This document shows, piece by piece, positions 1-64,000 of a DNA stretch of 64,000 nucleotides. The notes beneath the pieces are model-generated. The model saw only the letters and a program-made list of their open reading frames with translations, had not been told where the DNA came from and searched no databases. The stretch covers positions 1 to 64,000 of the forward strand of contig JAKSJO010000001.1 of the NCBI GenBank assembly GCA_024398125.1. The letters run 5' to 3'. Made by a program: the position numbers and the translations under genes. Source of the DNA: Bacteroidales bacterium (GTDB lineage: Bacteria; Bacteroidota; Bacteroidia; Bacteroidales; UBA932). The stretch's first letter is position 1. Every line of letters starts with the position of its first letter.

Positions 1-5
1 CTATT

Positions 6-3000
6 ATGACCAACAAACTCTTGAAGAGTGTAAGATCCGTATTGGTTCTTCTCTCTTGCTTGATGACACTGGGTCTTTCGGCTCAGAATCGTCAGATCAA
101 CGGTACGGTCGTAGACACCCAGGGTCAGCCTGTTATCGGCGCCTCAGTGTTCGTAGTAGGCCAGACTACCAATGGTACAGTCACTGACCTCGACGGCCAA
201 TTCACACTCTCCGTTCCTGCTGGTTCAAGCATCGATGTTTCTTGCATCGGTTATGCTTCACAGACCATCGCAGTCGGCTCTCAGACCACTTTCAACGTAG
301 TTCTCGAAGAGGATACCGAGTTCCTCGAGGAGACTGTCGTAATCGGTTACGGTGTACAGAAGAAGTCTGACCTCACCGGTTCAGTCGCTTCAGTACGCTC
401 TGACGATCTCAAGAACCAGTCTACCACTGATGCAGGTAAGGCACTCCAGGGTAAGGTTTCCGGCGTTCACATCCTTTCAAACGCTGCTCCTGGTGAGGCT
501 GCTACCATCCGTGTCCGCGGTTATTCTTCAAACTCTGGTAACATTTCTCCTCTCATGATCGTCGATGGTCTTAAGGTTACCAACATTAGCTACATCGACC
601 CTTCAAACATCGAGTCAATGGAGGTCCTCAAGGATGCTGCTTCTGCAGCTATCTACGGTGCTGAGGCAGGTAACGGTGTCGTTCTCATCACCACCAAGAG
701 CGGTTCAGAGGGCACTGCATCAGTTTCTTACTCAGGTAAGGCTACTCTCCAGAACTACAGCCGCCGTCCTATGATGAACCGTAATGAGTTGATCGAGTAC
801 CTCGGCCTCGAGTACGGTCCTGACTATGTAAACGGTTACCTTTCTAACTTCGACTACAAGCATCCTTACTATGAGAATGGTGTGATCGATCAGGATTGGA
901 TCGACGCATATACCGAGCCTACATGGAATCAGCAGCATTCTGTAAGCTTCTCTGGCGGTAACAAGAACGGTCATTTCTTCACCTCTCTCAACTATGTGAA
1001 GACCGATGGTATCGTTAAGGGTGACAAGGACGTTTACACCCGTCTCACTTCACAGGTAAATGCTGACTATAACATCGCTAAGTGGCTCCAGGTTGGTACC
1101 AACAACTCAATCGAGAAGTGGTCAACCAAGTCAGTTTCACAGCGTGGTTACTCTACCTCATTCGAGTCAATGATGTTGATGGACCCAATGACCCCGGTTT
1201 ACTGGACTACTCCTGAGGAAATGTCACTCGACGTGAAGACCCAGTACGACCGCGTAATGGCAGGTCAGCCAGGCCGTCCTTACCGTTTCTTCCGTGACGA
1301 GAATGGTTGGTTCGCAAACACCAAGTACTCTGATACCGAGGGTTCTCCTCTTGCAAAGCGTGATGCTACCGACTCACAGAATGGTGGTTTCAACATCAAC
1401 GGAACCATGTTCGCAAACGTCACTCCTCTCAAGGGTCTCACCATCACCTCACGTCTCGGTTACCGTCTTGCAATGAGCACCAGCCACAGCTACACTGCTC
1501 CTTACTACATCGGACCACGTGGTTCACAGGACAACTACTCAATCTCTGCAAATGCGAACACCAGCTGGTACTATCAGTGGGAGAACTTCGCAAACTACAT
1601 CAAGAACTTCGGCAAGCACAGCATCACCGCAATGGCCGGTATGTCTTATCGCGAGAACAACAGCGATAACGTATCCGCTTCATCATCAGGTGCTGACATC
1701 CTTTCTTCATATGAGCCACAGTTCCAGTATCTCAACTATGTAAAGGGTGACGCTTCAAAGTCTATCGGTAACGCTCCTGGCAAGTCTGCCGACCTCGCTT
1801 ACTTCGGTCGTCTCATCTACTCTTACGACAACCGCTACAGCCTCCAGGCAAACTTCCGTGCTGACGCATTCGACTCATCAAAGCTTTCTAAGCAGAACCG
1901 TTGGGGTTACTTCCCTTCATTCTCTGCTGGTTGGACCGTTTCTAACGAGTCATTCTTCAGAGATAACGTTGATCCTAGCGTATTTAACTTCCTCAAGCTT
2001 CGTGCTTCATGGGGTCGCAACGGTAACATCTCAGTCCTCAGTGGCTACAAGTATGCTACCACCATCTCGCTTGGTAACAACTGGTATCAGTTCAGCGTAG
2101 ACAACAAGGGTTCTGAGTTCGCTTCAGCTCCTTCAGGCCTTGCTAACCCTAACCTTACCTGGGAGACCTCTGAGCAGGTTGACCTCGGTATCGACGCTCG
2201 TTTCCTTAACAACCGTCTCTCATTCTCTGCTGACTACTTCGACAAGAGAACCAAGGACCTCCTCTTCTCAGTAACCGTACCTCCTGAGCTTGGTGTATCA
2301 AGTGTAACCAAGAACGGTGGTAACGTGCTCAACAGGGGTCTCGAGTTCGAGCTCTCTTGGAAGGATCAGATCGGTGACTTCAGCTACGGTATCAGCGGCA
2401 ACATGTCAACCCTCCACAATGAGGTTCTCGAGCTCCCTGAGGGAACTCCACGTGTAACTGCTTCCGACGCTTCTTCATCTAACTATCCTATCCAGACCGC
2501 TTTCGAGGCTGGCTACCCAGTTTGGTACCTCCGTGGTTACAAGTACCTCGGTGTGGGTTCTGACGGCAAGCCAATGTTCGAGGATCTCAACGGTGACGGA
2601 AACATCGATACCTCTGACTTCCAGTATCTCGGCCATGGTACTCCTACCCTTACCTATGGTATCAACATCAACCTTGCTTACAAGGGATTTGACTTCCTCC
2701 TCTTCGGTTCAGGTATTTCTGGTAACTCAATCGTTCCTGTATTCCACCGTACCGGTTTCAAGAACCACATGAAGGCTTACATGGATCTCTACAAGGACGG
2801 TACCTATCCACACCCTGAGTATACTGTAGGTAACTATCAGTTCTGGTCTTCAACCGCTAACGTATTCAACGGCGCTTACTTCAGAGTAAAGCAGATGCAG
2901 TTCGGTTACACTCTTCCTTCTGCAATCACCAAGAAGGCTAACATCAGCAACCTCCGTCTCTACATGTCACTTGATGACTTCTTCACCCTTACAAAGTATC

Positions 3001-3113
3001 CAGGACTTGATCCTGAGACCGCTGCCATGAACAATACTTCAGGTTCTGGTCTTGACTGGGGTTCATATCCTACCATGCAGAAGCTCATCCTTGGTGTCAA
3101 TATTACCTTCTAA
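6..3113 (+). CDS. SusC-type TonB-dependent outer-membrane receptor (pair 1)
   Basis: Outer-membrane, TonB-energised importer that forms the channel under a SusD lid. Seen: a signal peptide ending near SAQ (residues 25-27); a carboxypeptidase-regulatory-like domain at about 28-105 (INGTVVDTQGQPVIGASVFV); the SusC hallmark VVIGYGVQKKSDLTG near 112-126; a plug domain with IRVRGYSSNSG and VLKDAASAAIYG; then a long barrel ending in the aromatic terminus GVNITF. The length of 1035 residues is normal for SusC. Only five bases precede the ATG, so its promoter lies outside the window. The gene is followed 14 bases later by its SusD partner. It is a close paralogue of the second pair, with one stretch identical at DNA level (see findings). 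The substrate cannot be told from sequence, as no polysaccharide-degrading enzyme is adjacent. Confidence 0.95.
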   Translation: MTNKLLKSVRSVLVLLSCLMTLGLSAQNRQINGTVVDTQGQPVIGASVFVVGQTTNGTVTDLDGQFTLSVPAGSSIDVSCIGYASQTIAVGSQTTFNVVLEEDTEFLEETVVIGYGVQKKSDLTGSVASVRSDDLKNQSTTDAGKALQGKVSGVHILSNAAPGEAATIRVRGYSSNSGNISPLMIVDGLKVTNISYIDPSNIESMEVLKDAASAAIYGAEAGNGVVLITTKSGSEGTASVSYSGKATLQNYSRRPMMNRNELIEYLGLEYGPDYVNGYLSNFDYKHPYYENGVIDQDWIDAYTEPTWNQQHSVSFSGGNKNGHFFTSLNYVKTDGIVKGDKDVYTRLTSQVNADYNIAKWLQVGTNNSIEKWSTKSVSQRGYSTSFESMMLMDPMTPVYWTTPEEMSLDVKTQYDRVMAGQPGRPYRFFRDENGWFANTKYSDTEGSPLAKRDATDSQNGGFNINGTMFANVTPLKGLTITSRLGYRLAMSTSHSYTAPYYIGPRGSQDNYSISANANTSWYYQWENFANYIKNFGKHSITAMAGMSYRENNSDNVSASSSGADILSSYEPQFQYLNYVKGDASKSIGNAPGKSADLAYFGRLIYSYDNRYSLQANFRADAFDSSKLSKQNRWGYFPSFSAGWTVSNESFFRDNVDPSVFNFLKLRASWGRNGNISVLSGYKYATTISLGNNWYQFSVDNKGSEFASAPSGLANPNLTWETSEQVDLGIDARFLNNRLSFSADYFDKRTKDLLFSVTVPPELGVSSVTKNGGNVLNRGLEFELSWKDQIGDFSYGISGNMSTLHNEVLELPEGTPRVTASDASSSNYPIQTAFEAGYPVWYLRGYKYLGVGSDGKPMFEDLNGDGNIDTSDFQYLGHGTPTLTYGININLAYKGFDFLLFGSGISGNSIVPVFHRTGFKNHMKAYMDLYKDGTYPHPEYTVGNYQFWSSTANVFNGAYFRVKQMQFGYTLPSAITKKANISNLRLYMSLDDFFTLTKYPGLDPETAAMNNTSGSGLDWGSYPTMQKLILGVNITF

Positions 3114-3127
3114 TAACCGATATTAAG

Positions 3128-4933
3128 ATGAAAAAGATATTTATTCCTATCGTTGCTATTGCAGCGCTCGCATCTGCATCATCATGCCAGTCGATGCTTG
3201 ATATCCCTCAGAAGGGTGTCGTAGCATACGAGGACTTCTATCAGTCAGATGAGGATGCTCTCGCAGCTCTCGTCAGCATGTATGCTAACTTCCTCCAGCA
3301 GGTAGCTGGTACCGAGGGTATCGACAACCCTGAGCAGGTTATCCTTAACTACTCAGCTGATGATATTCTTTCAGCAGGTGGTGACCGTGACGACCACGCT
3401 CCATTCCGTTTCTTCGATGAGTTCCGTTATGACGTAACCAACGGTACTCTCAAGCAGATGTATCAGCGTTACTACTACGCTATCTATCACGCTAACCTCG
3501 TGATCTCAAACTTCACCACCGAGAATAGAACCGGTGCTGAACCTAAGTGGACCAGCAAGGTTGTTGACCAGTATGTTGCCGAGGCTCGTGTTATGCGTGC
3601 TTATGTACATATGATGCTCGCTCTTACCTGGAACTGCCCTCCTATCCTCGACCGTATCTACGAAGGTGATGAGCTTCCTGTTAACTCAGAAAGCCAGGAG
3701 CAGGTTCTCTCATGGGTTATCTCTGAGTGTGAGAAGGCTATTTCTTCAGGTGTTCTTCCTGATCGTAACGGCCCAACTGACAAGGATAATACTGCCCGCA
3801 TGAACGTTGGTTTCGCTCGCTTTGTTGCTGGTAAGGCTGCTATGTTCAACAATGATCCTGCAACCGCTCGCAAGTATCTCGGCGACCTCATCAACTCAGG
3901 TGACTACGCTCTTATCCCTTCAGAGGAGTACTGGACCAACTTCCATATCGCAGGTGACGGTAACTCAGAGAAGATTTTCGAGCCTAACTTCCTCGAGGAC
4001 CCTGCATTCACCAACAACGCTTGGGGCTCAGGTGCACCTATCCAGCGTGGTCGTTGGATGGTAGCAAACGTATTCTGCTGGCGTACCGACCACCTTGCTT
4101 CTGAGCCTAAGGTTCACGCAGGTTTCCAGGGCTGGAACGGTGGTGCTGTTCAGGAGGATTTCGCAAAGAAGTTCCTTGCTCACGATGGTGACTCTCCACG
4201 TCGTCGCGCTTGCTTCCTCACCGGTGAGGAGTGGCTCTATGAAATGGATTGGAACTCTGAACTCAACGATGCTTCTCTCGAGGCAAAGAAGAGCGATCCT
4301 CAGCGTGGTATCAACAATACCGACGGTGTCTTCAGCCATGGTACCTACTTCGAGTGGAAGCACATGGTATACATCAACCCTCCTAAGATCCTCACTGGCG
4401 GCAAGTCATATCCTTCAGACAACGTAAGCGGTCTTGGTGCAGCTTCTAACCAGAAGAACTTCAACGTAGCTCGCTACGCAGAGGCACTCCTTCTCTATGC
4501 TGAGGCATGTATCGGTTCAAGCGATGAGGCTAAGGGTCTCGCTGCTCTCCAGGCTGTTCAGGAGCGCTCAGGTTCTGGCAAGATCTCTGACAAGCTTACC
4601 TGGGAGGCTGTTGCTGAGGAGAAGCAGTATGAGATGTGGTTCGAGTCTTGCCGTTTCCACGACCTCGTTCGTTGGAGCAAGCAGGGCAAGGTTAATCTTG
4701 ACCAGATCTTCAACAAGGCTTATGACAAGAGCAAGGTTCCTGTATGTCACGATGAGTTCTGGATCGAGGGTAAGCCTGGTTACCAGAAGGAGCACAAGCT
4801 CTATGTTGAGTACGCTCCTGTTACCTACGTACCATTCGTAGTTGGTAAGCACGAGTACCTCCCATTCCCAGAGGACTTCAGAACTGCTAACCCTAACCTC
4901 CACAATGTTCTTGGTTGGGCTTCAGCTGAATAA
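3128..4933 (+). CDS. SusD/RagB-type surface lipoprotein (pair 1)
   Basis: Surface lipoprotein that binds the substrate and caps the SusC channel of the preceding gene. The N-terminus is a lipoprotein signal with the lipobox Cys at residue 20 (ASASSC), followed by the conserved SusD start (SMLDIPQKGVV). TPR-like helices include VAEARVMRAYVHMML and FNVARYAEALLLYAEAC, and the C-terminal family motif YEMWFESCRFHDLVRW is present, ending in a KHEYLPFP stretch. The length of 601 residues fits the family. It lies 14 bases after the SusC gene, clearly co-transcribed, and a strong terminator follows 36 bases downstream. It is highly similar to the SusD of the second pair. Ligand unknown. Confidence 0.94.
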   Translation: MKKIFIPIVAIAALASASSCQSMLDIPQKGVVAYEDFYQSDEDALAALVSMYANFLQQVAGTEGIDNPEQVILNYSADDILSAGGDRDDHAPFRFFDEFRYDVTNGTLKQMYQRYYYAIYHANLVISNFTTENRTGAEPKWTSKVVDQYVAEARVMRAYVHMMLALTWNCPPILDRIYEGDELPVNSESQEQVLSWVISECEKAISSGVLPDRNGPTDKDNTARMNVGFARFVAGKAAMFNNDPATARKYLGDLINSGDYALIPSEEYWTNFHIAGDGNSEKIFEPNFLEDPAFTNNAWGSGAPIQRGRWMVANVFCWRTDHLASEPKVHAGFQGWNGGAVQEDFAKKFLAHDGDSPRRRACFLTGEEWLYEMDWNSELNDASLEAKKSDPQRGINNTDGVFSHGTYFEWKHMVYINPPKILTGGKSYPSDNVSGLGAASNQKNFNVARYAEALLLYAEACIGSSDEAKGLAALQAVQERSGSGKISDKLTWEAVAEEKQYEMWFESCRFHDLVRWSKQGKVNLDQIFNKAYDKSKVPVCHDEFWIEGKPGYQKEHKLYVEYAPVTYVPFVVGKHEYLPFPEDFRTANPNLHNVLGWASAE

Positions 4934-4969
4934 TCGATCATTACGTAGTTTACTACAAATAGTGCAATG

Positions 4970-5000
4970 GCGCGTCCTTCGGGGCGCGCTTTTGCTTTTT
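4970..5000 (+). terminator. Rho-independent terminator with UUCG loop after pair 1
   Basis: An 8-bp GC-rich stem (GCGCGTCC against GGGCGCGC, with one G-T pair) closes a stable UUCG tetraloop and is followed by TTTTGCTTTTT. It ends the first SusC/SusD unit. A closely related stem follows the second pair at 10553-10585, so the terminator appears to be part of the duplicated unit. Confidence 0.9.
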
Positions 5001-5005
5001 TACTG

Positions 5006-5591
5006 AAAGCCTGCTGCTCGGTGTTATTGCCAGACGGCAGGCTTTGTCGTAGTATACCACTATCAGCTGTGAGCTTTATGTTTCGGCCTTTTTAAGGATT
5101 GGACTATCAGTTGCTCTTTATCTTAAGTATTCTGATTATTTCCATGCTCATTCATATCCTCTTTGTTCAATTATGGTCTAAATTCTAAATTCATTTTAAA
5201 ACTAAATCCGTCCAATGTGTTGTATGGAATTTATTAAATGGGTCAAAAACGAATGAAAAGGTTACAAAAACATAAGTCTCTGTCTGTTTTGCTTTAGTTT
5301 TGATTTTGGTTCGTCGTATTTCTGATAATAATTCAAATGATTGATTTCTCATGGTTCTGAATCACGATTTGAACATTATCAAATCGTTTTAAATGCCTTT
5401 TAATCGCCCTTTCCCTAATTTCGTGTTGCTTTTATTAATTAGGTGTGTGAAGAGAGGAGCCTAATAGTTGTGAAATTATGAAAGCTCCTTTCTTCCTTTT
5501 TTTAACCACATGCACCGCTTATACCTATATAATATTAGCGTGAACGAATAGTTATAACACTAGCATACCTATTAATTAATTTTCAACTATT
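5006..5591 (+). promoter_or_regulatory. Intergenic control region ahead of SusC/SusD pair 2
   Basis: About 590 bases without a convincing gene. It opens with a second hairpin (AAAGCCTGC 5006-5014 against GCAGGCTTT 5037-5045) that lacks a T-run. The rest is AT-rich relative to the flanking genes. A weak promoter -7 candidate is TAATTTCG at 5416-5423, the same form as the better supported box upstream of SusC pair 3, but no TTTG sits at the right distance. The last bases before the ATG (CTATTATGACCAACAAAC) are the same as at the very start of the window, so the duplicated unit extends at least into the 5' leader. Confidence 0.45.
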
Positions 5592-8500
5592 ATGACCAAC
5601 AAACTTTTGAAGGGCGTTAGAACCGTATTGGTTCTTCTCTCTTGCTTGATGACTCTGGGTCTTTCCGCTCAGAATCGTCAGATCAACGGTAAGGTCGTAG
5701 ACACCCAGGGTCAGCCTGTAATCGGCGCCTCTGTGTTCGTAGTAGGCCAGACTACCAATGGTACTGTAACTGACCTCGACGGCCTTTTCAATCTTTCTGT
5801 CCCTGCTGGTTCAAGCATCAATGTCTCAAGCATTGGCTATGCTGCTCAGACCATCGCAGTAGGTAACCAGACCACTTTCAACATCACTCTCGAAGAGGAT
5901 ACCGAGTTCCTCGAGGAGACTGTCGTTATCGGTTACGGTGTACAGAAGAAGTCTGACCTTACCGGTGCTGTAGCATCTGTACGTTCAGGTGACCTCGAGA
6001 ACCGTTCAACCTCTGATGCAGCTCAGGCACTCCAGGGTAAGGTTTCCGGCGTTCACATTCTTACCAACGCTGCTCCTGGTTCAGGTGCTGAGATCCGTGT
6101 CCGCGGTTATTCTTCAAACTCTGGTTCTATCGGACCTCTCCTCATCGTCGACGGTCTTCAGGTTTCAAGCATCCAGTACCTCGATCCTTCAATGATCGAA
6201 TCTATCGAGGTCCTCAAGGACGCAGCATCTGCAGCTATCTACGGTGCACAGGCAGGTAACGGTGTCGTTCTCGTAACCACCAAGAGCGGTTCAGACGGTC
6301 ACACCTCCGTTACCTATACTTCAAAGGCTACTCTCCAGAGCTTCAGTGGCCGTCCTATGATGGATCGTGCCGGCATGCTCGAATACCTCCGTCTCGAGTA
6401 CGGTGACGAGTACGTTGACAACAACCTCAAGGACTTCGACTACAAGCACCCTATGTATGAGAATGGTGTCATCGATACCGACTGGATCGACGCTTATACC
6501 GAGCCTACATGGAGCCAGCAGCACTCACTCAGCTTCTCAGGCGGTAACAGAAACGGCCACTACTTCGCTTCCCTCAACTACGTCATGGATGATGGTATCG
6601 TAAGAGGCAAGAAGGACGTTTACAACCGTCTTACCGCTCAGGTAAACGCTGACTACAACATCTTCAAGTGGCTCCAGGTTGGTACCAACAACTCTATCGA
6701 GAAGTGGTCTACCGAGTCCGTTTCACAGAGAGGCTACTCTTCTTCATTCGAGTCAATGCTCCTCATGGACCCTACCACTCCTGTATACTGGACCAAGCCA
6801 GAGGAAATGTCTTCAGCTGTAAAGCAGGTTTATGACAACCTCCAGGCTGGTACTTCATCAGTTCCTTACACTCTCTTCCGTGATGAGAATGGTTGGTATG
6901 CAAATACCAAGTACTCAGATGCTGAGGGTTCTGCACTTGCAAAACGTGATGCTACCAACTCACAGAACGGTGGTTTCAACATCAACGGAACCATGTTCGC
7001 AAACATCACTCCTCTCAAGGGTCTCACCTTCACCTCACGTCTCGGTTACCGTCTCGGTTACAGCGTTTCACACAGCTACTCTACTCCTTACTACATCGGA
7101 GAGCGTGGTTCAACCACTACCTACTCAATCTCTGCAAACGCTAGCACCAGCTGGTACTATCAGTGGGAGAACTTCGCAAACTACATCAAGAACTTCGGCA
7201 AGCACAGCATCACCGCAATGGCCGGTATGTCTTATCGCGAGAACAACAGCGATAACGTATCCGCTTCATCATCAGGTGCTGACATCCTTTCTTCATATGA
7301 GCCACAGTTCCAGTATCTCAACTATGTAAAGGGTGACGCTTCAAAGTCTATCGGTAACGCTCCTGGCAAGTCTGCCGACCTCGCTTACTTCGGTCGTCTC
7401 ATCTACTCTTACGACAACCGCTACAGCCTCCAGGCAAACTTCCGTGCTGACGCATTCGACTCATCAAAGCTTTCTAAGCAGAACCGTTGGGGTTACTTCC
7501 CTTCATTCTCTGCAGGTTGGACCGTTTCTAACGAGCAGTTCTTCAAGGACAACGTTGACAGAAACGTATTCAACTTCCTCAAGCTCCGTGCTTCTTGGGG
7601 TCAGAACGGTAACGTAAACGTCCTCAGCGGCTATCCATACGCTACCACCATCTCTAAGGGTAACAGCTTCTATCAGTATGACGTTGACAAGTCAGGTGCT
7701 GTTTCTTCATCATCTCCAAGCGGTCTTCCTAACCCTAACCTCAGCTGGGAGACTTCAGAGCAGATCGACCTCGGTCTCGATGCAAGATTCCTCAACAACA
7801 GACTCTCTCTCGGTGTTGACTTCTTCGACAAGAGAACCAAGGACCTCCTCTTCAGCAAGCCAACCCCTCCAGAGCTTGGTGTATCAAGTGTAACCGTAAA
7901 CGGTGGTCAGGTACTCAACCAGGGTATCGAGCTTGAGCTCTCTTGGAAGGATCAGATCGGTGACTTCAGCTACGGTATTACCGGTAACTTCTCTAGCCTC
8001 AAGAACCAGGTTCTCGAGCTTCCTGAGGGAACTTCACGAGTAATCAGAACTGATGCATCTTCATCTAACTATCCTATCCAGACCGTATTCGAGGCAGGTT
8101 ATCCAGTATGGTACCTCCGTGGTTACGAATATGCAGGTGCTAATGCCAGCGGTTCAAACGTAGTAGAGCATCTCATCGACCAGAACGGTGACGGTACTAT
8201 CGACCAGTCAGATATGATCATGCTCGGCCAGGGTACTCCTAAGGCTACCTACGGTCTCAACCTCAACTTCGCTTACAAGGGATTCGATCTCCTTATCTTC
8301 GGTTCAGGTATCACCGGAAACTCTATCGTTCCTGTTCTCCACCGTACCGGATTCAAGAACCACCTCTCAGTTTACATGGACAAGTACAAGAGCGGTGAGT
8401 ATCCACACCCAAGCGAGACTGTCGGTGCTTACAAGTTCTACTCTTCATCTGCAAACGTATTCAAGGGCGACTACTTCCGTATCAAGCAGATGCAGCTCGG

Positions 8501-8708
8501 TTACACTCTCCCTTCTTCAATCACCAAGAAGGCTCAGATCAGCAACCTCCGCTTCTATGTTTCACTTGATGACTTCTTCACCTTCACCAAGTATCCAGGA
8601 CTTGACCCTGAGACTGCATCAGTCAACAGCGGTTCAGGTGCCGGCCTTGACTGGGGTTCATATCCTACCATGCAGAAGCTCATCCTTGGTGTAAACCTCA
8701 CATTCTAA
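5592..8708 (+). CDS. SusC-type TonB-dependent outer-membrane receptor (pair 2)
   Basis: Second SusC-like importer, 1038 residues, with the same architecture as the first: signal peptide, regulatory-like beta-sandwich domain, VVIGYGVQKKSDLTG, plug (IRVRGYSSNSGSIGP, VLKDAASAAIYGAQAGNG) and barrel ending in GVNLTF. The signal peptide and plug are nearly the same as in pair 1. The middle of the barrel contains about 369 bases with no nucleotide difference from it, while the parts between plug and mid-barrel and the C-terminal third have diverged, including GYEYAGANASGSNVVEHL where pair 1 has GYKYLGVGSDGK. That pattern suggests related but not identical ligands. It is followed almost at once by its SusD gene. 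Confidence 0.95.
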   Translation: MTNKLLKGVRTVLVLLSCLMTLGLSAQNRQINGKVVDTQGQPVIGASVFVVGQTTNGTVTDLDGLFNLSVPAGSSINVSSIGYAAQTIAVGNQTTFNITLEEDTEFLEETVVIGYGVQKKSDLTGAVASVRSGDLENRSTSDAAQALQGKVSGVHILTNAAPGSGAEIRVRGYSSNSGSIGPLLIVDGLQVSSIQYLDPSMIESIEVLKDAASAAIYGAQAGNGVVLVTTKSGSDGHTSVTYTSKATLQSFSGRPMMDRAGMLEYLRLEYGDEYVDNNLKDFDYKHPMYENGVIDTDWIDAYTEPTWSQQHSLSFSGGNRNGHYFASLNYVMDDGIVRGKKDVYNRLTAQVNADYNIFKWLQVGTNNSIEKWSTESVSQRGYSSSFESMLLMDPTTPVYWTKPEEMSSAVKQVYDNLQAGTSSVPYTLFRDENGWYANTKYSDAEGSALAKRDATNSQNGGFNINGTMFANITPLKGLTFTSRLGYRLGYSVSHSYSTPYYIGERGSTTTYSISANASTSWYYQWENFANYIKNFGKHSITAMAGMSYRENNSDNVSASSSGADILSSYEPQFQYLNYVKGDASKSIGNAPGKSADLAYFGRLIYSYDNRYSLQANFRADAFDSSKLSKQNRWGYFPSFSAGWTVSNEQFFKDNVDRNVFNFLKLRASWGQNGNVNVLSGYPYATTISKGNSFYQYDVDKSGAVSSSSPSGLPNPNLSWETSEQIDLGLDARFLNNRLSLGVDFFDKRTKDLLFSKPTPPELGVSSVTVNGGQVLNQGIELELSWKDQIGDFSYGITGNFSSLKNQVLELPEGTSRVIRTDASSSNYPIQTVFEAGYPVWYLRGYEYAGANASGSNVVEHLIDQNGDGTIDQSDMIMLGQGTPKATYGLNLNFAYKGFDLLIFGSGITGNSIVPVLHRTGFKNHLSVYMDKYKSGEYPHPSETVGAYKFYSSSANVFKGDYFRIKQMQLGYTLPSSITKKAQISNLRFYVSLDDFFTFTKYPGLDPETASVNSGSGAGLDWGSYPTMQKLILGVNLTF

Positions 8709-8723
8709 TTAATGAGTATCAAT

Positions 8724-10517
8724 ATGAAAAAGATTATTCTCCCTATATTCTTAGGATTCGCTCTCGTGGCTACTTCTTGCGAGAAGATGCTTGATATTCC
8801 TCAGAAGGGTGTCGTTTCTTACGATGACTTCTACGCTTCTGACGAGGACTGTGAGGCTGCACTCGCAAACATGTACGCGAACTACATCACCAACGTGTCA
8901 GGTACCGAGGGTATCGACAACCCTGAACAGGTGATCCTGAACTATTCTTCAGACGATATCCTTGCTGCCGGTGGCAATGCCAACGACCACGAGCCATTCC
9001 GTAACTTCTGCGAGTTCCGTTACGATGACGCAAACGGTACCCTTAAGTCAGCTTACCAGCGTTACTACTACGCTATCTATCACGCTAACCTCGTGATCTC
9101 AAACTTCACCGACGAGAACCGTAACGGTACCGCTCCTAAGTTTGAAAGCGCTTATACCAAGCAGGCTGTCGCTGAGGCACGCGTAATGCGCGCATACCTC
9201 CACATGATGACTGCTCTCCTTTGGAACTGCCCTCCTATCCTTGACCGTGTATACGAAGGCGACGAGCTCCCTACAAACGCAGAGAGCCAGGAGCAGGTCC
9301 TCAAGTGGGTCGTTGACGAGTGTGAGAAGGCTATCGCTTCAGGTTCACTCCCTAAGAGAAACGGCACCAGCGACAAGAACGCTACCGCTCGCATGTCAGT
9401 CGGCTTCGCACAGTTCATCGCAGGTAAGGCTGCAATGTTCATGAACGACACCGCTACCGCACGCAAGTATCTCTCAGCTCTCATCAACTCTGGTGACTAC
9501 GCTCTCGTTCCTAGCGAGGACTACTGGATCAACTTCCATATCCAGGGTGACGGTGGTGTCGAGAAGATTTTCGAGCCAAACGTTGTTGCTGACCAGGACT
9601 GGCTCAAGGGCTTCGGCGCTTACCAGCGTACCCGTTGGATGGTAGCAAACGTATTCTGCTGGAGATCTGACCATCTCGCTTCAAACCCTAAGGTACACGA
9701 TGGTTTCCAGGGCTGGAACGGTGGTGCTATCCAGAACGATTTCGCTAAGAAGTTCCTCGAGCATGATGGTGACTCTCCACGTCGTCTCGCTTGCTTCCTC
9801 ACCGCTGATGAGTGGCTTTACACCATGGATTGGGCTGCTTCAAAGGTAAATGACGGAACCCGCGAGGAGAAGATGGTTGACCCTATGCGTGGTATCTCTT
9901 CAGCAGAAGGTGTATTCTCACATGGTCCATACTTCGAGTGGAAGCACATGGTTTACACCAACCCTCCTGCAATCCTTACCAAGGGCAAGGCATTCCCTAG
10001 CGACCATATCCCTTACCTCGGATACGGCCAGAACGGTACCAACTTCAAGGTTGCCCGTCTCGCTGAGGCTTACCTCCTCTACGCTGAGGCATGTATCGGT
10101 TCATCTGATGAGGCAAAGGGTCTCGCAGCTCTCAACGCAATCCAGGAGCGTTCAGGTTCAGGTAAGATCTCAAGCAAGCTTACCTTCGAGGACGTGATGG
10201 AGGAGAAGCAGTATGAGATGTGGTTCGAGTCTTGCCGCTTCCTCGACCTCGTTCGCTGGAGCAAGCAGGGCAAGGTTGATCTCAACAAGATCTTCAATGC
10301 TTCAGGCATCCACAAGACTGCTACCACCGTAAAGGACGAGTTCTTCACAGAGGGCAAGCCAGGTTACCAGAAGGAGCACAAGCTCTTCACCGTACCTTGC
10401 AACCTTATCTATCAGGACTTCGTAGTAGGAAAGCACGAGTACTTCCCATTCCCACTCGATGTTAAGAACGCTAACCCTAACCTCCACGACGTTCTTGGTT
10501 GGGCTTCAGCTAACTAG
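8724..10517 (+). CDS. SusD/RagB-type surface lipoprotein (pair 2)
   Basis: Substrate-binding lid lipoprotein for the preceding SusC. I start it at the ATG at 8724 because that gives a clean lipoprotein signal (MKKIILPIF...ATSC, lipobox Cys 19); an in-frame ATG four codons upstream at 8712 is the alternative. Family features are MLDIPQKGVVSYDDFY, the helical repeat VARLAEAYLLYAEAC, YEMWFESCRFLDLVRW and KHEYFPFP near the end. It is 597 residues and strongly similar to the first SusD. The gap to the SusC stop is 15 bases, and a GC-rich terminator follows the stop. Confidence 0.94.
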   Translation: MKKIILPIFLGFALVATSCEKMLDIPQKGVVSYDDFYASDEDCEAALANMYANYITNVSGTEGIDNPEQVILNYSSDDILAAGGNANDHEPFRNFCEFRYDDANGTLKSAYQRYYYAIYHANLVISNFTDENRNGTAPKFESAYTKQAVAEARVMRAYLHMMTALLWNCPPILDRVYEGDELPTNAESQEQVLKWVVDECEKAIASGSLPKRNGTSDKNATARMSVGFAQFIAGKAAMFMNDTATARKYLSALINSGDYALVPSEDYWINFHIQGDGGVEKIFEPNVVADQDWLKGFGAYQRTRWMVANVFCWRSDHLASNPKVHDGFQGWNGGAIQNDFAKKFLEHDGDSPRRLACFLTADEWLYTMDWAASKVNDGTREEKMVDPMRGISSAEGVFSHGPYFEWKHMVYTNPPAILTKGKAFPSDHIPYLGYGQNGTNFKVARLAEAYLLYAEACIGSSDEAKGLAALNAIQERSGSGKISSKLTFEDVMEEKQYEMWFESCRFLDLVRWSKQGKVDLNKIFNASGIHKTATTVKDEFFTEGKPGYQKEHKLFTVPCNLIYQDFVVGKHEYFPFPLDVKNANPNLHDVLGWASAN

Positions 10518-10552
10518 TGGAATTCTACTATAAGTTTTACATATTCGCAATG

Positions 10553-10585
10553 GCGCGCTCCTGACGGGGCGCGCTTTTGTCTTTT
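10553..10585 (+). terminator. Rho-independent terminator after pair 2
   Basis: A 9-bp stem (GCGCGCTCC against GGGGCGCGC) with loop TGAC is followed by TTTTGTCTTTT. It matches the terminator after pair 1 in position and core sequence (both read CAATGGCGCG into the stem), differing in the loop. Confidence 0.9.
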
Positions 10586-10611
10586 GTGGATGGACATGTA
10601 TTGTTTTTTCG

Positions 10612-10620
10612 TATCTTTGC
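10612..10620 (+). promoter_or_regulatory. -7 promoter element (TATCTTTGC) for the nhaC-like gene
   Basis: Exact match to the Bacteroidota TAnnTTTGC element, 15 bases before the ATG. The best TTTG upstream (10583-10586) is 25 bases away, longer than the usual 19-21, so the -33 element is uncertain. The predicted leader is only about 10 bases. Confidence 0.6.
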
Positions 10621-10635
10621 CCTGTTACGGACTTA

Positions 10636-12105
10636 ATGATGGAAAAAACGAAAAGAATCCCCCTCTGGCTTGCACTTATTCCTGTATTGGTGCTTGTCTT
10701 CCTTATCATCTTCAACGTCACATGGCTTGACGACGATCCTCTTGCGGGAGCAAATCAGCTTGCCCTGCTGCTCTCCAGCGCAATCGCCTCGGCTCTAGCG
10801 GTCGCCTATGGGACAAAGTTCCAGACCCTGATCGACGGCGTCATAAAGACATTCTCCGTAAGCGCAATTTCTATCGTCGTCCTCCTGTGCATCGGAATGA
10901 TCGCCGGAACATGGATGCTCTCGGGAGTCATCCCCGCCTTCATCTACTATGGCCTGTTCATTCTGCGTCCTGAGTATTTCCTGCCTGCGGCCATGATCAT
11001 TTCCGCAATCGTTTCCGTTGCGACGGGCAGTTCCTGGACAACCATTGCCACCATCGGAGTCGCCATGCTGGCCATCGGCAGCGCGATGGGCATCAATCCT
11101 GCCATAAGTGCCGGTGCCATCATTTCAGGAGCCTATTTCGGAGACAAGCTTTCACCGCTCAGCGATACTACCATCCTTGCATCATCGACTGCGGGCATCG
11201 ACATCTTCGACCACATCAAGTATATGATGCGCACTACGGTGCCGACCTTCATAATCGCATTGACCATATTCACCGCCATGTCCATCTTCGGGGGAGTGAG
11301 TGAAGGTGATACGGCCAACGTGGCAGCCATCCAGGCCTCGCTTGACTCGCTTTTCAATCTCAGTCCGTTTGTATTCATCGTTCCGATACTCGTCGGATTC
11401 ATGGTGTACAAGAAGGTACATTCGCTTCCAACGCTGCTTGGCGCATCGATCATCGCCATGGTTGCGGCAATCATCCTCCAGCCGGAGCATGTCGGACGCA
11501 TCGCCACCAGCCTTACCAAGACAGGGGAGGCAGGCTTCCTCGAAAAACTGATCGTGCTCTTCCGTGCCGCGTATGGCGAGATATCCGTAAATACAGGCGA
11601 CGAAGCTGTTGACTCGCTTGTTTCTACAGGAGGTATGCGCGGTATGCTGGATACAGTATGGCTCATCATCATGGCAATGGTGTTCGGCGGCGTCATGGAC
11701 GCGTCAGGCTTCATCCACCGTATAACTGAGGCCATCGTGAGCAAGGTCCAGACAACAGGCTCAACCATTGTCGCGATGGTGCTCTCATGCGTACTTCTCA
11801 ACATGTCCACTGCGGACCAGTATGTCACGATCGTTCTTTCAGGAAAGATGTACTCCCAGGCCTTCCGTCGCCGCGGCATAGCTCCGGAGGTCCTCAGCCG
11901 TACCATGGAAGATGCTGGAACTGTGACATCAGTGCTTATTCCATGGAATTCCTGCGGTGCGACCCAGGCAGCCGTCCTCGGTGTGCCGACCCTCGTCTAT
12001 CTTCCTTTCACATTCTTCTGCATTCTCAGCCCGATAGTCGCCATTACCTGTGCGTTGACCGGTTGGGGAATAAAGAAAACGGCTCCGGAAGCCCCTAAGG
12101 CCTGA
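10636..12105 (+). CDS. nhaC: NhaC-family Na+/H+ antiporter
   Basis: Inner-membrane antiporter expected to exchange sodium, or another monovalent cation or acid, against protons. The protein is 489 residues and hydrophobic throughout, with 11-12 likely membrane helices. It carries NhaC-family stretches such as ATGSSWTTIATIGVAM, ISGAYFGDKLSPLSDTTILASS and the late VLIPWNSCGATQA motif. Two consecutive ATGs (10636 and 10639) are possible starts. It has its own promoter element and stands between SusC/SusD pairs 2 and 3, with no sign of co-transcription with either. NhaC family membership is clear; the transported ion is inferred. Confidence 0.9.
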   Translation: MMEKTKRIPLWLALIPVLVLVFLIIFNVTWLDDDPLAGANQLALLLSSAIASALAVAYGTKFQTLIDGVIKTFSVSAISIVVLLCIGMIAGTWMLSGVIPAFIYYGLFILRPEYFLPAAMIISAIVSVATGSSWTTIATIGVAMLAIGSAMGINPAISAGAIISGAYFGDKLSPLSDTTILASSTAGIDIFDHIKYMMRTTVPTFIIALTIFTAMSIFGGVSEGDTANVAAIQASLDSLFNLSPFVFIVPILVGFMVYKKVHSLPTLLGASIIAMVAAIILQPEHVGRIATSLTKTGEAGFLEKLIVLFRAAYGEISVNTGDEAVDSLVSTGGMRGMLDTVWLIIMAMVFGGVMDASGFIHRITEAIVSKVQTTGSTIVAMVLSCVLLNMSTADQYVTIVLSGKMYSQAFRRRGIAPEVLSRTMEDAGTVTSVLIPWNSCGATQAAVLGVPTLVYLPFTFFCILSPIVAITCALTGWGIKKTAPEAPKA

Positions 12106-12134
12106 CTAATACTATCGTAAATAGTGCAGATTTT

Positions 12135-12167
12135 TTTGTTTTTGTGCCAAAATCGTTTTAATTTCGC
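12135..12167 (+). promoter_or_regulatory. Promoter for SusC/SusD pair 3
   Basis: TTTG at 12135-12138, a 20-base spacer, then TAATTTCGC at 12159-12167, which is the Bacteroidota housekeeping layout with one mismatch in the -7 element. It lies 49 bases before the SusC start. A weak 5-bp hairpin (ACTAT/ATAGT, 12111-12125) with a T-run just upstream may end the preceding nhaC transcript. Confidence 0.65.
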
Positions 12168-12216
12168 TTATTAAGACTATATAACCCGACATATACCTAA
12201 TTTTTTATATTAACAA

Positions 12217-15200
12217 ATGAAACAACTGTTTACCAAAATTGCGTTGTCAGTACTATTGGTGCTGTCAGCTGCTTTTGCGCTTAACGCGCAGAACGTTGCG
12301 ATTTCAGGTACCGTTACAGACCAGGCTGGTCCTGTTATCGGTGCAGCAGTAATGATTCCGGGAACCACCATCGGTGCTACCACCGATCTGGACGGTCATT
12401 ACACCCTGAATGCCCCTAAGGGCGCTACTGTAGCCGTTTCTTCAATCGGTTACAAGACCGAGACCTTCGTCGTTGGCGATGCAAAGGTCTATGACGTAGT
12501 CCTTCTCGAGGATACCGAAATGATCGAGGAGACCGTCGTTATCGGTTACGGCGTCCAGAAGAAGTCAGACGTTACCGGTGCTGTGGCATCAGTACGTGGA
12601 CAGGACCTCGAAAACCGTTCAACCTCAGACGCTGCCAATGCCCTCATGGGTAAGGCTGCCGGTGTCCAGATCATCAACTCATCAGGTGCTCCTGGTGCTG
12701 GCTCTGAGATCCGCGTCCGTGGTTACTCTTCTAACTCAGGTAACATTGGACCTCTCCTTATCGTCGATGGTCTCCAGGTGGACAACATCCAGTACCTCGA
12801 TCCTGAAATGATCGAGTCAATGGAGGTCCTCAAGGATGCAGCTTCTGCAGCTATCTACGGTGCACAGGCAGGTAACGGTGTCGTTCTCATCACCACCAAG
12901 ACCGGTGCAAGTGCCAACAGGGGCGACGGTAGAATCTTCTACAACAACCAGTTCTCACTCTCAAGCCTTTCACGCAAGCTCGATATCATGAACGCTCAGG
13001 AGTATATCGCTTTCGGTAAGGATTTCGGCTGGCTTTCTGACAAGATGCTCGAGAGCATCAACTACAAGGATACCGACGTAGATTGGGGTGCAGAAGTATT
13101 CGAGCCTACTTGGAACTCACGTCACACCGTAGGTTTCCAGGGTGGTAACGACAGAGCTAACCTCTTCGTTTCTATCAACAACGTTGACAACAACGGTATC
13201 TTCGCTGGTGACAAGGACCTCTACAAGCGTCTCTCACTCCAGGTGAACGCTGACTACAAGATCAAGAAGTGGTTCACCATCAGCACCAACAACTCAATCG
13301 AGAAGTGGAGCACCAAGTCAGTTTCACAGCACTCTGACAACGGTTCCGCTCTCCTCGCTGCCATCACCTCATCACCTCTCGAGCCAGCTCGCGTAGACTA
13401 TGATGGTCTTACCCTCGAAATGAAGGCTGCCCTCGACAAGTACAATGCAGGTACCGGCACCCAGACTGTCCTCAAGGATCCTGAGACCGGTCTCTACTGG
13501 TCACTCAGCCGTCTTGGTGAGACTCAGTCAGGTAACCCATTCATCCGTCGTGATGCATCTGATGATTCAAGTCAGGGTATCAACATCCGTGGTACCCTCG
13601 CTGCAAACATTACCCTTATGAAGGGTCTCGTGTTCACTTCACGCTTCGGTTACCGTATCAACCAGTCAAGCTCACACTCTTACCAGGCACCTTATTATGC
13701 ATCAAGCTTCGTGCAGGCTACCAACTATAACCTCTCAGCTTCTGCAAACACCGGTACCTACTATCAGTGGGAGAACTTCGCAAACTACAACAAGACCATC
13801 GCCAAGAAGCACCAGATCGGCCTCATGGCAGGTATGTCTTACATCGAGAATGCAACAGATAACGTTTCAGCTTCTGCAAACGGTGCAAGCATTCTCAAGA
13901 ACACCGCTCCTAACTTCCGTTATCTGAACTACATCCTTTCAGATACCTCAGTTGCAAAGACCGTAAGCAACGCTCCTGGTCTCTCTACCAGCATGGCATA
14001 CTTCGGCCGTATCAACTACAGCTACGACAACCGTTATAACTTCCAGGCTAACTTCCGTGCTGACGCATTCGACTCATCGAAGCTTTCTAAGCAGAACCGT
14101 TGGGGTTACTTCCCTTCATTCTCTGCAGGTTGGACCATCAGCAACGAGTCTTGGTTCAAGGATAACGTTAACCGTGAGCTCGTCAACATGTTGAAGATCC
14201 GTGCTTCTTGGGGACGTAACGGTAACGTAAACGTTCTTAGAAACTATCCTTACGATACTACCATCGACTACGGTGGATCATGGTATCAGTTCAGCGGTTC
14301 TTCATCTTCAGTATCTCTTGGTGCAAAGCCTTCAGGTCTTGCTAACCCTAACCTCAAGTGGGAGACCTCTAACCAGCTCGACCTCGGTGTTGACGCACGT
14401 TTCCTCAACAACAGACTCTCTGCTGCTGTTGACTACTTCCGCAAGACTACCGACGACCTTCTCGTGAACATTACTCCTTCAGCTGCTATCGGTGTGTCTT
14501 CAACCACCATCAACGCTGGTTCAGTACTCAACAGCGGACTCGAGCTTGAGCTCTCTTGGAAGGACCAGATCGGTGACTTCTCATACGCAGTTTCAGGCAA
14601 CTTCTCATCACTCCACAACGAGGTTACCTACCTTGATCCAACCATCAGCCGTATCTCTGGTACCGGTCCTCAGGGTTCTACCCTCCGTACCTACTTCGAG
14701 CAGGGCTACCCAATCTGGTACATGCGCGGTTACAAGGCTATCGGCATCGACAAGGCTACCGGTGAGCCAATCTTCGAGGATCTCGACGGTGAGGAAGGTA
14801 TCAATGCGGCAGATATGCAGATGGTAGGTAGCGGTATTCCTGACTATACTTTCGGTCTTACCATCAACCTCGCTTACAAGAACTGGGATCTTACCGTATT
14901 CGGTACCGGTGTAGCAGGCAACGTAATCTTCCCTTCATCATGGCGTACCGACCGTCCACACTGTAACACCTACAGCTGGTATTGGCAGAACTCTTGGAAG
15001 AAGGATGGAAGCAATCCTAACCCTAAGTTCCCTGGAACCGAGTACTGGAACCAGGATACCTTCTCATCAACCCTCAACCTCTTCGACGGTTCATACTTCA
15101 AGATCAAGCAGATCCAGCTCGGATACAACCTGCCATCAAGCCTCCTCAAGAAGGCTTCTATCAGCGGTCTCCGTCTCTATACCTCACTTGAGAACTTCTT

Positions 15201-15330
15201 CTGCTTTAGCAAGTACCCTGGTCTTGATCCAGAGACTGCATCTTCAGGCTCTGCTTCATCAAACGGTATCGATATGGGTTCATACCCTACTGCAAAGCAG
15301 TTCATCCTCGGTCTCAACCTTTCATTCTAA
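12217..15330 (+). CDS. SusC-type TonB-dependent outer-membrane receptor (pair 3)
   Basis: Third SusC-like importer, 1037 residues. The signal peptide (MKQLFTKIAL..., ending LNAQ) and regulatory-like domain (ISGTVTDQAGPVIGAAVMI) differ from pairs 1 and 2, but VVIGYGVQKKSDVTG, the plug (IRVRGYSSNSGNIGP) and the mid-barrel segment FRADAFDSSKLSKQNRWGYF are conserved. The barrel ends in LGLNLSF. It is more distant than pairs 1 and 2 are from each other, so it is probably an older duplication. It has its own promoter and is followed 18 bases later by its SusD. No carbohydrate-active enzyme is linked. Confidence 0.95.
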   Translation: MKQLFTKIALSVLLVLSAAFALNAQNVAISGTVTDQAGPVIGAAVMIPGTTIGATTDLDGHYTLNAPKGATVAVSSIGYKTETFVVGDAKVYDVVLLEDTEMIEETVVIGYGVQKKSDVTGAVASVRGQDLENRSTSDAANALMGKAAGVQIINSSGAPGAGSEIRVRGYSSNSGNIGPLLIVDGLQVDNIQYLDPEMIESMEVLKDAASAAIYGAQAGNGVVLITTKTGASANRGDGRIFYNNQFSLSSLSRKLDIMNAQEYIAFGKDFGWLSDKMLESINYKDTDVDWGAEVFEPTWNSRHTVGFQGGNDRANLFVSINNVDNNGIFAGDKDLYKRLSLQVNADYKIKKWFTISTNNSIEKWSTKSVSQHSDNGSALLAAITSSPLEPARVDYDGLTLEMKAALDKYNAGTGTQTVLKDPETGLYWSLSRLGETQSGNPFIRRDASDDSSQGINIRGTLAANITLMKGLVFTSRFGYRINQSSSHSYQAPYYASSFVQATNYNLSASANTGTYYQWENFANYNKTIAKKHQIGLMAGMSYIENATDNVSASANGASILKNTAPNFRYLNYILSDTSVAKTVSNAPGLSTSMAYFGRINYSYDNRYNFQANFRADAFDSSKLSKQNRWGYFPSFSAGWTISNESWFKDNVNRELVNMLKIRASWGRNGNVNVLRNYPYDTTIDYGGSWYQFSGSSSSVSLGAKPSGLANPNLKWETSNQLDLGVDARFLNNRLSAAVDYFRKTTDDLLVNITPSAAIGVSSTTINAGSVLNSGLELELSWKDQIGDFSYAVSGNFSSLHNEVTYLDPTISRISGTGPQGSTLRTYFEQGYPIWYMRGYKAIGIDKATGEPIFEDLDGEEGINAADMQMVGSGIPDYTFGLTINLAYKNWDLTVFGTGVAGNVIFPSSWRTDRPHCNTYSWYWQNSWKKDGSNPNPKFPGTEYWNQDTFSSTLNLFDGSYFKIKQIQLGYNLPSSLLKKASISGLRLYTSLENFFCFSKYPGLDPETASSGSASSNGIDMGSYPTAKQFILGLNLSF

Positions 15331-15348
15331 TTCAACGGATCGTTTAAT

Positions 15349-17061
15349 ATGAAAAAGATATTTATTCCTCTCGCCCTCGGTCTCCTTTTCGTAGGCTGTA
15401 GCCAGGATCGTCTTGATATCCCACAGAAGGGTGTCATTTCAATTGACGACTTCTATCAGACCCCTGAGGACGCACAGATGGCACTCACAGCTGCATACGA
15501 TGCGATTGCAACCAACTATGTGGCTCCTCTCTACAACGACAATATCATCTACGCTCTGTGGAACTACCCGGGAGACGATATGTACTCTGCAGGTAACAAC
15601 AAGACCGATAACGTAGGTGAGAACGAGCTCAACGCTCTCCGTTTCCCTGTAAACAACGGTCTTATCAACTCAGGTTACAGCGGATTCTTCAGATCAGTTT
15701 ACGCAGCTAACCTCGTTATCTCCAAGTTCAAGGAGAGCAACGATGCTTCAATCAAGAAGGTTGTTGCCGAGGCTAAGGTTCTCCGCGCACTTTCTTATCT
15801 CCAGCTCGCAATCGGTTGGGGTACCCCTCCAATCGTAGATGAGCCTCTCGCAGCTACCGACAAGCCAACCAACGCTGAGTCACAGACTGCAGTTCTCGAC
15901 TTCATCATCAACAGCATCGACGACGCTACTCTCGCACTCGTTGACGAGCGCAAGAGCCCTCAGGACGAGGACGGCGCTTACAAGGCTACCCGTGGTCTCG
16001 GTTACACCATCAGAGCTAAGGCTAAGATGTGGAAGGGTGACTATGCAGGTGCAAAGTCAGACCTCGAGAAGGTCATCAACAGCGGCAAGTATGAGCTCGT
16101 TCCTGCAGCTGATCTTGAGAACCTCTTCCATGTATCCGGTGACGGTGCTCCAGAGTGGGTATTCCAGCTTAACCTCGTTTACGATCCATCTGTATCAGGT
16201 TACACCAGCCACTCTACTGCTAACATGCCATGGCTTTGGAACTGGCGTCAGGAGGCGGTTTACCATCCAGACGGTGTAGACTCTCCTATGAAGTCTACCG
16301 CTCAGGGTTGGGGATGCTGCAACCCTTCAAAGAAGTTCGCTGAGGCTCTCATCGAGAACGATGGTCTCGAGTCTGCACGCCGCAAGGCTTGGATCAAGAC
16401 CTATGATGAGGTTCTTTACGAAATGCCTTACTCTACCGATGACAAGAATGGTGGTTTCACCCCTGGCAAGACCGACTTCAAGGAGACCGATCCTCTCCGT
16501 GGTATCAAGCGTGCTGCAGGTATCTATGGTCACGCAGGTTACTTCATGTGGAAGGTTAACATCCAGAAGCAGGATCTCGCTTCTAATAACGCCCGCATGC
16601 AGAACATCCGTATCTTCCGCTACGCTGAGGTTCTCCTCATGTATGCTGAGTGCTGTGCACAGACCGGTACCGATCTCGCCAAGGGTCTTGAGGTTCTCAA
16701 CTCTATCCAGAAGCGTGCTGGTTCAAAGACCATCTCTGATCAGCTTACTCTCGCTGCTGTAAAGAAGGAGAAGATGCTCGAGATGTGGCTTGAGGGTTGC
16801 CGTTTCCAGGACCTCATCCGTTGGGGCGACACCGACGAGCTTGCAAACAATGGTAAGTACTATCCTTCATTCACCGACGAGAAGGCTCTCGGTATCTCTG
16901 ACAAGCACATCGCTGTTCTTGATGAGTCTGACGCTAACTGGTGCGAGCAGCTCTACAAGGAGGTTGGTTTCAAGAAGGGTAAGCATGAACTCTTCCCATT
17001 CCCATTCGCTGAGCTCGCTGTTAACCCTAACATCAAGCAGAACCCTGGTTACGGCGAGTAA
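15349..17061 (+). CDS. SusD/RagB-type surface lipoprotein (pair 3)
   Basis: Substrate-binding lipoprotein of the third pair. The lipobox Cys is at residue 17 (GLLFVGC). Family motifs are DRLDIPQKGVISIDDFY, FRYAEVLLMYAECCAQTG, EMWLEGCRFQDLIRWGD and GKHELFPFPFAEL. At 570 residues it is about 30 shorter than the other two. It contains a central aromatic segment (MPWLWNWRQEAVYHPDG) absent from the other pairs, which fits a different ligand. A strong bidirectional terminator follows. Confidence 0.94.
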   Translation: MKKIFIPLALGLLFVGCSQDRLDIPQKGVISIDDFYQTPEDAQMALTAAYDAIATNYVAPLYNDNIIYALWNYPGDDMYSAGNNKTDNVGENELNALRFPVNNGLINSGYSGFFRSVYAANLVISKFKESNDASIKKVVAEAKVLRALSYLQLAIGWGTPPIVDEPLAATDKPTNAESQTAVLDFIINSIDDATLALVDERKSPQDEDGAYKATRGLGYTIRAKAKMWKGDYAGAKSDLEKVINSGKYELVPAADLENLFHVSGDGAPEWVFQLNLVYDPSVSGYTSHSTANMPWLWNWRQEAVYHPDGVDSPMKSTAQGWGCCNPSKKFAEALIENDGLESARRKAWIKTYDEVLYEMPYSTDDKNGGFTPGKTDFKETDPLRGIKRAAGIYGHAGYFMWKVNIQKQDLASNNARMQNIRIFRYAEVLLMYAECCAQTGTDLAKGLEVLNSIQKRAGSKTISDQLTLAAVKKEKMLEMWLEGCRFQDLIRWGDTDELANNGKYYPSFTDEKALGISDKHIAVLDESDANWCEQLYKEVGFKKGKHELFPFPFAELAVNPNIKQNPGYGE

Positions 17062-17084
17062 TCGTTAACCAAGTACTAAATAAG

Positions 17085-17115
17085 AAGGCTGGCCGATTGG
17101 CCAGCCTTTATTTTA
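17085..17115. terminator. Bidirectional terminator between SusD pair 3 and the minus-strand lipoprotein gene
   Basis: A perfect 10-bp stem, AAGGCTGGCC/GGCCAGCCTT, with a GATT loop, followed on the plus strand by TATTTTATT. It sits between two convergent genes. The minus-strand gene ends at 17113, inside the tail, so it may serve both. Confidence 0.85.
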
Positions 17116-18576
17116 TTCTGAAGTGAAAACCTCACTTTCCGAGTCGTACATCCTCTTGGAATCCTTTACGCTGATCCCGACTGATGCCTTTCCAAGATCG
17201 GTTACATTGAAAGACTTGAGATTGTTGTCATAGAATCTTGTCGATTTCTGTGGCAAGAGGAATGGCTTGCTCGGATTTCCGTTCTCATCGATGTGGCAGA
17301 AGTACGCCTTGCTGTACTGCCCGTCGCCACGCTTGCTTGCAAAGACGAACCAGCGGCTGTCTGACGACCAGCTGTGGTATGTGTCGGAGCGGTCACCCTT
17401 GATTGCGTCCAGGGTATTGATTTCTCCGGAACGGAGATCTATCATCTGGAGCCCCGCTTCATCGTGATTGATAGGGAATGTTCCGTAATCGGCGACCGAG
17501 AACATCAGCCACCTGCCGTCAGGAGAAGCTTTGGGATGGCATACGGAAGCGTTGTGCTCGTTTGCGTTGAAAAGTGTATCGACCTTTTCGCTGATTCTTC
17601 CCGTAGAAGCGTCAAAGTCTGCCCCCACAAGATGGTACTTGAGATTCTCGATGTCCTTTGGAATGCTTACGGTATCAGCTACGCAATAGTATACTGTATT
17701 TCCATCGGCAGAGAAGCATGGGAAAGTCTCGAAAGCGTCAGCGCGGGCGACGTGAGCCTCGTTGATCATCACGTTCCTGTCGAAGTCCGCCACTGTAAGG
17801 TCAGATGCCGTGTCGTAGACTTCCGTGCGGCCTCCGCTTGCCGAGTGGAGACCAGGAATGATGATGTTGGTGGAGAATACTCCGAATCGTCCGGATGGGT
17901 GAATGTCGCCGTAGACTGTGCCCGAGAGCATGCCGTCAGACTTGAGGGTCAGCTTCCTCAACTTGCCGTCGCGGTTGAGGATTGCGCCGCCTTTCGGGCC
18001 ACGGATGTAGAACATCGACAGGTCTCCGCGCTGCTGTCCGTGGATGTGGCAGTTCATGCAGGAATTGTCTGTGTGCTGGTGGTCGCAGATCGAACTGACC
18101 TCGAAATTCTCGATACAGCGCTCCTGGATGATGACTTCGTTCCACATCTGGAACGCAGGCTCGATGAGGCGGTAGGTGAGGTATGGGTCGATACTGTCCT
18201 CACTGACGAAGATTGACCAGCTGTCCTCTATGTCCTGGCCATTCACATTGACACGAGTCTTGACTTCGATGGTCTTCCCGGCTGCCTCGGCAACGAACTT
18301 CTTCCATGCCTTGAGCTTCCATGTCACGTCCAGGCCTTTTATCTTTACCTCCTTCCCGTCTATCGAGAACGTCGTGACTGCCTTTCTGGCCCCGTCCATG
18401 GCGTATCTGTAGTTGAGCGGGGCGATGTTTGCCGGTATGGTCACCTCCTTGTAATCAGGGTATGTGATGACAGGGCCTGCGCTTCCGCCAAGAGAGGGGA
18501 GAGCGCCCTTGCATCCAATCAGTGCCGAACCTGCCAGAGCCATGGCCGCCAGCTTGCATATATATCTGCTGTTCAT
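17113..18576 (-). CDS. Lipoprotein with CxxCH motif and TolB-like beta-propeller repeats
   Basis: Exported lipoprotein of 487 residues: lipobox LIGC with Cys 22, then a beta-sandwich-like N-terminal part, a CMNCH motif at residues 173-177 in a His/Cys-rich stretch (CDHQHTDNSCMNCHIHGQ), then repeats of the PD40/WD40-like type (HPSGRFGVFS, FSADGNTVYYC, ASPDGRWLMFS, SSDSRWFVFAS). CxxCH is the c-type haem attachment motif, but a single motif with extra nearby Cys and His could also bind a metal. TolB-like propellers usually bind proteins or glycans. The gene follows a membrane protein gene with a 3-base gap and is surely co-transcribed with it. Specific function unknown. Confidence 0.75.
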   Translation of the reverse strand: MNSRYICKLAAMALAGSALIGCKGALPSLGGSAGPVITYPDYKEVTIPANIAPLNYRYAMDGARKAVTTFSIDGKEVKIKGLDVTWKLKAWKKFVAEAAGKTIEVKTRVNVNGQDIEDSWSIFVSEDSIDPYLTYRLIEPAFQMWNEVIIQERCIENFEVSSICDHQHTDNSCMNCHIHGQQRGDLSMFYIRGPKGGAILNRDGKLRKLTLKSDGMLSGTVYGDIHPSGRFGVFSTNIIIPGLHSASGGRTEVYDTASDLTVADFDRNVMINEAHVARADAFETFPCFSADGNTVYYCVADTVSIPKDIENLKYHLVGADFDASTGRISEKVDTLFNANEHNASVCHPKASPDGRWLMFSVADYGTFPINHDEAGLQMIDLRSGEINTLDAIKGDRSDTYHSWSSDSRWFVFASKRGDGQYSKAYFCHIDENGNPSKPFLLPQKSTRFYDNNLKSFNVTDLGKASVGISVKDSKRMYDSESEVFTSE

Positions 18577-18579
18577 ACT

Positions 18580-19962
18580 CTATTTGTACATATAGTAATA
18601 CCAGTATGTATTCTTATACAATCCCGGATTGTTATAGAATCTGCCAAGCCTCTTGACAGTCTCCTGGCTGACGCCTTTGCTGAGAGCCGCGGCCTCGGAG
18701 TACTGGTTTTTCATGTTCAGCCATGTCGAGATGCCTTCCTCGAAAAGCCTGCCCTTGAGACCGTAGCTGGAATAATCCTCCATGAAGGTATCGACTTCGA
18801 AGCACAGAAGGTCGTAGGCAAGCAGGTACTCGCGTGCCAGGAAATTGTCCGGGTTGGCCTCGAGCACTGCCAGAAGCACTGGACGCATATCGTTGCTCGC
18901 GTAGACGAAGTCCCTGGTCGGGATGTTTTCATGACGTGCGTCGATCCATGCCTGCGCTTCAGTGTCAAGTTTCTCCACCATGAATCTCTTGGCCCAGCCG
19001 CGGTATCTGAGTGTCTTGCTGAGCATGTTGAGATGCTTGAGCGCGGCTGCATCCTCTCCGAGAATTAGATTGATTTCGGCCAGACGCTTGATGAACCTTG
19101 TTCCTGTATGCTTGACTGAAGCCTGCATCGCCACCATCGCGCTCTGTTCCGCAAGGGTCATGTCGCCGATCTGGTACCAGACCTCTCCAGCCATGCCGTT
19201 GTTGAACGCCGAAGTCTCCTCTGTGACCCAGAGGAACAGGCCGTTGGCGTGGTTCTGGGTGTAGTTGAAAAGCTCTTCAGCCAGGTCGCCCTTCTTGGCA
19301 TGGGCGAGGTTGTAGCAGAATGTCGCCTCGGTGAAATGAGGGTCCTTTCTTCCTATCTTCAGCACCTTGTCCCAGTCCTCACGCGCTGTATATACGTCCA
19401 TTCCGATAAGCGTGTCATAGTCGAAGTTCGGCGTGCTCCACAGGTCTCCGTAGTACTCTCTTGCGGGACTGCCCAGACTCCAGACACCGAACGCAAGGAG
19501 GATCGCGGCTGCAAGGCCTTTCAGCCAGTATTTCCTGAACTGGAGGGCGGCAAGGACGAGAAGCATGTAGCCGAGGACGACGATGGTGTACCTGGTTATG
19601 TACATGTTGCCGGTCTCGCGCATGAATGACCATGCGAAAATCGCGGCTGCCACTGCGAGCGAAGGCCACTGACCGATGAACTTGCGGCATATCTTGTATG
19701 CCGTGAAGCCGATAGCGGTAAGGATCAGCGCGATGATGGCCGGTCCGAGAACGGGGTATCCCAGAAACTGGTCAATGAAGTCTCCAAGGAAACTTCCCAG
19801 AAAACCATTGCCGCGATAGGTCTGCGAGATATAGCTGCCGTCGAACAGGAACAGCGTGAGCTGCTCTCTTCGCATCAGGTGGTATGGATAGGCGAACTGA
19901 AAGAAGCCGAAGGCCGACAGGAACGCTGCCGCCGCGGCTATATGTCCAATGAATCTCTTCAT
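18580..19962 (-). CDS. Polytopic membrane protein with C-terminal helical region (DUF6057-like)
   Basis: 460 residues. The first about 170 residues hold several membrane helices (FGFFQFAYP, VLGPAIIALILTAIGFTAY, LAVAAAIFAWSF, TIVVLGYMLLVLAAL, GLAAAILLAFGVWSLG), followed by a soluble helical tail resembling tetratricopeptide repeats (AREDWDKVLKIGRKDPHFTEATFCYNLA and AEINLILGEDAAALKHLNML). It is first in an operon with the CxxCH lipoprotein, 3 bases apart. The layout recalls the Bacteroidota family DUF6057 that I associate with TolB-like partners, but this is recalled, not tested. The promoter is at 20020-20050 on the minus strand. Confidence 0.7.
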   Translation of the reverse strand: MKRFIGHIAAAAAFLSAFGFFQFAYPYHLMRREQLTLFLFDGSYISQTYRGNGFLGSFLGDFIDQFLGYPVLGPAIIALILTAIGFTAYKICRKFIGQWPSLAVAAAIFAWSFMRETGNMYITRYTIVVLGYMLLVLAALQFRKYWLKGLAAAILLAFGVWSLGSPAREYYGDLWSTPNFDYDTLIGMDVYTAREDWDKVLKIGRKDPHFTEATFCYNLAHAKKGDLAEELFNYTQNHANGLFLWVTEETSAFNNGMAGEVWYQIGDMTLAEQSAMVAMQASVKHTGTRFIKRLAEINLILGEDAAALKHLNMLSKTLRYRGWAKRFMVEKLDTEAQAWIDARHENIPTRDFVYASNDMRPVLLAVLEANPDNFLAREYLLAYDLLCFEVDTFMEDYSSYGLKGRLFEEGISTWLNMKNQYSEAAALSKGVSQETVKRLGRFYNNPGLYKNTYWYYYMYK

Positions 19963-20019
19963 GTCTGCATGTAAGGGGTCAATGTAGTGCGGAGAGTCTG
20001 ACTCCTCGCACCATCCTTA

Positions 20020-20050
20020 CAAATATATGGTAATTTTTCGGTCTTTCAAG
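20020..20050 (-). promoter_or_regulatory. Promoter for the membrane protein/CxxCH lipoprotein operon
   Basis: Read on the minus strand: CTTG (20050-20047), 19 bases, then TATATTTG (20027-20020). It gives a leader of about 50 bases. It is divergent from the aminotransferase promoter. Confidence 0.6.
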
Positions 20051-20074
20051 GCAATGTTTTTTAATCAAACATAC

Positions 20075-20082
20075 TATATTTG
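20075..20082 (+). promoter_or_regulatory. -7 promoter element (TATATTTG) for the aminotransferase gene
   Basis: TAnnTTTG match 24 bases before the ATG at 20106. No good TTTG is seen at 19-21 bases upstream. Confidence 0.5.
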
Positions 20083-20105
20083 AAGGTTGAAACAACATCA
20101 GAAAA

Positions 20106-21305
20106 ATGAACACTACACCTTCTCCACTTGCACAGAGACTTGCTGCTTCGGCAACATTCGCAATGGTTCAGAAAGCTGCAGAGCTCCGCGCCGCAGGCAT
20201 CGACGTAATCAGCATGAGCGTCGGCGAACCAGACTTCGCAACCCCAGACTATATCAAGGAAGCCGCTCACAAGGCCATCGACGACAACTACTCAAAGTAC
20301 AGCCCTGTAACCGGTTATATGTGGCTTCGCGAAGCAGTATGCAAGAAGCTCAAGAACGAGAACAATCTTGACTATTCACCAGCGGAAATCATCATCTCCA
20401 ACGGTGCAAAGCAGGCTCTCAGCACAGTGGTAATGGCGATTGCCGGCCCTGGCGACGAGGTAATCGTGCCTACACCATGCTGGGTAAGCTACACCGAGAT
20501 GGTAAAGCTCGCGGGAGCGACCCCTGTAAGCGTTCATGCCGGTATCGAGCAGGACTTCAAGATCACTGCCGCCCAGCTTGAGGCAGCCATCACTCCAAAG
20601 AGCCGCGCGATCATGCTCTGCTCTCCTTCAAATCCTACCGGAGCAATCTACACCAAGGACGAGCTCGCAGCTCTCGCAGCGGTACTCGAGAAGCATGAGG
20701 ACATCATGATCATCAGCGATGAAATCTACGAGCACCTCAATTATATCGGCGGACACGAGAGCATTGCCCAGTTCCCTGCAATCAAGGAAAGATGCTGCAT
20801 CATCAACGGTGTGTCGAAGGCATACGCGATGACCGGTTGGCGTATCGGTTATGCGGCTGCTCCAAAGTGGGTGATTTCTGCCTGCAACAAGATCCAGGGC
20901 CAGTCGACCAGCGGTCCTTGCTCACTCTCCCAGAAGGCTGCAGAGGCTGCATACCTTGGCCCTCAGGATGATGTAGAGCGCATGCGTCAGGCTTTCATGC
21001 GTCGCCGCGACCTCATCGTCAAGCTTGCACAGGACATCGATGGATTCGAGGTGAATGTTCCTACCGGAGCTTTCTATCTCTTCCCACGCTGCAGCAAGTA
21101 CTTCGGCTGCAAGTACGGCGAGAAGACCATCAACAGCGCCGACGACCTTGCCATGTATCTTCTCGAGGTCGCTCACGTAGCATCTGTAGGTGGAGACTCA
21201 TTCGGCGCTCCTGATTGTATCCGTTTCAGCTATGCTACCTCCGAGGAGAATATCACAGAGGCTATGCGTCGCGTAAAGGAGGCACTCGACGCTCTTAAGA
21301 AATAA
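20106..21305 (+). CDS. Class I/II PLP-dependent aminotransferase (aspartate aminotransferase-like)
   Basis: Cytosolic fold-type I transaminase of 399 residues. Visible features: the N-terminal MSVGEPDFATPDYI, the PLP-binding region NGAKQALSTVVMA, SNPTGAIYTKDELAAL, the ISDEIYEHL aspartate, and the Schiff-base lysine in GVSKAYAMTGWRIGYAAAP (about residue 238); also RFSYATSEE with the C-terminal carboxylate-binding Arg. This is the subfamily Ib pattern of bacterial aspartate and prephenate aminotransferases, so aspartate/oxaloacetate is the likely substrate pair, though other amino acids are possible. It is translationally coupled to the peptidase downstream (TAATG overlap). Confidence 0.88.
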   Translation: MNTTPSPLAQRLAASATFAMVQKAAELRAAGIDVISMSVGEPDFATPDYIKEAAHKAIDDNYSKYSPVTGYMWLREAVCKKLKNENNLDYSPAEIIISNGAKQALSTVVMAIAGPGDEVIVPTPCWVSYTEMVKLAGATPVSVHAGIEQDFKITAAQLEAAITPKSRAIMLCSPSNPTGAIYTKDELAALAAVLEKHEDIMIISDEIYEHLNYIGGHESIAQFPAIKERCCIINGVSKAYAMTGWRIGYAAAPKWVISACNKIQGQSTSGPCSLSQKAAEAAYLGPQDDVERMRQAFMRRRDLIVKLAQDIDGFEVNVPTGAFYLFPRCSKYFGCKYGEKTINSADDLAMYLLEVAHVASVGGDSFGAPDCIRFSYATSEENITEAMRRVKEALDALKK

Positions 21306-23917
21306 TGCCAGCCAGACTGCTCAAGGCCGGACTCTCGTTCGCAGCAACGATATTTGTGATTGCCATTATGGGCGCAACCGTCATGATGGCAAGCGGCACA
21401 GGCCCGGTTGCAAAAAGCAGAAAACTGATCGAAAGAGGTGTTTCGTACGAGCTTGCGCAGATGCGTGAAGCCCTTGTGAAGGATCTCCGATATGAACTGG
21501 ATTTCAATATACCCGCTTCGCCGGACGATTCTGTCACCGGCGAGGCGGTTTTGCGATTCAATCTTGCCAAGCGCATCGATCTGCCGATAGATTTCCGAAA
21601 GGCTGACCTTGGCAGCTGCGGCATTGAAGTCAATGGCAGGCAGGTGGAGGCCAGGACGGTTGATGAACATATCATCATTCCGCGAAAGGCTCTGAAAGCG
21701 GGGGAGAACAGTGTCAGAATCGCTTTCACCCCTGAGACTAAACCGCTCAACCGCCGTGACGACTATCTGTATACTCTTCTTGTCCCTGACCGTGCAAGGA
21801 CTCTTTTCCCTTGTATGGATCAGCCGGGAATGAAGGCGCGCTACAGCCTGTCGCTCGATGTTCCACAGGAGTGGACAGCCGTTTCCAATACCTTCATCGC
21901 AGACTCCTGCGCTTTGGGAGAAGGTCGCAAGAAACTTATCTTTGCTGAAACCGAGCCGCTGAGCACCTATCTTTTTTCATTCGTCGCAGGGCAGTTCAAG
22001 CGTGCCGAATATGTCGGGAGCCATCGTATTGGAGCATATTACCGCGAGACGGATCCGGACCGTGTCGCTCAGCTCGAGACCATTTTCCGTCAGGTAGACT
22101 ATTCGCTGGACTGGCTTGAGGACTTTACCGGTCTCGACTATCCATTTGCGAAATACGACTTTGTGGTGATGCCGGGCTTCCAGTTCGGAGGCATGGAGCA
22201 CACCGGGGCGACTCTGTACAATGACAACACTCTGTTCCTGAATGCCCATCCTACCGTTGGTGAGGAACTCAGCCGCGCCAAACTGGTGGCTCACGAGACC
22301 GCGCACATGTGGTTCGGCGACCTTGTGACCATGCGCTGGTTCAATGATGTATGGACCAAGGAAGTCTTCGCGAACTATTTCGCGGCCCGTATCTGTGAGT
22401 CCATGACCTCTGACGGCCGGCTTTCGTCCGTGCCGGTCGACAACGAGGTCGTATGGCTTGACGAGTATGTCGATGCAGCTATGGCCCAGGACCGAACAAA
22501 TGGCCGCACATCCATCCGTCAGGATCTTCCGAACATGCAGTTCGCCGGTCTGGTCTACAACAACATCATCTACGACAAGGCTCCGGTCATGATGCGGAAG
22601 ATTGTCGAAATCATGGGAGAGGATGCTTTCCGTTGTGCAATCGGCAATTATGTGAAGACCTACGCGTACGGCAATGCCGACTGGAACGACCTTGTCGCAA
22701 TCCTGGACGCCGAGACCGATGCAGATCTCCGCACATTCAGCAGTGCCTGGGTGGACAGCGCCGGCCTGCCTCATTTCAGCTGGTCCGTTGAGAACGGGGC
22801 TCTTGCCATCAGACAGGATGATCCAAGCGGCCAGGGTCTCGTATGGCCGCAGAGTTTCGCGATGACGGTCCGCATGCCTTCCCGCGACACCGTGCTTAAT
22901 GTTGTGCTCGATGGTACAGTCAATGAAATGGAATTCAAGCTGCCGCTGACCAAGGCGGACTATAAGGATATACATGTGATTCCGAACACCGATGGACTCG
23001 GCTACGGCATCTTCCTGCCTTCTGAGGTGGAACTGGAATGGCTGCTTGCGAACTGGCAGTCCGAGAAGGAGGCGGTGACCAGGTATGCCCTGCTGATGAA
23101 CCTGCGCGAGAACTACCTTGTCGGACATATCTCCGACCGGGCCTGGGCCGACATGCTGCTCCGCGAGCTGGCAAATGGCCATGATGCAATGACACAGTCG
23201 GCTCTGGCGGGCTATCTCCGTACTCCACTTCGTTTCCTTGAAGGAGATGATGCCGACGCAGTTGAGGCTGCGCTTATGGATCTTGCCTTCGGAACTGAAG
23301 ACCGGACACTGCACCAGGCGCTTCTGCGCTGTATGATGTCGGCCAAGACGGATGCCGTATGGGACAGGCTGGAAGCGATATGGCGCGACCGCAGCGAACC
23401 GCTTCTTTCCGAGAATGACTATAACAGCCTGGCATGGCAGCTGGCAGTACGCCGCCCGGAAAAGGGTGGGGAAGTGATTGCGGTCCAGCGCTCACGCATC
23501 AGCAATCCTGACCGTCTCAGCCAGTTTGACTTCATCAGCCGTGCGGCTGTTGCTGATACCGAAGCTCTCGACAGTCTTTTTTCAAGTCTGCTGCTTGCTG
23601 AAAACCGTACCTCCGAGCCGTGGACGCTTTCTGCCTTGTCGCTGCTGTGCCATCCGCTCCGTGCCGGACATGCAGTCCGCTATATCCGTCCGGGCCTTGA
23701 GCAGCTCGAGACCATACGCCAGAATTCCGACATCTTCTTCCCTGGCAACTGGTGCTCATCCCTTCTTGGATCATTCTCCAGCCCGGAGGCTCTGGAGGAA
23801 CTTGAATCCTTCCTTTCGGACAATCCTGACATGCTGCATCTTCTTCGCCGCAAGATCGATCAGGCATCATTTATGCTTGAGATGCGTAACGGTACGGTTT
23901 TGGGAAAGAATGAATAA
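21305..23917 (+). CDS. M1-family zinc aminopeptidase
   Basis: 870-residue metallopeptidase that removes N-terminal residues from peptides. The N-terminus has one hydrophobic segment (residues 11-30), suggesting membrane anchoring or export to the periplasm. The exopeptidase motif is FGGMEH (294-299; the family norm is GAMEN), and the zinc site is HETAHMWFGD (330-339) with the downstream Glu in TKEVFANYFA. A long helical C-terminal domain follows. The start ATG shares one base with the stop of the aminotransferase gene, so the two are coupled. Substrate preference cannot be read from the sequence, but N-to-H in the exopeptidase motif is also seen in other bacterial members. Confidence 0.92.
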   Translation: MPARLLKAGLSFAATIFVIAIMGATVMMASGTGPVAKSRKLIERGVSYELAQMREALVKDLRYELDFNIPASPDDSVTGEAVLRFNLAKRIDLPIDFRKADLGSCGIEVNGRQVEARTVDEHIIIPRKALKAGENSVRIAFTPETKPLNRRDDYLYTLLVPDRARTLFPCMDQPGMKARYSLSLDVPQEWTAVSNTFIADSCALGEGRKKLIFAETEPLSTYLFSFVAGQFKRAEYVGSHRIGAYYRETDPDRVAQLETIFRQVDYSLDWLEDFTGLDYPFAKYDFVVMPGFQFGGMEHTGATLYNDNTLFLNAHPTVGEELSRAKLVAHETAHMWFGDLVTMRWFNDVWTKEVFANYFAARICESMTSDGRLSSVPVDNEVVWLDEYVDAAMAQDRTNGRTSIRQDLPNMQFAGLVYNNIIYDKAPVMMRKIVEIMGEDAFRCAIGNYVKTYAYGNADWNDLVAILDAETDADLRTFSSAWVDSAGLPHFSWSVENGALAIRQDDPSGQGLVWPQSFAMTVRMPSRDTVLNVVLDGTVNEMEFKLPLTKADYKDIHVIPNTDGLGYGIFLPSEVELEWLLANWQSEKEAVTRYALLMNLRENYLVGHISDRAWADMLLRELANGHDAMTQSALAGYLRTPLRFLEGDDADAVEAALMDLAFGTEDRTLHQALLRCMMSAKTDAVWDRLEAIWRDRSEPLLSENDYNSLAWQLAVRRPEKGGEVIAVQRSRISNPDRLSQFDFISRAAVADTEALDSLFSSLLLAENRTSEPWTLSALSLLCHPLRAGHAVRYIRPGLEQLETIRQNSDIFFPGNWCSSLLGSFSSPEALEELESFLSDNPDMLHLLRRKIDQASFMLEMRNGTVLGKNE

Positions 23918-23930
23918 TTGTATATCTTTG
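23899..23930 (+). promoter_or_regulatory. Promoter inside the peptidase 3' end for the Cys-rich lipoprotein pair
   Basis: TTTG (23899-23902), exactly 20 bases, then TATCTTTG (23923-23930) followed by C. A near-perfect Bacteroidota promoter. The -33 element lies in the last codons of the M1 peptidase gene, so the next two genes can be expressed separately from it. Confidence 0.75.
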
Positions 23931-23963
23931 CCGGACCGGATGTTTAATTTAAACTGTAAACAA

Positions 23964-24179
23964 ATGAAAAAGAAGGCATTTATCGCAGCTGCAATCATTC
24001 TCGCAGCTCTCGCTTCATCATCATGCTCTAAGCAGTGTGCATGTGACATTCTCCTCAATGGAGAGGTACAGGGCTCAAAGGTTATCGAAAAGGAAGACGG
24101 CAAGAAGTGCAAGGATTACAATACTACCGTCAGCATCGCAGGCAAGGAGTCCGGCTACAAGTGCAAGAATGATATGTAA
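23964..24179 (+). CDS. Small Cys-rich lipoprotein (71 residues)
   Basis: Start chosen at ATG 23964 because it gives a Lys-rich signal peptide (MKKKAFIAAAIILAAL) and a lipobox ending in Cys 21 (SSSC). The mature part is about 50 residues, charged, with four further cysteines (Cys 25, 27, 49, 67) and no recognisable family domain. It has its own promoter and is followed 9 bases later by a membrane protein with MauE/DoxX and thioredoxin-like features. The context suggests that protein acts on its disulfides; that is inference. Longer upstream in-frame starts inside the peptidase gene are rejected. Confidence 0.75.
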   Translation: MKKKAFIAAAIILAALASSSCSKQCACDILLNGEVQGSKVIEKEDGKKCKDYNTTVSIAGKESGYKCKNDM

Positions 24180-24188
24180 TTCTTCGAG

Positions 24189-25097
24189 ATGATCACACGA
24201 CTCTCAGATAAAGAAAAGTATGTATTCCGGGCAGTGCTCGGAATACTCTTTTTATTGTCCGCTGCGGCAAAGCTCGTCAGCATAGACCAGTTCGAGATAT
24301 ATATCTTCAGTTTCGGATGGCTGAGGCTGGGACTCGCGTATATGTTCGCGCGGCTTGTCATTGCAGCGGAGTTCTTTCTGGGGCTGTCGCTTATCATCAA
24401 TATCTATCCGCGTATCACCTGGAAGCTTACCGGCCTCATGCTGCTGGGATTCACGATGTTCCTGAGCTGGCTGGCAATCACGGGCAATACTGACAACTGC
24501 CATTGTTTTGGTGACTTTGTGGATCTGAATCCTGTCCAGAGTCTTCTCAAGAACGTGGTCTTTCTTGCCATCTGGCTTTGTGGCATCGAAATCGACGGCT
24601 TTGCCCAATCCGCTCCTCATTGGCTCAAACCTGTCCTTGGGGGCACTCTGGCTGCTGTCTGTCTCGCCACGGTGCTGATAGTTTCTCCTCCTGACAACTG
24701 GAATTACAAGAGCTATTCACGTGGAGCTTCTTTCGTTGATGATGCCTTGCATGACTATCTGGAGAGTGGCATACTTCCGGAATCGGTTGGCAAGGGGGAC
24801 AAGGTCGTATGTTTCATCAGCCTTACATGCGAGTATTGCCATCTCGCTTCCCAGAAGATTGCGACTCTTCGCAAGCAGGGCCAGTTCAGCGATGCCCCGA
24901 TAATCGCCTTGATCGGCCGCGGCGAGACGGAGGTGGACCCTTCAGGGTACTTTGAAGAGACGGGGCTTGATGTCTCGGAGTATAAGTATATCCCTGCAAG
25001 TTCTTTCCTCCAGATTACCAGTGGCGCTCTTCCTCTTATCCTCGTGCTTCACAATGGCGTCGTCCAGGAAAAATACGGATATCGCGATCTTCATTGA
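24189..25097 (+). CDS. MauE/DoxX-like redox membrane protein with C-terminal thioredoxin-like region
   Basis: 302 residues. The first about 150 carry four or five membrane helices with the MauE/DoxX pattern (AVLGILFLLSAAAKL at the start, NCHCFGDF in the middle, with paired cysteines). After another helix (VLGGTLAAVCLATVLIV) a soluble C-terminal part has VCFISLTCEYCHLASQKI, a CxxC-type pair on a thioredoxin-like strand-helix, and later SGALPLILVLHNG. MauE-type proteins are linked to disulfide formation in small Cys-rich exported proteins. Its immediate neighbour upstream is exactly such a small lipoprotein. Function as a disulfide carrier is inferred. Confidence 0.75.
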   Translation: MITRLSDKEKYVFRAVLGILFLLSAAAKLVSIDQFEIYIFSFGWLRLGLAYMFARLVIAAEFFLGLSLIINIYPRITWKLTGLMLLGFTMFLSWLAITGNTDNCHCFGDFVDLNPVQSLLKNVVFLAIWLCGIEIDGFAQSAPHWLKPVLGGTLAAVCLATVLIVSPPDNWNYKSYSRGASFVDDALHDYLESGILPESVGKGDKVVCFISLTCEYCHLASQKIATLRKQGQFSDAPIIALIGRGETEVDPSGYFEETGLDVSEYKYIPASSFLQITSGALPLILVLHNGVVQEKYGYRDLH

Positions 25098-25133
25098 TTC
25101 TGGTTCGAAAACGAATTCTATCTATCCGGATTA

Positions 25134-25166
25134 TTTGGTAGTTAGGAAATTTAGCAGTACATTTGC
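25134..25166 (+). promoter_or_regulatory. Promoter for rplU-rpmA
   Basis: TTTG (25134-25137), 20 bases, then TACATTTGC (25158-25166): a perfect Bacteroidota promoter, 91 bases ahead of rplU. Confidence 0.8.
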
Positions 25167-25171
25167 GAGCT

Positions 25172-25257
25172 AAATTTTATTTTATGGCCGACAAGCTCGG
25201 GAAAGATCCGCGGAAAGCGCGGACGCTTGCGGTTGAAACCTTAAGTGTTTTATTACA
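25172..25257 (+). promoter_or_regulatory. rplU 5' leader with hairpin and overlapping upstream ORF
   Basis: The predicted leader is about 86 bases. It contains a 6-bp hairpin (TCCGCG/CGCGGA with GAAAG loop) and an ATG at 25184 that opens a 29-codon reading frame, running out of frame into rplU and stopping at 25273. Ribosomal protein leaders often carry autoregulatory structures; whether this is one is not shown. Confidence 0.4.
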
Positions 25258-25569
25258 ATGTACGCAATTGTAGACATTGCAGGCCAGCAGTTCAAAGTAG
25301 AGGCTGGCAAAGAGATCTTCGTCCAGAGACTTTCTCAGGAGAATGGTGCATCAGTTGAGTTCAGCAAGGTTCTTCTCGTCGAGAACGAGGGTGCTGTAAA
25401 GATTGGAACTCCTTATGTAGAGGGTGCAGTCGTAAAGGCTACCGTAGTTGACGATTCAGCAAGAGCTGACAAGGTTCTTGTATTCAAGAAGATTCGTCGC
25501 AAGGGCTTCCAGAAGTGCAACGGTCACCGTCAGCTTCTTACCAAGATCAAGATTAACGAAATCGCTTAA
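25258..25569 (+). CDS. rplU: 50S ribosomal protein L21
   Basis: Large-subunit protein that contacts 23S rRNA and L20. 103 residues, the usual length. It begins [21 protein letters not shown] and has the typical C-terminal [13 protein letters not shown] basic segment. It is in its standard two-gene operon with rpmA, 17 bases downstream, with a Shine-Dalgarno-like AAAGGAG in between. Codon choice is strongly biased, as expected for a ribosomal protein. Confidence 0.97.
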
Positions 25570-25586
25570 TTAAAGGAGAAAGTACT

Positions 25587-25847
25587 ATGGCACACAAGAA
25601 AGGTCAGTCAAGTTCAAAGAACGGTCGTGAGTCACAGAGCAAAAGACTCGGTCTCAAGAAATTCGGTGGCCAGGTCGTAAAGGCCGGCAACATCATCGTA
25701 CGCCAGAGAGGTACTGTCCACAACCCAGACAAGAACGTTGGTATGGGTAAGGATCACACCCTTTATGCACTCGTTGACGGAACCGTAAAGTTCACCAAGA
25801 AGAGAGAGAACAAGTCCTATGTTTCGGTAGTTCCTTTTGAGAACTAA
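25587..25847 (+). CDS. rpmA: 50S ribosomal protein L27
   Basis: 86 residues, beginning [22 protein letters not shown], with the conserved [24 protein letters not shown] segment. L27's flexible N-terminus reaches the peptidyl transferase centre. There is no Firmicutes-type cleavable N-terminal extension. It follows rplU, and a terminator follows it. Confidence 0.97.
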
Positions 25848-25880
25848 CTCGAAGGATTTGAATCTTGAAAAGATTTATGA

Positions 25881-25926
25881 GAGGACTGCACTTCGAGTAA
25901 GAGTGTAAGTCCTCTTCTGTTTTTAA
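25881..25926 (+). terminator. Terminator after rpmA
   Basis: GAGGACT...AGTCCTC stem (25881-25914), extended inward by CACT/AGTG with small mismatches, followed by TTCTGTTTTT. It separates the ribosomal operon from serS; some read-through is possible because I see no clear promoter for serS. Confidence 0.8.
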
Positions 25927-25940
25927 ATACACAGTTTAAG

Positions 25941-27212
25941 ATGCTTACTTTGAAAGTGCTTCGCGATGATCCCGAAATGGTGATCCGCAAGCTTGCAGTT
26001 AAGAATTTCGACGCACGTGCCATTGTGGAGAACGTGCTTGAACTCGATAAGAAGAGAAGAGAGTGCCAGGCTCAGAGCGATGCCATCCTTTCATCCCAGA
26101 AGCAGGCTGCCGCAAAGATCGGTGCCCTCATGAAGGAAGGAAAGAAGGAAGAGGCTGAGGAGGCAAAGAAGGAAGTTGCCGAGCTCAAGGCAAAGTCTGC
26201 ACAGCTCCTTGCTGACGGCGAGGCTGCCGAGAACGAGATGAATGCACAGCTCGTCCTTCTCCCTAACCTCCCTTGCGACATCGTCCCTGAGGGAAAGGGA
26301 GCCGAGGACAATCTCGTAGTAAAGATGGGCGGTCCTGAGGTTGAACTTCCAGCTGACGCACTTCCACACTGGGAGCTTGCGAAGAAGTACGACATCATCG
26401 ACTTCGATCTCGGTGTAAAGATTACCGGTGCAGGTTTCCCTGTATATAAGGGAAAGGGTGCAAGACTCCAGCGTGCCCTCATCAATTTCTTCCTTGACAA
26501 CAACACTGCCGCAGGCTACAAGGAGGTCGAGCCACCTGTAGTGGTAAACGCTGCTTCAGGTTTCGGTACCGGCCAGCTTCCTGACAAGGAGGGCCAGATG
26601 TACCATGCAAACCTCGATGACTTCTATCTTGTACCTACCGCCGAGGTCCCTGTCACCAACATCTTCCGTGACGTGATCCTCCCTGCAGATCAGATTCCTC
26701 AGCGTCTTACCGCATACACTCCATGCTTCCGTCGCGAGGCTGGATCATACGGCAAGGATGTACGTGGTCTCAACCGTCTCCACCAGTTTGACAAGGTCGA
26801 GATTGTACGTGTAGAGAAGCCTGAGAACAGCTATGCAGCGCTCGATGAAATGGTAGCTCACGTAGAGAGCCTCGTGAACAAGCTCGGTCTCAAGTACCGC
26901 ATTCTCCGCCTCTGCGGTGGCGACATGTCATTCACTTCAGCAATCACATACGACTTCGAGCTCTGGTCAGCCGCTCAGGGCAGATGGCTCGAGATTTCCT
27001 CAGTATCCAACTTCGAGACCTACCAGGCAAACCGTCTGCACCTCCGCTACAAGGATGAGAACGGCAAGACCCAGCTCGCTCATACCTTGAACGGAAGTTC
27101 ACTCGCACTTCCACGTGTCGTAGCAGCCCTTCTCGAGGATAACCAGACTCCTGACGGTATCGTCATTCCTGAGGCTCTGCGTCCTTACACAGGCTTCGAC
27201 AAGATTGACTAA
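25941..27212 (+). CDS. serS: Seryl-tRNA synthetase
   Basis: Class II synthetase that charges tRNA-Ser. 423 residues. The N-terminal antiparallel coiled-coil arm is obvious (residues about 30-105, rich in Lys/Glu/Ala), and the catalytic core has motif 2 (PCFRREAGSYGKDVRGLNRL, with HQFDKVE) and motif 3 near LAHTLNGSSLALPRVVAALLE. Start ATG 25941 gives the family-typical MLTLKVLRDDPE. The 3' end overlaps the likely TTG start of ruvC by 8 bases. Confidence 0.97.
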   Translation: MLTLKVLRDDPEMVIRKLAVKNFDARAIVENVLELDKKRRECQAQSDAILSSQKQAAAKIGALMKEGKKEEAEEAKKEVAELKAKSAQLLADGEAAENEMNAQLVLLPNLPCDIVPEGKGAEDNLVVKMGGPEVELPADALPHWELAKKYDIIDFDLGVKITGAGFPVYKGKGARLQRALINFFLDNNTAAGYKEVEPPVVVNAASGFGTGQLPDKEGQMYHANLDDFYLVPTAEVPVTNIFRDVILPADQIPQRLTAYTPCFRREAGSYGKDVRGLNRLHQFDKVEIVRVEKPENSYAALDEMVAHVESLVNKLGLKYRILRLCGGDMSFTSAITYDFELWSAAQGRWLEISSVSNFETYQANRLHLRYKDENGKTQLAHTLNGSSLALPRVVAALLEDNQTPDGIVIPEALRPYTGFDKID

Positions 27213-27768
27213 GGAAAGAATCATACTCGGAATAGATCCCGGAACCCAGCTGCTGGGTTTCGGGATTATCCGTGTAGATGCAAAGGGTCCTCACTACCTT
27301 ACAATGGGAGTGTTCGACCTTCGCAAGATCGATGATCCTTTCGAGCGTCTCACAAACATACACGCGGGAATAAGCGAGCTGATCGAGGTGTACCAGCCGA
27401 CGGACATGGCCATAGAGGCTCCATTCCTTGGTAAGAATGCCCAATCGATGCTGAAGCTCGGACGCGCGCAGGGCGCGGCGATCATCGCCGGTACGACACG
27501 CGGTATCCCTGTGACTGAGTATGCCCCTACCAAGGCAAAGATAGCTATCTGCGGCAGCGGCTCTGCCTCGAAGGAACAGGTCGCGACCATGGTCTGCAAG
27601 ACCTTGAACGTCGAACTGAAGCCTGAGCATTTCGATGCGACAGATGCCTTGGCGATAGCTCTGTGCCATCATTACCAGCTTGCCAGTCCTCTGATAGCTT
27701 CTTCGCGAGGCTCGGCAAACTCATGGAAGGCTTTCATCCAGAACAACCCTGACAGGATAAAGAAATGA
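27205..27768 (+). CDS. ruvC: Holliday junction resolvase RuvC
   Basis: Endonuclease that cuts recombination intermediates with RuvAB. 187 residues with ILGIDPGTQLLGFGII (catalytic Asp), MAIEAPFLGKNAQS (Glu) and HFDATDALAIALCHH (Asp pair). No ATG is available: the frame opens with TTG at 27205, inside the last codons of serS, and the first conserved residues follow six codons later, so TTG is the probable start. Coupled translation with serS is likely. The gene ends in a bidirectional terminator. Confidence 0.93.
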   Translation: MTKERIILGIDPGTQLLGFGIIRVDAKGPHYLTMGVFDLRKIDDPFERLTNIHAGISELIEVYQPTDMAIEAPFLGKNAQSMLKLGRAQGAAIIAGTTRGIPVTEYAPTKAKIAICGSGSASKEQVATMVCKTLNVELKPEHFDATDALAIALCHHYQLASPLIASSRGSANSWKAFIQNNPDRIKK

Positions 27769-27807
27769 AAAGACGCTCTCCGATGAACCGGAAAGCGTCT
27801 TTTCTTT
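27768..27807. terminator. Bidirectional terminator between ruvC and proC
   Basis: The stem AAAAGACGCT/AGCGTCTTTT is extended by TCCG/CGGA around a short loop and followed by CTTTAT. It has A-rich and T-rich flanks on either side, so it can work for ruvC on the plus strand and proC on the minus strand. It begins on the last base of ruvC. Confidence 0.88.
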
Positions 27808-27823
27808 ATGGTTGAAACTTGGA

Positions 27824-28609
27824 TTACTTGTTGAGGCCGGCCTTGAGGCAACGGATGACTGCTGAGTTGAAACCTGCGTGATCAAGCTCGTTGAGGCCCT
27901 TGATTGTAACGCCTCCAGGAGTTGTAACCTTGTCGATAGCCTCTTCCGGATGCATGCCTGTCTCGCTGAGGAGTGCGATTGCACCGCGCATGGTCTGGAT
28001 TGCGATATCCTTTGCATCGCCGCTGAAGAAGCCCATCTCGATTCCGCCCTCGGTCATGGCACGGATGAAACGCATGACGTATGCGATACCGCAGCTGGCC
28101 ATCATCATGCCTGAAGCAACGAGGTCTTCAGATACCACCTTCACTGCACCGACGTTCTCGAACATGCTGACAATTGTGGCCTTCTGCTCAGGAGTGACAT
28201 ACTTGCCGGTAGAAATGAAGCTCATGCTCTGGCCGAACTCGGCAGCGATGTTAGGGATGCAGTAGCATACTGGAGCACCACCGCAACCGCCTGCGCTGAG
28301 GATTTCATTTACATGGCCTGAGGTTACGCCTGCAGCAACGGAACAGATGATCTGCTTTGAAGGAACGATATATGACGTGATTTCCTTGAGGACGATTTCC
28401 ATGACCCATGGCTTTACCACGATTGCGATCACGTCGGCGCCCTTGATGGCTTCTATGTTGTTTGTCGAAATCTTGATGTTGGGATGCTCGCTCTGGATCT
28501 TCTCGAGCAATGACTCGGAACGGTCAGCAACGGTTACTTCATAAGCCTCGCTCCAATGCTTTGCGAGTGCGCCGCCCATGTTGCCACCACCGATAACAGT
28601 TACTTTCAT
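27824..28609 (-). CDS. proC: Pyrroline-5-carboxylate reductase
   Basis: Last step of proline synthesis: NAD(P)H reduction of 1-pyrroline-5-carboxylate. 261 residues with the N-terminal Rossmann motif VIGGGNMGGALA, VIAIVVKPWVMEIVL, and the C-terminal signature region TTPGGVTIKGLNELDHAGF. It lies next to the arginine genes, which share glutamate as precursor. It has its own promoter, whose -33 element sits in the loop of the argH terminator hairpin. Confidence 0.96.
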   Translation of the reverse strand: MKVTVIGGGNMGGALAKHWSEAYEVTVADRSESLLEKIQSEHPNIKISTNNIEAIKGADVIAIVVKPWVMEIVLKEITSYIVPSKQIICSVAAGVTSGHVNEILSAGGCGGAPVCYCIPNIAAEFGQSMSFISTGKYVTPEQKATIVSMFENVGAVKVVSEDLVASGMMMASCGIAYVMRFIRAMTEGGIEMGFFSGDAKDIAIQTMRGAIALLSETGMHPEEAIDKVTTPGGVTIKGLNELDHAGFNSAVIRCLKAGLNK

Positions 28610-28637
28610 TTTGGATTATAGTTTTATCAAATGGACG

Positions 28638-28669
28638 GCAAAGGTATAATAAATTACTCTCCATTCAAA
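28638..28669 (-). promoter_or_regulatory. proC promoter
   Basis: On the minus strand: TTTG (28669-28666), 19 bases, TACCTTTGC (28646-28638). It matches the consensus well and lies 29 bases upstream of the proC start. Confidence 0.75.
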
Positions 28670-28690
28670 GAAATGGAGAGTAATTTATAA
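28651..28690 (-). terminator. argH terminator hairpin
   Basis: A perfect 15-bp inverted repeat (28651-28665 and 28672-28686, AAATTACTCTCCATT and its complement) with a 6-base loop. On the minus strand it is followed by TTATTATACCTTT. It lies downstream of argH. The loop contains the TTTG of the proC promoter. Confidence 0.8.
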
Positions 28691-28745
28691 GTATTTGGAC
28701 GGGTTTTGCGTTCGATTTGGATTCCTGTGCGCGGCTTTTGGACAT

Positions 28746-30044
28746 TTATTCAGGGAACGCTGCCGCCTTTTCCATCTTGGCCTTGATACGCTCTGTACAA
28801 AGGTTGCCGATGCTGCCTTCGTGGCTGTGGTTGACGGTCTTTTCAGCGTGGAAACGTCCTTCGTTGACTTCGATTCCGACGCTCTTGTATGCATCGCGGA
28901 AAGGCATTCCGGCGAGCGCCCTGCGGTTCACTTCCTCGACGGTGAAGAGATAGTCGTAGATCTTTTCGTCAAGGATGTCCTCGCGCACTCTGATCTCCTG
29001 GAGCATGTAATCTGCCATTGCGAGACACTCGTGGATGAGGTCGAGGGCAGGGAAGAGGATGTCCTTGAGAAGCTGTAGGTCGCGGTGGTATCCGTGCTGG
29101 AGGTTGCCGACCAGCATGTTGATCTCGTTTTCGCAAGCCATGACGCGGTTGCATTTTCCGCGCATGATCTCCCATACATCAGGGTTCTTCTTGTGAGGCA
29201 TGATGCTGGATCCGGTTGTCAGCGAATCCGGGAAGCTGATGAAACGGAAGTTCGGACACATATAAAGACAGCAGTCTGCTGCAAAGCGGTTCAGAGTAAG
29301 AGCGATTCCACCGATTGCTGCTGCTACGGCACGCTCTGCCTTTCCGCGGCTGAGGGCTGCGGCCACTACATTGTAGTCCATGTCGCCGAAGCCGAGAAGT
29401 TCGGTTGTCATGGTTCTGTTGAGCGGGAAGGAGTTTCCGTAGCCTGCTGCTGAGCCCAGAGGATTCTGGTCGATGGCATTGTACGCACCGGCAACAAGGA
29501 ACATGTCGTCGGCAAGTGACTCGGCGTAGGCTCCGAACCAGAGGCCGAACGATGAAGGCATTGCAACCTGGCCATGTGTGTAGCCTGGGATAAGGATGCC
29601 CTTATACTTTTCGCTGAGCTTCTGGAGGGTCTCGAAGAGTGCGAGGGTCTCGTTCCTGACGTTCTTGAGCTCATCGCGGAGGAAGAGTTTCACATCGACC
29701 AGAACCTGGTCGTTGCGGGAACGTCCTGAGTGGATCTTCTTGCCCATGTCTCCGAGACGGCGGGTAAGAAGAAGTTCTACCTGGGAATGGATATCCTCTA
29801 CATCATCCTCAAGCACAAAGGTTCCAGCCTCGATTTCTCCAAGAATCTGATCCAGCCCTGCGGTAAGTTTCTCAAGCTCTTCCTTGGTGAGAAGTCCGAT
29901 GCTCTCAAGCATCTTGATATGTGCCTTCGAGCCTATGACGTCGAAACGTGCGAGCTTTCTGTCAAGTATCCTGTCATTTCCGACGGTGAAATTCTCCACC
30001 ATGTCTGTGGCTGCGGTGCCTTTGCTCCAGAGTGTATTTGCCAT
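28746..30044 (-). CDS. argH: Argininosuccinate lyase
   Basis: Final arginine step: splits argininosuccinate into arginine and fumarate. 432 residues with the fumarase/aspartase superfamily signature TTGSSIMPHKKNPD, SGRSRNDQVLVDVKLFLRDEL near the N-terminus and YTHGQVAMPSSFG. It is transcribed on its own, separated from the main arg operon by the AGCS symporter gene; a -7 element (TAAATTTG, minus strand, 30074-30067) lies 23 bases upstream. It ends 56 bases before its terminator hairpin. Confidence 0.97.
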   Translation of the reverse strand: MANTLWSKGTAATDMVENFTVGNDRILDRKLARFDVIGSKAHIKMLESIGLLTKEELEKLTAGLDQILGEIEAGTFVLEDDVEDIHSQVELLLTRRLGDMGKKIHSGRSRNDQVLVDVKLFLRDELKNVRNETLALFETLQKLSEKYKGILIPGYTHGQVAMPSSFGLWFGAYAESLADDMFLVAGAYNAIDQNPLGSAAGYGNSFPLNRTMTTELLGFGDMDYNVVAAALSRGKAERAVAAAIGGIALTLNRFAADCCLYMCPNFRFISFPDSLTTGSSIMPHKKNPDVWEIMRGKCNRVMACENEINMLVGNLQHGYHRDLQLLKDILFPALDLIHECLAMADYMLQEIRVREDILDEKIYDYLFTVEEVNRRALAGMPFRDAYKSVGIEVNEGRFHAEKTVNHSHEGSIGNLCTERIKAKMEKAAAFPE

Positions 30045-30137
30045 GTTCGTGTATTATAATATCCTACAAATTTAACAATTATTTTGAATCAAGGGGCCAG
30101 ACATCCTGATTCATTTTTTTTCATTACCTTTATGGTC

Positions 30138-31559
30138 ATGATGAAGTATTTCGAGACATTCAACGATTTCCTTTGGGGATATCTTCTGGTCGGCCTTCTG
30201 GCTGCATGTGCATTGTATTTCTCTATCCGCAGCGGCTTTGTCCAGTTCCGTCTGTTCCCGCAGATGTGCCGCCTCCTTTTCGGAGGAGAAGCCAACAAGG
30301 CTGTGAAGGAAGCTCCTGCTGCCGATGGCAAGTCGAAGAAAGGTATCTCTTCTTTCCAGGCTTTCGCAGTCTCGCTTGCATCCCGTGTCGGCACAGGCAA
30401 TCTTGCCGGCGTCGCTTCGGCTATCGTTGTCGGCGGTCCCGGTGCGGTTTTCTGGATGTGGGTGATGGCTCTGTTCGGAGCTGCGACATCATTCGTGGAG
30501 TCGACACTCGCGCAGCTGTATAAGATCAAGGGAAAGGATTCCTTTGTCGGCGGTCCTGCCTACTACATGCAGTTCGGCCTTGGAAAGCGCTGGATGGGTA
30601 TCATCTTCGCCGTGCTCATAACACTGACCTTCGGTCTCGCAAACTCGATGATGCAGACCAATACCATCTGTTCGGCTCTCGAAAATTCCTTCGGATTCAA
30701 GCCTGTCATTACCGGTATCGCGCTTGCGGCCCTTACCTGTCTGATCATCTTCGGCGGTATCCGCAGCATCTCTAGAGTCAGTTCGGTCATCGTGCCGATC
30801 ATGGCTGTCGGATATCTTTTGCTCGCAGTCTTCGTTGTATTGACCAACTTCACCAAGATTCCGGACGTCATCGCCCTTATCTTCCGCAGCGCGTTCGGAT
30901 GGGAACAGGCAGTCGGTGGAGGAATCGGTGCCGCTGTCATGCAGGGCTTCCGCCGTGGTCTCTTCAGCAACGAGGCTGGAGAAGGTTCAGCGCCTAATGC
31001 CGCTGCTGTCGCCGATGTCAACCATCCTGTAGAGCAAGGTCTCGTCCAGGCTCTCGGTGTATTTGTCGACACCCTGGTCGTGTGCTCATGTACAGCCTTC
31101 ATCATCCTTGTCAGCGGAGCTCCGCTTGACGGAACCCTGGACGGCATCAACCTGACCCAGGGCGCACTCCAGAATGAAGTAGGCGGCGCTGCAGTGCTCT
31201 TCGTGACCCTTGCAATCCTTTTCTTCGCATTCAGCTCGGTCCTCGGCAACACATATTATGGCGAGGCGAACATCCGCTTCATGTCAGGCAAGAAGTGGCT
31301 CATGACCGCGTACCGCGTATTTGTCTGTGTGATGGTGTTCCTCGGATCGCTCGTCAGCCTGTCGACCGCCTGGACGATCATCGACATCATGATGGGACTG
31401 CTGACACTCTGCAACCTTATTGCAATCGTTCCGCTGTCCCGCCGCGCTTTCATGCTCCTCAAGGATTATGTCGGCCAGCTCACAGCCGGCAAGCAGCCAG
31501 CCTTCCACAAGACATCCCTCGACGCCAAGGAGCAAACCGGCATCTCCCTCTGGGACTAG
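30138..31559 (+). CDS. AGCS-family alanine/glycine:cation symporter
   Basis: Inner-membrane sodium- or proton-coupled uptake system for alanine, glycine or a related amino acid. 473 residues with many membrane helices. AGCS hallmarks: SLASRVGTGNLAGVASAI, GPGAVFWMWVMALFGAATSF, FVGGPAYYM, FRRGLFSNEAGEGSAPNAAA. I choose the ATG at 30138 because a -7 element TACCTTTA (30125-30132) lies just upstream, which makes the longer frame from 30084 unlikely; ATG 30141 is equally possible. The last four bases (CTAG) overlap the end of the convergent argE-like gene. Confidence 0.92.
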   Translation: MMKYFETFNDFLWGYLLVGLLAACALYFSIRSGFVQFRLFPQMCRLLFGGEANKAVKEAPAADGKSKKGISSFQAFAVSLASRVGTGNLAGVASAIVVGGPGAVFWMWVMALFGAATSFVESTLAQLYKIKGKDSFVGGPAYYMQFGLGKRWMGIIFAVLITLTFGLANSMMQTNTICSALENSFGFKPVITGIALAALTCLIIFGGIRSISRVSSVIVPIMAVGYLLLAVFVVLTNFTKIPDVIALIFRSAFGWEQAVGGGIGAAVMQGFRRGLFSNEAGEGSAPNAAAVADVNHPVEQGLVQALGVFVDTLVVCSCTAFIILVSGAPLDGTLDGINLTQGALQNEVGGAAVLFVTLAILFFAFSSVLGNTYYGEANIRFMSGKKWLMTAYRVFVCVMVFLGSLVSLSTAWTIIDIMMGLLTLCNLIAIVPLSRRAFMLLKDYVGQLTAGKQPAFHKTSLDAKEQTGISLWD

Positions 31560-32680
31560 TCCGAATAGACTTCTGCGAGACAGGTGATGAAGCTTATGTA
31601 GCCTTCGATACCTTTACGGAGCTCATTGACTGTGACGTACTCGTCCTTGTGGTGGGAGCGGCGTGAATCGCCCGGACCCATCTTGACAGCCTCGCAATAG
31701 ATGCGGACCCAGTCCGATGTGGTCGGAGACGAGAACTGCTCAAGCCCCAGAAGACCGATTACAGCCATGAGCATTGATGACTTTGGTGTCGCTGAAGAGC
31801 GGTTCTTGAGGTTGCGCGCGGTAAGCTTGCTCTCACATATTCCCTGAAGCTCCTCAAGAAGTTCTGGATTGGAATACTGTTCGGTCGGACGTATGTCAAC
31901 CACGAACGAGCAAGTTCCTGGAATCACGTTGTGAGCGCTTCCGGCATTGATCTGGGTCACGTTCATCTTTACCTCACCCATGACCGGAGACACACGCTCG
32001 AACTTATGCGCACGGAGTTTTGCGATGTCATCCATCGCGATATAAAGGGCATTGCGACCCTCTTCGGCACGGGCGGCATGACAGGTTACACCCTCGGCAA
32101 GACCATCCAGAACAAGAAGTCCACGCTCGGAAGTCGCAGGCTTCATACCCGTAGGTTCGCCGACGATCGCCCATGTCGGATTCACGTTCTTCGGATGTAT
32201 AAGTGCCATTCCACCGCTTCCGGAGCGCTCCTCTTCTGAAGAGATCACAAGCTCGATGTTGAAAGGAAAACTCTTGTCAAGCAGGGCGCGGAAGGCTGCG
32301 ATCATGCTCACGATACATCCACCGTCGTCATTGCTGCCCAGTCCTGCGATTATGTCATCGTATGAATCGGCGTCTACGGATGCAAGGTCGAAAGCAGCTG
32401 CCACATCGGCCGCAGCTGGCTCGTACGGATCGAATGAATACCCATCGGCGGGATTCACCGTGTCGCAATGAGCACAGAGCATGAGCGTCTGGCGCGCAGG
32501 GTCATGATCGGCTCTTCGAACGATGAGGCTGTTGGCGATGCGCTCGTATTTCAGCCCCTTTGAATCGAGGAATCCGGCAATATGCGAACATACCTTCTCC
32601 TCCTCGAAGGTAGGGGAAGGTATGGCAATTATCTCGCGAAGGAGAGCGACGGACTCGCTAAGCAGTTTTTCAATGTCCAT
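31556..32680 (-). CDS. argE: M20-family deacylase, N-acyl-ornithine/citrulline deacetylase (ArgE-like)
   Basis: Zinc hydrolase expected to remove the N-acyl group from the arginine intermediate (N-acylcitrulline in Bacteroidetes). 374 residues with MLCAHCDTVNP, GSNDDGGCIVSMIAA, SSEEERSGSGG and GEPTG: the metal ligands and catalytic Asp/Glu of M20 peptidases. It is the last gene of the arginine operon, 2 bases after argB, which makes the arginine assignment much stronger than the family alone would. The stop codon interlocks with that of the convergent symporter gene. Confidence 0.9.
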   Translation of the reverse strand: MDIEKLLSESVALLREIIAIPSPTFEEEKVCSHIAGFLDSKGLKYERIANSLIVRRADHDPARQTLMLCAHCDTVNPADGYSFDPYEPAAADVAAAFDLASVDADSYDDIIAGLGSNDDGGCIVSMIAAFRALLDKSFPFNIELVISSEEERSGSGGMALIHPKNVNPTWAIVGEPTGMKPATSERGLLVLDGLAEGVTCHAARAEEGRNALYIAMDDIAKLRAHKFERVSPVMGEVKMNVTQINAGSAHNVIPGTCSFVVDIRPTEQYSNPELLEELQGICESKLTARNLKNRSSATPKSSMLMAVIGLLGLEQFSSPTTSDWVRIYCEAVKMGPGDSRRSHHKDEYVTVNELRKGIEGYISFITCLAEVYSD

Positions 32681-32682
32681 TG

Positions 32683-33468
32683 TTATCCAACGATATCGGT
32701 TTGGAGAGATGTCAGAATGTTCGCGGCATGCTTGATCACGACTCTCTTCACGCCGGCATTGATAGCCTTGAATGCGTTCTCAAGCTTTGGAAGCATGCCT
32801 CCGGAGACTGTTCCATCAGCCTTGAGGGCTGCAAAAGACTCCGGGTTTATCTCGGAAATGACGCTGTTGTCATCCTCTGGGTCCGCGAGCACTCCGTTCT
32901 TTTCGAAACAGTATATGAGCTCGGCAGGGGAGAGCGATGCAATCTCCGTAGCGACTGACTGTGCAACGGTGTCTGCATTGGTGTTGAGCAGCTGGCCGTT
33001 GCCGTCATGTGTGATGGCGCAGATGACAGGAACGATGTCTGCATCGATAAGCTTCATGAGCAGCTGGCCGTCAACCTTGTCGACGTCGCCCACATATCCG
33101 TAGTCCACAACCTCGCCGGCTGCCTCTGAGAACACAGGCGGACGCTTGTGCGAACGGATGACGTCGCCGTCAGCTCCACTGAGTCCGAGTGCATTGCAGT
33201 TGTTCTTCTGGAGCAGAGCCACGACAGTCTTGTTGGTCAGGCCTGCATAGACCATGCTTACGATGCGGAGAGTATCGGCGTCAGTGACACGGCGGCCGCC
33301 GATCATCTGTGGCTGCATGCCAAGCTCCTTCTGCATCTTGCTGGCTATGGCACCACCGCCATGTATGAGCACCTTCGGACCTGGGATCGCTGCGAAGTCG
33401 GCGGTGAAGCGCTCCAGCATCTCAGGGTTGTCGATGACGTTGCCGCCGATCTTGAATACCTTTATCAT
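32683..33468 (-). CDS. argB: N-acylglutamate kinase (ArgB)
   Basis: Phosphorylates the gamma-carboxyl of N-acyl-glutamate. 261 residues: FKIGGNVIDN with the N-terminal Lys-Gly-Gly, VLIHGGGAIASKMQKELG, the TDADTLRIVSMVYAGLTNK signature, and a C-terminal SGGMLPKLENAFKAINAGVKRVVI. It lacks the N-terminal helix of arginine-inhibited hexameric forms, so feedback control at this enzyme is not expected from the sequence. It is located between argF' (10-base gap) and argE (2-base gap). Confidence 0.95.
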   Translation of the reverse strand: MIKVFKIGGNVIDNPEMLERFTADFAAIPGPKVLIHGGGAIASKMQKELGMQPQMIGGRRVTDADTLRIVSMVYAGLTNKTVVALLQKNNCNALGLSGADGDVIRSHKRPPVFSEAAGEVVDYGYVGDVDKVDGQLLMKLIDADIVPVICAITHDGNGQLLNTNADTVAQSVATEIASLSPAELIYCFEKNGVLADPEDDNSVISEINPESFAALKADGTVSGGMLPKLENAFKAINAGVKRVVIKHAANILTSLQTDIVG

Positions 33469-33478
33469 AGCTCGGGAA

Positions 33479-34432
33479 TTAAAGTCCGAGAAGAATCTCC
33501 TTGATTATCGTCTGGGCTGAAACGACGCGGTTTGCAGCCTCCTGGATGACGATTGACTGAGGGCTCTCGATCACGTCGTCGGTGACGATCATGTTGCGGC
33601 GGACAGGAAGACAGTGCATGAAGTATGCGTTGTTGGTAAGAGCCATCTTGCGGCTGTCCACTGTCCAGCTGCGGTCCATGCTGAGTACCTTGCCGTAGTT
33701 CTCTGCCTCGTATGCAGACCAGTTCTTCGCATAGATGAAGTCTGCGCCCTCGAAAGCTTTGTCCTGGTCGTACTCGATGGTAGCGTTTCCGGTGAACTTA
33801 GGGTCGAGCTCATATCCGTGAGGATGGGTGATTACGAACTCGTAGTCGGTCATGTTGATACCCTCTGCGAATGAGTTTGGAACTGCCTGTGGAAGTGACT
33901 TTGGATGAGGTGCCCATGTCATAACGACCTTTGGACGGTCCTTCTTCTTGTATTCCTCGATGGTGATGATGTCGGCAAATGTCTGGAGTGGATGTACTGT
34001 GGCGGTCTCCATGCTGAATACAGGCTTGCCTGAGTACTGGATGAACTGGTTCAGGATAAGTTCGGTGTAGTCATCGTTGCGGTTCTCGAAACGTGCGAAT
34101 GAACGTACGCCGATCATGTCGCAGTAGCTGCCCATGACTGGAATGGCCTCGAGAAGGTGCTCTGGCTTGTCGCCGTCCATGATGACGCCGCGCTCGGTCT
34201 CGAGCTTCCAGGCTCCCTGATTAACGTCAAGGACAATCACATTCATTCCGAGGTTCATTGCTGCCTTCTGGGTGCTGAGGCGTGTGCGCAGGCTGGAGTT
34301 GAAGAAAATCATGAGCAACGTGCGGTTGCGTCCGAGCTCCTGGTCTGCGAATGGGTTTGCCTTTACATAGAGGGCCTTTTCAACGGCCTGCTTGATGTCG
34401 CCAAGCTGGGTGATGGATGTGAAATGTCTCAT
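33479..34432 (-). CDS. argF': N-acylornithine transcarbamylase, N-succinylornithine type
   Basis: Carbamoylates N-acylornithine to N-acylcitrulline. 317 residues. Carbamoyl-phosphate motif SSLRTR (46-51), HPLQTFAD, and FMHCLPVRRN near the C-terminus. It has the long insert typical of the N-acylornithine branch and lacks the ornithine-binding motif of ordinary OTCases. Residue 90 is Pro (in DKPEH), the residue reported to set succinylornithine specificity in the Bacteroides fragilis enzyme, where acetylornithine enzymes have Glu. I therefore infer N-succinylornithine as substrate. It overlaps the argD stop by one base. Confidence 0.93.
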   Translation of the reverse strand: MRHFTSITQLGDIKQAVEKALYVKANPFADQELGRNRTLLMIFFNSSLRTRLSTQKAAMNLGMNVIVLDVNQGAWKLETERGVIMDGDKPEHLLEAIPVMGSYCDMIGVRSFARFENRNDDYTELILNQFIQYSGKPVFSMETATVHPLQTFADIITIEEYKKKDRPKVVMTWAPHPKSLPQAVPNSFAEGINMTDYEFVITHPHGYELDPKFTGNATIEYDQDKAFEGADFIYAKNWSAYEAENYGKVLSMDRSWTVDSRKMALTNNAYFMHCLPVRRNMIVTDDVIESPQSIVIQEAANRVVSAQTIIKEILLGL

Positions 34433-35556
34433 TATTTTGTCAGTTCGTTGTATGCGTTGATGAAACTGTCTGCTGTTTCCTCGGAAACGGTGAGGGATGG
34501 AAGGAGGCGGATCACGCCGGCTCCAGCCGCGCCTGTGAAGAAGTGCTTCTCGAAAAGAAGCCTGTCACGCAGACCGATATATTCTTCCTTGAGCTCAAGG
34601 CCGATCATGAGGCCTTTGCCACGATATTCCTTGAGGCTGTGATGTCCCTCGAGTGCCGCTCTGAAGCGCTCTCCGATCTTTGCTGCATTCTCTACGAGAT
34701 GCTCGTTCTCGATGATGTCGAGGACTGCGAGAGCACCGGTACATGCGAGGTGGTTGCCTCCGAAAGTGGTTCCGAGCATGCCGTACTCAGCCTTTACCTT
34801 AGGAGAGATGAGCACTCCACCGATAGGGAAGCCATTCGCCATGCCCTTCGCTGTGGTCACGATGTCGGCCTCGATGCCTGCATGCTGGTGAGCGAAGAAC
34901 TTGCCGGTACGGCCGTATCCTGACTGGATCTCGTCGAGGATAAGAAGAGTGCCGAACTTGTCGCAGAGGTCTCTGAGGGACTTGAGGAAACTGTCGGTAG
35001 GCTCGTAGATTCCTGCAACACCCTGGATGCCTTCGATGATGACGCCTGCGTACTGGCCGCTTGCGAGTTCCTTCTCGACTGCCTCGATGTCGTTCAGAGG
35101 AACGAAGGTCACGTTGGAATTCTTGTTGAACGGAGCCTGGATCTTCGGATTGTCGGTCGCCGATACTGCACCTGAAGTACGTCCGTGGAAGGCCTTGCTG
35201 AAAGCGAGGATCTTTGGACGTCCGGTGTGGAATGACGCTACCTTGAAAGCGTTCTCGTTTGCCTCGGCTCCGCTGTTGCAGAGAAAGAGACTGTGTTCGG
35301 TGTATCCGCTGACCTGTCCCAGACGGCTTGCGAGCTCCTTCTGGATGGAGTTCTGGACAGCATTGGAGTAGAATCCGAGCTTGTTGAGCTGTGCGGTCAT
35401 CATCTCTACGTAGTGTGGATGGCAGTGACCGACGCTGATTACGGCATGACCGCCGTAGAGATCAGTATATACCTGGCCTTTATCGTCCCAAAGGGTGGTG
35501 TCCAGACCCTTCACGGGCTCGATGTCCCAGAGTTTGTATGTCTTGAAAAGTTCCAT
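34432..35556 (-). CDS. argD: N-acylornithine aminotransferase
   Basis: PLP enzyme converting N-acylglutamate semialdehyde to N-acylornithine. 374 residues; YGGHAVISVGHCHP at the N-terminus, NSGAEANENAFKVASFHTGR, LLILDEIQSGYGRTGKFFA with the class III signature, and the Schiff-base lysine in TTAKGMANGFPIGG. It shares one base with argC upstream and one with argF' downstream, so it is translationally coupled both ways. Substrate acyl group (succinyl or acetyl) is decided by pathway context. Confidence 0.95.
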   Translation of the reverse strand: MELFKTYKLWDIEPVKGLDTTLWDDKGQVYTDLYGGHAVISVGHCHPHYVEMMTAQLNKLGFYSNAVQNSIQKELASRLGQVSGYTEHSLFLCNSGAEANENAFKVASFHTGRPKILAFSKAFHGRTSGAVSATDNPKIQAPFNKNSNVTFVPLNDIEAVEKELASGQYAGVIIEGIQGVAGIYEPTDSFLKSLRDLCDKFGTLLILDEIQSGYGRTGKFFAHQHAGIEADIVTTAKGMANGFPIGGVLISPKVKAEYGMLGTTFGGNHLACTGALAVLDIIENEHLVENAAKIGERFRAALEGHHSLKEYRGKGLMIGLELKEEYIGLRDRLLFEKHFFTGAAGAGVIRLLPSLTVSEETADSFINAYNELTK

Positions 35557-36518
35557 TAGAATGCTGATGCTTTAAGTTTGAGGCCGGTGTTCTCCGGAAG
35601 TCCGAATATGATGTTCATGTTCTGGACTGCCTGGCCTGATGCTCCCTTGAGGAGGTTGTCGATGACTGATGAGATGACGAGCTTCTTGCCGTGCTTCTCG
35701 ACGTTGACGAGGCACTTGTTGGTATTCACTACCTGCTTGAGGTCGATAGGGAAGTCTGCCACATGGGTGAATGCTGCGCCTTCGTAGTAGTTGCGGTACA
35801 GCTGGAGAGCCTCTTCTCCTTCGAGCTCGCAGTCGACTGTCGCGCTGACGAAGATGCCGCGTGCGAAGTCGCCACGCATTGGCACGAAGTTGATGTCAGC
35901 CTCGAATCCCGGCTGAAGGATGCCCATGTCGCGGCGGATCTCCTTGAGGTGCTGGTGCTCGAATACCTTGTATGTCGAAAGGTTGTTGTTGCGCCAGCTG
36001 AAGTGTGTGGTGGCACCTGGCTTTACTCCTGCTCCAGTCGAACCTGTGATCGCTGTGATGTTGATCTCGCTGTTGAGCAGTCCTGCCGCAGCAAGCGGAA
36101 GGAGCGCGAGCTGGATGGCTGTCGCGAAGCATCCAGGGTTTGCAACGAGCTTGGCGTCGCGGATCTTCGCGATCTGCATCTCCGGCAGACCGTAAACGAA
36201 TCCTTCGCTCTCGTCGCGGAAATCCTGGGCAAGGTCGACTACCTTGAGGTTTTCGGGACGTGCGTTCTCCTGCCAGAAGCCTGCACTCTTGCCATGAGCC
36301 GAGCACATGAAGAGCACGTCGATGGTGTTGAGGTCGAAACTGTCGCTGAAAAGCATGTCAGTGTCGCCGTAGAGGCCTTCGTGAACCTTCCAGAGCGGAT
36401 TGCCCGCATTGCTCTCCGAGTGGACGAATGCCACTTCCACCTCCGGGTGGTTGAGGAGAATCCTGAGAAGTTCGCCTGCGGTATAGCCTGCACCGCCGAT
36501 GATACCTGCCTTAATCAT
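35556..36518 (-). CDS. argC: N-acyl-gamma-glutamyl-phosphate reductase
   Basis: NADPH-dependent reduction of N-acylglutamyl phosphate to the semialdehyde. 320 residues with IIGGAGYTAGELLRIL (nucleotide binding), the catalytic cysteine in VANPGCFATAIQLALLPL, and ITGSTGAGVKPGATTHFSWR. The gap to argG upstream is one base. Normal length. Confidence 0.96.
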   Translation of the reverse strand: MIKAGIIGGAGYTAGELLRILLNHPEVEVAFVHSESNAGNPLWKVHEGLYGDTDMLFSDSFDLNTIDVLFMCSAHGKSAGFWQENARPENLKVVDLAQDFRDESEGFVYGLPEMQIAKIRDAKLVANPGCFATAIQLALLPLAAAGLLNSEINITAITGSTGAGVKPGATTHFSWRNNNLSTYKVFEHQHLKEIRRDMGILQPGFEADINFVPMRGDFARGIFVSATVDCELEGEEALQLYRNYYEGAAFTHVADFPIDLKQVVNTNKCLVNVEKHGKKLVISSVIDNLLKGASGQAVQNMNIIFGLPENTGLKLKASAF

Positions 36519-36519
36519 A

Positions 36520-37722
36520 TTAGATCTGCTCGTCCTTGTGGTTGCCGTAGTATACGCGGAGTGGGGTAGAGGTTACCTTGATGAAGCCCTTTGCCTCTTC
36601 TGCGGTCCAGCCCTTCTGGGTCTCGCCGTATTCGCCGAGCTTGCTCTTTACGAGGTCATCAGCTGAATCCACGCCTACGGTTGAGAATCCGTATGGACGG
36701 AGCTCGAGGGTAACGATTCCGTTCACGTTGCGCTGGCTGTTCTCGAGCATTGCCTCGATGTCACGCATGACAGGCTCGAGATACTGGCTCTCGTGGAGGA
36801 ACATTCCGTACCAGTTTGCAACCTGGTCCTTCCAGTACTGCTGCCACTTGCTGAGGGTGAACTTCTCGAGGAACTTGTGCGCGCCGATGATGAGCATAGG
36901 AGCTGCAGCCTCGAAGCCTACACGGCCCTTGATGCCGATAATGGTGTCGCCGACATGCATGTCGCGGCCGATGCCGTATGCAGCGCCGATCTCCTCGACA
37001 GCCTGGATAGCTGCGATCTTGTCCTCATAGTCCTTGCCGTTCACTGATGCGAGCTCGCCGTTCTTGAAACCGAGGCTGAGAATCTCGCTGCCCTCGCGCT
37101 TAACCTGCTTGAGGTATGCAGTCTCAGGAAGTCCCTGACGTGAATCAAGGATCTCGCCGCCGCAGATGCTGGTTCCCCAGATACCTACGTTGTAAGAGTA
37201 CTTGAGCTTTGCGAAGTCTGCGTTGAAGCCGTTTGCGTTGAGGTAGTCCACTTCGTCCTTGCGGCTGAGGTTGCCGTCGCGGGTAAGAGTGATGATCTCC
37301 ATGTCCGGACACATCACGAGGAAGGTCATGTCAAAGCGTACCTGGTCGTTGCCTGCGCCGGTAGAACCGTGTGCGATTGCGGATGCACCGATCTCCTTTG
37401 CGTAGCGTGCGATGGCCATGCCCTGGAAGATACGCTCAGATGAAACTGAGATAGGATAGGTTCCGTTGCGGAGTACGTTTCCGTACACCATGTAGCGGAG
37501 GCTCTTGTCGTAGTATTCCTTGGTGACGTCGAGGGTCACATACTTGGTTGCACCGAGCTTGTAGGCATTCTCCTCATTGGTCTTGAGCTGTTCAGGACTG
37601 AAACCGCCTGTGTTTGCGCATGCTGCATGTACTTCGTAACCTTTCTCCTTTGCCAGATACATCACGGTATAGGAAGTATCCAGACCGCCGCTGAATGCGA
37701 CAACTACTTTCTTCTTGCTCAT
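36520..37722 (-). CDS. argG: Argininosuccinate synthase
   Basis: ATP-dependent condensation of citrulline and aspartate. 400 residues; N-terminal PP-loop KVVVAFSGGLDTSYTVMYLA, GSTGAGNDQVRFDMTF, and the later GFEAAAPMLIIGAHKFLEKF. Second gene of the operon, 14 bases after the GNAT gene. In the pathway it acts after the deacylase encoded by the last gene. Confidence 0.97.
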   Translation of the reverse strand: MSKKKVVVAFSGGLDTSYTVMYLAKEKGYEVHAACANTGGFSPEQLKTNEENAYKLGATKYVTLDVTKEYYDKSLRYMVYGNVLRNGTYPISVSSERIFQGMAIARYAKEIGASAIAHGSTGAGNDQVRFDMTFLVMCPDMEIITLTRDGNLSRKDEVDYLNANGFNADFAKLKYSYNVGIWGTSICGGEILDSRQGLPETAYLKQVKREGSEILSLGFKNGELASVNGKDYEDKIAAIQAVEEIGAAYGIGRDMHVGDTIIGIKGRVGFEAAAPMLIIGAHKFLEKFTLSKWQQYWKDQVANWYGMFLHESQYLEPVMRDIEAMLENSQRNVNGIVTLELRPYGFSTVGVDSADDLVKSKLGEYGETQKGWTAEEAKGFIKVTSTPLRVYYGNHKDEQI

Positions 37723-37736
37723 ATTGTGTTTCTTTT

Positions 37737-38291
37737 TTAGTCTACGGTGATTGTGATATGCTCCTTTGGATCATAGAGGAGGCCTGTGCAGATGCATCTC
37801 TGGAATCCGTTCTCCTCGAGGATATGATAGTTCTTGCAACCCTGGCAGCCCTTCCAGAACTCAGGGTCGTCGGTAAGCTCAGAGAATGGAACAGGACGGA
37901 AGCCGAGAGAATAGTTCATCTTCATGACTGCCGCGCCGGTGGTGATGCTGAATATCTTTGCGTCAGGGAACTTTTCGCGGCTGAGGTCGAAGATGCGCTT
38001 CTTGATCAGCTTTGCGAGGCCGAGGCCACGGAACTTGTGTGCCACGATGAGGCCTGAGTTTGCGACAAACTGCTTGCCGCCCCAGCTCTCGATGTATGAG
38101 AATCCGGCGAACTCCTCGCCGTCAGCTATCGCGATGACAGCCTTTCCGGCCTTCATCTTCTCGATGATGTACTCAGGGGTTCTCTTTGCGATTCCCGTAC
38201 CGCGCTCCTGGGCGGATACGAAGACCTCGTCGCAGATGGCCTGAGCAAACTTTGCGTGGCTTTCGTCAGCCACCAATACTTCAATTTTCAT
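37737..38291 (-). CDS. GNAT acyltransferase, candidate N-acylglutamate synthase
   Basis: 184 residues. The GNAT core is visible: VIAIADGEEFAGFSYIE, then the acyl-CoA-binding segment VAHKFRGLGLAKLIKKRIF. A C-terminal extension carries cysteines in the pattern CQGCKNYHILEENGFQRCIC, which might bind a metal. It is the first gene of the arginine operon and no other argA or argJ candidate is seen here, so I infer it makes the N-acylglutamate (succinyl or acetyl) that starts the pathway. The family alone would not show this. Confidence 0.8.
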   Translation of the reverse strand: MKIEVLVADESHAKFAQAICDEVFVSAQERGTGIAKRTPEYIIEKMKAGKAVIAIADGEEFAGFSYIESWGGKQFVANSGLIVAHKFRGLGLAKLIKKRIFDLSREKFPDAKIFSITTGAAVMKMNYSLGFRPVPFSELTDDPEFWKGCQGCKNYHILEENGFQRCICTGLLYDPKEHITITVD

Positions 38292-38499
38292 ATGTTGTTT
38301 CTACTTCTTTTTCAGTTCGTTTTATTCAATACGTCCGGGCAAAAGACCGCCCTAACGGCAAGACAAACCTAGATTGTCCATTGCAATTGACGTGGGGAAA
38401 ATGTGTTTCCAAGGGTATGGGAGGACAGGTTCCGTCGAACCTTCCTCCTATCTTCGGGCACGAAGAGATGTGCCACGTATGTAACCTGAAATGGTCATA
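38292..38499 (-). promoter_or_regulatory. Arginine operon leader with hairpins
   Basis: About 208 bases between the predicted transcription start and the GNAT gene. It contains a possible 16-codon ORF (38498-38448), then a 12-bp hairpin at 38448-38420 (arms GGAGGAAGGTTC and GAACCTGTCCTCC with a one-base bulge) beginning at the ORF's stop codon. The hairpin's 3' arm (AACCTG) can instead pair with CAGGTT inside the ORF (38488-38483) or with AGGTT at 38370-38366. Further short stems follow, but no classical terminator with a long T-run. The layout resembles attenuation; mechanism inferred. Confidence 0.5.
38448..38498 (-). CDS. Possible arginine leader peptide (16 residues)
   Basis: ATG at 38498, stop TAG at 38450-38448, reading MTISGYIRGTSLRARR: four arginines in 16 residues, three of them in the last five. 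It lies directly before the strong hairpin in the leader of the arginine operon. Against it: the predicted promoter -7 element ends only 7 bases before the ATG, so the message would be leaderless or nearly so, and no Shine-Dalgarno is possible. Confidence 0.45.
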   Translation of the reverse strand: MTISGYIRGTSLRARR

Positions 38500-38505
38500 A
38501 GCGGC

Positions 38506-38537
38506 GCAAAGATAATCAATCCATTTAACTTTTCAAC
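38506..38537 (-). promoter_or_regulatory. Arginine operon promoter
   Basis: On the minus strand: GTTG (38537-38534), 19 bases, then TATCTTTGC (38514-38506), a perfect -7 element with a three-of-four -33 element. Confidence 0.65.
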
Positions 38538-38554
38538 CTATATTATAGGGAAAG

Positions 38555-38989
38555 TTACCTCTTCGACTTGAAATATGAGCTTACAAGATCGGAACATTCA
38601 TCGCTCATGAGACCGTTTTCGACTACAGTCTTGGGGTGAAGAAGTGAAGGGGAGAACAGACTGTAGCCGCGCTTTGGGTCGGATGCCCCGTATACAATGC
38701 GGCCTATCTGGGCCCAGGCAAGAGCGGCTGCGCACATCGGACATGGCTCGACTGTTACGTACAATGTACAGTCATTCAGATACTTGCCTCCCTTGGCCTC
38801 GGTCGCCGAGGTTATGGCGATCATCTCGGCATGGGCGGTAGGGTCGTTCAGCTTTTCGGTCATGTTGTGGCCGCGGGCTATCACGCGACCTTTGCAGACT
38901 ATGACGGCTCCGATCGGCACTTCATCCTCGCGCATCGCTTCACGTGCTTCGGCAAGTGCCTCCTTCATGTATCTTTCGTCCTGTTCCAT
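38555..38989 (-). CDS. tadA: tRNA-specific adenosine deaminase
   Basis: Converts adenosine 34 of tRNA-Arg(ACG) to inosine. 144 residues with the zinc/catalytic motifs TAHAEMIAI and VEPCPMCAAALAW. I start at MEQDERYMKEAL (38989): a perfect -7 element (TATCTTTGC on the minus strand, 39014-39006) directly abuts the upstream ATG at 39004 and so excludes it and all longer versions. Divergent from an ABC importer gene, with an inverted repeat between them. Confidence 0.93.
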   Translation of the reverse strand: MEQDERYMKEALAEAREAMREDEVPIGAVIVCKGRVIARGHNMTEKLNDPTAHAEMIAITSATEAKGGKYLNDCTLYVTVEPCPMCAAALAWAQIGRIVYGASDPKRGYSLFSPSLLHPKTVVENGLMSDECSDLVSSYFKSKR

Positions 38990-39005
38990 TGTATTTCTTT
39001 TCATG

Positions 39006-39014
39006 GCAAAGATA
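39006..39014 (-). promoter_or_regulatory. tadA -7 promoter element
   Basis: TATCTTTGC on the minus strand, giving a transcript start near 39000 and a leader of about 10 bases to the chosen ATG. Confidence 0.6.
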
Positions 39015-39017
39015 GTC

Positions 39018-39066
39018 AGAAGTTGTTTTGAAACCTTCCTTTGCACGTTATTTCGAAACAACTTCT
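39018..39066. repeat. 16-bp inverted repeat between tadA and the ABC permease
   Basis: AGAAGTTGTTTTGAAA (39018-39033) and TTTCGAAACAACTTCT (39051-39066) match 15 of 16 as an inverted repeat around 17 bases. The arms fit the 18-base motif found at several other intergenic places in the window. The repeat covers the region between two divergent promoters, so it could be a regulator site. Confidence 0.75.
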
Positions 39067-39075
39067 TAATTTTGC
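39067..39075 (+). promoter_or_regulatory. -7 promoter element (TAATTTTGC) for the ABC permease gene
   Basis: A full match, ending only 4 bases before the ATG at 39080. A TTTG at 39040-39043 is 23 bases upstream, slightly long. Confidence 0.5.
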
Positions 39076-39079
39076 CATC

Positions 39080-40048
39080 ATGAGAAAGACGCTGACCATA
39101 ATCATCTGCCTGGCCTGTCTGGCAGCCATTGCGCTGGCAGACCTGCTGATGGGCGATGTTCGCGTCAATCTGTTCCATCCGGATGCCCTCGGACGCACTT
39201 TGCTGCTGGATTTCAGGCTTCCTCGTGTTGTCACCGCAATCCTTGCCGGAGCCGGTCTGGCGCTGTCCGGACTCCAGATGCAGAGCATATTCCGCAATCC
39301 GCTGGCCGATCCCCATATCATGGGCGTCAGCGCAGGCGCCGGATTCGGTGCGGCTCTGGTCTCGATGGCCATTCCTGCCACCGGGGTCATGGCTTTTTCA
39401 TCGCATGTCGGGACTGCCTTTGCCGCGATGCTTGGCGCAGCCTTGTCGTCACTGGTCATAATCTTGATTTCCAGAAGGTTCAGTGACTCATCGACCATGC
39501 TTGTCTTCGGTGTCCTCCTCGGCTACATTTTCAGCGCGGCAAGCTCCGTAATCAGCTACTTTGCCTCGGCCAGGGACCTCAAGGTTTTCTACAGCTGGTC
39601 GGCGGGCAGCTTTTCGGCCAATTCGTGGGTGGCCGTTTCCGTCCTTGCTGCCGCTCTGCTTGTCGCCATGGCATTGGCTTTCACAAACATCCATGCTCTA
39701 GATGCCTTGCTGTTCGGGGATGACTATGCTCGTCTGGGCGGACTGAATGTGAGGCGTTCCAGGATGATTTCCATCATCTCGTGCTGTGTCTTTACGGGGG
39801 CTGCGACGGCACTTTGCGGCCCGCTCGGTTTCGTGGGCATCATAAGCCCTCATATAGCTCGTGTACTTACAGGTTCTTCTGTGCATCGAAACATTGTCTT
39901 GCCGGTTATGCTGGTGGGAGCTGTGATCTGTCTGGCGGCGGATGTGATTTCGCTGCTGTGGAGTATCCCTCTGCCAGTCGGAAGCACGATGTCGCTGATA
40001 GGAATCCCGGTTGTCATCTACATTTTGATGAAGAATAGAAATGCTTGA
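39080..40048 (+). CDS. FecCD/BtuC-type ABC importer permease
   Basis: Membrane subunit of an importer for iron-siderophore, haem or cobalamin. 322 residues with about ten helices; family motifs include FRLPRVVTAILAGAGLALSGLQMQ, NPLADPHIMGVSAGAGFGA and GPLGFVGIISPHIARVL. Start MRKTLTI chosen because it gives a normal BtuC N-terminus; the in-frame ATG at 39041 lies upstream of the promoter element. It overlaps the ATPase gene by 8 bases. No binding protein or TonB receptor is next to it, so the ligand is open. Confidence 0.9.
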   Translation: MRKTLTIIICLACLAAIALADLLMGDVRVNLFHPDALGRTLLLDFRLPRVVTAILAGAGLALSGLQMQSIFRNPLADPHIMGVSAGAGFGAALVSMAIPATGVMAFSSHVGTAFAAMLGAALSSLVIILISRRFSDSSTMLVFGVLLGYIFSAASSVISYFASARDLKVFYSWSAGSFSANSWVAVSVLAAALLVAMALAFTNIHALDALLFGDDYARLGGLNVRRSRMISIISCCVFTGAATALCGPLGFVGIISPHIARVLTGSSVHRNIVLPVMLVGAVICLAADVISLLWSIPLPVGSTMSLIGIPVVIYILMKNRNA

Positions 40049-40748
40049 GATAAAGGAACTTGCAACCGGATATTCCGGACGTGTAATGCCTACCCGATGG
40101 AACTTTTCACTGGGCGCGGGGGAGTGCGTCCTGCTTGCCGGGGCAAACGGCAGCGGCAAGAGCACATTGTTGAAGACATTGGCAGGTCTGCTCACTCCGA
40201 TTTCCGGCGAAATCCTTCTTGACGGCAATTCTGTTTCATTCCCGTCGGACAGCGGGAAAGTCATGCTTGTACCTACGCGTCTGCCAAAGGTCAAGGGATT
40301 TTCGGTCAAGGACTTCCTTGCGGCAGGAACAATGGCCGGGCGCTTTCTCGGCAGACTGTCCCCGGATGAAATCCGCGCAATTGACGAGGCTCTTGAACTT
40401 CTTGGCATAGCGGATCTTGCAGCTCGTGACATATCCGGGCTGAGTGATGGAGAGTTCCAGAAAGCATGCATCGCGGCCGCTCTGTCACGCCGTCCGGAGG
40501 TCCTTCTTCTGGATGAGCCTACTGCATTCCTTGATGTCGAGAGCCGCCTTTTTGTGCTGAAGACACTGAGGAGCATAGCTGATAGTGGCTGTACCGTCAT
40601 GTTTTCTTCTCATGACGTCGTTGATTCACTGAAGGTTGCGACTCGCGTGATCTCTATCCGTCCAGGCGGTTTGCAGGTCGTTTCCGATTCGACTCCCGAG
40701 TCAATGTCGGAAGCCGTAAAGTCAAGCTTGAGCCACCACTTTGCGTAG
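40041..40748 (+). CDS. ABC importer ATPase (FecE/BtuD-type)
   Basis: Energises the permease encoded by the overlapping upstream gene. 235 residues with Walker A GANGSGKSTLLKTL, the signature LSDGEFQKACIAAAL (an S-D-G variant of LSGGQ), Walker B VLLLDEPTAFLD, and a switch His in FSSHDVVDS. Together the pair forms a cobalamin/siderophore-type import core. Confidence 0.92.
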   Translation: MLEIKELATGYSGRVMPTRWNFSLGAGECVLLAGANGSGKSTLLKTLAGLLTPISGEILLDGNSVSFPSDSGKVMLVPTRLPKVKGFSVKDFLAAGTMAGRFLGRLSPDEIRAIDEALELLGIADLAARDISGLSDGEFQKACIAAALSRRPEVLLLDEPTAFLDVESRLFVLKTLRSIADSGCTVMFSSHDVVDSLKVATRVISIRPGGLQVVSDSTPESMSEAVKSSLSHHFA

Positions 40749-40761
40749 CAACTCGCTTGCT

Positions 40762-40822
40762 TTTGATTGAAACATCCAATAAAACAGCTATATTTGAAAC
40801 TTTCGTGACAAAAAGTTTCAAA
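40762..40822 (+). promoter_or_regulatory. polA promoter region with palindrome
   Basis: -7 element TATATTTG at 40789-40796; possible -33 elements are ATTG at 40766-40769 (19-base spacer) or TTTG at 40762-40765 (23). A perfect 11-bp inverted repeat, TTTGAAACTTT (40793-40803) and AAAGTTTCAAA (40812-40822), begins inside the -7 element and ends on the first base of the polA start codon. Confidence 0.6.
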
Positions 40823-43494
40823 TGACGGGACGCTTATTCCTCATAGACGGCCATGCGCTCATCTTCAAGATGTATTACGCGCTCCTCCGCCGCCCGATGG
40901 TCAATTCGAAGGGAACGGATACATCCATTCTCTTCGGTTTCACCAAGTATCTGCTCGAACTCATCTGGCGAGAGAAGCCAAGCCATCTTGCGGTTGCCTT
41001 CGATCCTCCTGGAGGTACTTTCCGCAATGAGATGTTCCCCGAGTACAAGGCAAACCGTCCTCCGACCCCTCAGCCTGTCATCGATGCTCTTGAACCGCTT
41101 CAGCGCATCTGCCGTGCCATGAACATCCCTGTTCTGATGGTCAAGGGCTACGAGGCTGACGATGTTATCGGAACTGTTGCGAAAAAATCTGCCGCCCAGG
41201 GACTTACTGTCTTTATGGTGACCCCGGACAAAGACTATGGACAGCTTGTTTCCCCAGGTATATTCCAGATACGTCCAGGCAAGGGTGGCGGCGATGACGA
41301 GGTACTTGACGAGGCGGCGATCTGTGCAAAATATGGCATCTGCAGCACCTCGCAGGTCATCGACATGCTGACGATATGCGGCGACACGGCCGACAATGTG
41401 CCTGGAGTCAAGGGCGTCGGTGAAGTGGGTGCTTCCAAGCTTATCCAGAAATATGGCAGTGTCGATGGCATCTATGAGCATCTATCGGAGCTTACAGCCC
41501 GTCAGCAGACGATGTTCGAGGAGGCTCGCGGACATCTTGACCTGAGCCGCAGTCTGGTCACTATCGATACAGACGTGCCTATTGAAACCGGGGACATGAG
41601 CGTAGCAGAAGAATACGAGCATGATATCCTTGAAATAATTGACTACTACGAGCTTCCATCGCTCAGGAAATATATCTCCAAGGTCAAGCCGGCTCCTGAG
41701 GGACAGGCTGTCGTGATAGAGGATGTTCCTGCGGGTCCAGTGATGCCTGAACTGAACAAGGTTGAACCATCTGTCCTGGTCTTGAAGGCTCTTGCTGCCG
41801 GCCGCTGTTCAGTCATGGTCAGTGCCGCACAGTCCGGACTCTTTGCCGCTGCTCCTGCAGTGACGGTCGCGTGTCTGGATTCGGGGCGCTGTCTATGGTC
41901 GGAGGGTCCTGCCAGTGTGTTCAGTATATTGCTGGAAGACGCAAGCGTCGAGAAGTGCGGCATGGATCTGAAGCGCCAGATAAATGTTCTTGAAACATGT
42001 GGCGTAAGTCTCGCAGGCCGCCTGGTCGACATCGAGCTGATGCATTATCTGCTCAACCCTGAGCGCAGCCATGATTTGGATGTGCTTGCAAAATCATATC
42101 TGGGCATTGTCCTGGACCGGCCAGCCGAGCCAAAGCCACTGGTGTCTCTCTTTGATGATGATGCCATGGACGAGGAGGATGCGGCATGTGACCAGAGCCT
42201 TCGCTGTGCTTCGCTGCTCATGCTGGCGGACAAGGTTTCAGAAGAGATGCAGGAGGCCTCTCTGATGAGTCTGTACGATACGGTTGAGGAACCATTGATT
42301 GCGGTTCTGGCCCGTATGGAGCGTACGGGAGTCCGTGTCGATCCTGCATCCCTGATGGAGTTCGCCGGGCATCTTCATATACGCATGAACGAGGTTGAAG
42401 CCAAGGTCCGCGAGATGGCAGGAGATCCTTCGCTCAACGTCGCTTCGCCTAAGCAGATCGGTGCCATTCTCTTTGAGAAGATGCAAATAGACCCGAAGGC
42501 CAAGAAGAATTCAAAGGGTAGCTGGAGCACTGACGAGGAGACTCTGGCTGCACTTTCCGACAAGAGCCCGATAATCGACGCGATACTTGAGTATCGTGCA
42601 GTCCGCAAGCTTCTTTCGACATACGTAGAACCATTCCCTGGCTATATATCGCCTGAGACTGGTAGAATACATACGACTTTCAACCAGGCGCTTACCTCTA
42701 CAGGACGTCTGTCGTCATCAAATCCTAACCTCCAGAACATCCCTATCCGTACCGAACTTGGAAAGGAGATCCGCAAGGCATTCGTTCCCGGTCTTCCAGG
42801 GGCTAAGATACTGTCGGCAGACTACTCCCAGATCGAGCTTCGAATAATGGCCCATCTGAGTGGCGACGAGCATCTTATCGAGGCGTTCCGCAGTGGCCTT
42901 GATGTTCATGCGGCAACGGCTGCGAAGATTTTCGGCGTGCCTATCGAAGAAGTGACCTCGGACCAGCGCCGTATCGCCAAGACCGCCAATTTTGGAATCA
43001 TGTACGGCATTTCGGCATTTGGACTCGCCCAGAGGCTGAAGATTGGCCGTGGAGATGCAAAGAAGATCATCGATGACTATTTCGCGTCATTCCCGGCGAT
43101 CTCATCGTTCATCGAGACGACGTTGGAGAATGCCCGAAAGGATGGTTATGTCACGACTATCTTCGGCCGCAGGCGTTACGTCCCGGATCTGACTTCGCGT
43201 AACGGCACAGTCCGCGCTCTTGCTGAACGAAATGCAGTGAATGCCCCTATCCAGGGCAGTTCCGCAGACATCATCAAGCTGGCTATGATTGCTATAGACC
43301 GCCGTATGCGTGCCGAGGGTTTGAAGAGTCTCATGGTCCTCCAGATTCATGACGAATTGCTTTTCGAGGTTCCTGAGGAAGAGATGGATCGTATGCGCAG
43401 GATAGTCGTGGAAGAAATGGAAGGAGTGGCATCTCTTGCCGTTCCGTTAACTGTTGAGTGCAATTATGGCGAGAACTGGCTTGAATCACATTGA
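40822..43494 (+). CDS. polA: DNA polymerase I, proofreading domain degenerate
   Basis: Repair and Okazaki-fragment polymerase, 890 residues. The 5' nuclease domain is intact (LFLIDGHALIFKMYYAL, AFDPPGGTFRNEMFPEYKANR, MVTPDKDYGQLV). The polymerase domain has motif A DYSQIELRIMAHLSGD, motif B RRIAKTANFGIMYGISAFG and motif C QIHDELLFEV. The middle region (about 305-430) lacks the Asp-x-Glu of exonuclease motif I and the Asn/Asp of motif II (it reads KCGMDLKRQINVLETCG), so 3'-5' proofreading is probably lost, as in Taq. The 3' end overlaps the sigma-factor gene. Confidence 0.95.
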   Translation: MTGRLFLIDGHALIFKMYYALLRRPMVNSKGTDTSILFGFTKYLLELIWREKPSHLAVAFDPPGGTFRNEMFPEYKANRPPTPQPVIDALEPLQRICRAMNIPVLMVKGYEADDVIGTVAKKSAAQGLTVFMVTPDKDYGQLVSPGIFQIRPGKGGGDDEVLDEAAICAKYGICSTSQVIDMLTICGDTADNVPGVKGVGEVGASKLIQKYGSVDGIYEHLSELTARQQTMFEEARGHLDLSRSLVTIDTDVPIETGDMSVAEEYEHDILEIIDYYELPSLRKYISKVKPAPEGQAVVIEDVPAGPVMPELNKVEPSVLVLKALAAGRCSVMVSAAQSGLFAAAPAVTVACLDSGRCLWSEGPASVFSILLEDASVEKCGMDLKRQINVLETCGVSLAGRLVDIELMHYLLNPERSHDLDVLAKSYLGIVLDRPAEPKPLVSLFDDDAMDEEDAACDQSLRCASLLMLADKVSEEMQEASLMSLYDTVEEPLIAVLARMERTGVRVDPASLMEFAGHLHIRMNEVEAKVREMAGDPSLNVASPKQIGAILFEKMQIDPKAKKNSKGSWSTDEETLAALSDKSPIIDAILEYRAVRKLLSTYVEPFPGYISPETGRIHTTFNQALTSTGRLSSSNPNLQNIPIRTELGKEIRKAFVPGLPGAKILSADYSQIELRIMAHLSGDEHLIEAFRSGLDVHAATAAKIFGVPIEEVTSDQRRIAKTANFGIMYGISAFGLAQRLKIGRGDAKKIIDDYFASFPAISSFIETTLENARKDGYVTTIFGRRRYVPDLTSRNGTVRALAERNAVNAPIQGSSADIIKLAMIAIDRRMRAEGLKSLMVLQIHDELLFEVPEEEMDRMRRIVVEEMEGVASLAVPLTVECNYGENWLESH

Positions 43495-44053
43495 TGATCT
43501 TGTGCGTCAGGCTGTCGCAGGCGACGGTCGCGCTTTCACTTCGCTCTGGGATGAGAACATCGCGGCTGTGAAGCAGTATCTGCTCGGAAACTTCCACCAG
43601 ATGGATGATTTCCTTCTGGATGATATCTGTTCCCGCAGCTTCGAGAAGGCTTTCCGTACTATCGAGACGTATGATGCGGCCAAGGCTCAGTTCAGAACAT
43701 GGCTGACTACGATTGCCCGCAATACCGCGATCGACGTGCTCCAGAAAGAGAGGCGTATGGGTGAGAATGTCCAGTCTATCGACGGCGAGACTCAGCAGAT
43801 AGTGAATACAACGCCAGACATCATGGATTCGCCGATCGATGTTATTATAAAAAACGAGAATCAGGAGAAGATGGAGGCCGGCATCGAGGGCCTTCCTGAT
43901 CTGTACAGGGATATCGCGAAGATGCGTCTGATCGACGGCATGCAGTACGAAGAGATTGCGGAGAAGCTGGAGATTCCACTGAATACAGTGCGTACCCGCA
44001 TCCGTCGCGCCAAGGACCAGCTTGAGAGGCTGATGAACGACCCTGATGAGTGA
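43466..44053 (+). CDS. Sigma-70 family (ECF-type) RNA polymerase sigma factor
   Basis: 195 residues from ATG 43466; a TTG at 43454 is an alternative. Region 2 is visible (DDICSRSFEKAFRTIETYDAAKAQFRTWLTTIARNTAIDVLQKERR), followed by a linker, then region 4 with the helix-turn-helix (MQYEEIAEKLEIPLNTVRTRIRRAKDQLERLM). It overlaps the end of polA by 29 bases and is followed by rsmG. There is no anti-sigma gene beside it, unlike the SusC-linked ECF factors of this phylum. Target genes unknown. Confidence 0.9.
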   Translation: MARTGLNHIDDLVRQAVAGDGRAFTSLWDENIAAVKQYLLGNFHQMDDFLLDDICSRSFEKAFRTIETYDAAKAQFRTWLTTIARNTAIDVLQKERRMGENVQSIDGETQQIVNTTPDIMDSPIDVIIKNENQEKMEAGIEGLPDLYRDIAKMRLIDGMQYEEIAEKLEIPLNTVRTRIRRAKDQLERLMNDPDE

Positions 44054-44115
44054 GACTTGCTTCCGTTATGGAAAACTGTTCAATTCTATTCGCTAGACTA
44101 TAGACTGATTGATTG

Positions 44116-44766
44116 ATGATTTACGAAGAATTTGAAAAGATATTGCTGGAGGAGTTTCCTGATCTTGATGCAAAGGCTCTGGAGCGTTTTCGCGCCATGG
44201 ATGCATTGTACCGTGAGTGGAATGCCAAGATCAATGTGGTTTCCCGCAAGGACATTGATTCTCTGTACGAGCACCATGTCCTTCACTCCCTTGCGATTGC
44301 ATCATACATAAAGCGCAACGGCATGGATGGGGGAGTGAAGACTGTCCTGGATCTTGGAACCGGCGGCGGTTTTCCTGGTATTCCTTTGGCTGTGATGTTC
44401 CCTGATTGGAGGTTCACTCTCTGCGACAGCATAGGCAAGAAGGTCCGTGTCGCAACCGAGGTCGCAGCGGCTCTCGGGCTTGAGAATGTAACGACTGTGA
44501 ATGCCCGTGCGGAGTCTTTGCCTGGCCCTTTCGACTATGTTGTATCTCGTGCGGTGACGACCTTGACGAACTTCTATCCTTGGGTCAAGGGCCATTTTTC
44601 GGACAGCATCCTGTATCTCAAAGGAGGTGATGTAAACGCCGAAATCGCTGATCTGATGGGCTCATTCAAGCTCCCAAAGGGCAGTGTATCGACTTGGAAT
44701 ATAGACTCATGGCTTTCTTGGGATTATTTTGCGGAAAAATTTGTCATTCAAATAAAAAATTCCTAA
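44116..44766 (+). CDS. rsmG: 16S rRNA (guanine-527-N7)-methyltransferase
   Basis: SAM-dependent methylation of G527 in 16S rRNA. 216 residues from ATG 44116 (a TTG directly upstream is rejected). The SAM motif is VLDLGTGGGFPGIPLAVMFP, preceded by YREWNAKINVVSRKDIDSLYEHHVLHSL, the RsmG hallmark. It follows the sigma factor by 62 bases. Its 3' end contains the promoter for rpmH. Confidence 0.95.
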   Translation: MIYEEFEKILLEEFPDLDAKALERFRAMDALYREWNAKINVVSRKDIDSLYEHHVLHSLAIASYIKRNGMDGGVKTVLDLGTGGGFPGIPLAVMFPDWRFTLCDSIGKKVRVATEVAAALGLENVTTVNARAESLPGPFDYVVSRAVTTLTNFYPWVKGHFSDSILYLKGGDVNAEIADLMGSFKLPKGSVSTWNIDSWLSWDYFAEKFVIQIKNS

Positions 44767-44772
44767 CTTTGC
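44740..44772 (+). promoter_or_regulatory. rpmH promoter
   Basis: TTTG (44740-44743), 20 bases, TAACTTTGC (44764-44772): a perfect match, with the -33 element inside the last codons of rsmG. It gives a leader of about 30 AT-rich bases. Confidence 0.8.
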
Positions 44773-44807
44773 CGTCCAATTTGTGAAAAATATAAAAACA
44801 TATAACA

Positions 44808-44960
44808 ATGAAAAGAACATTCCAGCCTTCAAACCGCAAGCGCGTTAACAAGCACGGCTTCCGTGAGCGTATGAGCTCAGCTAACGGCCGTCGCGTGCTT
44901 TCTTCACGCCGCCGTCATGGCCGCAAGAAGCTTACCGTTTCTTCTGAGGAAAGATGGTAG
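44808..44960 (+). CDS. rpmH: 50S ribosomal protein L34
   Basis: 50 residues, beginning [20 protein letters not shown] and continuing [24 protein letters not shown]: unmistakable L34. Start ATG 44808, stop TAG 44958-44960. The codon choice is strongly biased. It has its own promoter and a long hairpin downstream. In many bacteria rpmH begins the rnpA-yidC cluster near the origin, but no such genes follow here. Confidence 0.97.
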
Positions 44961-44995
44961 TCCGATTCATTTCGGAAAAGTAGCCCGGTTCGCCG

Positions 44996-45043
44996 GACAA
45001 CGAAAGCGCAGGATCCATTCGGGTTCTGCGCTTTTCGTTGTCC
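44996..45043 (+). terminator. Long terminator hairpin after rpmH
   Basis: GGACAACGAAA-GCGCAGGATCC, loop ATTC, then GGGTTCTGCGC-TTTTCGTTGTCC: about 22 pairs with one bulged T. The inner GC-rich part followed by TTTTCGTT is the actual terminator; the outer arms extend it. Confidence 0.8.
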
Positions 45044-45215
45044 CGGCCTGCCCAATGCCCTTTCCCGATGATGCCGAGGGTGGCATTGTCTCCAGAAATG
45101 ACTGCCGCCCGCCCTCCTACGCCGTTTCCGAGTCGAGTGATGTCACATAGTTCGCGGTTTACGTGTCACTTAACCCACCTGAGAAGCGCCAGATGTCGAA
45201 AAAAGTATGTAGGAA
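45044..45215. other. Unassigned intergenic stretch
   Basis: About 170 GC-rich bases between the rpmH terminator and the next promoter. No ORF with coding character, no RNA I recognise; only a small hairpin near 45070-45092 (GATGCC/GGCATT). It could be eroded coding sequence. Confidence 0.3.
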
Positions 45216-45247
45216 TTTGGTTTATAAAATAAACTAACTATATTTGC
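45216..45247 (+). promoter_or_regulatory. Promoter with operator for the membrane protein/winged-helix operon
   Basis: TTTG (45216-45219), 19 bases, TATATTTGC (45239-45247). The spacer is filled by the palindrome GTTTAT-AAA-ATAAAC (45220-45234), the ideal place for a repressor to block polymerase. Confidence 0.75.
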
Positions 45248-45348
45248 ATCCGAATCATTAAACGTGAGAAGAGCGAAATGCTAGCTTGAGCAAGCGAGAG
45301 TCGACCTCCTTGCTTCTCTTTTTACCGAAATGGTTTATAAAATAAACT
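45218..45348 (+). repeat. Two copies of an 18-base palindromic operator
   Basis: TGGTTTATAAAATAAACT at 45218-45235 and again, identical, at 45331-45348. The core GTTTAT/ATAAAC is a perfect 6-bp inverted repeat with AAA centre. One copy sits in the promoter spacer, the other 113 bases downstream, 60 bases before the gene. The likely binder is the winged-helix protein encoded at the end of the same operon. Confidence 0.75.
45281..45323 (+). terminator. Leader terminator (possible attenuator) upstream of the membrane protein gene
   Basis: Stem 45289-45298 with 45306-45314 (AGCAAG-C-GAG pairing CTC-CTTGCT, one bulge) followed by TCTCTTTTT. The palindrome GCTTGAGCAAGC (45284-45295) overlaps its 5' arm and could form a competing structure. 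It lies between the promoter and the gene it serves, so either transcription is attenuated here or a short RNA of about 70 bases is made. Confidence 0.55.
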
Positions 45349-45407
45349 GATTATCAACCAAGGTATTCCTGAACAAGATAGGGGGGTGCCGAAAAAAAAA
45401 GACCAAA

Positions 45408-46046
45408 ATGGAAGAAAAAAGAATAAATGAGCAGGAAAGTCTCGAGCTCATTACCCGTATGATAAGTCAGACCAAGCAGGAGTCTGCGATAGGTTCAGGC
45501 AATGTTTTCCTCGTCTGGGGTTATCTCTGTACATTCATGTCCTTGGCGGTATTTGCCATTACCCTTGTCACCAAGGGCGGTGGATGGGGATGGTTGTATC
45601 TCGCGATTCCACTGTTGGGCTTCGCCATCGCAGCCATCGTAGCCAGAAGAACCAGCAAGAAATACAATGGTCCGACCACCTATCAGGGAAAGAGCATCAA
45701 CGCCATCTGGGGAGTTCTGTCATCACTGTTTGGCGCATATGCCAGTATATGTCTTGTTTCTACGATATTCAACTGGGGTGATGCTCATGTGTGGTCTGGA
45801 ATGTTTCTTCTAGGACTTCTACTTCCCGGAATAGGAACATACGCTACCGGAGTCATACTCAAGGAAGGACAGGTCCAGTCGTGCGGACTCACAGGATGTA
45901 TCATTGGACTCTTTTTCCTCCGCGAGTTCTGCAATAGTTCAGCAATCTCACCATCATGGTGTCTGGGAATGGCGTTGGCGATGGTCATCTCACTGGTGAT
46001 TCCTGGTCACATTCTTAACGCAAAGGCAAAACAGGCTAACTCATGA
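45408..46046 (+). CDS. Membrane protein of unknown function, paired with a winged-helix regulator
   Basis: 212 residues with six likely membrane helices (GNVFLVWGYLCTFMSLAVFAI, WLYLAIPLLGFAIAAIVA, AIWGVLSSLFGAYASICLV, SGMFLLGLLLPGIGTYATG, GLTGCIIGLFFL, LGMALAMVISLVIPG) after a charged N-terminus. No transporter motif is recognised. The upstream region is heavily equipped for control: an operator in the promoter, a leader terminator, a second operator, then a run of six G and nine A before the ATG. Its stop overlaps the regulator gene (ATGA), so the two are coupled. Confidence 0.75.
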   Translation: MEEKRINEQESLELITRMISQTKQESAIGSGNVFLVWGYLCTFMSLAVFAITLVTKGGGWGWLYLAIPLLGFAIAAIVARRTSKKYNGPTTYQGKSINAIWGVLSSLFGAYASICLVSTIFNWGDAHVWSGMFLLGLLLPGIGTYATGVILKEGQVQSCGLTGCIIGLFFLREFCNSSAISPSWCLGMALAMVISLVIPGHILNAKAKQANS

Positions 46047-46336
46047 TGCAGGAACTTGATCCATTGCTTCACAGCCAGTTGAGGCTGGCTGTGATGTCCA
46101 TCCTCCTGGGCGTGGAGCAGGCCGACTTCGTCTATCTCAAGGAGAAGACAGAGTCTACTGCCGGCAACTTGAGCGTCCAGCTGGAGAAACTGGCCGCGGC
46201 GGGCTACATTTCAAAGGAGACCGACGGCTCCGGTGCAAAGGCGAGGACCATCTGTCGCATGACTGACACAGGTCGCGCGGCCATGCAGGCTTATGTGGAT
46301 GCGCTGAAGACCTATTTCACCGGCCTTAACCAGTAA
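46043..46336 (+). CDS. Winged-helix transcriptional regulator (HTH_34-like)
   Basis: 97 residues: LRLAVMSILLGVEQADFVYLKEKTESTAGNLSVQLEKLAAAGYISKE, a MarR/ArsR-like winged helix of the small single-domain kind, with a wing TDGSGAKARTICRMTDTGR and a short dimerisation helix. It overlaps the membrane protein gene by four bases. The doubled palindrome upstream of the operon is its likely target, so the operon is probably autoregulated. Effector unknown. Confidence 0.85.
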   Translation: MMQELDPLLHSQLRLAVMSILLGVEQADFVYLKEKTESTAGNLSVQLEKLAAAGYISKETDGSGAKARTICRMTDTGRAAMQAYVDALKTYFTGLNQ

Positions 46337-46466
46337 GAAGACGTTTTGAAACAATACAACTTCAAGAATCTACATAAGCAATTTCGTTAAGAATGATGAA
46401 AAAATAAGTTGGTAAAGATTACCAAGCTATTTTTAAAAATGACTTAATCATTTCAAAACAGCTTCT
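46336..46466. repeat. Intergenic region bounded by the repeated 18-base motif in inverted orientation
   Basis: AGAAGACGTTTTGAAA (46336-46351) and TTTCAAAACAGCTTCT (46451-46466) are inverted copies (14 of 16). Between them are about 100 AT-rich bases without a gene, which contain a small stem (TTGGTAA/TTACCAA at 46411-46427). No target-site duplication is evident. Confidence 0.6.
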
Positions 46467-46472
46467 AAGAAA

Positions 46473-47189
46473 ATGGTGGAGCACAAGGCAATCAATGGGC
46501 TTGATCTTTCGATCGTCAGGGTCGAGAGTCCTCGCGTATGCTACGTCCTTTTGCCGGGAGGGCTGATGAATGATGGCGCTGGCTTCCTTGAAGAGGCTGC
46601 TTTCAGGTATCAAGCGAGCATGGTTGTCGTGTCCGGTATGAATTGGAATGACGATCTGACCCCGTGGCCGGCTGATCCTGTCTTTAAGCGTGAGAAGTCT
46701 TTCGGAGGTAAGGCTGTCGGTTTTCTCAAGATCTTGGAAGATGATATCATGCCTGAGACTGAACGTTTTCTTGGTCTGACACACCCTGTGCCGCAGCAGG
46801 AACAATGTCCGGTCGAGCGCTACCTTGTCGGCGTTTCCCTTTCAGGGCTGTTCGCTCTCTGGTCGGCACATCGTTCCGATTTGTTCGCAGGAATTGCGTC
46901 CATTTCAGGTTCGTTCTGGTATCCACAGTTCGAGGACTGGGTGTTGACTCATGACCTGTCAAATGCTGTGCGCAAGGTGTTCATCAGCCTGGGCGACAGA
47001 GAGAAAGATACCCGGAACAGGGCGATGGCCTCGGTTGAGGTGAATACAGTCAGTATCGTCAGCCATCTCAGGACAGCAGCCGCAGATGTCGATTACCGTC
47101 TTGAAGAGGGAACCACTCATTTTTCTCCTATAATTCCGAGATTGGATGCGGCATTGGACTCCCTTCTCGGATCTGCAGACTCCCGTTGA
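46473..47189 (+). CDS. Alpha/beta-hydrolase, esterase D-like
   Basis: 238 residues, no signal peptide, so cytosolic. The nucleophile elbow is GVSLSG (serine near residue 123) after the strand VERYLVGVS; a later Asp lies in ISLGDREKD and the catalytic His is probably in EGTTHFSP. This pattern resembles putative esterases of the PF00756 type. Substrate unknown. The ATG follows a copy of the repeated motif directly, with no good promoter seen. Confidence 0.75.
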   Translation: MVEHKAINGLDLSIVRVESPRVCYVLLPGGLMNDGAGFLEEAAFRYQASMVVVSGMNWNDDLTPWPADPVFKREKSFGGKAVGFLKILEDDIMPETERFLGLTHPVPQQEQCPVERYLVGVSLSGLFALWSAHRSDLFAGIASISGSFWYPQFEDWVLTHDLSNAVRKVFISLGDREKDTRNRAMASVEVNTVSIVSHLRTAAADVDYRLEEGTTHFSPIIPRLDAALDSLLGSADSR

Positions 47190-47255
47190 ATGATTAAAAA
47201 ACTGTTTTGAAATGAAGTGGATTATTTCAAAGTGACTTCCAAACCCGATAATACT

Positions 47256-48677
47256 ATGAAAAGAATAATGAGAACATCCATATGCATAGCGCTTCTCGTG
47301 GCGGCAGTATCCTGCATGAATAATAGTATTGACTACAGGTCATACTATAACAAGGCTCTGGAGGAGATCTCCAGTGAGGAGAACTTCGGCCGTTCGCTGT
47401 ATAATGACGGTGATATCAAGGCTGCGAGGGTGATCATTGACCATGCGCTGAACATCGAGGGTCTGGTTCCGATGGGTGAAAATGCAAGAATCACCAAGGT
47501 CCCTGCGCACCCGGAGTACAAGAGTGTGGTGAATCCGGGAGGAATCGCCAGATGGGACGTCCAGCCTGAGAATATGAAGTATATCCCATATCTCCAGAAC
47601 TTCCAGTTTGACATGAATGTGATGAGAGGTGATATGGCGGTCAGCCTGGACGGCAAGCCGCTCAGGGCGACCTGGGATTATACGGTCAAGGAGTTCTCCC
47701 CGTCATGTCACGGCACGTTCAGGATTCTCGATGTTCCTGATGAAAAGGTGACCAGCGATGGTTTTGTGGACTATCTCAACAGTGGCGCGTTCAAGGGCTG
47801 TTTTGCGGTAGTGAACTGGCAGCGGTATCTGACTCTTGATGCCCATCATTTCGAGAGATACCTTCCATATATTGGAAAACTTGACCCGGAGAAGATTTCC
47901 GGCGTAATCATGAGGGACTCGGAGCTGTTCCCATACTTCAAGGCCAGAAGCTACTACAACAGTCCGGTTCCTGTCATCATGATGACAGACGACGCAATTG
48001 CCGGTGGCCGCAAGGAGATAAGTGTCGACATCGATGCTGAAATGATCAGCCAGAGAGATGCACACAACATCATTGCATACCTTCCGGGCACAGACATGGA
48101 CTCACGCGAGAGGATCACTTTCATCGCACATTATGACCACCTGGGGCTCATGGGCCGCGACAACCTGTATCCCGGAGCCAACGACAATGCCAGCGGTGCT
48201 GCAATGCTTCTGACTCTGGCAGAGTATTTCAGCAGGAACAGGCCTTCACTCGGTATCGAGTTCATCTGGCTGGATGCGGAAGAGGAGAATCTGCTCGGTG
48301 CATTCTACTATTGCGCTAACCCGACAATGCCGCTTGACGAAATAAGGTTCCTCGTCAATCTGGATATGATAGCAGACGACGGAAACACTCTTGTCGCTGA
48401 GTGCGCAATGAATGGCACCGACCACCTTGCGACCATAGAAGCTATCAACTCCGACAATGACGGATATCCGCCATTTGAGATTGCCCTCCAGGACCTCTCT
48501 GATAACAGCGACCACTACGCCTTTGCCGAAGTGGGAGTTCCATGTATCTACTTCGAGACAGAAGGCAGCTGCTACGTGCATTACCACAGCCCTCGCGATT
48601 CCTATGGAAACTCGACAGACGTTAATTTCGACCGCTTGTTCAGTCTCCTCGTAAAGTACGTGGAATCCCAGCGATAG
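47256..48677 (+). CDS. M28-family zinc peptidase, lipoprotein
   Basis: 473 residues from the ATG at 47256, chosen for its lipoprotein signal (MKRIMRTSICIALLVAAVSC, Cys 20); an upstream in-frame start at 47217 would bury it. The N-terminal part contains a PA-like insert. The M28 metal motifs are clear: FIAHYDHLGLMG, GANDNASGAAMLLTLAEYF, WLDAEEENLLGAFYY, VNLDMIADDGN, and a final HYHSPRDS. Probably an envelope aminopeptidase. Confidence 0.88.
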   Translation: MKRIMRTSICIALLVAAVSCMNNSIDYRSYYNKALEEISSEENFGRSLYNDGDIKAARVIIDHALNIEGLVPMGENARITKVPAHPEYKSVVNPGGIARWDVQPENMKYIPYLQNFQFDMNVMRGDMAVSLDGKPLRATWDYTVKEFSPSCHGTFRILDVPDEKVTSDGFVDYLNSGAFKGCFAVVNWQRYLTLDAHHFERYLPYIGKLDPEKISGVIMRDSELFPYFKARSYYNSPVPVIMMTDDAIAGGRKEISVDIDAEMISQRDAHNIIAYLPGTDMDSRERITFIAHYDHLGLMGRDNLYPGANDNASGAAMLLTLAEYFSRNRPSLGIEFIWLDAEEENLLGAFYYCANPTMPLDEIRFLVNLDMIADDGNTLVAECAMNGTDHLATIEAINSDNDGYPPFEIALQDLSDNSDHYAFAEVGVPCIYFETEGSCYVHYHSPRDSYGNSTDVNFDRLFSLLVKYVESQR

Positions 48678-48799
48678 GGCGACGGCAGCCGCCATTCCTG
48701 ATCGGTTGATTTCACGAAAAAGTCTATGACACTGATGCAAGGTTTTGGGATCATTGGTGTTTTATATATAGAATTGTATTATTAATCCGCCGACAAGAA

Positions 48800-49210
48800 A
48801 TGAGAAAACTTGTATTGATAGCCTTTGCCGCCCTTTCAATTCTAACTGGCTGTTCAAAACTGGAAGTGAATGATGAGAATCTCCTTGGCGAATGGCTGGA
48901 AACATATGAGGACTATCCGTACTTCATGCAGGACGGATTTGTTGAATGGACATTCCGCCCCGACAGCAAGGTTGACATTCATATCTATGATGTCTTTGCT
49001 GGAGATTCCAACGTCAGCATGTCTTTCGAGCTGAAGGAGGTGGACGGCCGGACGGTCATTTCAGTCAATACGGAAATGGATGAAAGCCGGATGTACCCTG
49101 ACTATGTCGTCACCAAACTGACCAGGAACGAAATGGAGTGGCAGATGGTCGGCACCGAATTCACCCCGGGCACCGTCGGCTCGGACTTCAGGCACTTTAC
49201 AAGGAAATAA
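48800..49210 (+). CDS. Small lipoprotein, lipocalin-like
   Basis: 136 residues; the lipobox LTGC places the lipidated Cys at 18. The mature part (LLGEWLETYEDYP... ending DFRHFTRK) is beta-rich and starts like Bacteroidetes lipocalin-like proteins (GxW near the N-terminus). No enzyme motif. Neighbours are a peptidase and an outer-membrane protein. Function unknown. Confidence 0.65.
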   Translation: MRKLVLIAFAALSILTGCSKLEVNDENLLGEWLETYEDYPYFMQDGFVEWTFRPDSKVDIHIYDVFAGDSNVSMSFELKEVDGRTVISVNTEMDESRMYPDYVVTKLTRNEMEWQMVGTEFTPGTVGSDFRHFTRK

Positions 49211-49225
49211 GAAGCCGCATTGAAT

Positions 49226-49243
49226 AAAACAGCTTCTAAGAAA
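49226..49243 (+). repeat. Copy of the interspersed motif (AAAACAGCTTCTAAGAAA)
   Basis: 18 bases identical to 46455-46472. It lies between the lipoprotein gene and the outer-membrane protein gene. Confidence 0.65.
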
Positions 49244-49287
49244 CGTGGCACGAAGATTGATTTAAGGAAGGTGTTAAATAATTATCA

Positions 49288-49815
49288 ATGAAAACACTTT
49301 CAAAACTTGTTTCAGTAGTTGCAATGGCTTTGGCCTGCACTACGGTCTGTGCACAGACAAAGGATTTCCGTTCTCCTGGCTATAAGGGCAGCATTTCCCT
49401 CATGGACCAATACGGGGTATGGGCTGGACTGGAGACTTCTCATGGTCTTATGTTCGACCGTCATAACTATCTGGGTCTGGGTATGAACGCTTCTATCTGT
49501 CTGCCAAAGCTGGATGAAACTCCTCCTGTATTCTCGAATTTCTTCGTCGACTATCATAACTATCTCTTTGACAAGAACAGTACTCCCGTATTAGGTGTCA
49601 AGGCAGGATATATGACAGCACTCAACTCAAAGAAAACCAATGGCTGGAGATTTACCCAGGCGGTATTTGTGGAACCGAATATCGGATGGAGCTGGGCAAT
49701 GAAAAACGGTTGCGGCTTCACGACAAATCTTGGCGCCGCTTTCTACAAGCCTGTCGGTCATTCATCGACAAATCTCGTCGTAATGCCTAAACTCTCACTA
49801 ACCTTGGAATTCTGA
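49288..49815 (+). CDS. Outer-membrane beta-barrel-like protein
   Basis: 175 residues with a signal peptide (MKTLSKLVSVVAMALACTTVCAQ). The mature part has alternating hydrophobic/aromatic strands (YKGSISLMDQYGVWAGLETSHGLMF, YLGLGMNASI, WRFTQAVFVEPNIGWSWAM) and ends LSLTLEF with terminal Phe, typical of small 8-strand barrels. Function unknown. A terminator follows. Confidence 0.75.
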   Translation: MKTLSKLVSVVAMALACTTVCAQTKDFRSPGYKGSISLMDQYGVWAGLETSHGLMFDRHNYLGLGMNASICLPKLDETPPVFSNFFVDYHNYLFDKNSTPVLGVKAGYMTALNSKKTNGWRFTQAVFVEPNIGWSWAMKNGCGFTTNLGAAFYKPVGHSSTNLVVMPKLSLTLEF

Positions 49816-49841
49816 TAAGACAAATTCATACAACCATCAAC

Positions 49842-49871
49842 GCCCCGGACCTTACTGGCTCCGGGGCTTTT
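49842..49871. terminator. Terminator between the outer-membrane protein gene and the HhH protein gene
   Basis: GCCCCGGA/TCCGGGGC stem, 10-base loop, TTTT tail. It lies between convergent genes. Confidence 0.88.
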
Positions 49872-49876
49872 AACAA

Positions 49877-50770
49877 TCATGGCTTTGAGATGCGGCAGCG
49901 GGCGAGCTTGGATCCGTTGGCGGGGGAGAGAATGCCGGCGGCGATGAGGGCGTCGACAGTAAGAGAAGACCGGGAATTGTTGTTGCGGAACAGTACGATG
50001 TCGTGGGCGGTACGTTTGTCGATATACGGATGCCTCGCCAATGCGGTCTCATCCAGCGTCCACAGCGCCAGCGAGTCTGACGGCCCGACCGTGATCAGGT
50101 CCGCGAGAGCGTCAAACTTCTCCTGGTCGAATCTGTAGATGTCCATAAGCTGTTCGGGATAGGAGTAGCCGCCAAGCTCGGCGCGGTGACTGACCATCTT
50201 CGCGGCGAAATATGGACCGATGCCGGGCAGGGCCTCGAATGCGGCAGAGTCGGCGGCATTTATGTCCAGAAGGGGAATGTCGATGAATGGTTCAAGCCGC
50301 TCGAAAACGCTGTCGGCGACGACATAGGACTTGGCAAAGTCGCTTTTGCGGCGGAACTGACCACCCTTCTCGCGATAGTTCAGAATGGATTGTGCCTGAC
50401 GCTCAGTGAAGCCAAGCCGCTGAAAGTCACCCATGGTCGCGGTATTCGGATTGAAGCGGAAACTCTCGACGCGGCGGGTAGGGGAGGCGTCGTAAGCTTT
50501 CCTCGCCACATCGCTATGACTCCCGCTTCGACCGATCACAACCGTTCCATCTTTACGGCCGGAATCAGATCCGACCCTTCCTGCAATCCGCTCCACAAGA
50601 GCCTCATCCGCCACGAATACCGTATCGGGATGGTCCCGATTGGCAGCTATACGAAGCAGGGCGGCCTTGTGAATGAACAATGATGACTGATAACCTACGA
50701 TGAGGAAGGCCAAAGCTATCGCTCCGACCTTGAACGAGGCCGACAGGCCTCTCTTGCTTTCTTTCTCCAC
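49877..50770 (-). CDS. Helix-hairpin-helix (ComEA-like) protein
   Basis: 297 residues with one N-terminal membrane helix (VGAIALAFLIVGYQSSLFI) and a large exported part. Helix-hairpin-helix modules are visible: FNPNTATMGDFQRLGFTERQAQSILNYREKGG, DINAADSAAFEALPGIGPYFAAKMVSHR, and a weaker third (YIDKRTAHDIVLFRNNNS). This arrangement is common in Bacteroidetes ComEA-like proteins, which may bind DNA at the envelope. No other competence gene is near. Confidence 0.82.
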   Translation of the reverse strand: MEKESKRGLSASFKVGAIALAFLIVGYQSSLFIHKAALLRIAANRDHPDTVFVADEALVERIAGRVGSDSGRKDGTVVIGRSGSHSDVARKAYDASPTRRVESFRFNPNTATMGDFQRLGFTERQAQSILNYREKGGQFRRKSDFAKSYVVADSVFERLEPFIDIPLLDINAADSAAFEALPGIGPYFAAKMVSHRAELGGYSYPEQLMDIYRFDQEKFDALADLITVGPSDSLALWTLDETALARHPYIDKRTAHDIVLFRNNNSRSSLTVDALIAAGILSPANGSKLARCRISKP

Positions 50771-50809
50771 GATCTCACTCTCATTTTGAATGCCTTTCGG
50801 CAGGGTTGA

Positions 50810-51607
50810 TTATTCGTCCTCGGAATCAGCGGCATGCTTCATCCTGTACTTGGACATTCTCTTTGGAACTTCTGGAACAATCTCTTCCGCAGCGGCGGCA
50901 GGTTCCTGGACATTTTCTCCGGCACCTTCGACTATGATCACGATCTCTCCCTTTGCCTCATGCTCATTGAACCATTCGGAAATCTCGGAAAGCGTGCCGC
51001 GATGATGGGTCTCGTGCAGCTTCGATATCTCGCGGGCTACACTGCATCTGCGCTCGGGACCGAAAGCCTCGGCGAACTGCTCCAGAGTCTTCGCCAGCCT
51101 GTGGGGAGACTCATAGAAAATCATTGTGCGCCGTTCGCCGGCAAGCGCCTGGAGAATGGTCTGGCGGCCTTTCTTCTGCGGCAGGAAGCCCTCGAAACAG
51201 AATTTGTCGCAAGGAAGTCCGGATGACACGATGGCAGGGATGCAGGCTGTCGCTCCAGGAAGGGTCTGGACCTCGATGCCCTCGTCGGCGCAGGCTCTGG
51301 CAAGCAGGAAACCAGGGTCGGAGATGCCCGGAGTTCCTGCATCGCTGACCAGTGCGACGTCAAGGCCGCCGAGGATGCGCTCCTTCACCATCTCCACGGT
51401 CTGGTGCTCGTTGTACTTGTGATGGGACTGAAGCTTCGCATGGATGTCATAGTGGTGAAGCAGGACGCTTGTGGTGCGGGTATCCTCCGCGAGCACGAGG
51501 TCAACCTCCTTGAGCACACGTATCGCCCTGAAGGTCATATCCTCAAGGTTGCCGACGGGTGTCGGGACAATGTACAGTCTGCCGTGTCCGCGCGATGTCT
51601 TTTCCAT
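50810..51607 (-). CDS. rsmI: 16S rRNA (cytidine-1402-2'-O)-methyltransferase
   Basis: Tetrapyrrole-methylase-fold enzyme that modifies C1402. 265 residues from ATG 51607 (MEKTSRGHGRLYIVPTPVGNLEDMTFRAIRVL); the longer frame starts upstream of the promoter elements and is rejected. VLAEDTRTTSVLLHHYDI, ALVSDAGTPGISDPGFLL and the PGATACIPAIVSSGLP segments are diagnostic. The C-terminal tail is unusually acidic and rich in Ala/Glu (PAAAAEEIVPEVP). Confidence 0.94.
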   Translation of the reverse strand: MEKTSRGHGRLYIVPTPVGNLEDMTFRAIRVLKEVDLVLAEDTRTTSVLLHHYDIHAKLQSHHKYNEHQTVEMVKERILGGLDVALVSDAGTPGISDPGFLLARACADEGIEVQTLPGATACIPAIVSSGLPCDKFCFEGFLPQKKGRQTILQALAGERRTMIFYESPHRLAKTLEQFAEAFGPERRCSVAREISKLHETHHRGTLSEISEWFNEHEAKGEIVIIVEGAGENVQEPAAAAEEIVPEVPKRMSKYRMKHAADSEDE

Positions 51608-51618
51608 GTCAGTTTCAG

Positions 51619-51636
51619 TATATTTGCACAAATATA
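51619..51636. promoter_or_regulatory. Overlapping divergent -7 elements (rsmI and sigma-factor genes)
   Basis: TATATTTGCACAAATATA is a perfect palindrome in which TATATTTG reads as a -7 element on each strand: plus 51619-51626 towards the sigma gene, minus 51636-51629 towards rsmI. Only two bases separate the two elements, so the promoters must compete. Confidence 0.6.
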
Positions 51637-51698
51637 GAAAATTAATGTAGCAAATCGGAATCAGCCTGCGTCTAACGGGCAAAGAGTTTAAAAAGCAG

Positions 51699-52184
51699 AT
51701 GAACGCAAAGGAAATGGAATTCACCAGGATGGTGAAAGAAAACAAGGGAACGATATACACGGTCTGCTATATGTTCTCTAAAGATCCTGCAGAGGTCGAA
51801 GATCTCTTTCAGGAGGTGCTTGTCAATCTGTGGAAGGGTTTCGAAGGCTTCCGCGGAGAGAGCGGACCTGGCACCTGGATCTGGAGGGTGAGCCTGAACA
51901 CCTGCATCTCACAGGAACGAAAGAGCAAGCGCAGACCTGATACCGTCCCTCTTACGATGGATATCAATCTCTTCGAGGACAACGATTCCGATTCAAGGCA
52001 GATCCGCCAGCTTTACTCGAGAATCTCGCGCCTGGGGCCTTTCGACAGGGCGATTGTGCTGCTGTGGCTCGAAAGCATGACCTACGAGGAGATCGGCGAC
52101 ATCGTGGGATTGTCCGCAAAGAACATCTCCGTGCGGCTCGTCCGCATCAGGGAAGAACTCAAGAAAATGTCAAACAAAGAGTAA
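51699..52184 (+). CDS. ECF-type sigma factor
   Basis: 161 residues. Region 2 is seen in IYTVCYMFSKDPAEVEDLFQEVLVNLWKGFEGFRGE and TWIWRVSLNTCISQERKSKRR; region 4 in SRLGPFDRAIVLLWLESMTYEEIGDIVGLSAKNISVRLVRIREEL. It is followed after 12 bases by a membrane protein gene that is probably its partner. Targets unknown. Confidence 0.9.
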   Translation: MNAKEMEFTRMVKENKGTIYTVCYMFSKDPAEVEDLFQEVLVNLWKGFEGFRGESGPGTWIWRVSLNTCISQERKSKRRPDTVPLTMDINLFEDNDSDSRQIRQLYSRISRLGPFDRAIVLLWLESMTYEEIGDIVGLSAKNISVRLVRIREELKKMSNKE

Positions 52185-52196
52185 ACAGGCTTGATT

Positions 52197-52796
52197 ATGG
52201 AAAACAATTTCAACGAACTTGAGGCATTGCGCAAGGATATGTCGCTGCTCAAGAATAAACTCGATACCCAGGAAATCATCAACGAGGAACTGATACACAG
52301 GACGGTCAGGACTTCTCTCAAGGGAATGAGCCGCGATCAGCTCATATGGATATTCATCGCCCTGTTCGGCATTCCTTATTGCACATGGGTCTTTCATGGC
52401 GCGGGATTCTCCATGGCATTTACTATCGCAACTGCCATTTTCCTGGCCGTATGTGCGGTGATAATGGTCTATAACAGAATCCAACTTGCCAAAGTTATGG
52501 ATGTTTCCGACAAGGACCTCCTGAGCTGCGCAGAGGAGCTCCAGAAGATGAAGAAACAGGATATGTCAAGGATAAAATACAGCCTTGGTGTCATGGCGGT
52601 ATGGTTGATCTGGTTCTATTGCGAGATATTCCGTATGGCTCAGACAAGCGGAAATCCGGAGTACTTCATCGGAATGGGAATCGGTGGCCTTGTTGGAGGT
52701 CTGATAGGAGGATTCTTTGGAGTCCGCTACTTCATCAAAAGCCAGAGAGAAATGCAGGAAAACATTGACAGCATCGAGGCATACAAGAATAATTGA
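52197..52796 (+). CDS. Membrane protein, probable partner of the ECF sigma factor
   Basis: 199 residues. The N-terminal 60 residues are soluble, acidic and helical (ELEALRKDMSLLKNKLDTQEIINEEL), then two membrane helices (LIWIFIALFGIPYCTWVFH, FTIATAIFLAVCAVIMVY), a cytosolic loop, and two more helices (LGVMAVWLIWFYCEIF, IGGLVGGLIGGFFGVRYF). It always appears to be transcribed with the sigma gene. A role in holding or releasing the sigma factor is inferred; it has no zinc-binding anti-sigma motif. Confidence 0.7.
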   Translation: MENNFNELEALRKDMSLLKNKLDTQEIINEELIHRTVRTSLKGMSRDQLIWIFIALFGIPYCTWVFHGAGFSMAFTIATAIFLAVCAVIMVYNRIQLAKVMDVSDKDLLSCAEELQKMKKQDMSRIKYSLGVMAVWLIWFYCEIFRMAQTSGNPEYFIGMGIGGLVGGLIGGFFGVRYFIKSQREMQENIDSIEAYKNN

Positions 52797-52809
52797 TAGT
52801 TTTCATCAT

Positions 52810-52845
52810 CCCCGCACATATTGTGTGGGGATTTTCTTATTTTTG
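52810..52845 (+). terminator. Terminator after the sigma/membrane pair, overlapping the next promoter
   Basis: CCCCGCACA/TGTGTGGGG stem with a 3-base loop, followed by ATTTTCTTATTTTTG. The tail contains TATTTTTG (52838-52845), a likely -7 element for the permease gene 20 bases downstream. Confidence 0.8.
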
Positions 52846-52864
52846 TGACAATAACTTCATTGTA

Positions 52865-53980
52865 ATGAACCAGGGACTGTTGAAAAAGATAGCGTCAGTC
52901 GTCGTTGTGCTGATAGTGCTGTTCTTTCTGTGGTATTTCCGCGGAATCATCCTGTATGTCGCCCTTGCAGCCGTAGTGTCTCTCATCGGACGCCCTCTGA
53001 TGTACGTCTTCGGCCGCATCAGGGTCGGGCACTGGAACTGTCCGCCATGGATCTGTGCCATCATGACTCTGATCGTAATAATCGCCGTCTTGGCGGGTCT
53101 GGTCCTGCTGCTCATCCCACTGTTCCATCAGGTCAGCGCCAACTTCAGCGGATGGGAACTCCAGGCCTCGAGGGGTATGCTTGCAGACCATCTGGACAGC
53201 CTGAATGAATGGATCATCAGTACCTTCCCTAGCGCTCTCGGCGAGAATTTCACCATCCAGACTGCTCTCTTCGACTATGCCCGCGACCTCATCGGCGCAG
53301 GCGGAAGCGTCCCCGATATGGTCAAGGGCGCGTTCTCCACTCTCCTGGATATCTTCATCGGGGCATTCTCGGTGGTATTCATATCATTCTTTTTCCTGTC
53401 CTACGACAATCTCCTGACCAAGACCATCATCAACCTTGCTCCGGAAAAGTTCAGCGACCAGATTCAGCGCACATCGGATTCCATCAGCAAGCTGCTTTCC
53501 CGTTATTTCGTCGGAATCACCTTCGAGGCTATCTGCATTGCTCTTCTGAACAGTCTCGGATTCATCTTCATCCTTAAACTGAACCCTTCATTGGCCATTC
53601 TCCTTGCGCTGATGACAGGACTTTTGAACATCATCCCTTACGCCGGCCCGTTCATTGGACATGTGCTGGCCCTCGCCGTCAGTCTGATGACCTATCATTC
53701 GACCGGCATGTCTCTTGGAGTTTTCCTGGCTGTCACTTTCGCCATCACAATGACAACCCAGCTGGTCGACAACTTCCTGTTCCAGCCTCTGATCTATTCC
53801 AGCAGCGTAAAGGCGCATCCGCTGGAGATTTTTCTTGTGATTCTCATGGCCGGCACCGTTGCCGGCATGCTTGGAGTATTCGTTGCAATTCCTGTCTACA
53901 CCATGCTCCGCGTGGTCGCAGGCGAGTTCCTCAGCCAGTTCCGTTTCTTCGACAAGATATCGCAGAGCCTGAGGGACTAG
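52865..53980 (+). CDS. AI-2E-family (PerM-like) membrane protein
   Basis: 371 residues, eight likely membrane helices; start [19 protein letters not shown] chosen because the longer frame lies upstream of the promoter element. Family features: two N-terminal helices, a long amphipathic periplasmic/cytosolic domain, then [49 protein letters not shown] with the hallmark NIIPYxGP. Members export autoinducer-2, ions or are unassigned. The end overlaps tdk by CTAG. Confidence 0.9.
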
Positions 53981-54564
53981 GCTTTCTCGGCTTGCTGTTC
54001 AGCCTCTATCGCCGCATTGTAGCACTGGCGGCAGAGTGGCTCGTAGCTGTCCTTTTCACCGAGGACGACGAGCTTCTTCGATGCTGTGAGGCGGTGTGAG
54101 TGGTTGGCAAGGTTTCCGCATCTTACACAGATTGCGTGAACTTTCTGGACATCCTCAGCTATCGCCATGAGAGCGGGCATCGGGCCGAATGGCTTGCCTT
54201 TGAAGTCAGTGTCAAGTCCGGCGATGATGACACGCAGACCTCTGTTCGCGAGAGTCTGGCAGACTTTGACGATCGAATCTCCGAAGAACTGAGCTTCGTC
54301 GATTCCCACCACCTTTACATCCGGCTCGAGGTTGAGCATCTCTTCCGGTTCGCGTATCGGCGTCGATGTTACGCTGTGGAGGTCGTGGGATACGACTTCC
54401 TTGTCCGAATATCGGGTGTCGATCGTAGGCTTGAAGATCGCTATCTTCTGGTTTGCAAACTGTGCGCGCTTGAGGCGACGTATTAGTTCCTCTGTCTTTC
54501 CAGAGAACATGGAGCCGCAGATAACTTCGATGCAGCCGTAGCGTATAGTGCTTTCTGAGAACAT
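53977..54564 (-). CDS. tdk: Thymidine kinase
   Basis: Salvage phosphorylation of thymidine. 195 residues with the P-loop [17 protein letters not shown], the DEAQFF Walker B/catalytic motif and a zinc ribbon (CVRCGN and CRQCY). Type II, tetrameric family. A -7 element TATTTTTGC is on the minus strand at 54595-54587. Convergent with the permease gene, sharing four bases. Confidence 0.96.
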
Positions 54565-54655
54565 TCCTATGTGGTTATTGGTTGGTGCAAAAATAGCAAT
54601 TTTTGTTTTTATCGGCTAGAATCCATACCTTAGTGACAACTATATAACCAATATC

Positions 54656-56173
54656 ATGAAAAAGATACTTGCATTGGCAATCGCCACAATGCTGTGCATG
54701 CCTTCTTATGCACAAAAGCCTGTGACCTTCACGGCCCAGGAAGATTTCCAGAACATGCTCGACCAGCTGGGCATCAAGTCTGTAAGACCTGGCTTTGATG
54801 CTGACCAGAGCAGCCCTCGAGCAGCAAATTATGATGAGTCCAAGGCAAATCCATACCCAGTAATCCCTGAACTCATGAAGACAAACAAGGGAAAGAAGGT
54901 CAAGACCGCCAAGGATTGGTGGGAGGTCCGCCGTCCTGAGATCAAGGAAGGTTTCGAAAGTGAAGTATATGGCCGTCTTCCTGAGAACATCCCTGGAGTT
55001 ACATGGACAGTCGAGTGCGAGGAGGTCGAGAGAGTCGGCATGATCGCTGCAAAGGCAAAGAAGCTTGTCGGCCATGTTGACAACTCGGCATGCCCTGAGA
55101 TCAACGTCGACATCCAGATGGTCGTTGTCACTCCTGCTGACGCAAAGGGTCCCGTTCCGCTTCTCATGATGTTCGGTGGCGCCAACCTGCCTAACCCTGT
55201 GACACCTGCAAGAGGTGACATGGAAGTCATCAACAAGGTGCTCCGCCAGATGCTTGCAAGCAATCCGGAGACCGCTGAGCTTATGAAGAAGTATCCTGCA
55301 TGGCAGCCATTCGAGGCGGCAAATCCATTCGCAGGCTTCGGAAGGCAGCAGCTCGCACCAGGTCAGGATCCGCCTTCAAACCAGCAGCTTCTCGCGGCAG
55401 GATGGGGATATGCAATGATCGATCCTTCCAGCATCCAGGCGGACAACGGTGCAGGCCTCACCCGCGGCATCATCGGCCTCGTGAACAAGGGACAGCCACG
55501 CAAACCGGACGACTGGGGCGCACTCAGAGCATGGGCATGGGGAGCAGCCCGCGGCCTCGACTATCTCGAGACAGACCCTGACGTAGATGCAAAGCATGTC
55601 GGTATCGAGGGCGTTTCACGCTACGGAAAGGCAGCTCTCGTGACTCTCGCATTCGAGGAGAGATTTGCAATGGGTCTTATCGGTTCATCCGGCAAGGGTG
55701 GTGCAACCCTCCACAGAAGATTCTTCGGCGAAGGTCTCGAGAACCTTGCAACCTCTGGTGAGTATCACTGGATGGCAGGAAACTATATCAAGTACAATGC
55801 AGTCGAGGGCAAGAAGGGTCCAGGCAACGCAGACCAGCTTCCTGTCGATTCCCATGAGCTCATCGCCATGTGCGCACCGCGCCTCGTATTCATCAGCTAC
55901 GGTATTCCTGAGCAGGGCGACGCCCAGTGGCTCGACCAGTACGGCAGCTGGCAGGCTACAATCGCTGCCGGCGAGGCTTTTACACTCCTCGGCTCCACCG
56001 ATCTCGGCCTTGGCAATGACTACCGTTCAGTACCGATGCCGGCTGTAAACCAGGACGTTCTCGAAGGCAACCTCGCATGGCGTCAGCATGACGGCGGCCA
56101 CACCGACGCCCCTAACATGAAGCACTTCATCAAGTGGGCAACCGCCAAGATCGGTTACGTATACAAGAAGTAA
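54656..56173 (+). CDS. CE15-like carbohydrate esterase (glucuronoyl esterase family)
   Basis: 505 residues with a signal peptide (MKKILALAIATMLCMPSYAQ). The catalytic serine motif GIEGVSRYGKAAL (Ser 321) is the CE15 G-x-S-R-x-G-K pattern, and the catalytic His is probably in RQHDGGHTD near the C-terminus; AMCAPRLVFISYG lies in the usual position between them. CE15 enzymes cleave esters between lignin and glucuronoyl residues on xylan. It is solitary here, with no SusC/SusD or xylanase nearby, so its true substrate is uncertain. Confidence 0.85.
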   Translation: MKKILALAIATMLCMPSYAQKPVTFTAQEDFQNMLDQLGIKSVRPGFDADQSSPRAANYDESKANPYPVIPELMKTNKGKKVKTAKDWWEVRRPEIKEGFESEVYGRLPENIPGVTWTVECEEVERVGMIAAKAKKLVGHVDNSACPEINVDIQMVVVTPADAKGPVPLLMMFGGANLPNPVTPARGDMEVINKVLRQMLASNPETAELMKKYPAWQPFEAANPFAGFGRQQLAPGQDPPSNQQLLAAGWGYAMIDPSSIQADNGAGLTRGIIGLVNKGQPRKPDDWGALRAWAWGAARGLDYLETDPDVDAKHVGIEGVSRYGKAALVTLAFEERFAMGLIGSSGKGGATLHRRFFGEGLENLATSGEYHWMAGNYIKYNAVEGKKGPGNADQLPVDSHELIAMCAPRLVFISYGIPEQGDAQWLDQYGSWQATIAAGEAFTLLGSTDLGLGNDYRSVPMPAVNQDVLEGNLAWRQHDGGHTDAPNMKHFIKWATAKIGYVYKK

Positions 56174-56196
56174 TATCCATTACATAATATTTGCGA

Positions 56197-56246
56197 AGAT
56201 TTGGTACTTTGTATTGCATAGTACCAAATCTTTTTCATATCTTTGC
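56197..56246 (+). terminator. Terminator after the esterase gene, containing the next promoter
   Basis: A perfect 12-bp stem, AGATTTGGTACT/AGTACCAAATCT (56197-56231), with TTTT tail. Just after it lies TATCTTTGC (56238-56246), the -7 element of the PspC gene; the likely -33 element (ATTG, 56213-56216, 21-base spacer) is in the hairpin loop. Confidence 0.85.
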
Positions 56247-56280
56247 ATCAACAAATAGAACCTTAATACTATCAAAAACT

Positions 56281-56841
56281 ATGAAAAAAGTCATTACTGT
56301 ATCAGTTGGTGGAAAGAACTTTCACATGAATGAAGAGGCCTGCGCACTTCTTGAAGCCTATCTTGCGGCATTCCGTGCAAAGGTTGGTCAGGATACCCAG
56401 GTCGAGGATGTGATGAATGCCATCGAAGAGCGCATCGCGGAGCTGTTCATAGAGTCCGCTCCATCCACGAATTCAGTCGTTGACTGCGATCTTGTGCGTC
56501 GTGTGGCGACACAGTTGGGCATGCCTGACGGCACTGCGGCATTCGGAGAGGGTGCGGTCGAGAACCGCATGGTTGAACTGCCTCCTGTTCACAAGTATTA
56601 CAGAGACCCTGACGGAAAGAAGCTCGGGGGCGTGTGCAGCGGTATCTCCGAGTATCTCGGAATCGATATACTCCTTGTCCGAATTCTTGCGGTCATCCTT
56701 CTTTTCGCTGGTACATTCGGCTTCTGGCTCTATATGGCTCTGTGGATTCTGGCACCCGTCGCCGAGACTCCTACCCAGAAGTGTGAGCTGCGCGGACTGA
56801 AACCTACCGCCGAGAACATACGCAGGTTTTCAAACATCTAA
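56281..56841 (+). CDS. PspC-domain membrane protein 1
   Basis: 186 residues from MKKVITVSVGG, chosen because the longer frame starts inside the terminator. An N-terminal helical module of about 95 residues (VSVGGKNFHMNEEACALLEAYLAAFRAK ... DVMNAIEERIAELF) precedes a PspC domain (KYYRDPDGKKLGGVCSGISEYLGI, then ILLVRILAVILLFAGTFGFWLYMALWIL). PspC domains act in envelope-stress responses. First of a three-gene set with PadR and a second PspC protein. Confidence 0.85.
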   Translation: MKKVITVSVGGKNFHMNEEACALLEAYLAAFRAKVGQDTQVEDVMNAIEERIAELFIESAPSTNSVVDCDLVRRVATQLGMPDGTAAFGEGAVENRMVELPPVHKYYRDPDGKKLGGVCSGISEYLGIDILLVRILAVILLFAGTFGFWLYMALWILAPVAETPTQKCELRGLKPTAENIRRFSNI

Positions 56842-56852
56842 TCAGACCGGTT

Positions 56853-57194
56853 ATGGAAGTCATAGAAATCAATTCTGAGAATGTGAGGGCCCAGATGCGC
56901 AAGGGCATCCTGGAATACTGCATACTCCAGATACTGGCACATAGGGATGAGTATCCTTCGTCTATGCTTGCGGCACTCAAGGGGGCTGACATGATCGTGG
57001 TGGAAGGCACCATCTATCCGCTGCTCATACGACTCAAGAACCAGGGGCTGCTGACCTACCGTTGGGAAGAATCGACCCAGGGCCCTCCGCGTAAATACTA
57101 TTCCATCACGGAAAAGGGGCGCGCGCAGCTTCGCGAGATGGATGCGGCATGGGATGAGATGGTAGGTGCAATATCGAAATTGAGAAACAGTTAA
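56853..57194 (+). CDS. PadR-family transcriptional regulator
   Basis: 113 residues: the N-terminal winged helix MRKGILEYCILQILAHRDEYPSSMLAALKGADMIVVEGTIYPLLIRLKNQGLLTYRWEES, with the GPPRKYYSITEKGR wing that defines PadR proteins. It lies between two PspC genes (gaps 11 and 3 bases), so it most likely controls this operon in response to an envelope signal. Confidence 0.92.
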   Translation: MEVIEINSENVRAQMRKGILEYCILQILAHRDEYPSSMLAALKGADMIVVEGTIYPLLIRLKNQGLLTYRWEESTQGPPRKYYSITEKGRAQLREMDAAWDEMVGAISKLRNS

Positions 57195-57197
57195 TCT

Positions 57198-58289
57198 ATG
57201 AAAAGTACGATAAAGGTCAGCATAGGAAAGCTGGCATTCACATTGGAGGAAGAGGCATATCAGGAACTGAAAGCCTATCTGGATTCCCTGGAGCGGCATT
57301 TTGACGGTAACCCGTCGGGCAAGGAGATCATGGATGAGATTGAAAACCGTATCGCGGAGCTCCTGCAGGAAGGCATGTATCAGGGCGACGCCGTGAGTGT
57401 TTCCAGGGTCCGTGAGATTATCGCCAAGCTTGGAAGTGCTTCCGACATGGATGGAGAGTCTTCCTCAAAGACAGCCGCAGGATCGTCGGAAGAGGCTCCA
57501 AAGGCTTCGAAGAAGCTTTACAGAGATACAAAGGACAAGGTTCTTGGAGGCGTCTGCAGCGGATTGGCTGCATATTTCGGCAAGGAGGCTTCGCTCTTCC
57601 GCATCCTTTTCGTCGTATTCACGCTTGGTTTGGGCTCTGTGACTGTGTTCTCGCATCACCTCGGCCCCGGAGCCGGCACATGTGTGCTGATCTATCTTGC
57701 AATGTGGCTGATAATACCGCCTGCAAAGACTGTGGATGAGCGCTACACCATGCGTGGCGAGGCGAACAATGTCGACAGTATCCAGCACAACATCGAGACC
57801 GGAGCCCATGAGATTGAACAGGCTGCCAGGGATTTCAGCAACAGCCATCCTGGCTTCTGGCAGGGTTTCGCCCGTTTCTGGCAGATAGTGTCCGGACTGA
57901 TTCTGATCCTTGTGGCATTCGGCTACCTGTTTGCAATGCTTATGACCTCGCTTGGGGTGTCCGTGCTCATGCCTGCGACTGTTTCGCTTGCATCGGCAGC
58001 GATGCTTGGACCTACATGGGAGATGGTTTTCAGCATCTCTATATTCCTGGCGGCCTTCCTGCCTGTGATCGGGATGCTGTATGGAGGTGTCCAGGGCGTC
58101 ACCGGATTCAAGTCTCCGAAGTGGCAGCCGGGACTTGTCATTTTCCTTCTGTGGCTGGCGGCGCTTGTGGTGGTTGCCGTATTCATAGTGAAAATTGCCC
58201 TTGTGGATCCAGACCTTCTTGAACTGCTTCGAAAGGATATCATAGAGGCAGTTGAAGGCCTGCGTGGCTTCAGGTTCATTTCCGTTTAG
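57198..58289 (+). CDS. PspC-domain membrane protein 2
   Basis: 363 residues. It shares the N-terminal helical module of the first PspC protein (VSIGKLAFTLEEEAYQELKAYLDSLERHF ... EIMDEIENRIAELL) and a PspC domain (KLYRDTKDKVLGGVCSGLAAYFGKEASLFRILFVVFTLG), then adds a cytosolic linker and three or four more membrane helices (IVSGLILILVAFGYLFAML, FSISIFLAAFLPVIGMLYG, GLVIFLLWLAALVVVAVFIV). Probably a duplicate of the first gene with an added membrane region. Confidence 0.85.
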   Translation: MKSTIKVSIGKLAFTLEEEAYQELKAYLDSLERHFDGNPSGKEIMDEIENRIAELLQEGMYQGDAVSVSRVREIIAKLGSASDMDGESSSKTAAGSSEEAPKASKKLYRDTKDKVLGGVCSGLAAYFGKEASLFRILFVVFTLGLGSVTVFSHHLGPGAGTCVLIYLAMWLIIPPAKTVDERYTMRGEANNVDSIQHNIETGAHEIEQAARDFSNSHPGFWQGFARFWQIVSGLILILVAFGYLFAMLMTSLGVSVLMPATVSLASAAMLGPTWEMVFSISIFLAAFLPVIGMLYGGVQGVTGFKSPKWQPGLVIFLLWLAALVVVAVFIVKIALVDPDLLELLRKDIIEAVEGLRGFRFISV

Positions 58290-58295
58290 ACCCAG

Positions 58296-58338
58296 AGTAC
58301 TTGTCCGTCCGATAAGGGATTGACAAGTACTTTTTTTT
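58296..58338 (+). terminator. Terminator after the PspC/PadR operon
   Basis: AGTACTTGTC/GACAAGTACT stem (10 bp) with a 16-base loop and a run of seven or more T. Confidence 0.88.
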
Positions 58339-58362
58339 ATGGGCAATGCAAAAGTTTTATCG

Positions 58363-58371
58363 TATATTTGC
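58363..58371 (+). promoter_or_regulatory. -7 promoter element (TATATTTGC) for recA
   Basis: A perfect match 44 bases before the recA ATG. No good -33 element, and I do not see an obvious LexA-type palindrome between it and the gene. Confidence 0.55.
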
Positions 58372-58414
58372 TATGTCGGAAGAACCGCGACAAAACTAAA
58401 CAAGTACATTCATT

Positions 58415-59446
58415 ATGGCTAAGGAAAACGAAGAAGTCAAGGCTGCTGAGATCAATGCTGCGAAACTTAAGGCATTGCAGGCAACCATCGACAAGATTGA
58501 GAAAGATTACGGAAAGGGTACGATCATGAAGCTGGGGGATCAGCCACAATGGGACGTACAGGTTATTCCGAGCGGTAGCGTGGCTCTCGACCATGCACTG
58601 GGAATCGGTGGATATCCTAGAGGAAGAATAATCGAGATATATGGACCGGAGTCCAGCGGTAAGACCACGCTCGCAATCCATGCAATCGCAGAGGCCCAGA
58701 AGCAGGGTGGCATCGCTGCAATGATCGATGCCGAGCATGCGTTCGACAGAACCTATGCAAAGGCTCTCGGCGTAAACCTCGAGACATTGCTCATTTCGCA
58801 GCCGGACAATGGCGAGCAGGCGCTCGAGATCGCTGACAACCTCATCCGTTCGGGAGCTATCGACATCGTTGTCATCGACTCGGTGGCTGCACTTACCCCT
58901 AAGGCAGAAATCGAGGGCGAGATGGGCGACAACAAGGTCGGTCTCCAGGCCCGCCTCATGAGCCAGGCTCTCCGCAAGCTCACTGCAAACATTTCTAAGA
59001 CAAATACATGCTGCATCTTCATCAACCAGCTCCGCGAGAAGATCGGCGTCATGTTCGGCAACCCTGAGACTACTACCGGTGGTAACGCTCTGAAGTTCTA
59101 TGCGTCGGTACGTCTTGATGTCCGCCGTACCACCCAGCTCAAGGATGGCGAGGAGGCAACCGGTAACCGTACCCGCGTCAAGGTTGTGAAGAACAAGATG
59201 GCTCCACCTTTCAAGAAGGCCGAGTTCGACATCCTCTTCGGTGAGGGAATTTCTCATACCGCAGAGATCGTGGATCTCGCAGTCGAGCTTGACATCATCC
59301 ACAAGAGTGGAAGCTGGTTCTCTTACAATGGAGAGAAGCTCGCCCAGGGTGGCGCAGCTGTGAAGCAGCTTATGAAGGACAATCTCGAGCTCTGTGAAGA
59401 GATCGAGGCAAAGATTCGCGAGGCACTCGCACAGATACAGGACTAA
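58415..59446 (+). CDS. recA: Recombinase RecA
   Basis: Strand exchange and SOS coprotease. 343 residues. Walker [33 protein letters not shown], Walker [21 protein letters not shown], and [39 protein letters not shown]. Full family length, with a short acidic tail. It is first of a run of four genes on the same strand (recA, trpS, serpin, outer-membrane protein). Confidence 0.98.
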
Positions 59447-60601
<1,155 letters not shown>

Positions 60602-60619
60602 AACCAGACAACAATAAAG

Positions 60620-61852
60620 ATGAGAAACAGATCAGTTCTATTCTCCATCGTCATGACTGTCATCGCATTCACTTCATGCGATGACAGATTTCTTATAGAC
60701 GATATCAAGAGCACACCGAAGAAAAGGGCGGACATCGTCCTTACCAAGTCACAGCAGGAAATAGTTCCGGCAACCAGGGAATTTACATTCGACCTGGTGA
60801 GGAATGTCGTGGCGCAGGATGAAAAGAACGTGTTTGTCTCTCCTTTCAGCCTCCAGGCTGCACTTGCCATGGTTTCTGTCGGAGCAACTGGCCAGACTCA
60901 GGAAGAAATCAACGCTGCAATAGGCCTTGACGGCTTTCAGACTCCCGATGTTGCGTCGTTCTACAAGACTGTGGTGCCGGCGCTGATCAAGGTTGACAAT
61001 ACGGTCGACCTTGCTATTGCCAACTCCGTATGGGCCAGAGAACGTGCCGGAATCAAAAAGTCCTACAAGGCGATGCTGGAAGATGATTTCCATGCATCGG
61101 CGCATTCCCTTGACAATGATTCGCAGCCGGCGATAAACAAGTGGGTCAGCAAGTCAACCAAAGGCATGATCAAGGGCCTTGACGTGGATCTGTCCCAGGC
61201 GGAGATTCTGCTTCTCAATGCCATGTACTTCAATGGCATGTGGACTGATCCGTTCGAGAAGGAATCCAGCCGCATGGATACGTTCGTGAACTATGACGGA
61301 AAAACTGCGCAGACGATGTTCATGAATATGCACAAGCACATGGGCTATTACTACGGTGAAGTGGCATCCGCGGTCAGCCTTCCATACGGAAATGGCGCAT
61401 ACCGCATGACCATAGCCATCCCTACTGATGAGAAATCGACCATAGACGATGTTCTGGACGTGCTTGACGAAAAAATGTGGGCCGATATGGTCCATCCTTC
61501 GACTTCCGGTCTGGTCGCATTGTCCATGCCACGTTTCGAGAGCGAGTACTCTGTAAGCATGAATGATGCTCTCAAGGCGATGGGTATCAGGCGCGCGTTT
61601 ACAAATGACGCAGAGTTCGGAGAAATGGCGGAAGAAGCGCTGAAGATCAGCGAGGTCGGCCAGAAGGCAAAGATAAAGGTAGACGAGAAGGGAACCGAGG
61701 CTTCGGTAGTCACTCATGTCGTCATGGGGGCTACATCTGCGGGCCCAGATCGCGATCAGTTTGTATTCAAGGTGGATACTCCTTTCTTCTATGCGATAAG
61801 CGAGATCAGCACCGGTACAATTCTCTTTGCGGGTGTACAGAAATGGATGTAG
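60620..61852 (+). CDS. Serpin-family serine/cysteine protease inhibitor, lipoprotein
   Basis: 410 residues with a lipoprotein signal (MRNRSVLFSIVMTVIAFTSC, Cys 20). Serpin features: NVFVSPFSLQAALAMVSVGATGQT, NAMYFNGMWTDPFEKESS, PRFESEYSVSMNDALKAMGI, the hinge VDEKGTEASVVTHVVMGATS, and FKVDTPFFYAI at the C-terminus. By counting from the hinge Gly (P15) the scissile bond would be Thr-Ser. The hinge has the P14 Thr and P13 Glu of inhibitory serpins, but Val at P10 and P9 is less usual. It sits 18 bases after trpS. Confidence 0.92.
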   Translation: MRNRSVLFSIVMTVIAFTSCDDRFLIDDIKSTPKKRADIVLTKSQQEIVPATREFTFDLVRNVVAQDEKNVFVSPFSLQAALAMVSVGATGQTQEEINAAIGLDGFQTPDVASFYKTVVPALIKVDNTVDLAIANSVWARERAGIKKSYKAMLEDDFHASAHSLDNDSQPAINKWVSKSTKGMIKGLDVDLSQAEILLLNAMYFNGMWTDPFEKESSRMDTFVNYDGKTAQTMFMNMHKHMGYYYGEVASAVSLPYGNGAYRMTIAIPTDEKSTIDDVLDVLDEKMWADMVHPSTSGLVALSMPRFESEYSVSMNDALKAMGIRRAFTNDAEFGEMAEEALKISEVGQKAKIKVDEKGTEASVVTHVVMGATSAGPDRDQFVFKVDTPFFYAISEISTGTILFAGVQKWM

Positions 61853-61854
61853 TC

Positions 61855-62643
61855 ATGAAACGCCTGCTCTCTACAGCCATCGGCCTGCTGCTGGCATGCA
61901 CTTCCATATCCGCCCAGACTCACGAGGCCCATTTAGGCAGCGGTCTTAGCATGTATGACATCCTTGGCGTGCCGTATCAGAATGGAATAGAATCAGTCGG
62001 CCCGGCATTCAATCTCGGCTATAAGTATCTGAAACCGCTCAAAGGCGGTCTCCAATGGTATGCCGGAGCGGATGTCTATGGACGCAGCATCCATTTTGAG
62101 GGACCATGGTATGTCGGGGTCAATACAATGAAGGAGAATGTGGGTTGCCTCGTCAACATCCCGGTGGGCGCCGGTCTTCGCTACGGCTTCCCTATATCGG
62201 AAAAGTTTTCCGCTTATGCGGATCTGGGACTTGGGTTGAATGTCGACCTGGGACACGAGGTGGGAGAAGAAGGACATGCCATAATCGGATATAATCCATA
62301 CAACGGACTCCCTATCGAGAAAGACTACCAGAGGATGATGTATAATAAAGGCTTTCGTGTGGAGAATTCTTTCTCGGGCATTCTTTCCCTCATACATGAT
62401 TTTCCATCAACTCTTTCAACTTTTTTCACATTTGAACTGGGTACGGTCTATGGGAATCATTGGAGTCTTGGGCTCAGCTATGCCAATTTCGGTCTTGTTG
62501 AAGTCGAGAAATATCAGCGTTTGATTGCAGCCAGCTTTGTCCCTGGCTCGGAAATGGAGTCTGAAATGATGTCTTCCCACTGTTCCGGACATGGTACAAT
62601 GGCCCTCAGTTCTCTTTCGTTGAGGCTGGGATATGTTTTCTAG
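61855..62643 (+). CDS. Outer-membrane beta-barrel-like protein
   Basis: 262 residues from ATG 61855 (MKRLLSTAIGLLLACTSISAQ signal peptide); an ATG inside the serpin's last codons at 61843 is in frame but spoils the signal. The mature part alternates short beta-strands and ends SLSLRLGYVF with the terminal Phe. It is two bases after the serpin stop, so the two are coupled. Function unknown. Its stop interlocks with that of the convergent methyltransferase gene. Confidence 0.75.
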   Translation: MKRLLSTAIGLLLACTSISAQTHEAHLGSGLSMYDILGVPYQNGIESVGPAFNLGYKYLKPLKGGLQWYAGADVYGRSIHFEGPWYVGVNTMKENVGCLVNIPVGAGLRYGFPISEKFSAYADLGLGLNVDLGHEVGEEGHAIIGYNPYNGLPIEKDYQRMMYNKGFRVENSFSGILSLIHDFPSTLSTFFTFELGTVYGNHWSLGLSYANFGLVEVEKYQRLIAASFVPGSEMESEMMSSHCSGHGTMALSSLSLRLGYVF

Positions 62644-63926
62644 ACGAGCGTTTCTGTGACGAACAGATATCGTGCACTGCTGCGGTCTTCGAAATCGCAT
62701 CCTGCGCCGAAGATATGGATGTTGGATCCCGATCCGACACCCATTTTCTTTTTAAGCTCTTCGCTCGTGAGGGGAAGGTTGCGGGCGCTGACCTCGCAAC
62801 GCGGCCACTCCTTTGCAATAGCCTTGAATTCCGACTTGCCGAATGGCCGTACAGCCTTGATAGAGAAAAGCTTGCCTAGATGCCTTAGCCCGTCGGCGGC
62901 TTGTCCGGCCGGAACGATGTAAAGCTGTACGTTGCGTCCTAGCCTGGCCAGTCCGTAACGCTCTGCGAGCAACCTGTACGGGCCGGCCTTCATCATGGCG
63001 CTGCTTGGCTCGAAGAGCATCGCATCCGAGGCAATGGTTTCGAGTTCCGATCGGCTGGCCGCGAACCTGACATCTGCCGCGGATTCTTCCTCTCTCGTGA
63101 ACCTGAACGCATGTTGAGGCTCATCTGCATCGACACAAATTAGTCCGGTGCCACCTGTCCAGCCGCGCTGCATCCATACCAGAAGCTCCTTGCATTCGCC
63201 ATGAACTCCGCCGCTGCCGACTATGTGGATTTCCCTGACGCACGATCCCAGCTTGTCGACGAGCATGCTGATGTCTGCCATAGGGGACAGCTTGACCAAT
63301 ACGTCGCCCGCAATTTCAAGCAGGTCATCCTTAAGCGTCAGCAGGTCTGGACTGCAGTCTTCGAGCAGGAAAACCTTGCGGCCGCTTTCGGAACGTCTTG
63401 CCGGATCCAGGTAGATGAGCGTCGGAGCGAATCCCTCCAGCAGCTCGCGTACATTGCCGTGACAGACCATTACTGAACTGAAATCGACGTTGGAGACGCC
63501 CAGACGGGCATAGTTGTATTGTGTCGCGGCGCACAGGTCCGGATTCATTTCATTGTAGAGCAGCCTTCCGCAAACCTTTGAGAACTCATGGGAATCGGCT
63601 CCGAGACCTCCGGTCAGGTCGGCTATCCGTCTGTCGCTTTCTACGACGTTTTCGAGTATGCGTGAGGCTAGCCTGGCTTTGTATGCAGCAGTGGATTCCG
63701 AGCTGCACTGTTCGCCGCAGAGGCGGTTTGGATAGACCATGCCGGCATCGCTGTACCAGCGCGGCAGCTTGCTTCGGAGCCTCCTCCTGACCTCGATGGT
63801 GCCGGCGCACAGTGAACGTGTATCCAGACCCTCGATGGGGGAGTCCGGCCACTCTACGGAACTCATCAGGAGTCTCGCGCAGTCAGCGTTTTCATTCTCA
63901 ATTATGAAGTCCTCAAATTTCTTCAC
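62640..63926 (-). CDS. Class I SAM methyltransferase, THUMP-like (PG_1098 family)
   Basis: 428 residues if started at GTG 63926 (VKKFEDFIIEN); a TTG at 63944 extends the frame by six codons but abuts a promoter -7 element (TAAATTTGC, minus strand, 63954-63946), so I prefer the GTG. The SAM motif is RIADLTGGLGADSHEFS, then YNEMNPDLCAATQYNYARLG and the catalytic LIYLDPARR. The C-terminal THUMP-like part ends FVTETLV. PG_1098-type proteins are common in Bacteroidales; substrate probably RNA, unproved. Confidence 0.88.
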   Translation of the reverse strand: MKKFEDFIIENENADCARLLMSSVEWPDSPIEGLDTRSLCAGTIEVRRRLRSKLPRWYSDAGMVYPNRLCGEQCSSESTAAYKARLASRILENVVESDRRIADLTGGLGADSHEFSKVCGRLLYNEMNPDLCAATQYNYARLGVSNVDFSSVMVCHGNVRELLEGFAPTLIYLDPARRSESGRKVFLLEDCSPDLLTLKDDLLEIAGDVLVKLSPMADISMLVDKLGSCVREIHIVGSGGVHGECKELLVWMQRGWTGGTGLICVDADEPQHAFRFTREEESAADVRFAASRSELETIASDAMLFEPSSAMMKAGPYRLLAERYGLARLGRNVQLYIVPAGQAADGLRHLGKLFSIKAVRPFGKSEFKAIAKEWPRCEVSARNLPLTSEELKKKMGVGSGSNIHIFGAGCDFEDRSSARYLFVTETLV

Positions 63927-63967
63927 ATCGGCATGGTTAAACAATGCAAATTTAGTCTTTATTTTCC

Positions 63968-63975
63968 TATATTTG
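63968..63975 (+). promoter_or_regulatory. -7 promoter element for a gene beyond the window
   Basis: TATATTTG on the plus strand, divergent from the methyltransferase promoter. The gene it would serve is not in the window. Confidence 0.45.
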
Positions 63976-64000
63976 TGAATCTGCTGATATGCCTTAACCC

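What the first reader, a model, noticed from the sequence alone, without database searches (positions are those of the whole stretch)
38420..38498. Candidate arginine leader peptide and alternative hairpins ahead of the arginine operon
Seen: a 16-codon frame (MTISGYIRGTSLRARR) with four Arg, three of them in the last five residues, whose stop codon starts a 12-bp hairpin. The hairpin's 3' arm AACCTG can pair with CAGGTT in the ORF (38488-38483), with the 5' arm, or with AGGTT at 38370-38366, giving mutually exclusive folds. Known: amino-acid attenuation uses stalling at codons for the end product. Inference: ribosome stalling at the Arg codons switches this leader. Such attenuation is little described in Bacteroidota. 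Weak points: the promoter puts the ATG within a few bases of the transcript start, and there is no classical terminator T-run.
Basis: partly seen in the sequence, partly recalled or inferred. Interest (0 to 1): 0.75.

Follow-up and report, generated by a model that had tools for sequence, protein, structure and literature searches.

The report
Arginine-codon switch before arginine genes
A gut bacterium that lacks the usual arginine repressor carries, before its arginine-making genes, a tiny arginine-rich gene starting almost at the RNA's first letter, plus a nearly unchanging RNA hairpin; together they probably switch the pathway on when arginine runs short.

Summary
The 16-codon frame heads an arg operon. 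Of 81 upstream regions fetched by the first gene's protein alone (window included), 58 have such a leader by a fixed rule; of 64 more fetched through the element below, 60 do; 88 are distinct. Lengths are 11-33 codons, and the ATG lies 6-10 nt after the -7 box. The rare codon CGA is penultimate in 84 of 88. A hairpin starts at the stop codon. The own genome shows no tRNA-Arg(UCG), so CGA should be read by tRNA-Arg(ICG).

ArgR is absent from the own genome. In 398 family genomes the element (57) and ArgR (75) co-occur once (10.7 expected).

None of 57 arg leaders has a hairpin plus T-run; all 8 his upstream regions checked in the genus do. How stalling acts on expression is therefore unknown; Rho-dependent termination is my leading guess.

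Its bulge resembles the arginine-sandwich motif.

Verdict: well-supported Arg-tRNA-sensing leader, an unusual variant of ribosome-mediated attenuation.

The parts
38534..38536 (-). -33 promoter element TTG
   Evidence: Read by eye; 19 nt before the -7 box. The sigma-70-type scan also lists a site at 38536-38509.
38507..38514 (-). -7 promoter box TATCTTTG, 8 nt before the leader ATG
   Evidence: the gap is 6-10 nt in 88 distinct leaders.
38448..38498 (-). Arg leader ORF MTISGYIRGTSLRARR with stop TAG; penultimate codon CGA
38420..38448 (-). Stop-codon hairpin (12 bp, one bulged base)
   Evidence: a hairpin begins within 5 nt of the first base of the stop codon in 57 of 57 predicted folds.
38358..38384 (-). 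27-nt conserved hairpin GCAAUNGACAAUCNNGGUUUGUCUUGC (9 bp with a U+N bulge and 7-nt loop)
   Evidence: compensatory pair in G571.
38332..38357 (-). Predicted third hairpin, group-specific sequence, low confidence
   Evidence: Fold only; a weak terminator-like match at 38361-38347 overlaps it.
37737..38291 (-). First structural gene: GNAT acetyltransferase, probable N-acetylglutamate synthase (inferred from its place)
   Evidence: Pfam PF00583 at 22.7 bits, cut-off 20.7; no NCBIfam hit at 1e-10.
36520..37722 (-). argG, argininosuccinate synthase
   Evidence: TIGR00032 241 bits, under its cut-off of 268.
35556..36518 (-). argC
   Evidence: TIGR01850, over cut-off.
34432..35556 (-). argD-type aminotransferase
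   Evidence: TIGR00707 372 bits, under its cut-off of 410.
33479..34432 (-). N-acetylornithine carbamoyltransferase (argF')
   Evidence: NF003384, over cut-off.
32683..33468 (-). argB
   Evidence: TIGR00761, over cut-off.
31556..32680 (-). M20-family deacylase, ArgE-like
   Evidence: NCBIfam hits under cut-off, Pfam M20 over cut-off.

Best explanation
A short leader ORF, translated from an AUG at or within a few nt of the 5' end of the transcript, lets a ribosome measure charged tRNA-Arg(ICG) at a CGA codon placed just before the stop codon. The stop-codon hairpin overlaps the footprint of a ribosome waiting at that CGA or at the stop, so a waiting ribosome (arginine short) keeps the hairpin open and a released one (arginine plentiful) lets it form; that changes the downstream untranslated leader and with it expression of the arg operon. 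Shown here by sequence: ORF, start position, CGA position, hairpin position, conservation, near-absence of genomes with both the element and ArgR, tRNA gene set. Inferred: translation, stalling, direction of control. Guess: the output is Rho-dependent termination (or mRNA decay) in the untranslated stretch, because no hairpin plus T-run is seen. The invariant 27-nt hairpin would be a second input or the binding site of the effector.
For: 58 of 81 regions fetched by the GNAT protein have the leader by a fixed rule; in the looser scan 57 of 62 near-5' short ORFs have CGA penultimate. Of 59 regions with both a box-placed ATG and the terminal CCGA/AGGAGG motif, 58 keep it in frame (L005 not; CGA-containing frames were preferred where several ATGs offered). 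88 distinct leaders, 16 lengths from 11 to 33 codons; CGA penultimate in 84, last in L174, and in L017, L160 and L200 the stop has moved 9 nt downstream with CGA still in frame. Arg is 278 of 1587 residues, or 190 of 1499 without the CGA that the rule required, against 220 of 5021 codons in 14 window genes; CGA is 72 of 168 Arg codons upstream of the last two codons against 7 of 220 in those genes. The four tRNA-Arg genes found have anticodons UCU, CCU, ACG and CCG, so CGA should depend on ICG wobble, an isoacceptor shared with CGU/CGC (177 of 220). ArgR: 0 in the own genome; 57 element, 75 ArgR, 1 both in 398 family genomes (Fisher p 4e-5; within genus 55, 55, 1 of 161, p 7e-12); 15, 21, 0 of 61 in the genus sample; 5 ArgR genomes among the 80 named, none with leader or element.
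Against: No transcript start, translation or arginine response was measured. No hairpin plus T-run in 57 of 57, so the classical output is missing; the scan does list one weak terminator-like site in the window (1 found, 0.4 expected). Hairpin stability is only moderate against shuffles (mean z -1.3; 10 of 57 under -2). No general alternative pairing for the Arg-codon segment (10 of 88 at p<=0.05). Seven loci keep the element without an Arg leader (L029, L037, L045, L047, L050, L059, L067) and some leaders lack the element (L004, L021, L025, L031, L033), so the two parts are separable. In L017, L160 and L200 the stop codon is displaced. One genome (G854) has both ArgR and element. The genome samples overlap and share ancestry, so the p-values overstate; on the GNAT tree the ArgR label changes 4 times, at least 2 forced. 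The rule itself demanded CGA within the last five codons.
Confidence: 0.72

Rival explanations
1. Same sensing step, but the output is translational or by mRNA stability: the ribosome near the 5' end protects the transcript, or leader structures change access to the start of the GNAT gene. No premature termination is involved.
For: No T-run terminator; the leaderless polycysteine ORFs of mycobacteria are reported to act on translation of downstream genes (PMC9031893 passage).
Against: The element lies 53 to about 170 nt before the GNAT start, an awkward and variable distance for masking a start codon; no SD-type start is expected in Bacteroidota (recalled).
Confidence: 0.3
2. The 27-nt hairpin is the real regulator (ligand aptamer or site for an RNA-binding protein) and the leader ORF mainly loads ribosomes or tunes it.
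For: 24 of 27 positions identical in every copy found in the named and genus loci (76 of 95 loci); only bulge position 2 and two loop positions vary; kept in seven loci without an Arg leader; compensatory C-G to U-A change in G571.
Against: Five leaders without the element keep CGA and a stop-codon hairpin; heavy CGA enrichment inside the ORF is unexplained by this alone.
Confidence: 0.25
3. Nascent-peptide arrest: the peptide C-terminus (VRL/VRI) stalls the ribosome in response to free arginine or ornithine, like SpeFL (recalled).
For: VRL or VRI ends are common (GTC CGA in most leaders).
Against: Other leaders end RARR, RDRR, GRR, VRR, CRI, VRQ or VRK and share little upstream peptide sequence; codon-level bias to CGA is not expected.
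Confidence: 0.08
4. DNA-level control: the 27-nt near-palindrome is an operator for an unknown repressor that replaced ArgR.
For: Inverted repeat, invariant sequence, one hit in most genomes that have it.
Against: Left arm carries two extra bases (bulge) that a dimer site would not need; position after the -7 box varies from a few nt (L045, L047, L050) to over 100 nt; in L030 and L051 the two strands appear in swapped order about 40 nt apart (by eye).
Confidence: 0.1

Closest known systems
Leaderless polycysteine short ORFs upstream of cys genes in mycobacteria (Canestrari et al. 2020, cited in PMC9031893 and PMC13236596, paper itself not held; predicted in PMC1262725 and seen in PMC4633059; passages only)
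   Same: Short ORF at or near the transcript 5' end; codons for the end product near the stop; no obvious intrinsic terminator.
   Different: Arginine, not cysteine; Bacteroidota; single CGA just before the stop; dedicated stop-codon hairpin and a downstream invariant RNA hairpin; distribution complementary to ArgR.
Ribosome-mediated transcription attenuators of the trp/his/ilv type, including the his and ilv leaders of this same genus
   Same: Leader peptide rich in the end-product amino acid ahead of its biosynthetic operon, with hairpins that a ribosome would disturb.
   Different: 0 of 57 arg leaders have hairpin plus T-run, against 8 of 8 his upstream regions; no conserved terminator/antiterminator pair found.
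ArgR/ARG-box repression of arginine operons
   Same: Same operon and end product; used by relatives in the same genus.
   Different: ArgR absent from the own genome and almost never found with the element (1 of 398).
Arginine sandwich motif of 7SK and TAR RNAs (PMC6189040 passages)
   Same: Predicted fold has a two-base bulge with an invariant first U, an A-U pair below, G-C then A-U above.
   Different: Known motif holds an arginine side chain of a protein; here only a sequence likeness, no binding shown, and much more of the hairpin is invariant than that motif needs.

Membership tests
Classical ribosome-mediated transcription attenuator | Short leader ORF enriched in end-product codons before the biosynthetic operon | tested here: met
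Classical ribosome-mediated transcription attenuator | Intrinsic terminator (hairpin plus U-run) between leader ORF and first gene | tested here: not met
   0 of 57 by a hairpin-plus-6T-in-8 scan; the laxer scan gives one weak site in the window, 0.4 expected.
Classical ribosome-mediated transcription attenuator | Conserved mutually exclusive antiterminator | tested here: inconclusive
Classical ribosome-mediated transcription attenuator | Expression responds to the amino acid through stalling | not testable with these tools
   Needs experiments.
Leaderless short-ORF attenuator (mycobacterial cysteine type) | ORF start at or next to the transcript 5' end | tested here: inconclusive
   ATG 6-10 nt after the -7 box in 88 distinct leaders; transcript start not mapped.
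Leaderless short-ORF attenuator (mycobacterial cysteine type) | End-product codons close to the stop | tested here: met
   CGA penultimate in 84 of 88 (rule required CGA in the last five codons); 57 of 62.
Leaderless short-ORF attenuator (mycobacterial cysteine type) | Shown to attenuate in response to the amino acid | not testable with these tools
   Needs experiments.
ArgR-controlled arginine operon | ArgR gene in the genome | tested here: not met
   PF02863: no match in G000, 97.6% complete.
T-box or other Rfam leader | Match to an Rfam family | tested here: not met
   0 at gathering score in the window; three unrelated sub-threshold hits, E 0.15-9.3, in 281 bases.
Arginine sandwich motif | Bulge pyrimidine next to an A-U pair below and G-C, A-U pairs above | tested here: met
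   Predicted fold of the element, invariant at these positions; in the window's own 27-mer the computed minimum shifts by one pair.
Arginine sandwich motif | Binds a guanidinium group | not testable with these tools
   Needs binding assays.

The most novel reading that the evidence does not exclude
The 27-nt hairpin is a natural arginine aptamer built on an arginine-sandwich bulge, so this leader reads arginine twice: as charged tRNA-Arg at a CGA codon and as free arginine at an RNA pocket, together replacing ArgR. The review PMC10043782 (passage) names only an unconvincing fungal claim for an arginine riboswitch, and my search for five phrasings found one paper, listing only.
Probability: 0.12. 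Interest if true: 0.92.

Novelty: new variant of a known kind. Interest (0 to 1): 0.7.

Why it matters
It offers a way of controlling arginine synthesis in gut Bacteroidales that lack the standard repressor, through a leader peptide that appears to start at the very 5' end of its mRNA, in a phylum that hardly uses Shine-Dalgarno starts and where leaderless mRNAs are reported as rare (3.7% of 5' UTRs under 10 nt in B. thetaiotaomicron, PMC7366714 passage; 5.5% in F. psychrophilum, PMC9723704 passage). The near-exclusive distribution of ArgR and the element within one genus makes regulator replacement directly testable, and the invariant hairpin is a compact candidate for ligand or protein binding.

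Tried and rejected
Chance ORF: rejected by conservation. A general partner for the Arg-codon segment: 10 of 88 downstream and 5 of 88 upstream at p<=0.05, not convincing. A second downstream partner for the strand GGUUUGUCUUGCC: 7 of 61 at p<=0.05, 4 of 61 at p<=0.01; strong only in L008, L045, L047, L050 and L054, so not general. Known RNA family: no Rfam hit. Element outside this family: in a 393-genome order sample, hits with up to 2 mismatches outside the window's genus lie near the reversed-pattern background, and the exact hit L116 and one-mismatch hits L100 and L109 look coding. Rut-like composition: C exceeds G in 53 of 58 loci between hairpin and element, C/G 1.67, but no control was run. 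Same-type leaders for other amino acids: a first scan of the HisG and IlvD loci missed them; reading eight of the 16 and then scanning all 16 in the right orientation found classical attenuators. Structure prediction, fold search and building an RNA model were not used.

Full report
What is there. On the minus strand, 207 nt before a GNAT gene, a promoter (TTG-19-TATCTTTG, 38536-38507) is followed 8 nt later by an ATG (38498) opening a 16-codon frame, MTISGYIRGTSLRARR, stop 38450-38448. A 12-bp hairpin starts at the last base of the stop codon (38448-38420). The genes behind it are GNAT, argG, argC, argD-type, N-acetylornithine carbamoyltransferase, argB and an ArgE-like deacylase, contiguous on the same strand; argH and proC lie further on, past a plus-strand ORF. 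Several family scores lie under NCBI's cut-offs (argG, argD, ArgE-like, proC), so those names are family-level.

Conservation of the leader. The GNAT protein fetched 80 loci (the best 80 of 465 relatives). Taking an ATG 6-9 nt after a -7 box and a frame under 45 codons, 62 of 81 regions (window included) have one, and 57 of the 62 have CGA as the penultimate codon (where several ATGs offered, a CGA-containing frame was preferred). Of the 59 regions with both a box-placed ATG and the terminal motif, 58 keep the motif in frame. With a stricter written rule, which requires a CGA preceded by C within the last five codons, 58 of these 81 and 60 of 64 further regions have a leader; 88 of the 118 are distinct. 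The 64 were fetched through the downstream element, not through the leader. The 88 have 16 different lengths (11 to 33 codons), a gap of 6 to 10 nt (mode 8; 5 to 10 allowed), CGA penultimate in 84, last in one from another genus (L174), and in three (L017, L160, L200) the stop codon has moved 9 nt on while CGA stays in frame and AGGAGG is kept. Codon 7 is ATA in 66 of 88, unexplained. Peptides end VRL, VRI, RARR, RDRR, VRR and others, so no peptide sequence is conserved beyond the Arg.

Why CGA. In 14 window genes CGA is 7 of 220 Arg codons; in the leaders, leaving out the last two codons, it is 72 of 168 (related sequences, not independent). The own genome's 37 tRNA matches, all covered by ARAGORN, include tRNA-Arg with anticodons UCU, CCU, ACG and CCG and none with UCG (genome 97.6% complete). 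CGA should therefore be read by ICG through inosine-adenosine wobble (decoding rule: PMC10454642 passages), sharing that tRNA with CGU and CGC, 177 of the 220 codons. By the selective-charging argument (PMC1183508 passages) such a codon should be among the first to slow when arginine runs short; that last step is inference.

The stop-codon hairpin. In 57 of 57 leaders the predicted first pair lies 0 to 5 nt after the first base of the stop codon. Most share AGGAGG...CCUCC, but four (L004, L021, L031, L033) have an unrelated hairpin (GCC...GGC) at the same place. Stability against shuffles is modest (mean z -1.3; 16 of 57 under -1.5, 10 under -2). A ribosome with CGA or the stop in its A site would cover the 5' arm (footprint recalled).

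No intrinsic terminator. 0 of 57 have a hairpin followed by six T in eight. The same scan found one in 8 of 8 HisG upstream regions of the same genus, 7 of which also have a leader with four or five His, and in 4 of 8 IlvD upstream regions, 3 of which show an Ile/Leu/Val-rich leader, the own genome's among them. Against this, the laxer scanner lists one weak site at 38361-38347. The arg leader therefore differs from its neighbours in output. Three of the eight his leaders also start 6-7 nt after the box, so the start arrangement is not unique to arg.

The element. At 38384-38358 lies GCAAUNGACAAUCNNGGUUUGUCUUGC, found within 500 nt before the GNAT gene in 60 of 80 loci; in L064 it lies with the leader before an extra first gene. 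In 76 of 95 loci (15 of them fetched by the element) 24 of 27 positions never vary, although up to four substitutions were allowed; only bulge position 2 and two loop positions do. Among 398 family genomes, 58 real sites in 57 genomes include 56 exact ones, one with a loop change (G837), and one in another genus, G571, with GUAA...UUAC for GCAA...UUGC, a compensatory change; changing one side alone removes the lower stem in the predicted fold. A further three-mismatch hit in G708 is taken as chance. The predicted fold is nine pairs with a U+N bulge (z about -2 for the common form and the window, weaker for the other two; G571's lower stem is not in its own minimum-energy fold). Hits elsewhere in the order are near background. 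The bulge has the features described for arginine sandwich motifs (PMC6189040 passages), which is the basis of my boldest reading.

Relation to ArgR. PF02863 finds no ArgR in the own genome. Genus sample: element 15, ArgR 21, both 0, of 61. Named genomes: ArgR in 5 of 80, none with leader or element. Family sample: element 57, ArgR 75, both 1 (G854), of 398; within the genus 55, 55 and 1 of 161 (counted by hand; Fisher). The samples overlap and genomes are related. On the GNAT tree the ArgR label needs 4 changes, at least 2 forced by starred branches. Many genomes have neither (52 of 161 in the genus); I did not test whether they make arginine.

Mechanism and what is open. Sensing of charged tRNA-Arg at the terminal CGA, with the ribosome controlling the stop-codon hairpin, explains the start position, codon choice, codon position, hairpin position and ArgR pattern. 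The output step is not shown. I prefer Rho-dependent termination in the untranslated stretch, with translational or stability control as the main rival. The element keeps company with the leader but is separable from it in both directions (element alone in seven loci, leader alone in five, swapped strands in L030 and L051 by eye), which suggests a second input.

Literature seen. Passages only of PMC9723704, PMC7366714, PMC4633059, PMC1262725, PMC13236596, PMC4997734, PMC6189040, PMC9031893, PMC1183508, PMC10043782 and PMC10454642; search listings otherwise. Searches for an arginine leader peptide in Bacteroidota or an arginine attenuator listed nothing describing this system; the library is open-access only. 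The polycysteine paper (PMC8764745) is not held.

Noticed in passing
window 38555-39022 (minus): tadA, the tRNA adenosine(34) deaminase that makes the ICG anticodon needed for CGA (NF008113, 127.7 bits, under its cut-off of 150), lies directly upstream on the same strand. tblastn finds it at this place only in L003 among 80 loci (73 with 900 nt or more upstream), so probably coincidence.
   Followed up: yes
L129, L130, L132, L135, L137, L138: Classical-looking his and ilv attenuators in the same genus (e.g. MRKYNAYHHHHRI*, MIKSSSIIVLTLGLLALSERGMGR*), three his leaders with the ATG 6-7 nt after the -7 box.
   Followed up: partly
88 distinct leaders; window 38480-38478: Codon 7 of the leader is ATA in 66 of 88, at a fixed distance from the start whatever the ORF length.
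   Followed up: no
L073 against L062: L073 looks like a natural deletion of nearly the whole leader and element, joining the promoter to the GNAT start, while its GNAT protein is close to L062.
   Followed up: no
L064: An extra gene has come between leader plus element and the GNAT gene; the leader is now 1.5 kb upstream.
   Followed up: no
L004, L021, L031, L033: These leaders have a different stop-codon hairpin and, instead of the element, a conserved CGGGACAGCAGAATCCCA hairpin.
   Followed up: no
L069, L082: A strong hairpin directly after the -7 box before the GNAT gene, with no leader, element or ArgR.
   Followed up: no
L002 (own genome, C9:29224-29751): A second GNAT protein 51% identical to the operon's first gene.
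   Followed up: no
G877 (L150, L176): Two element copies with leaders matching two different relatives, perhaps a mixed assembly.
   Followed up: no
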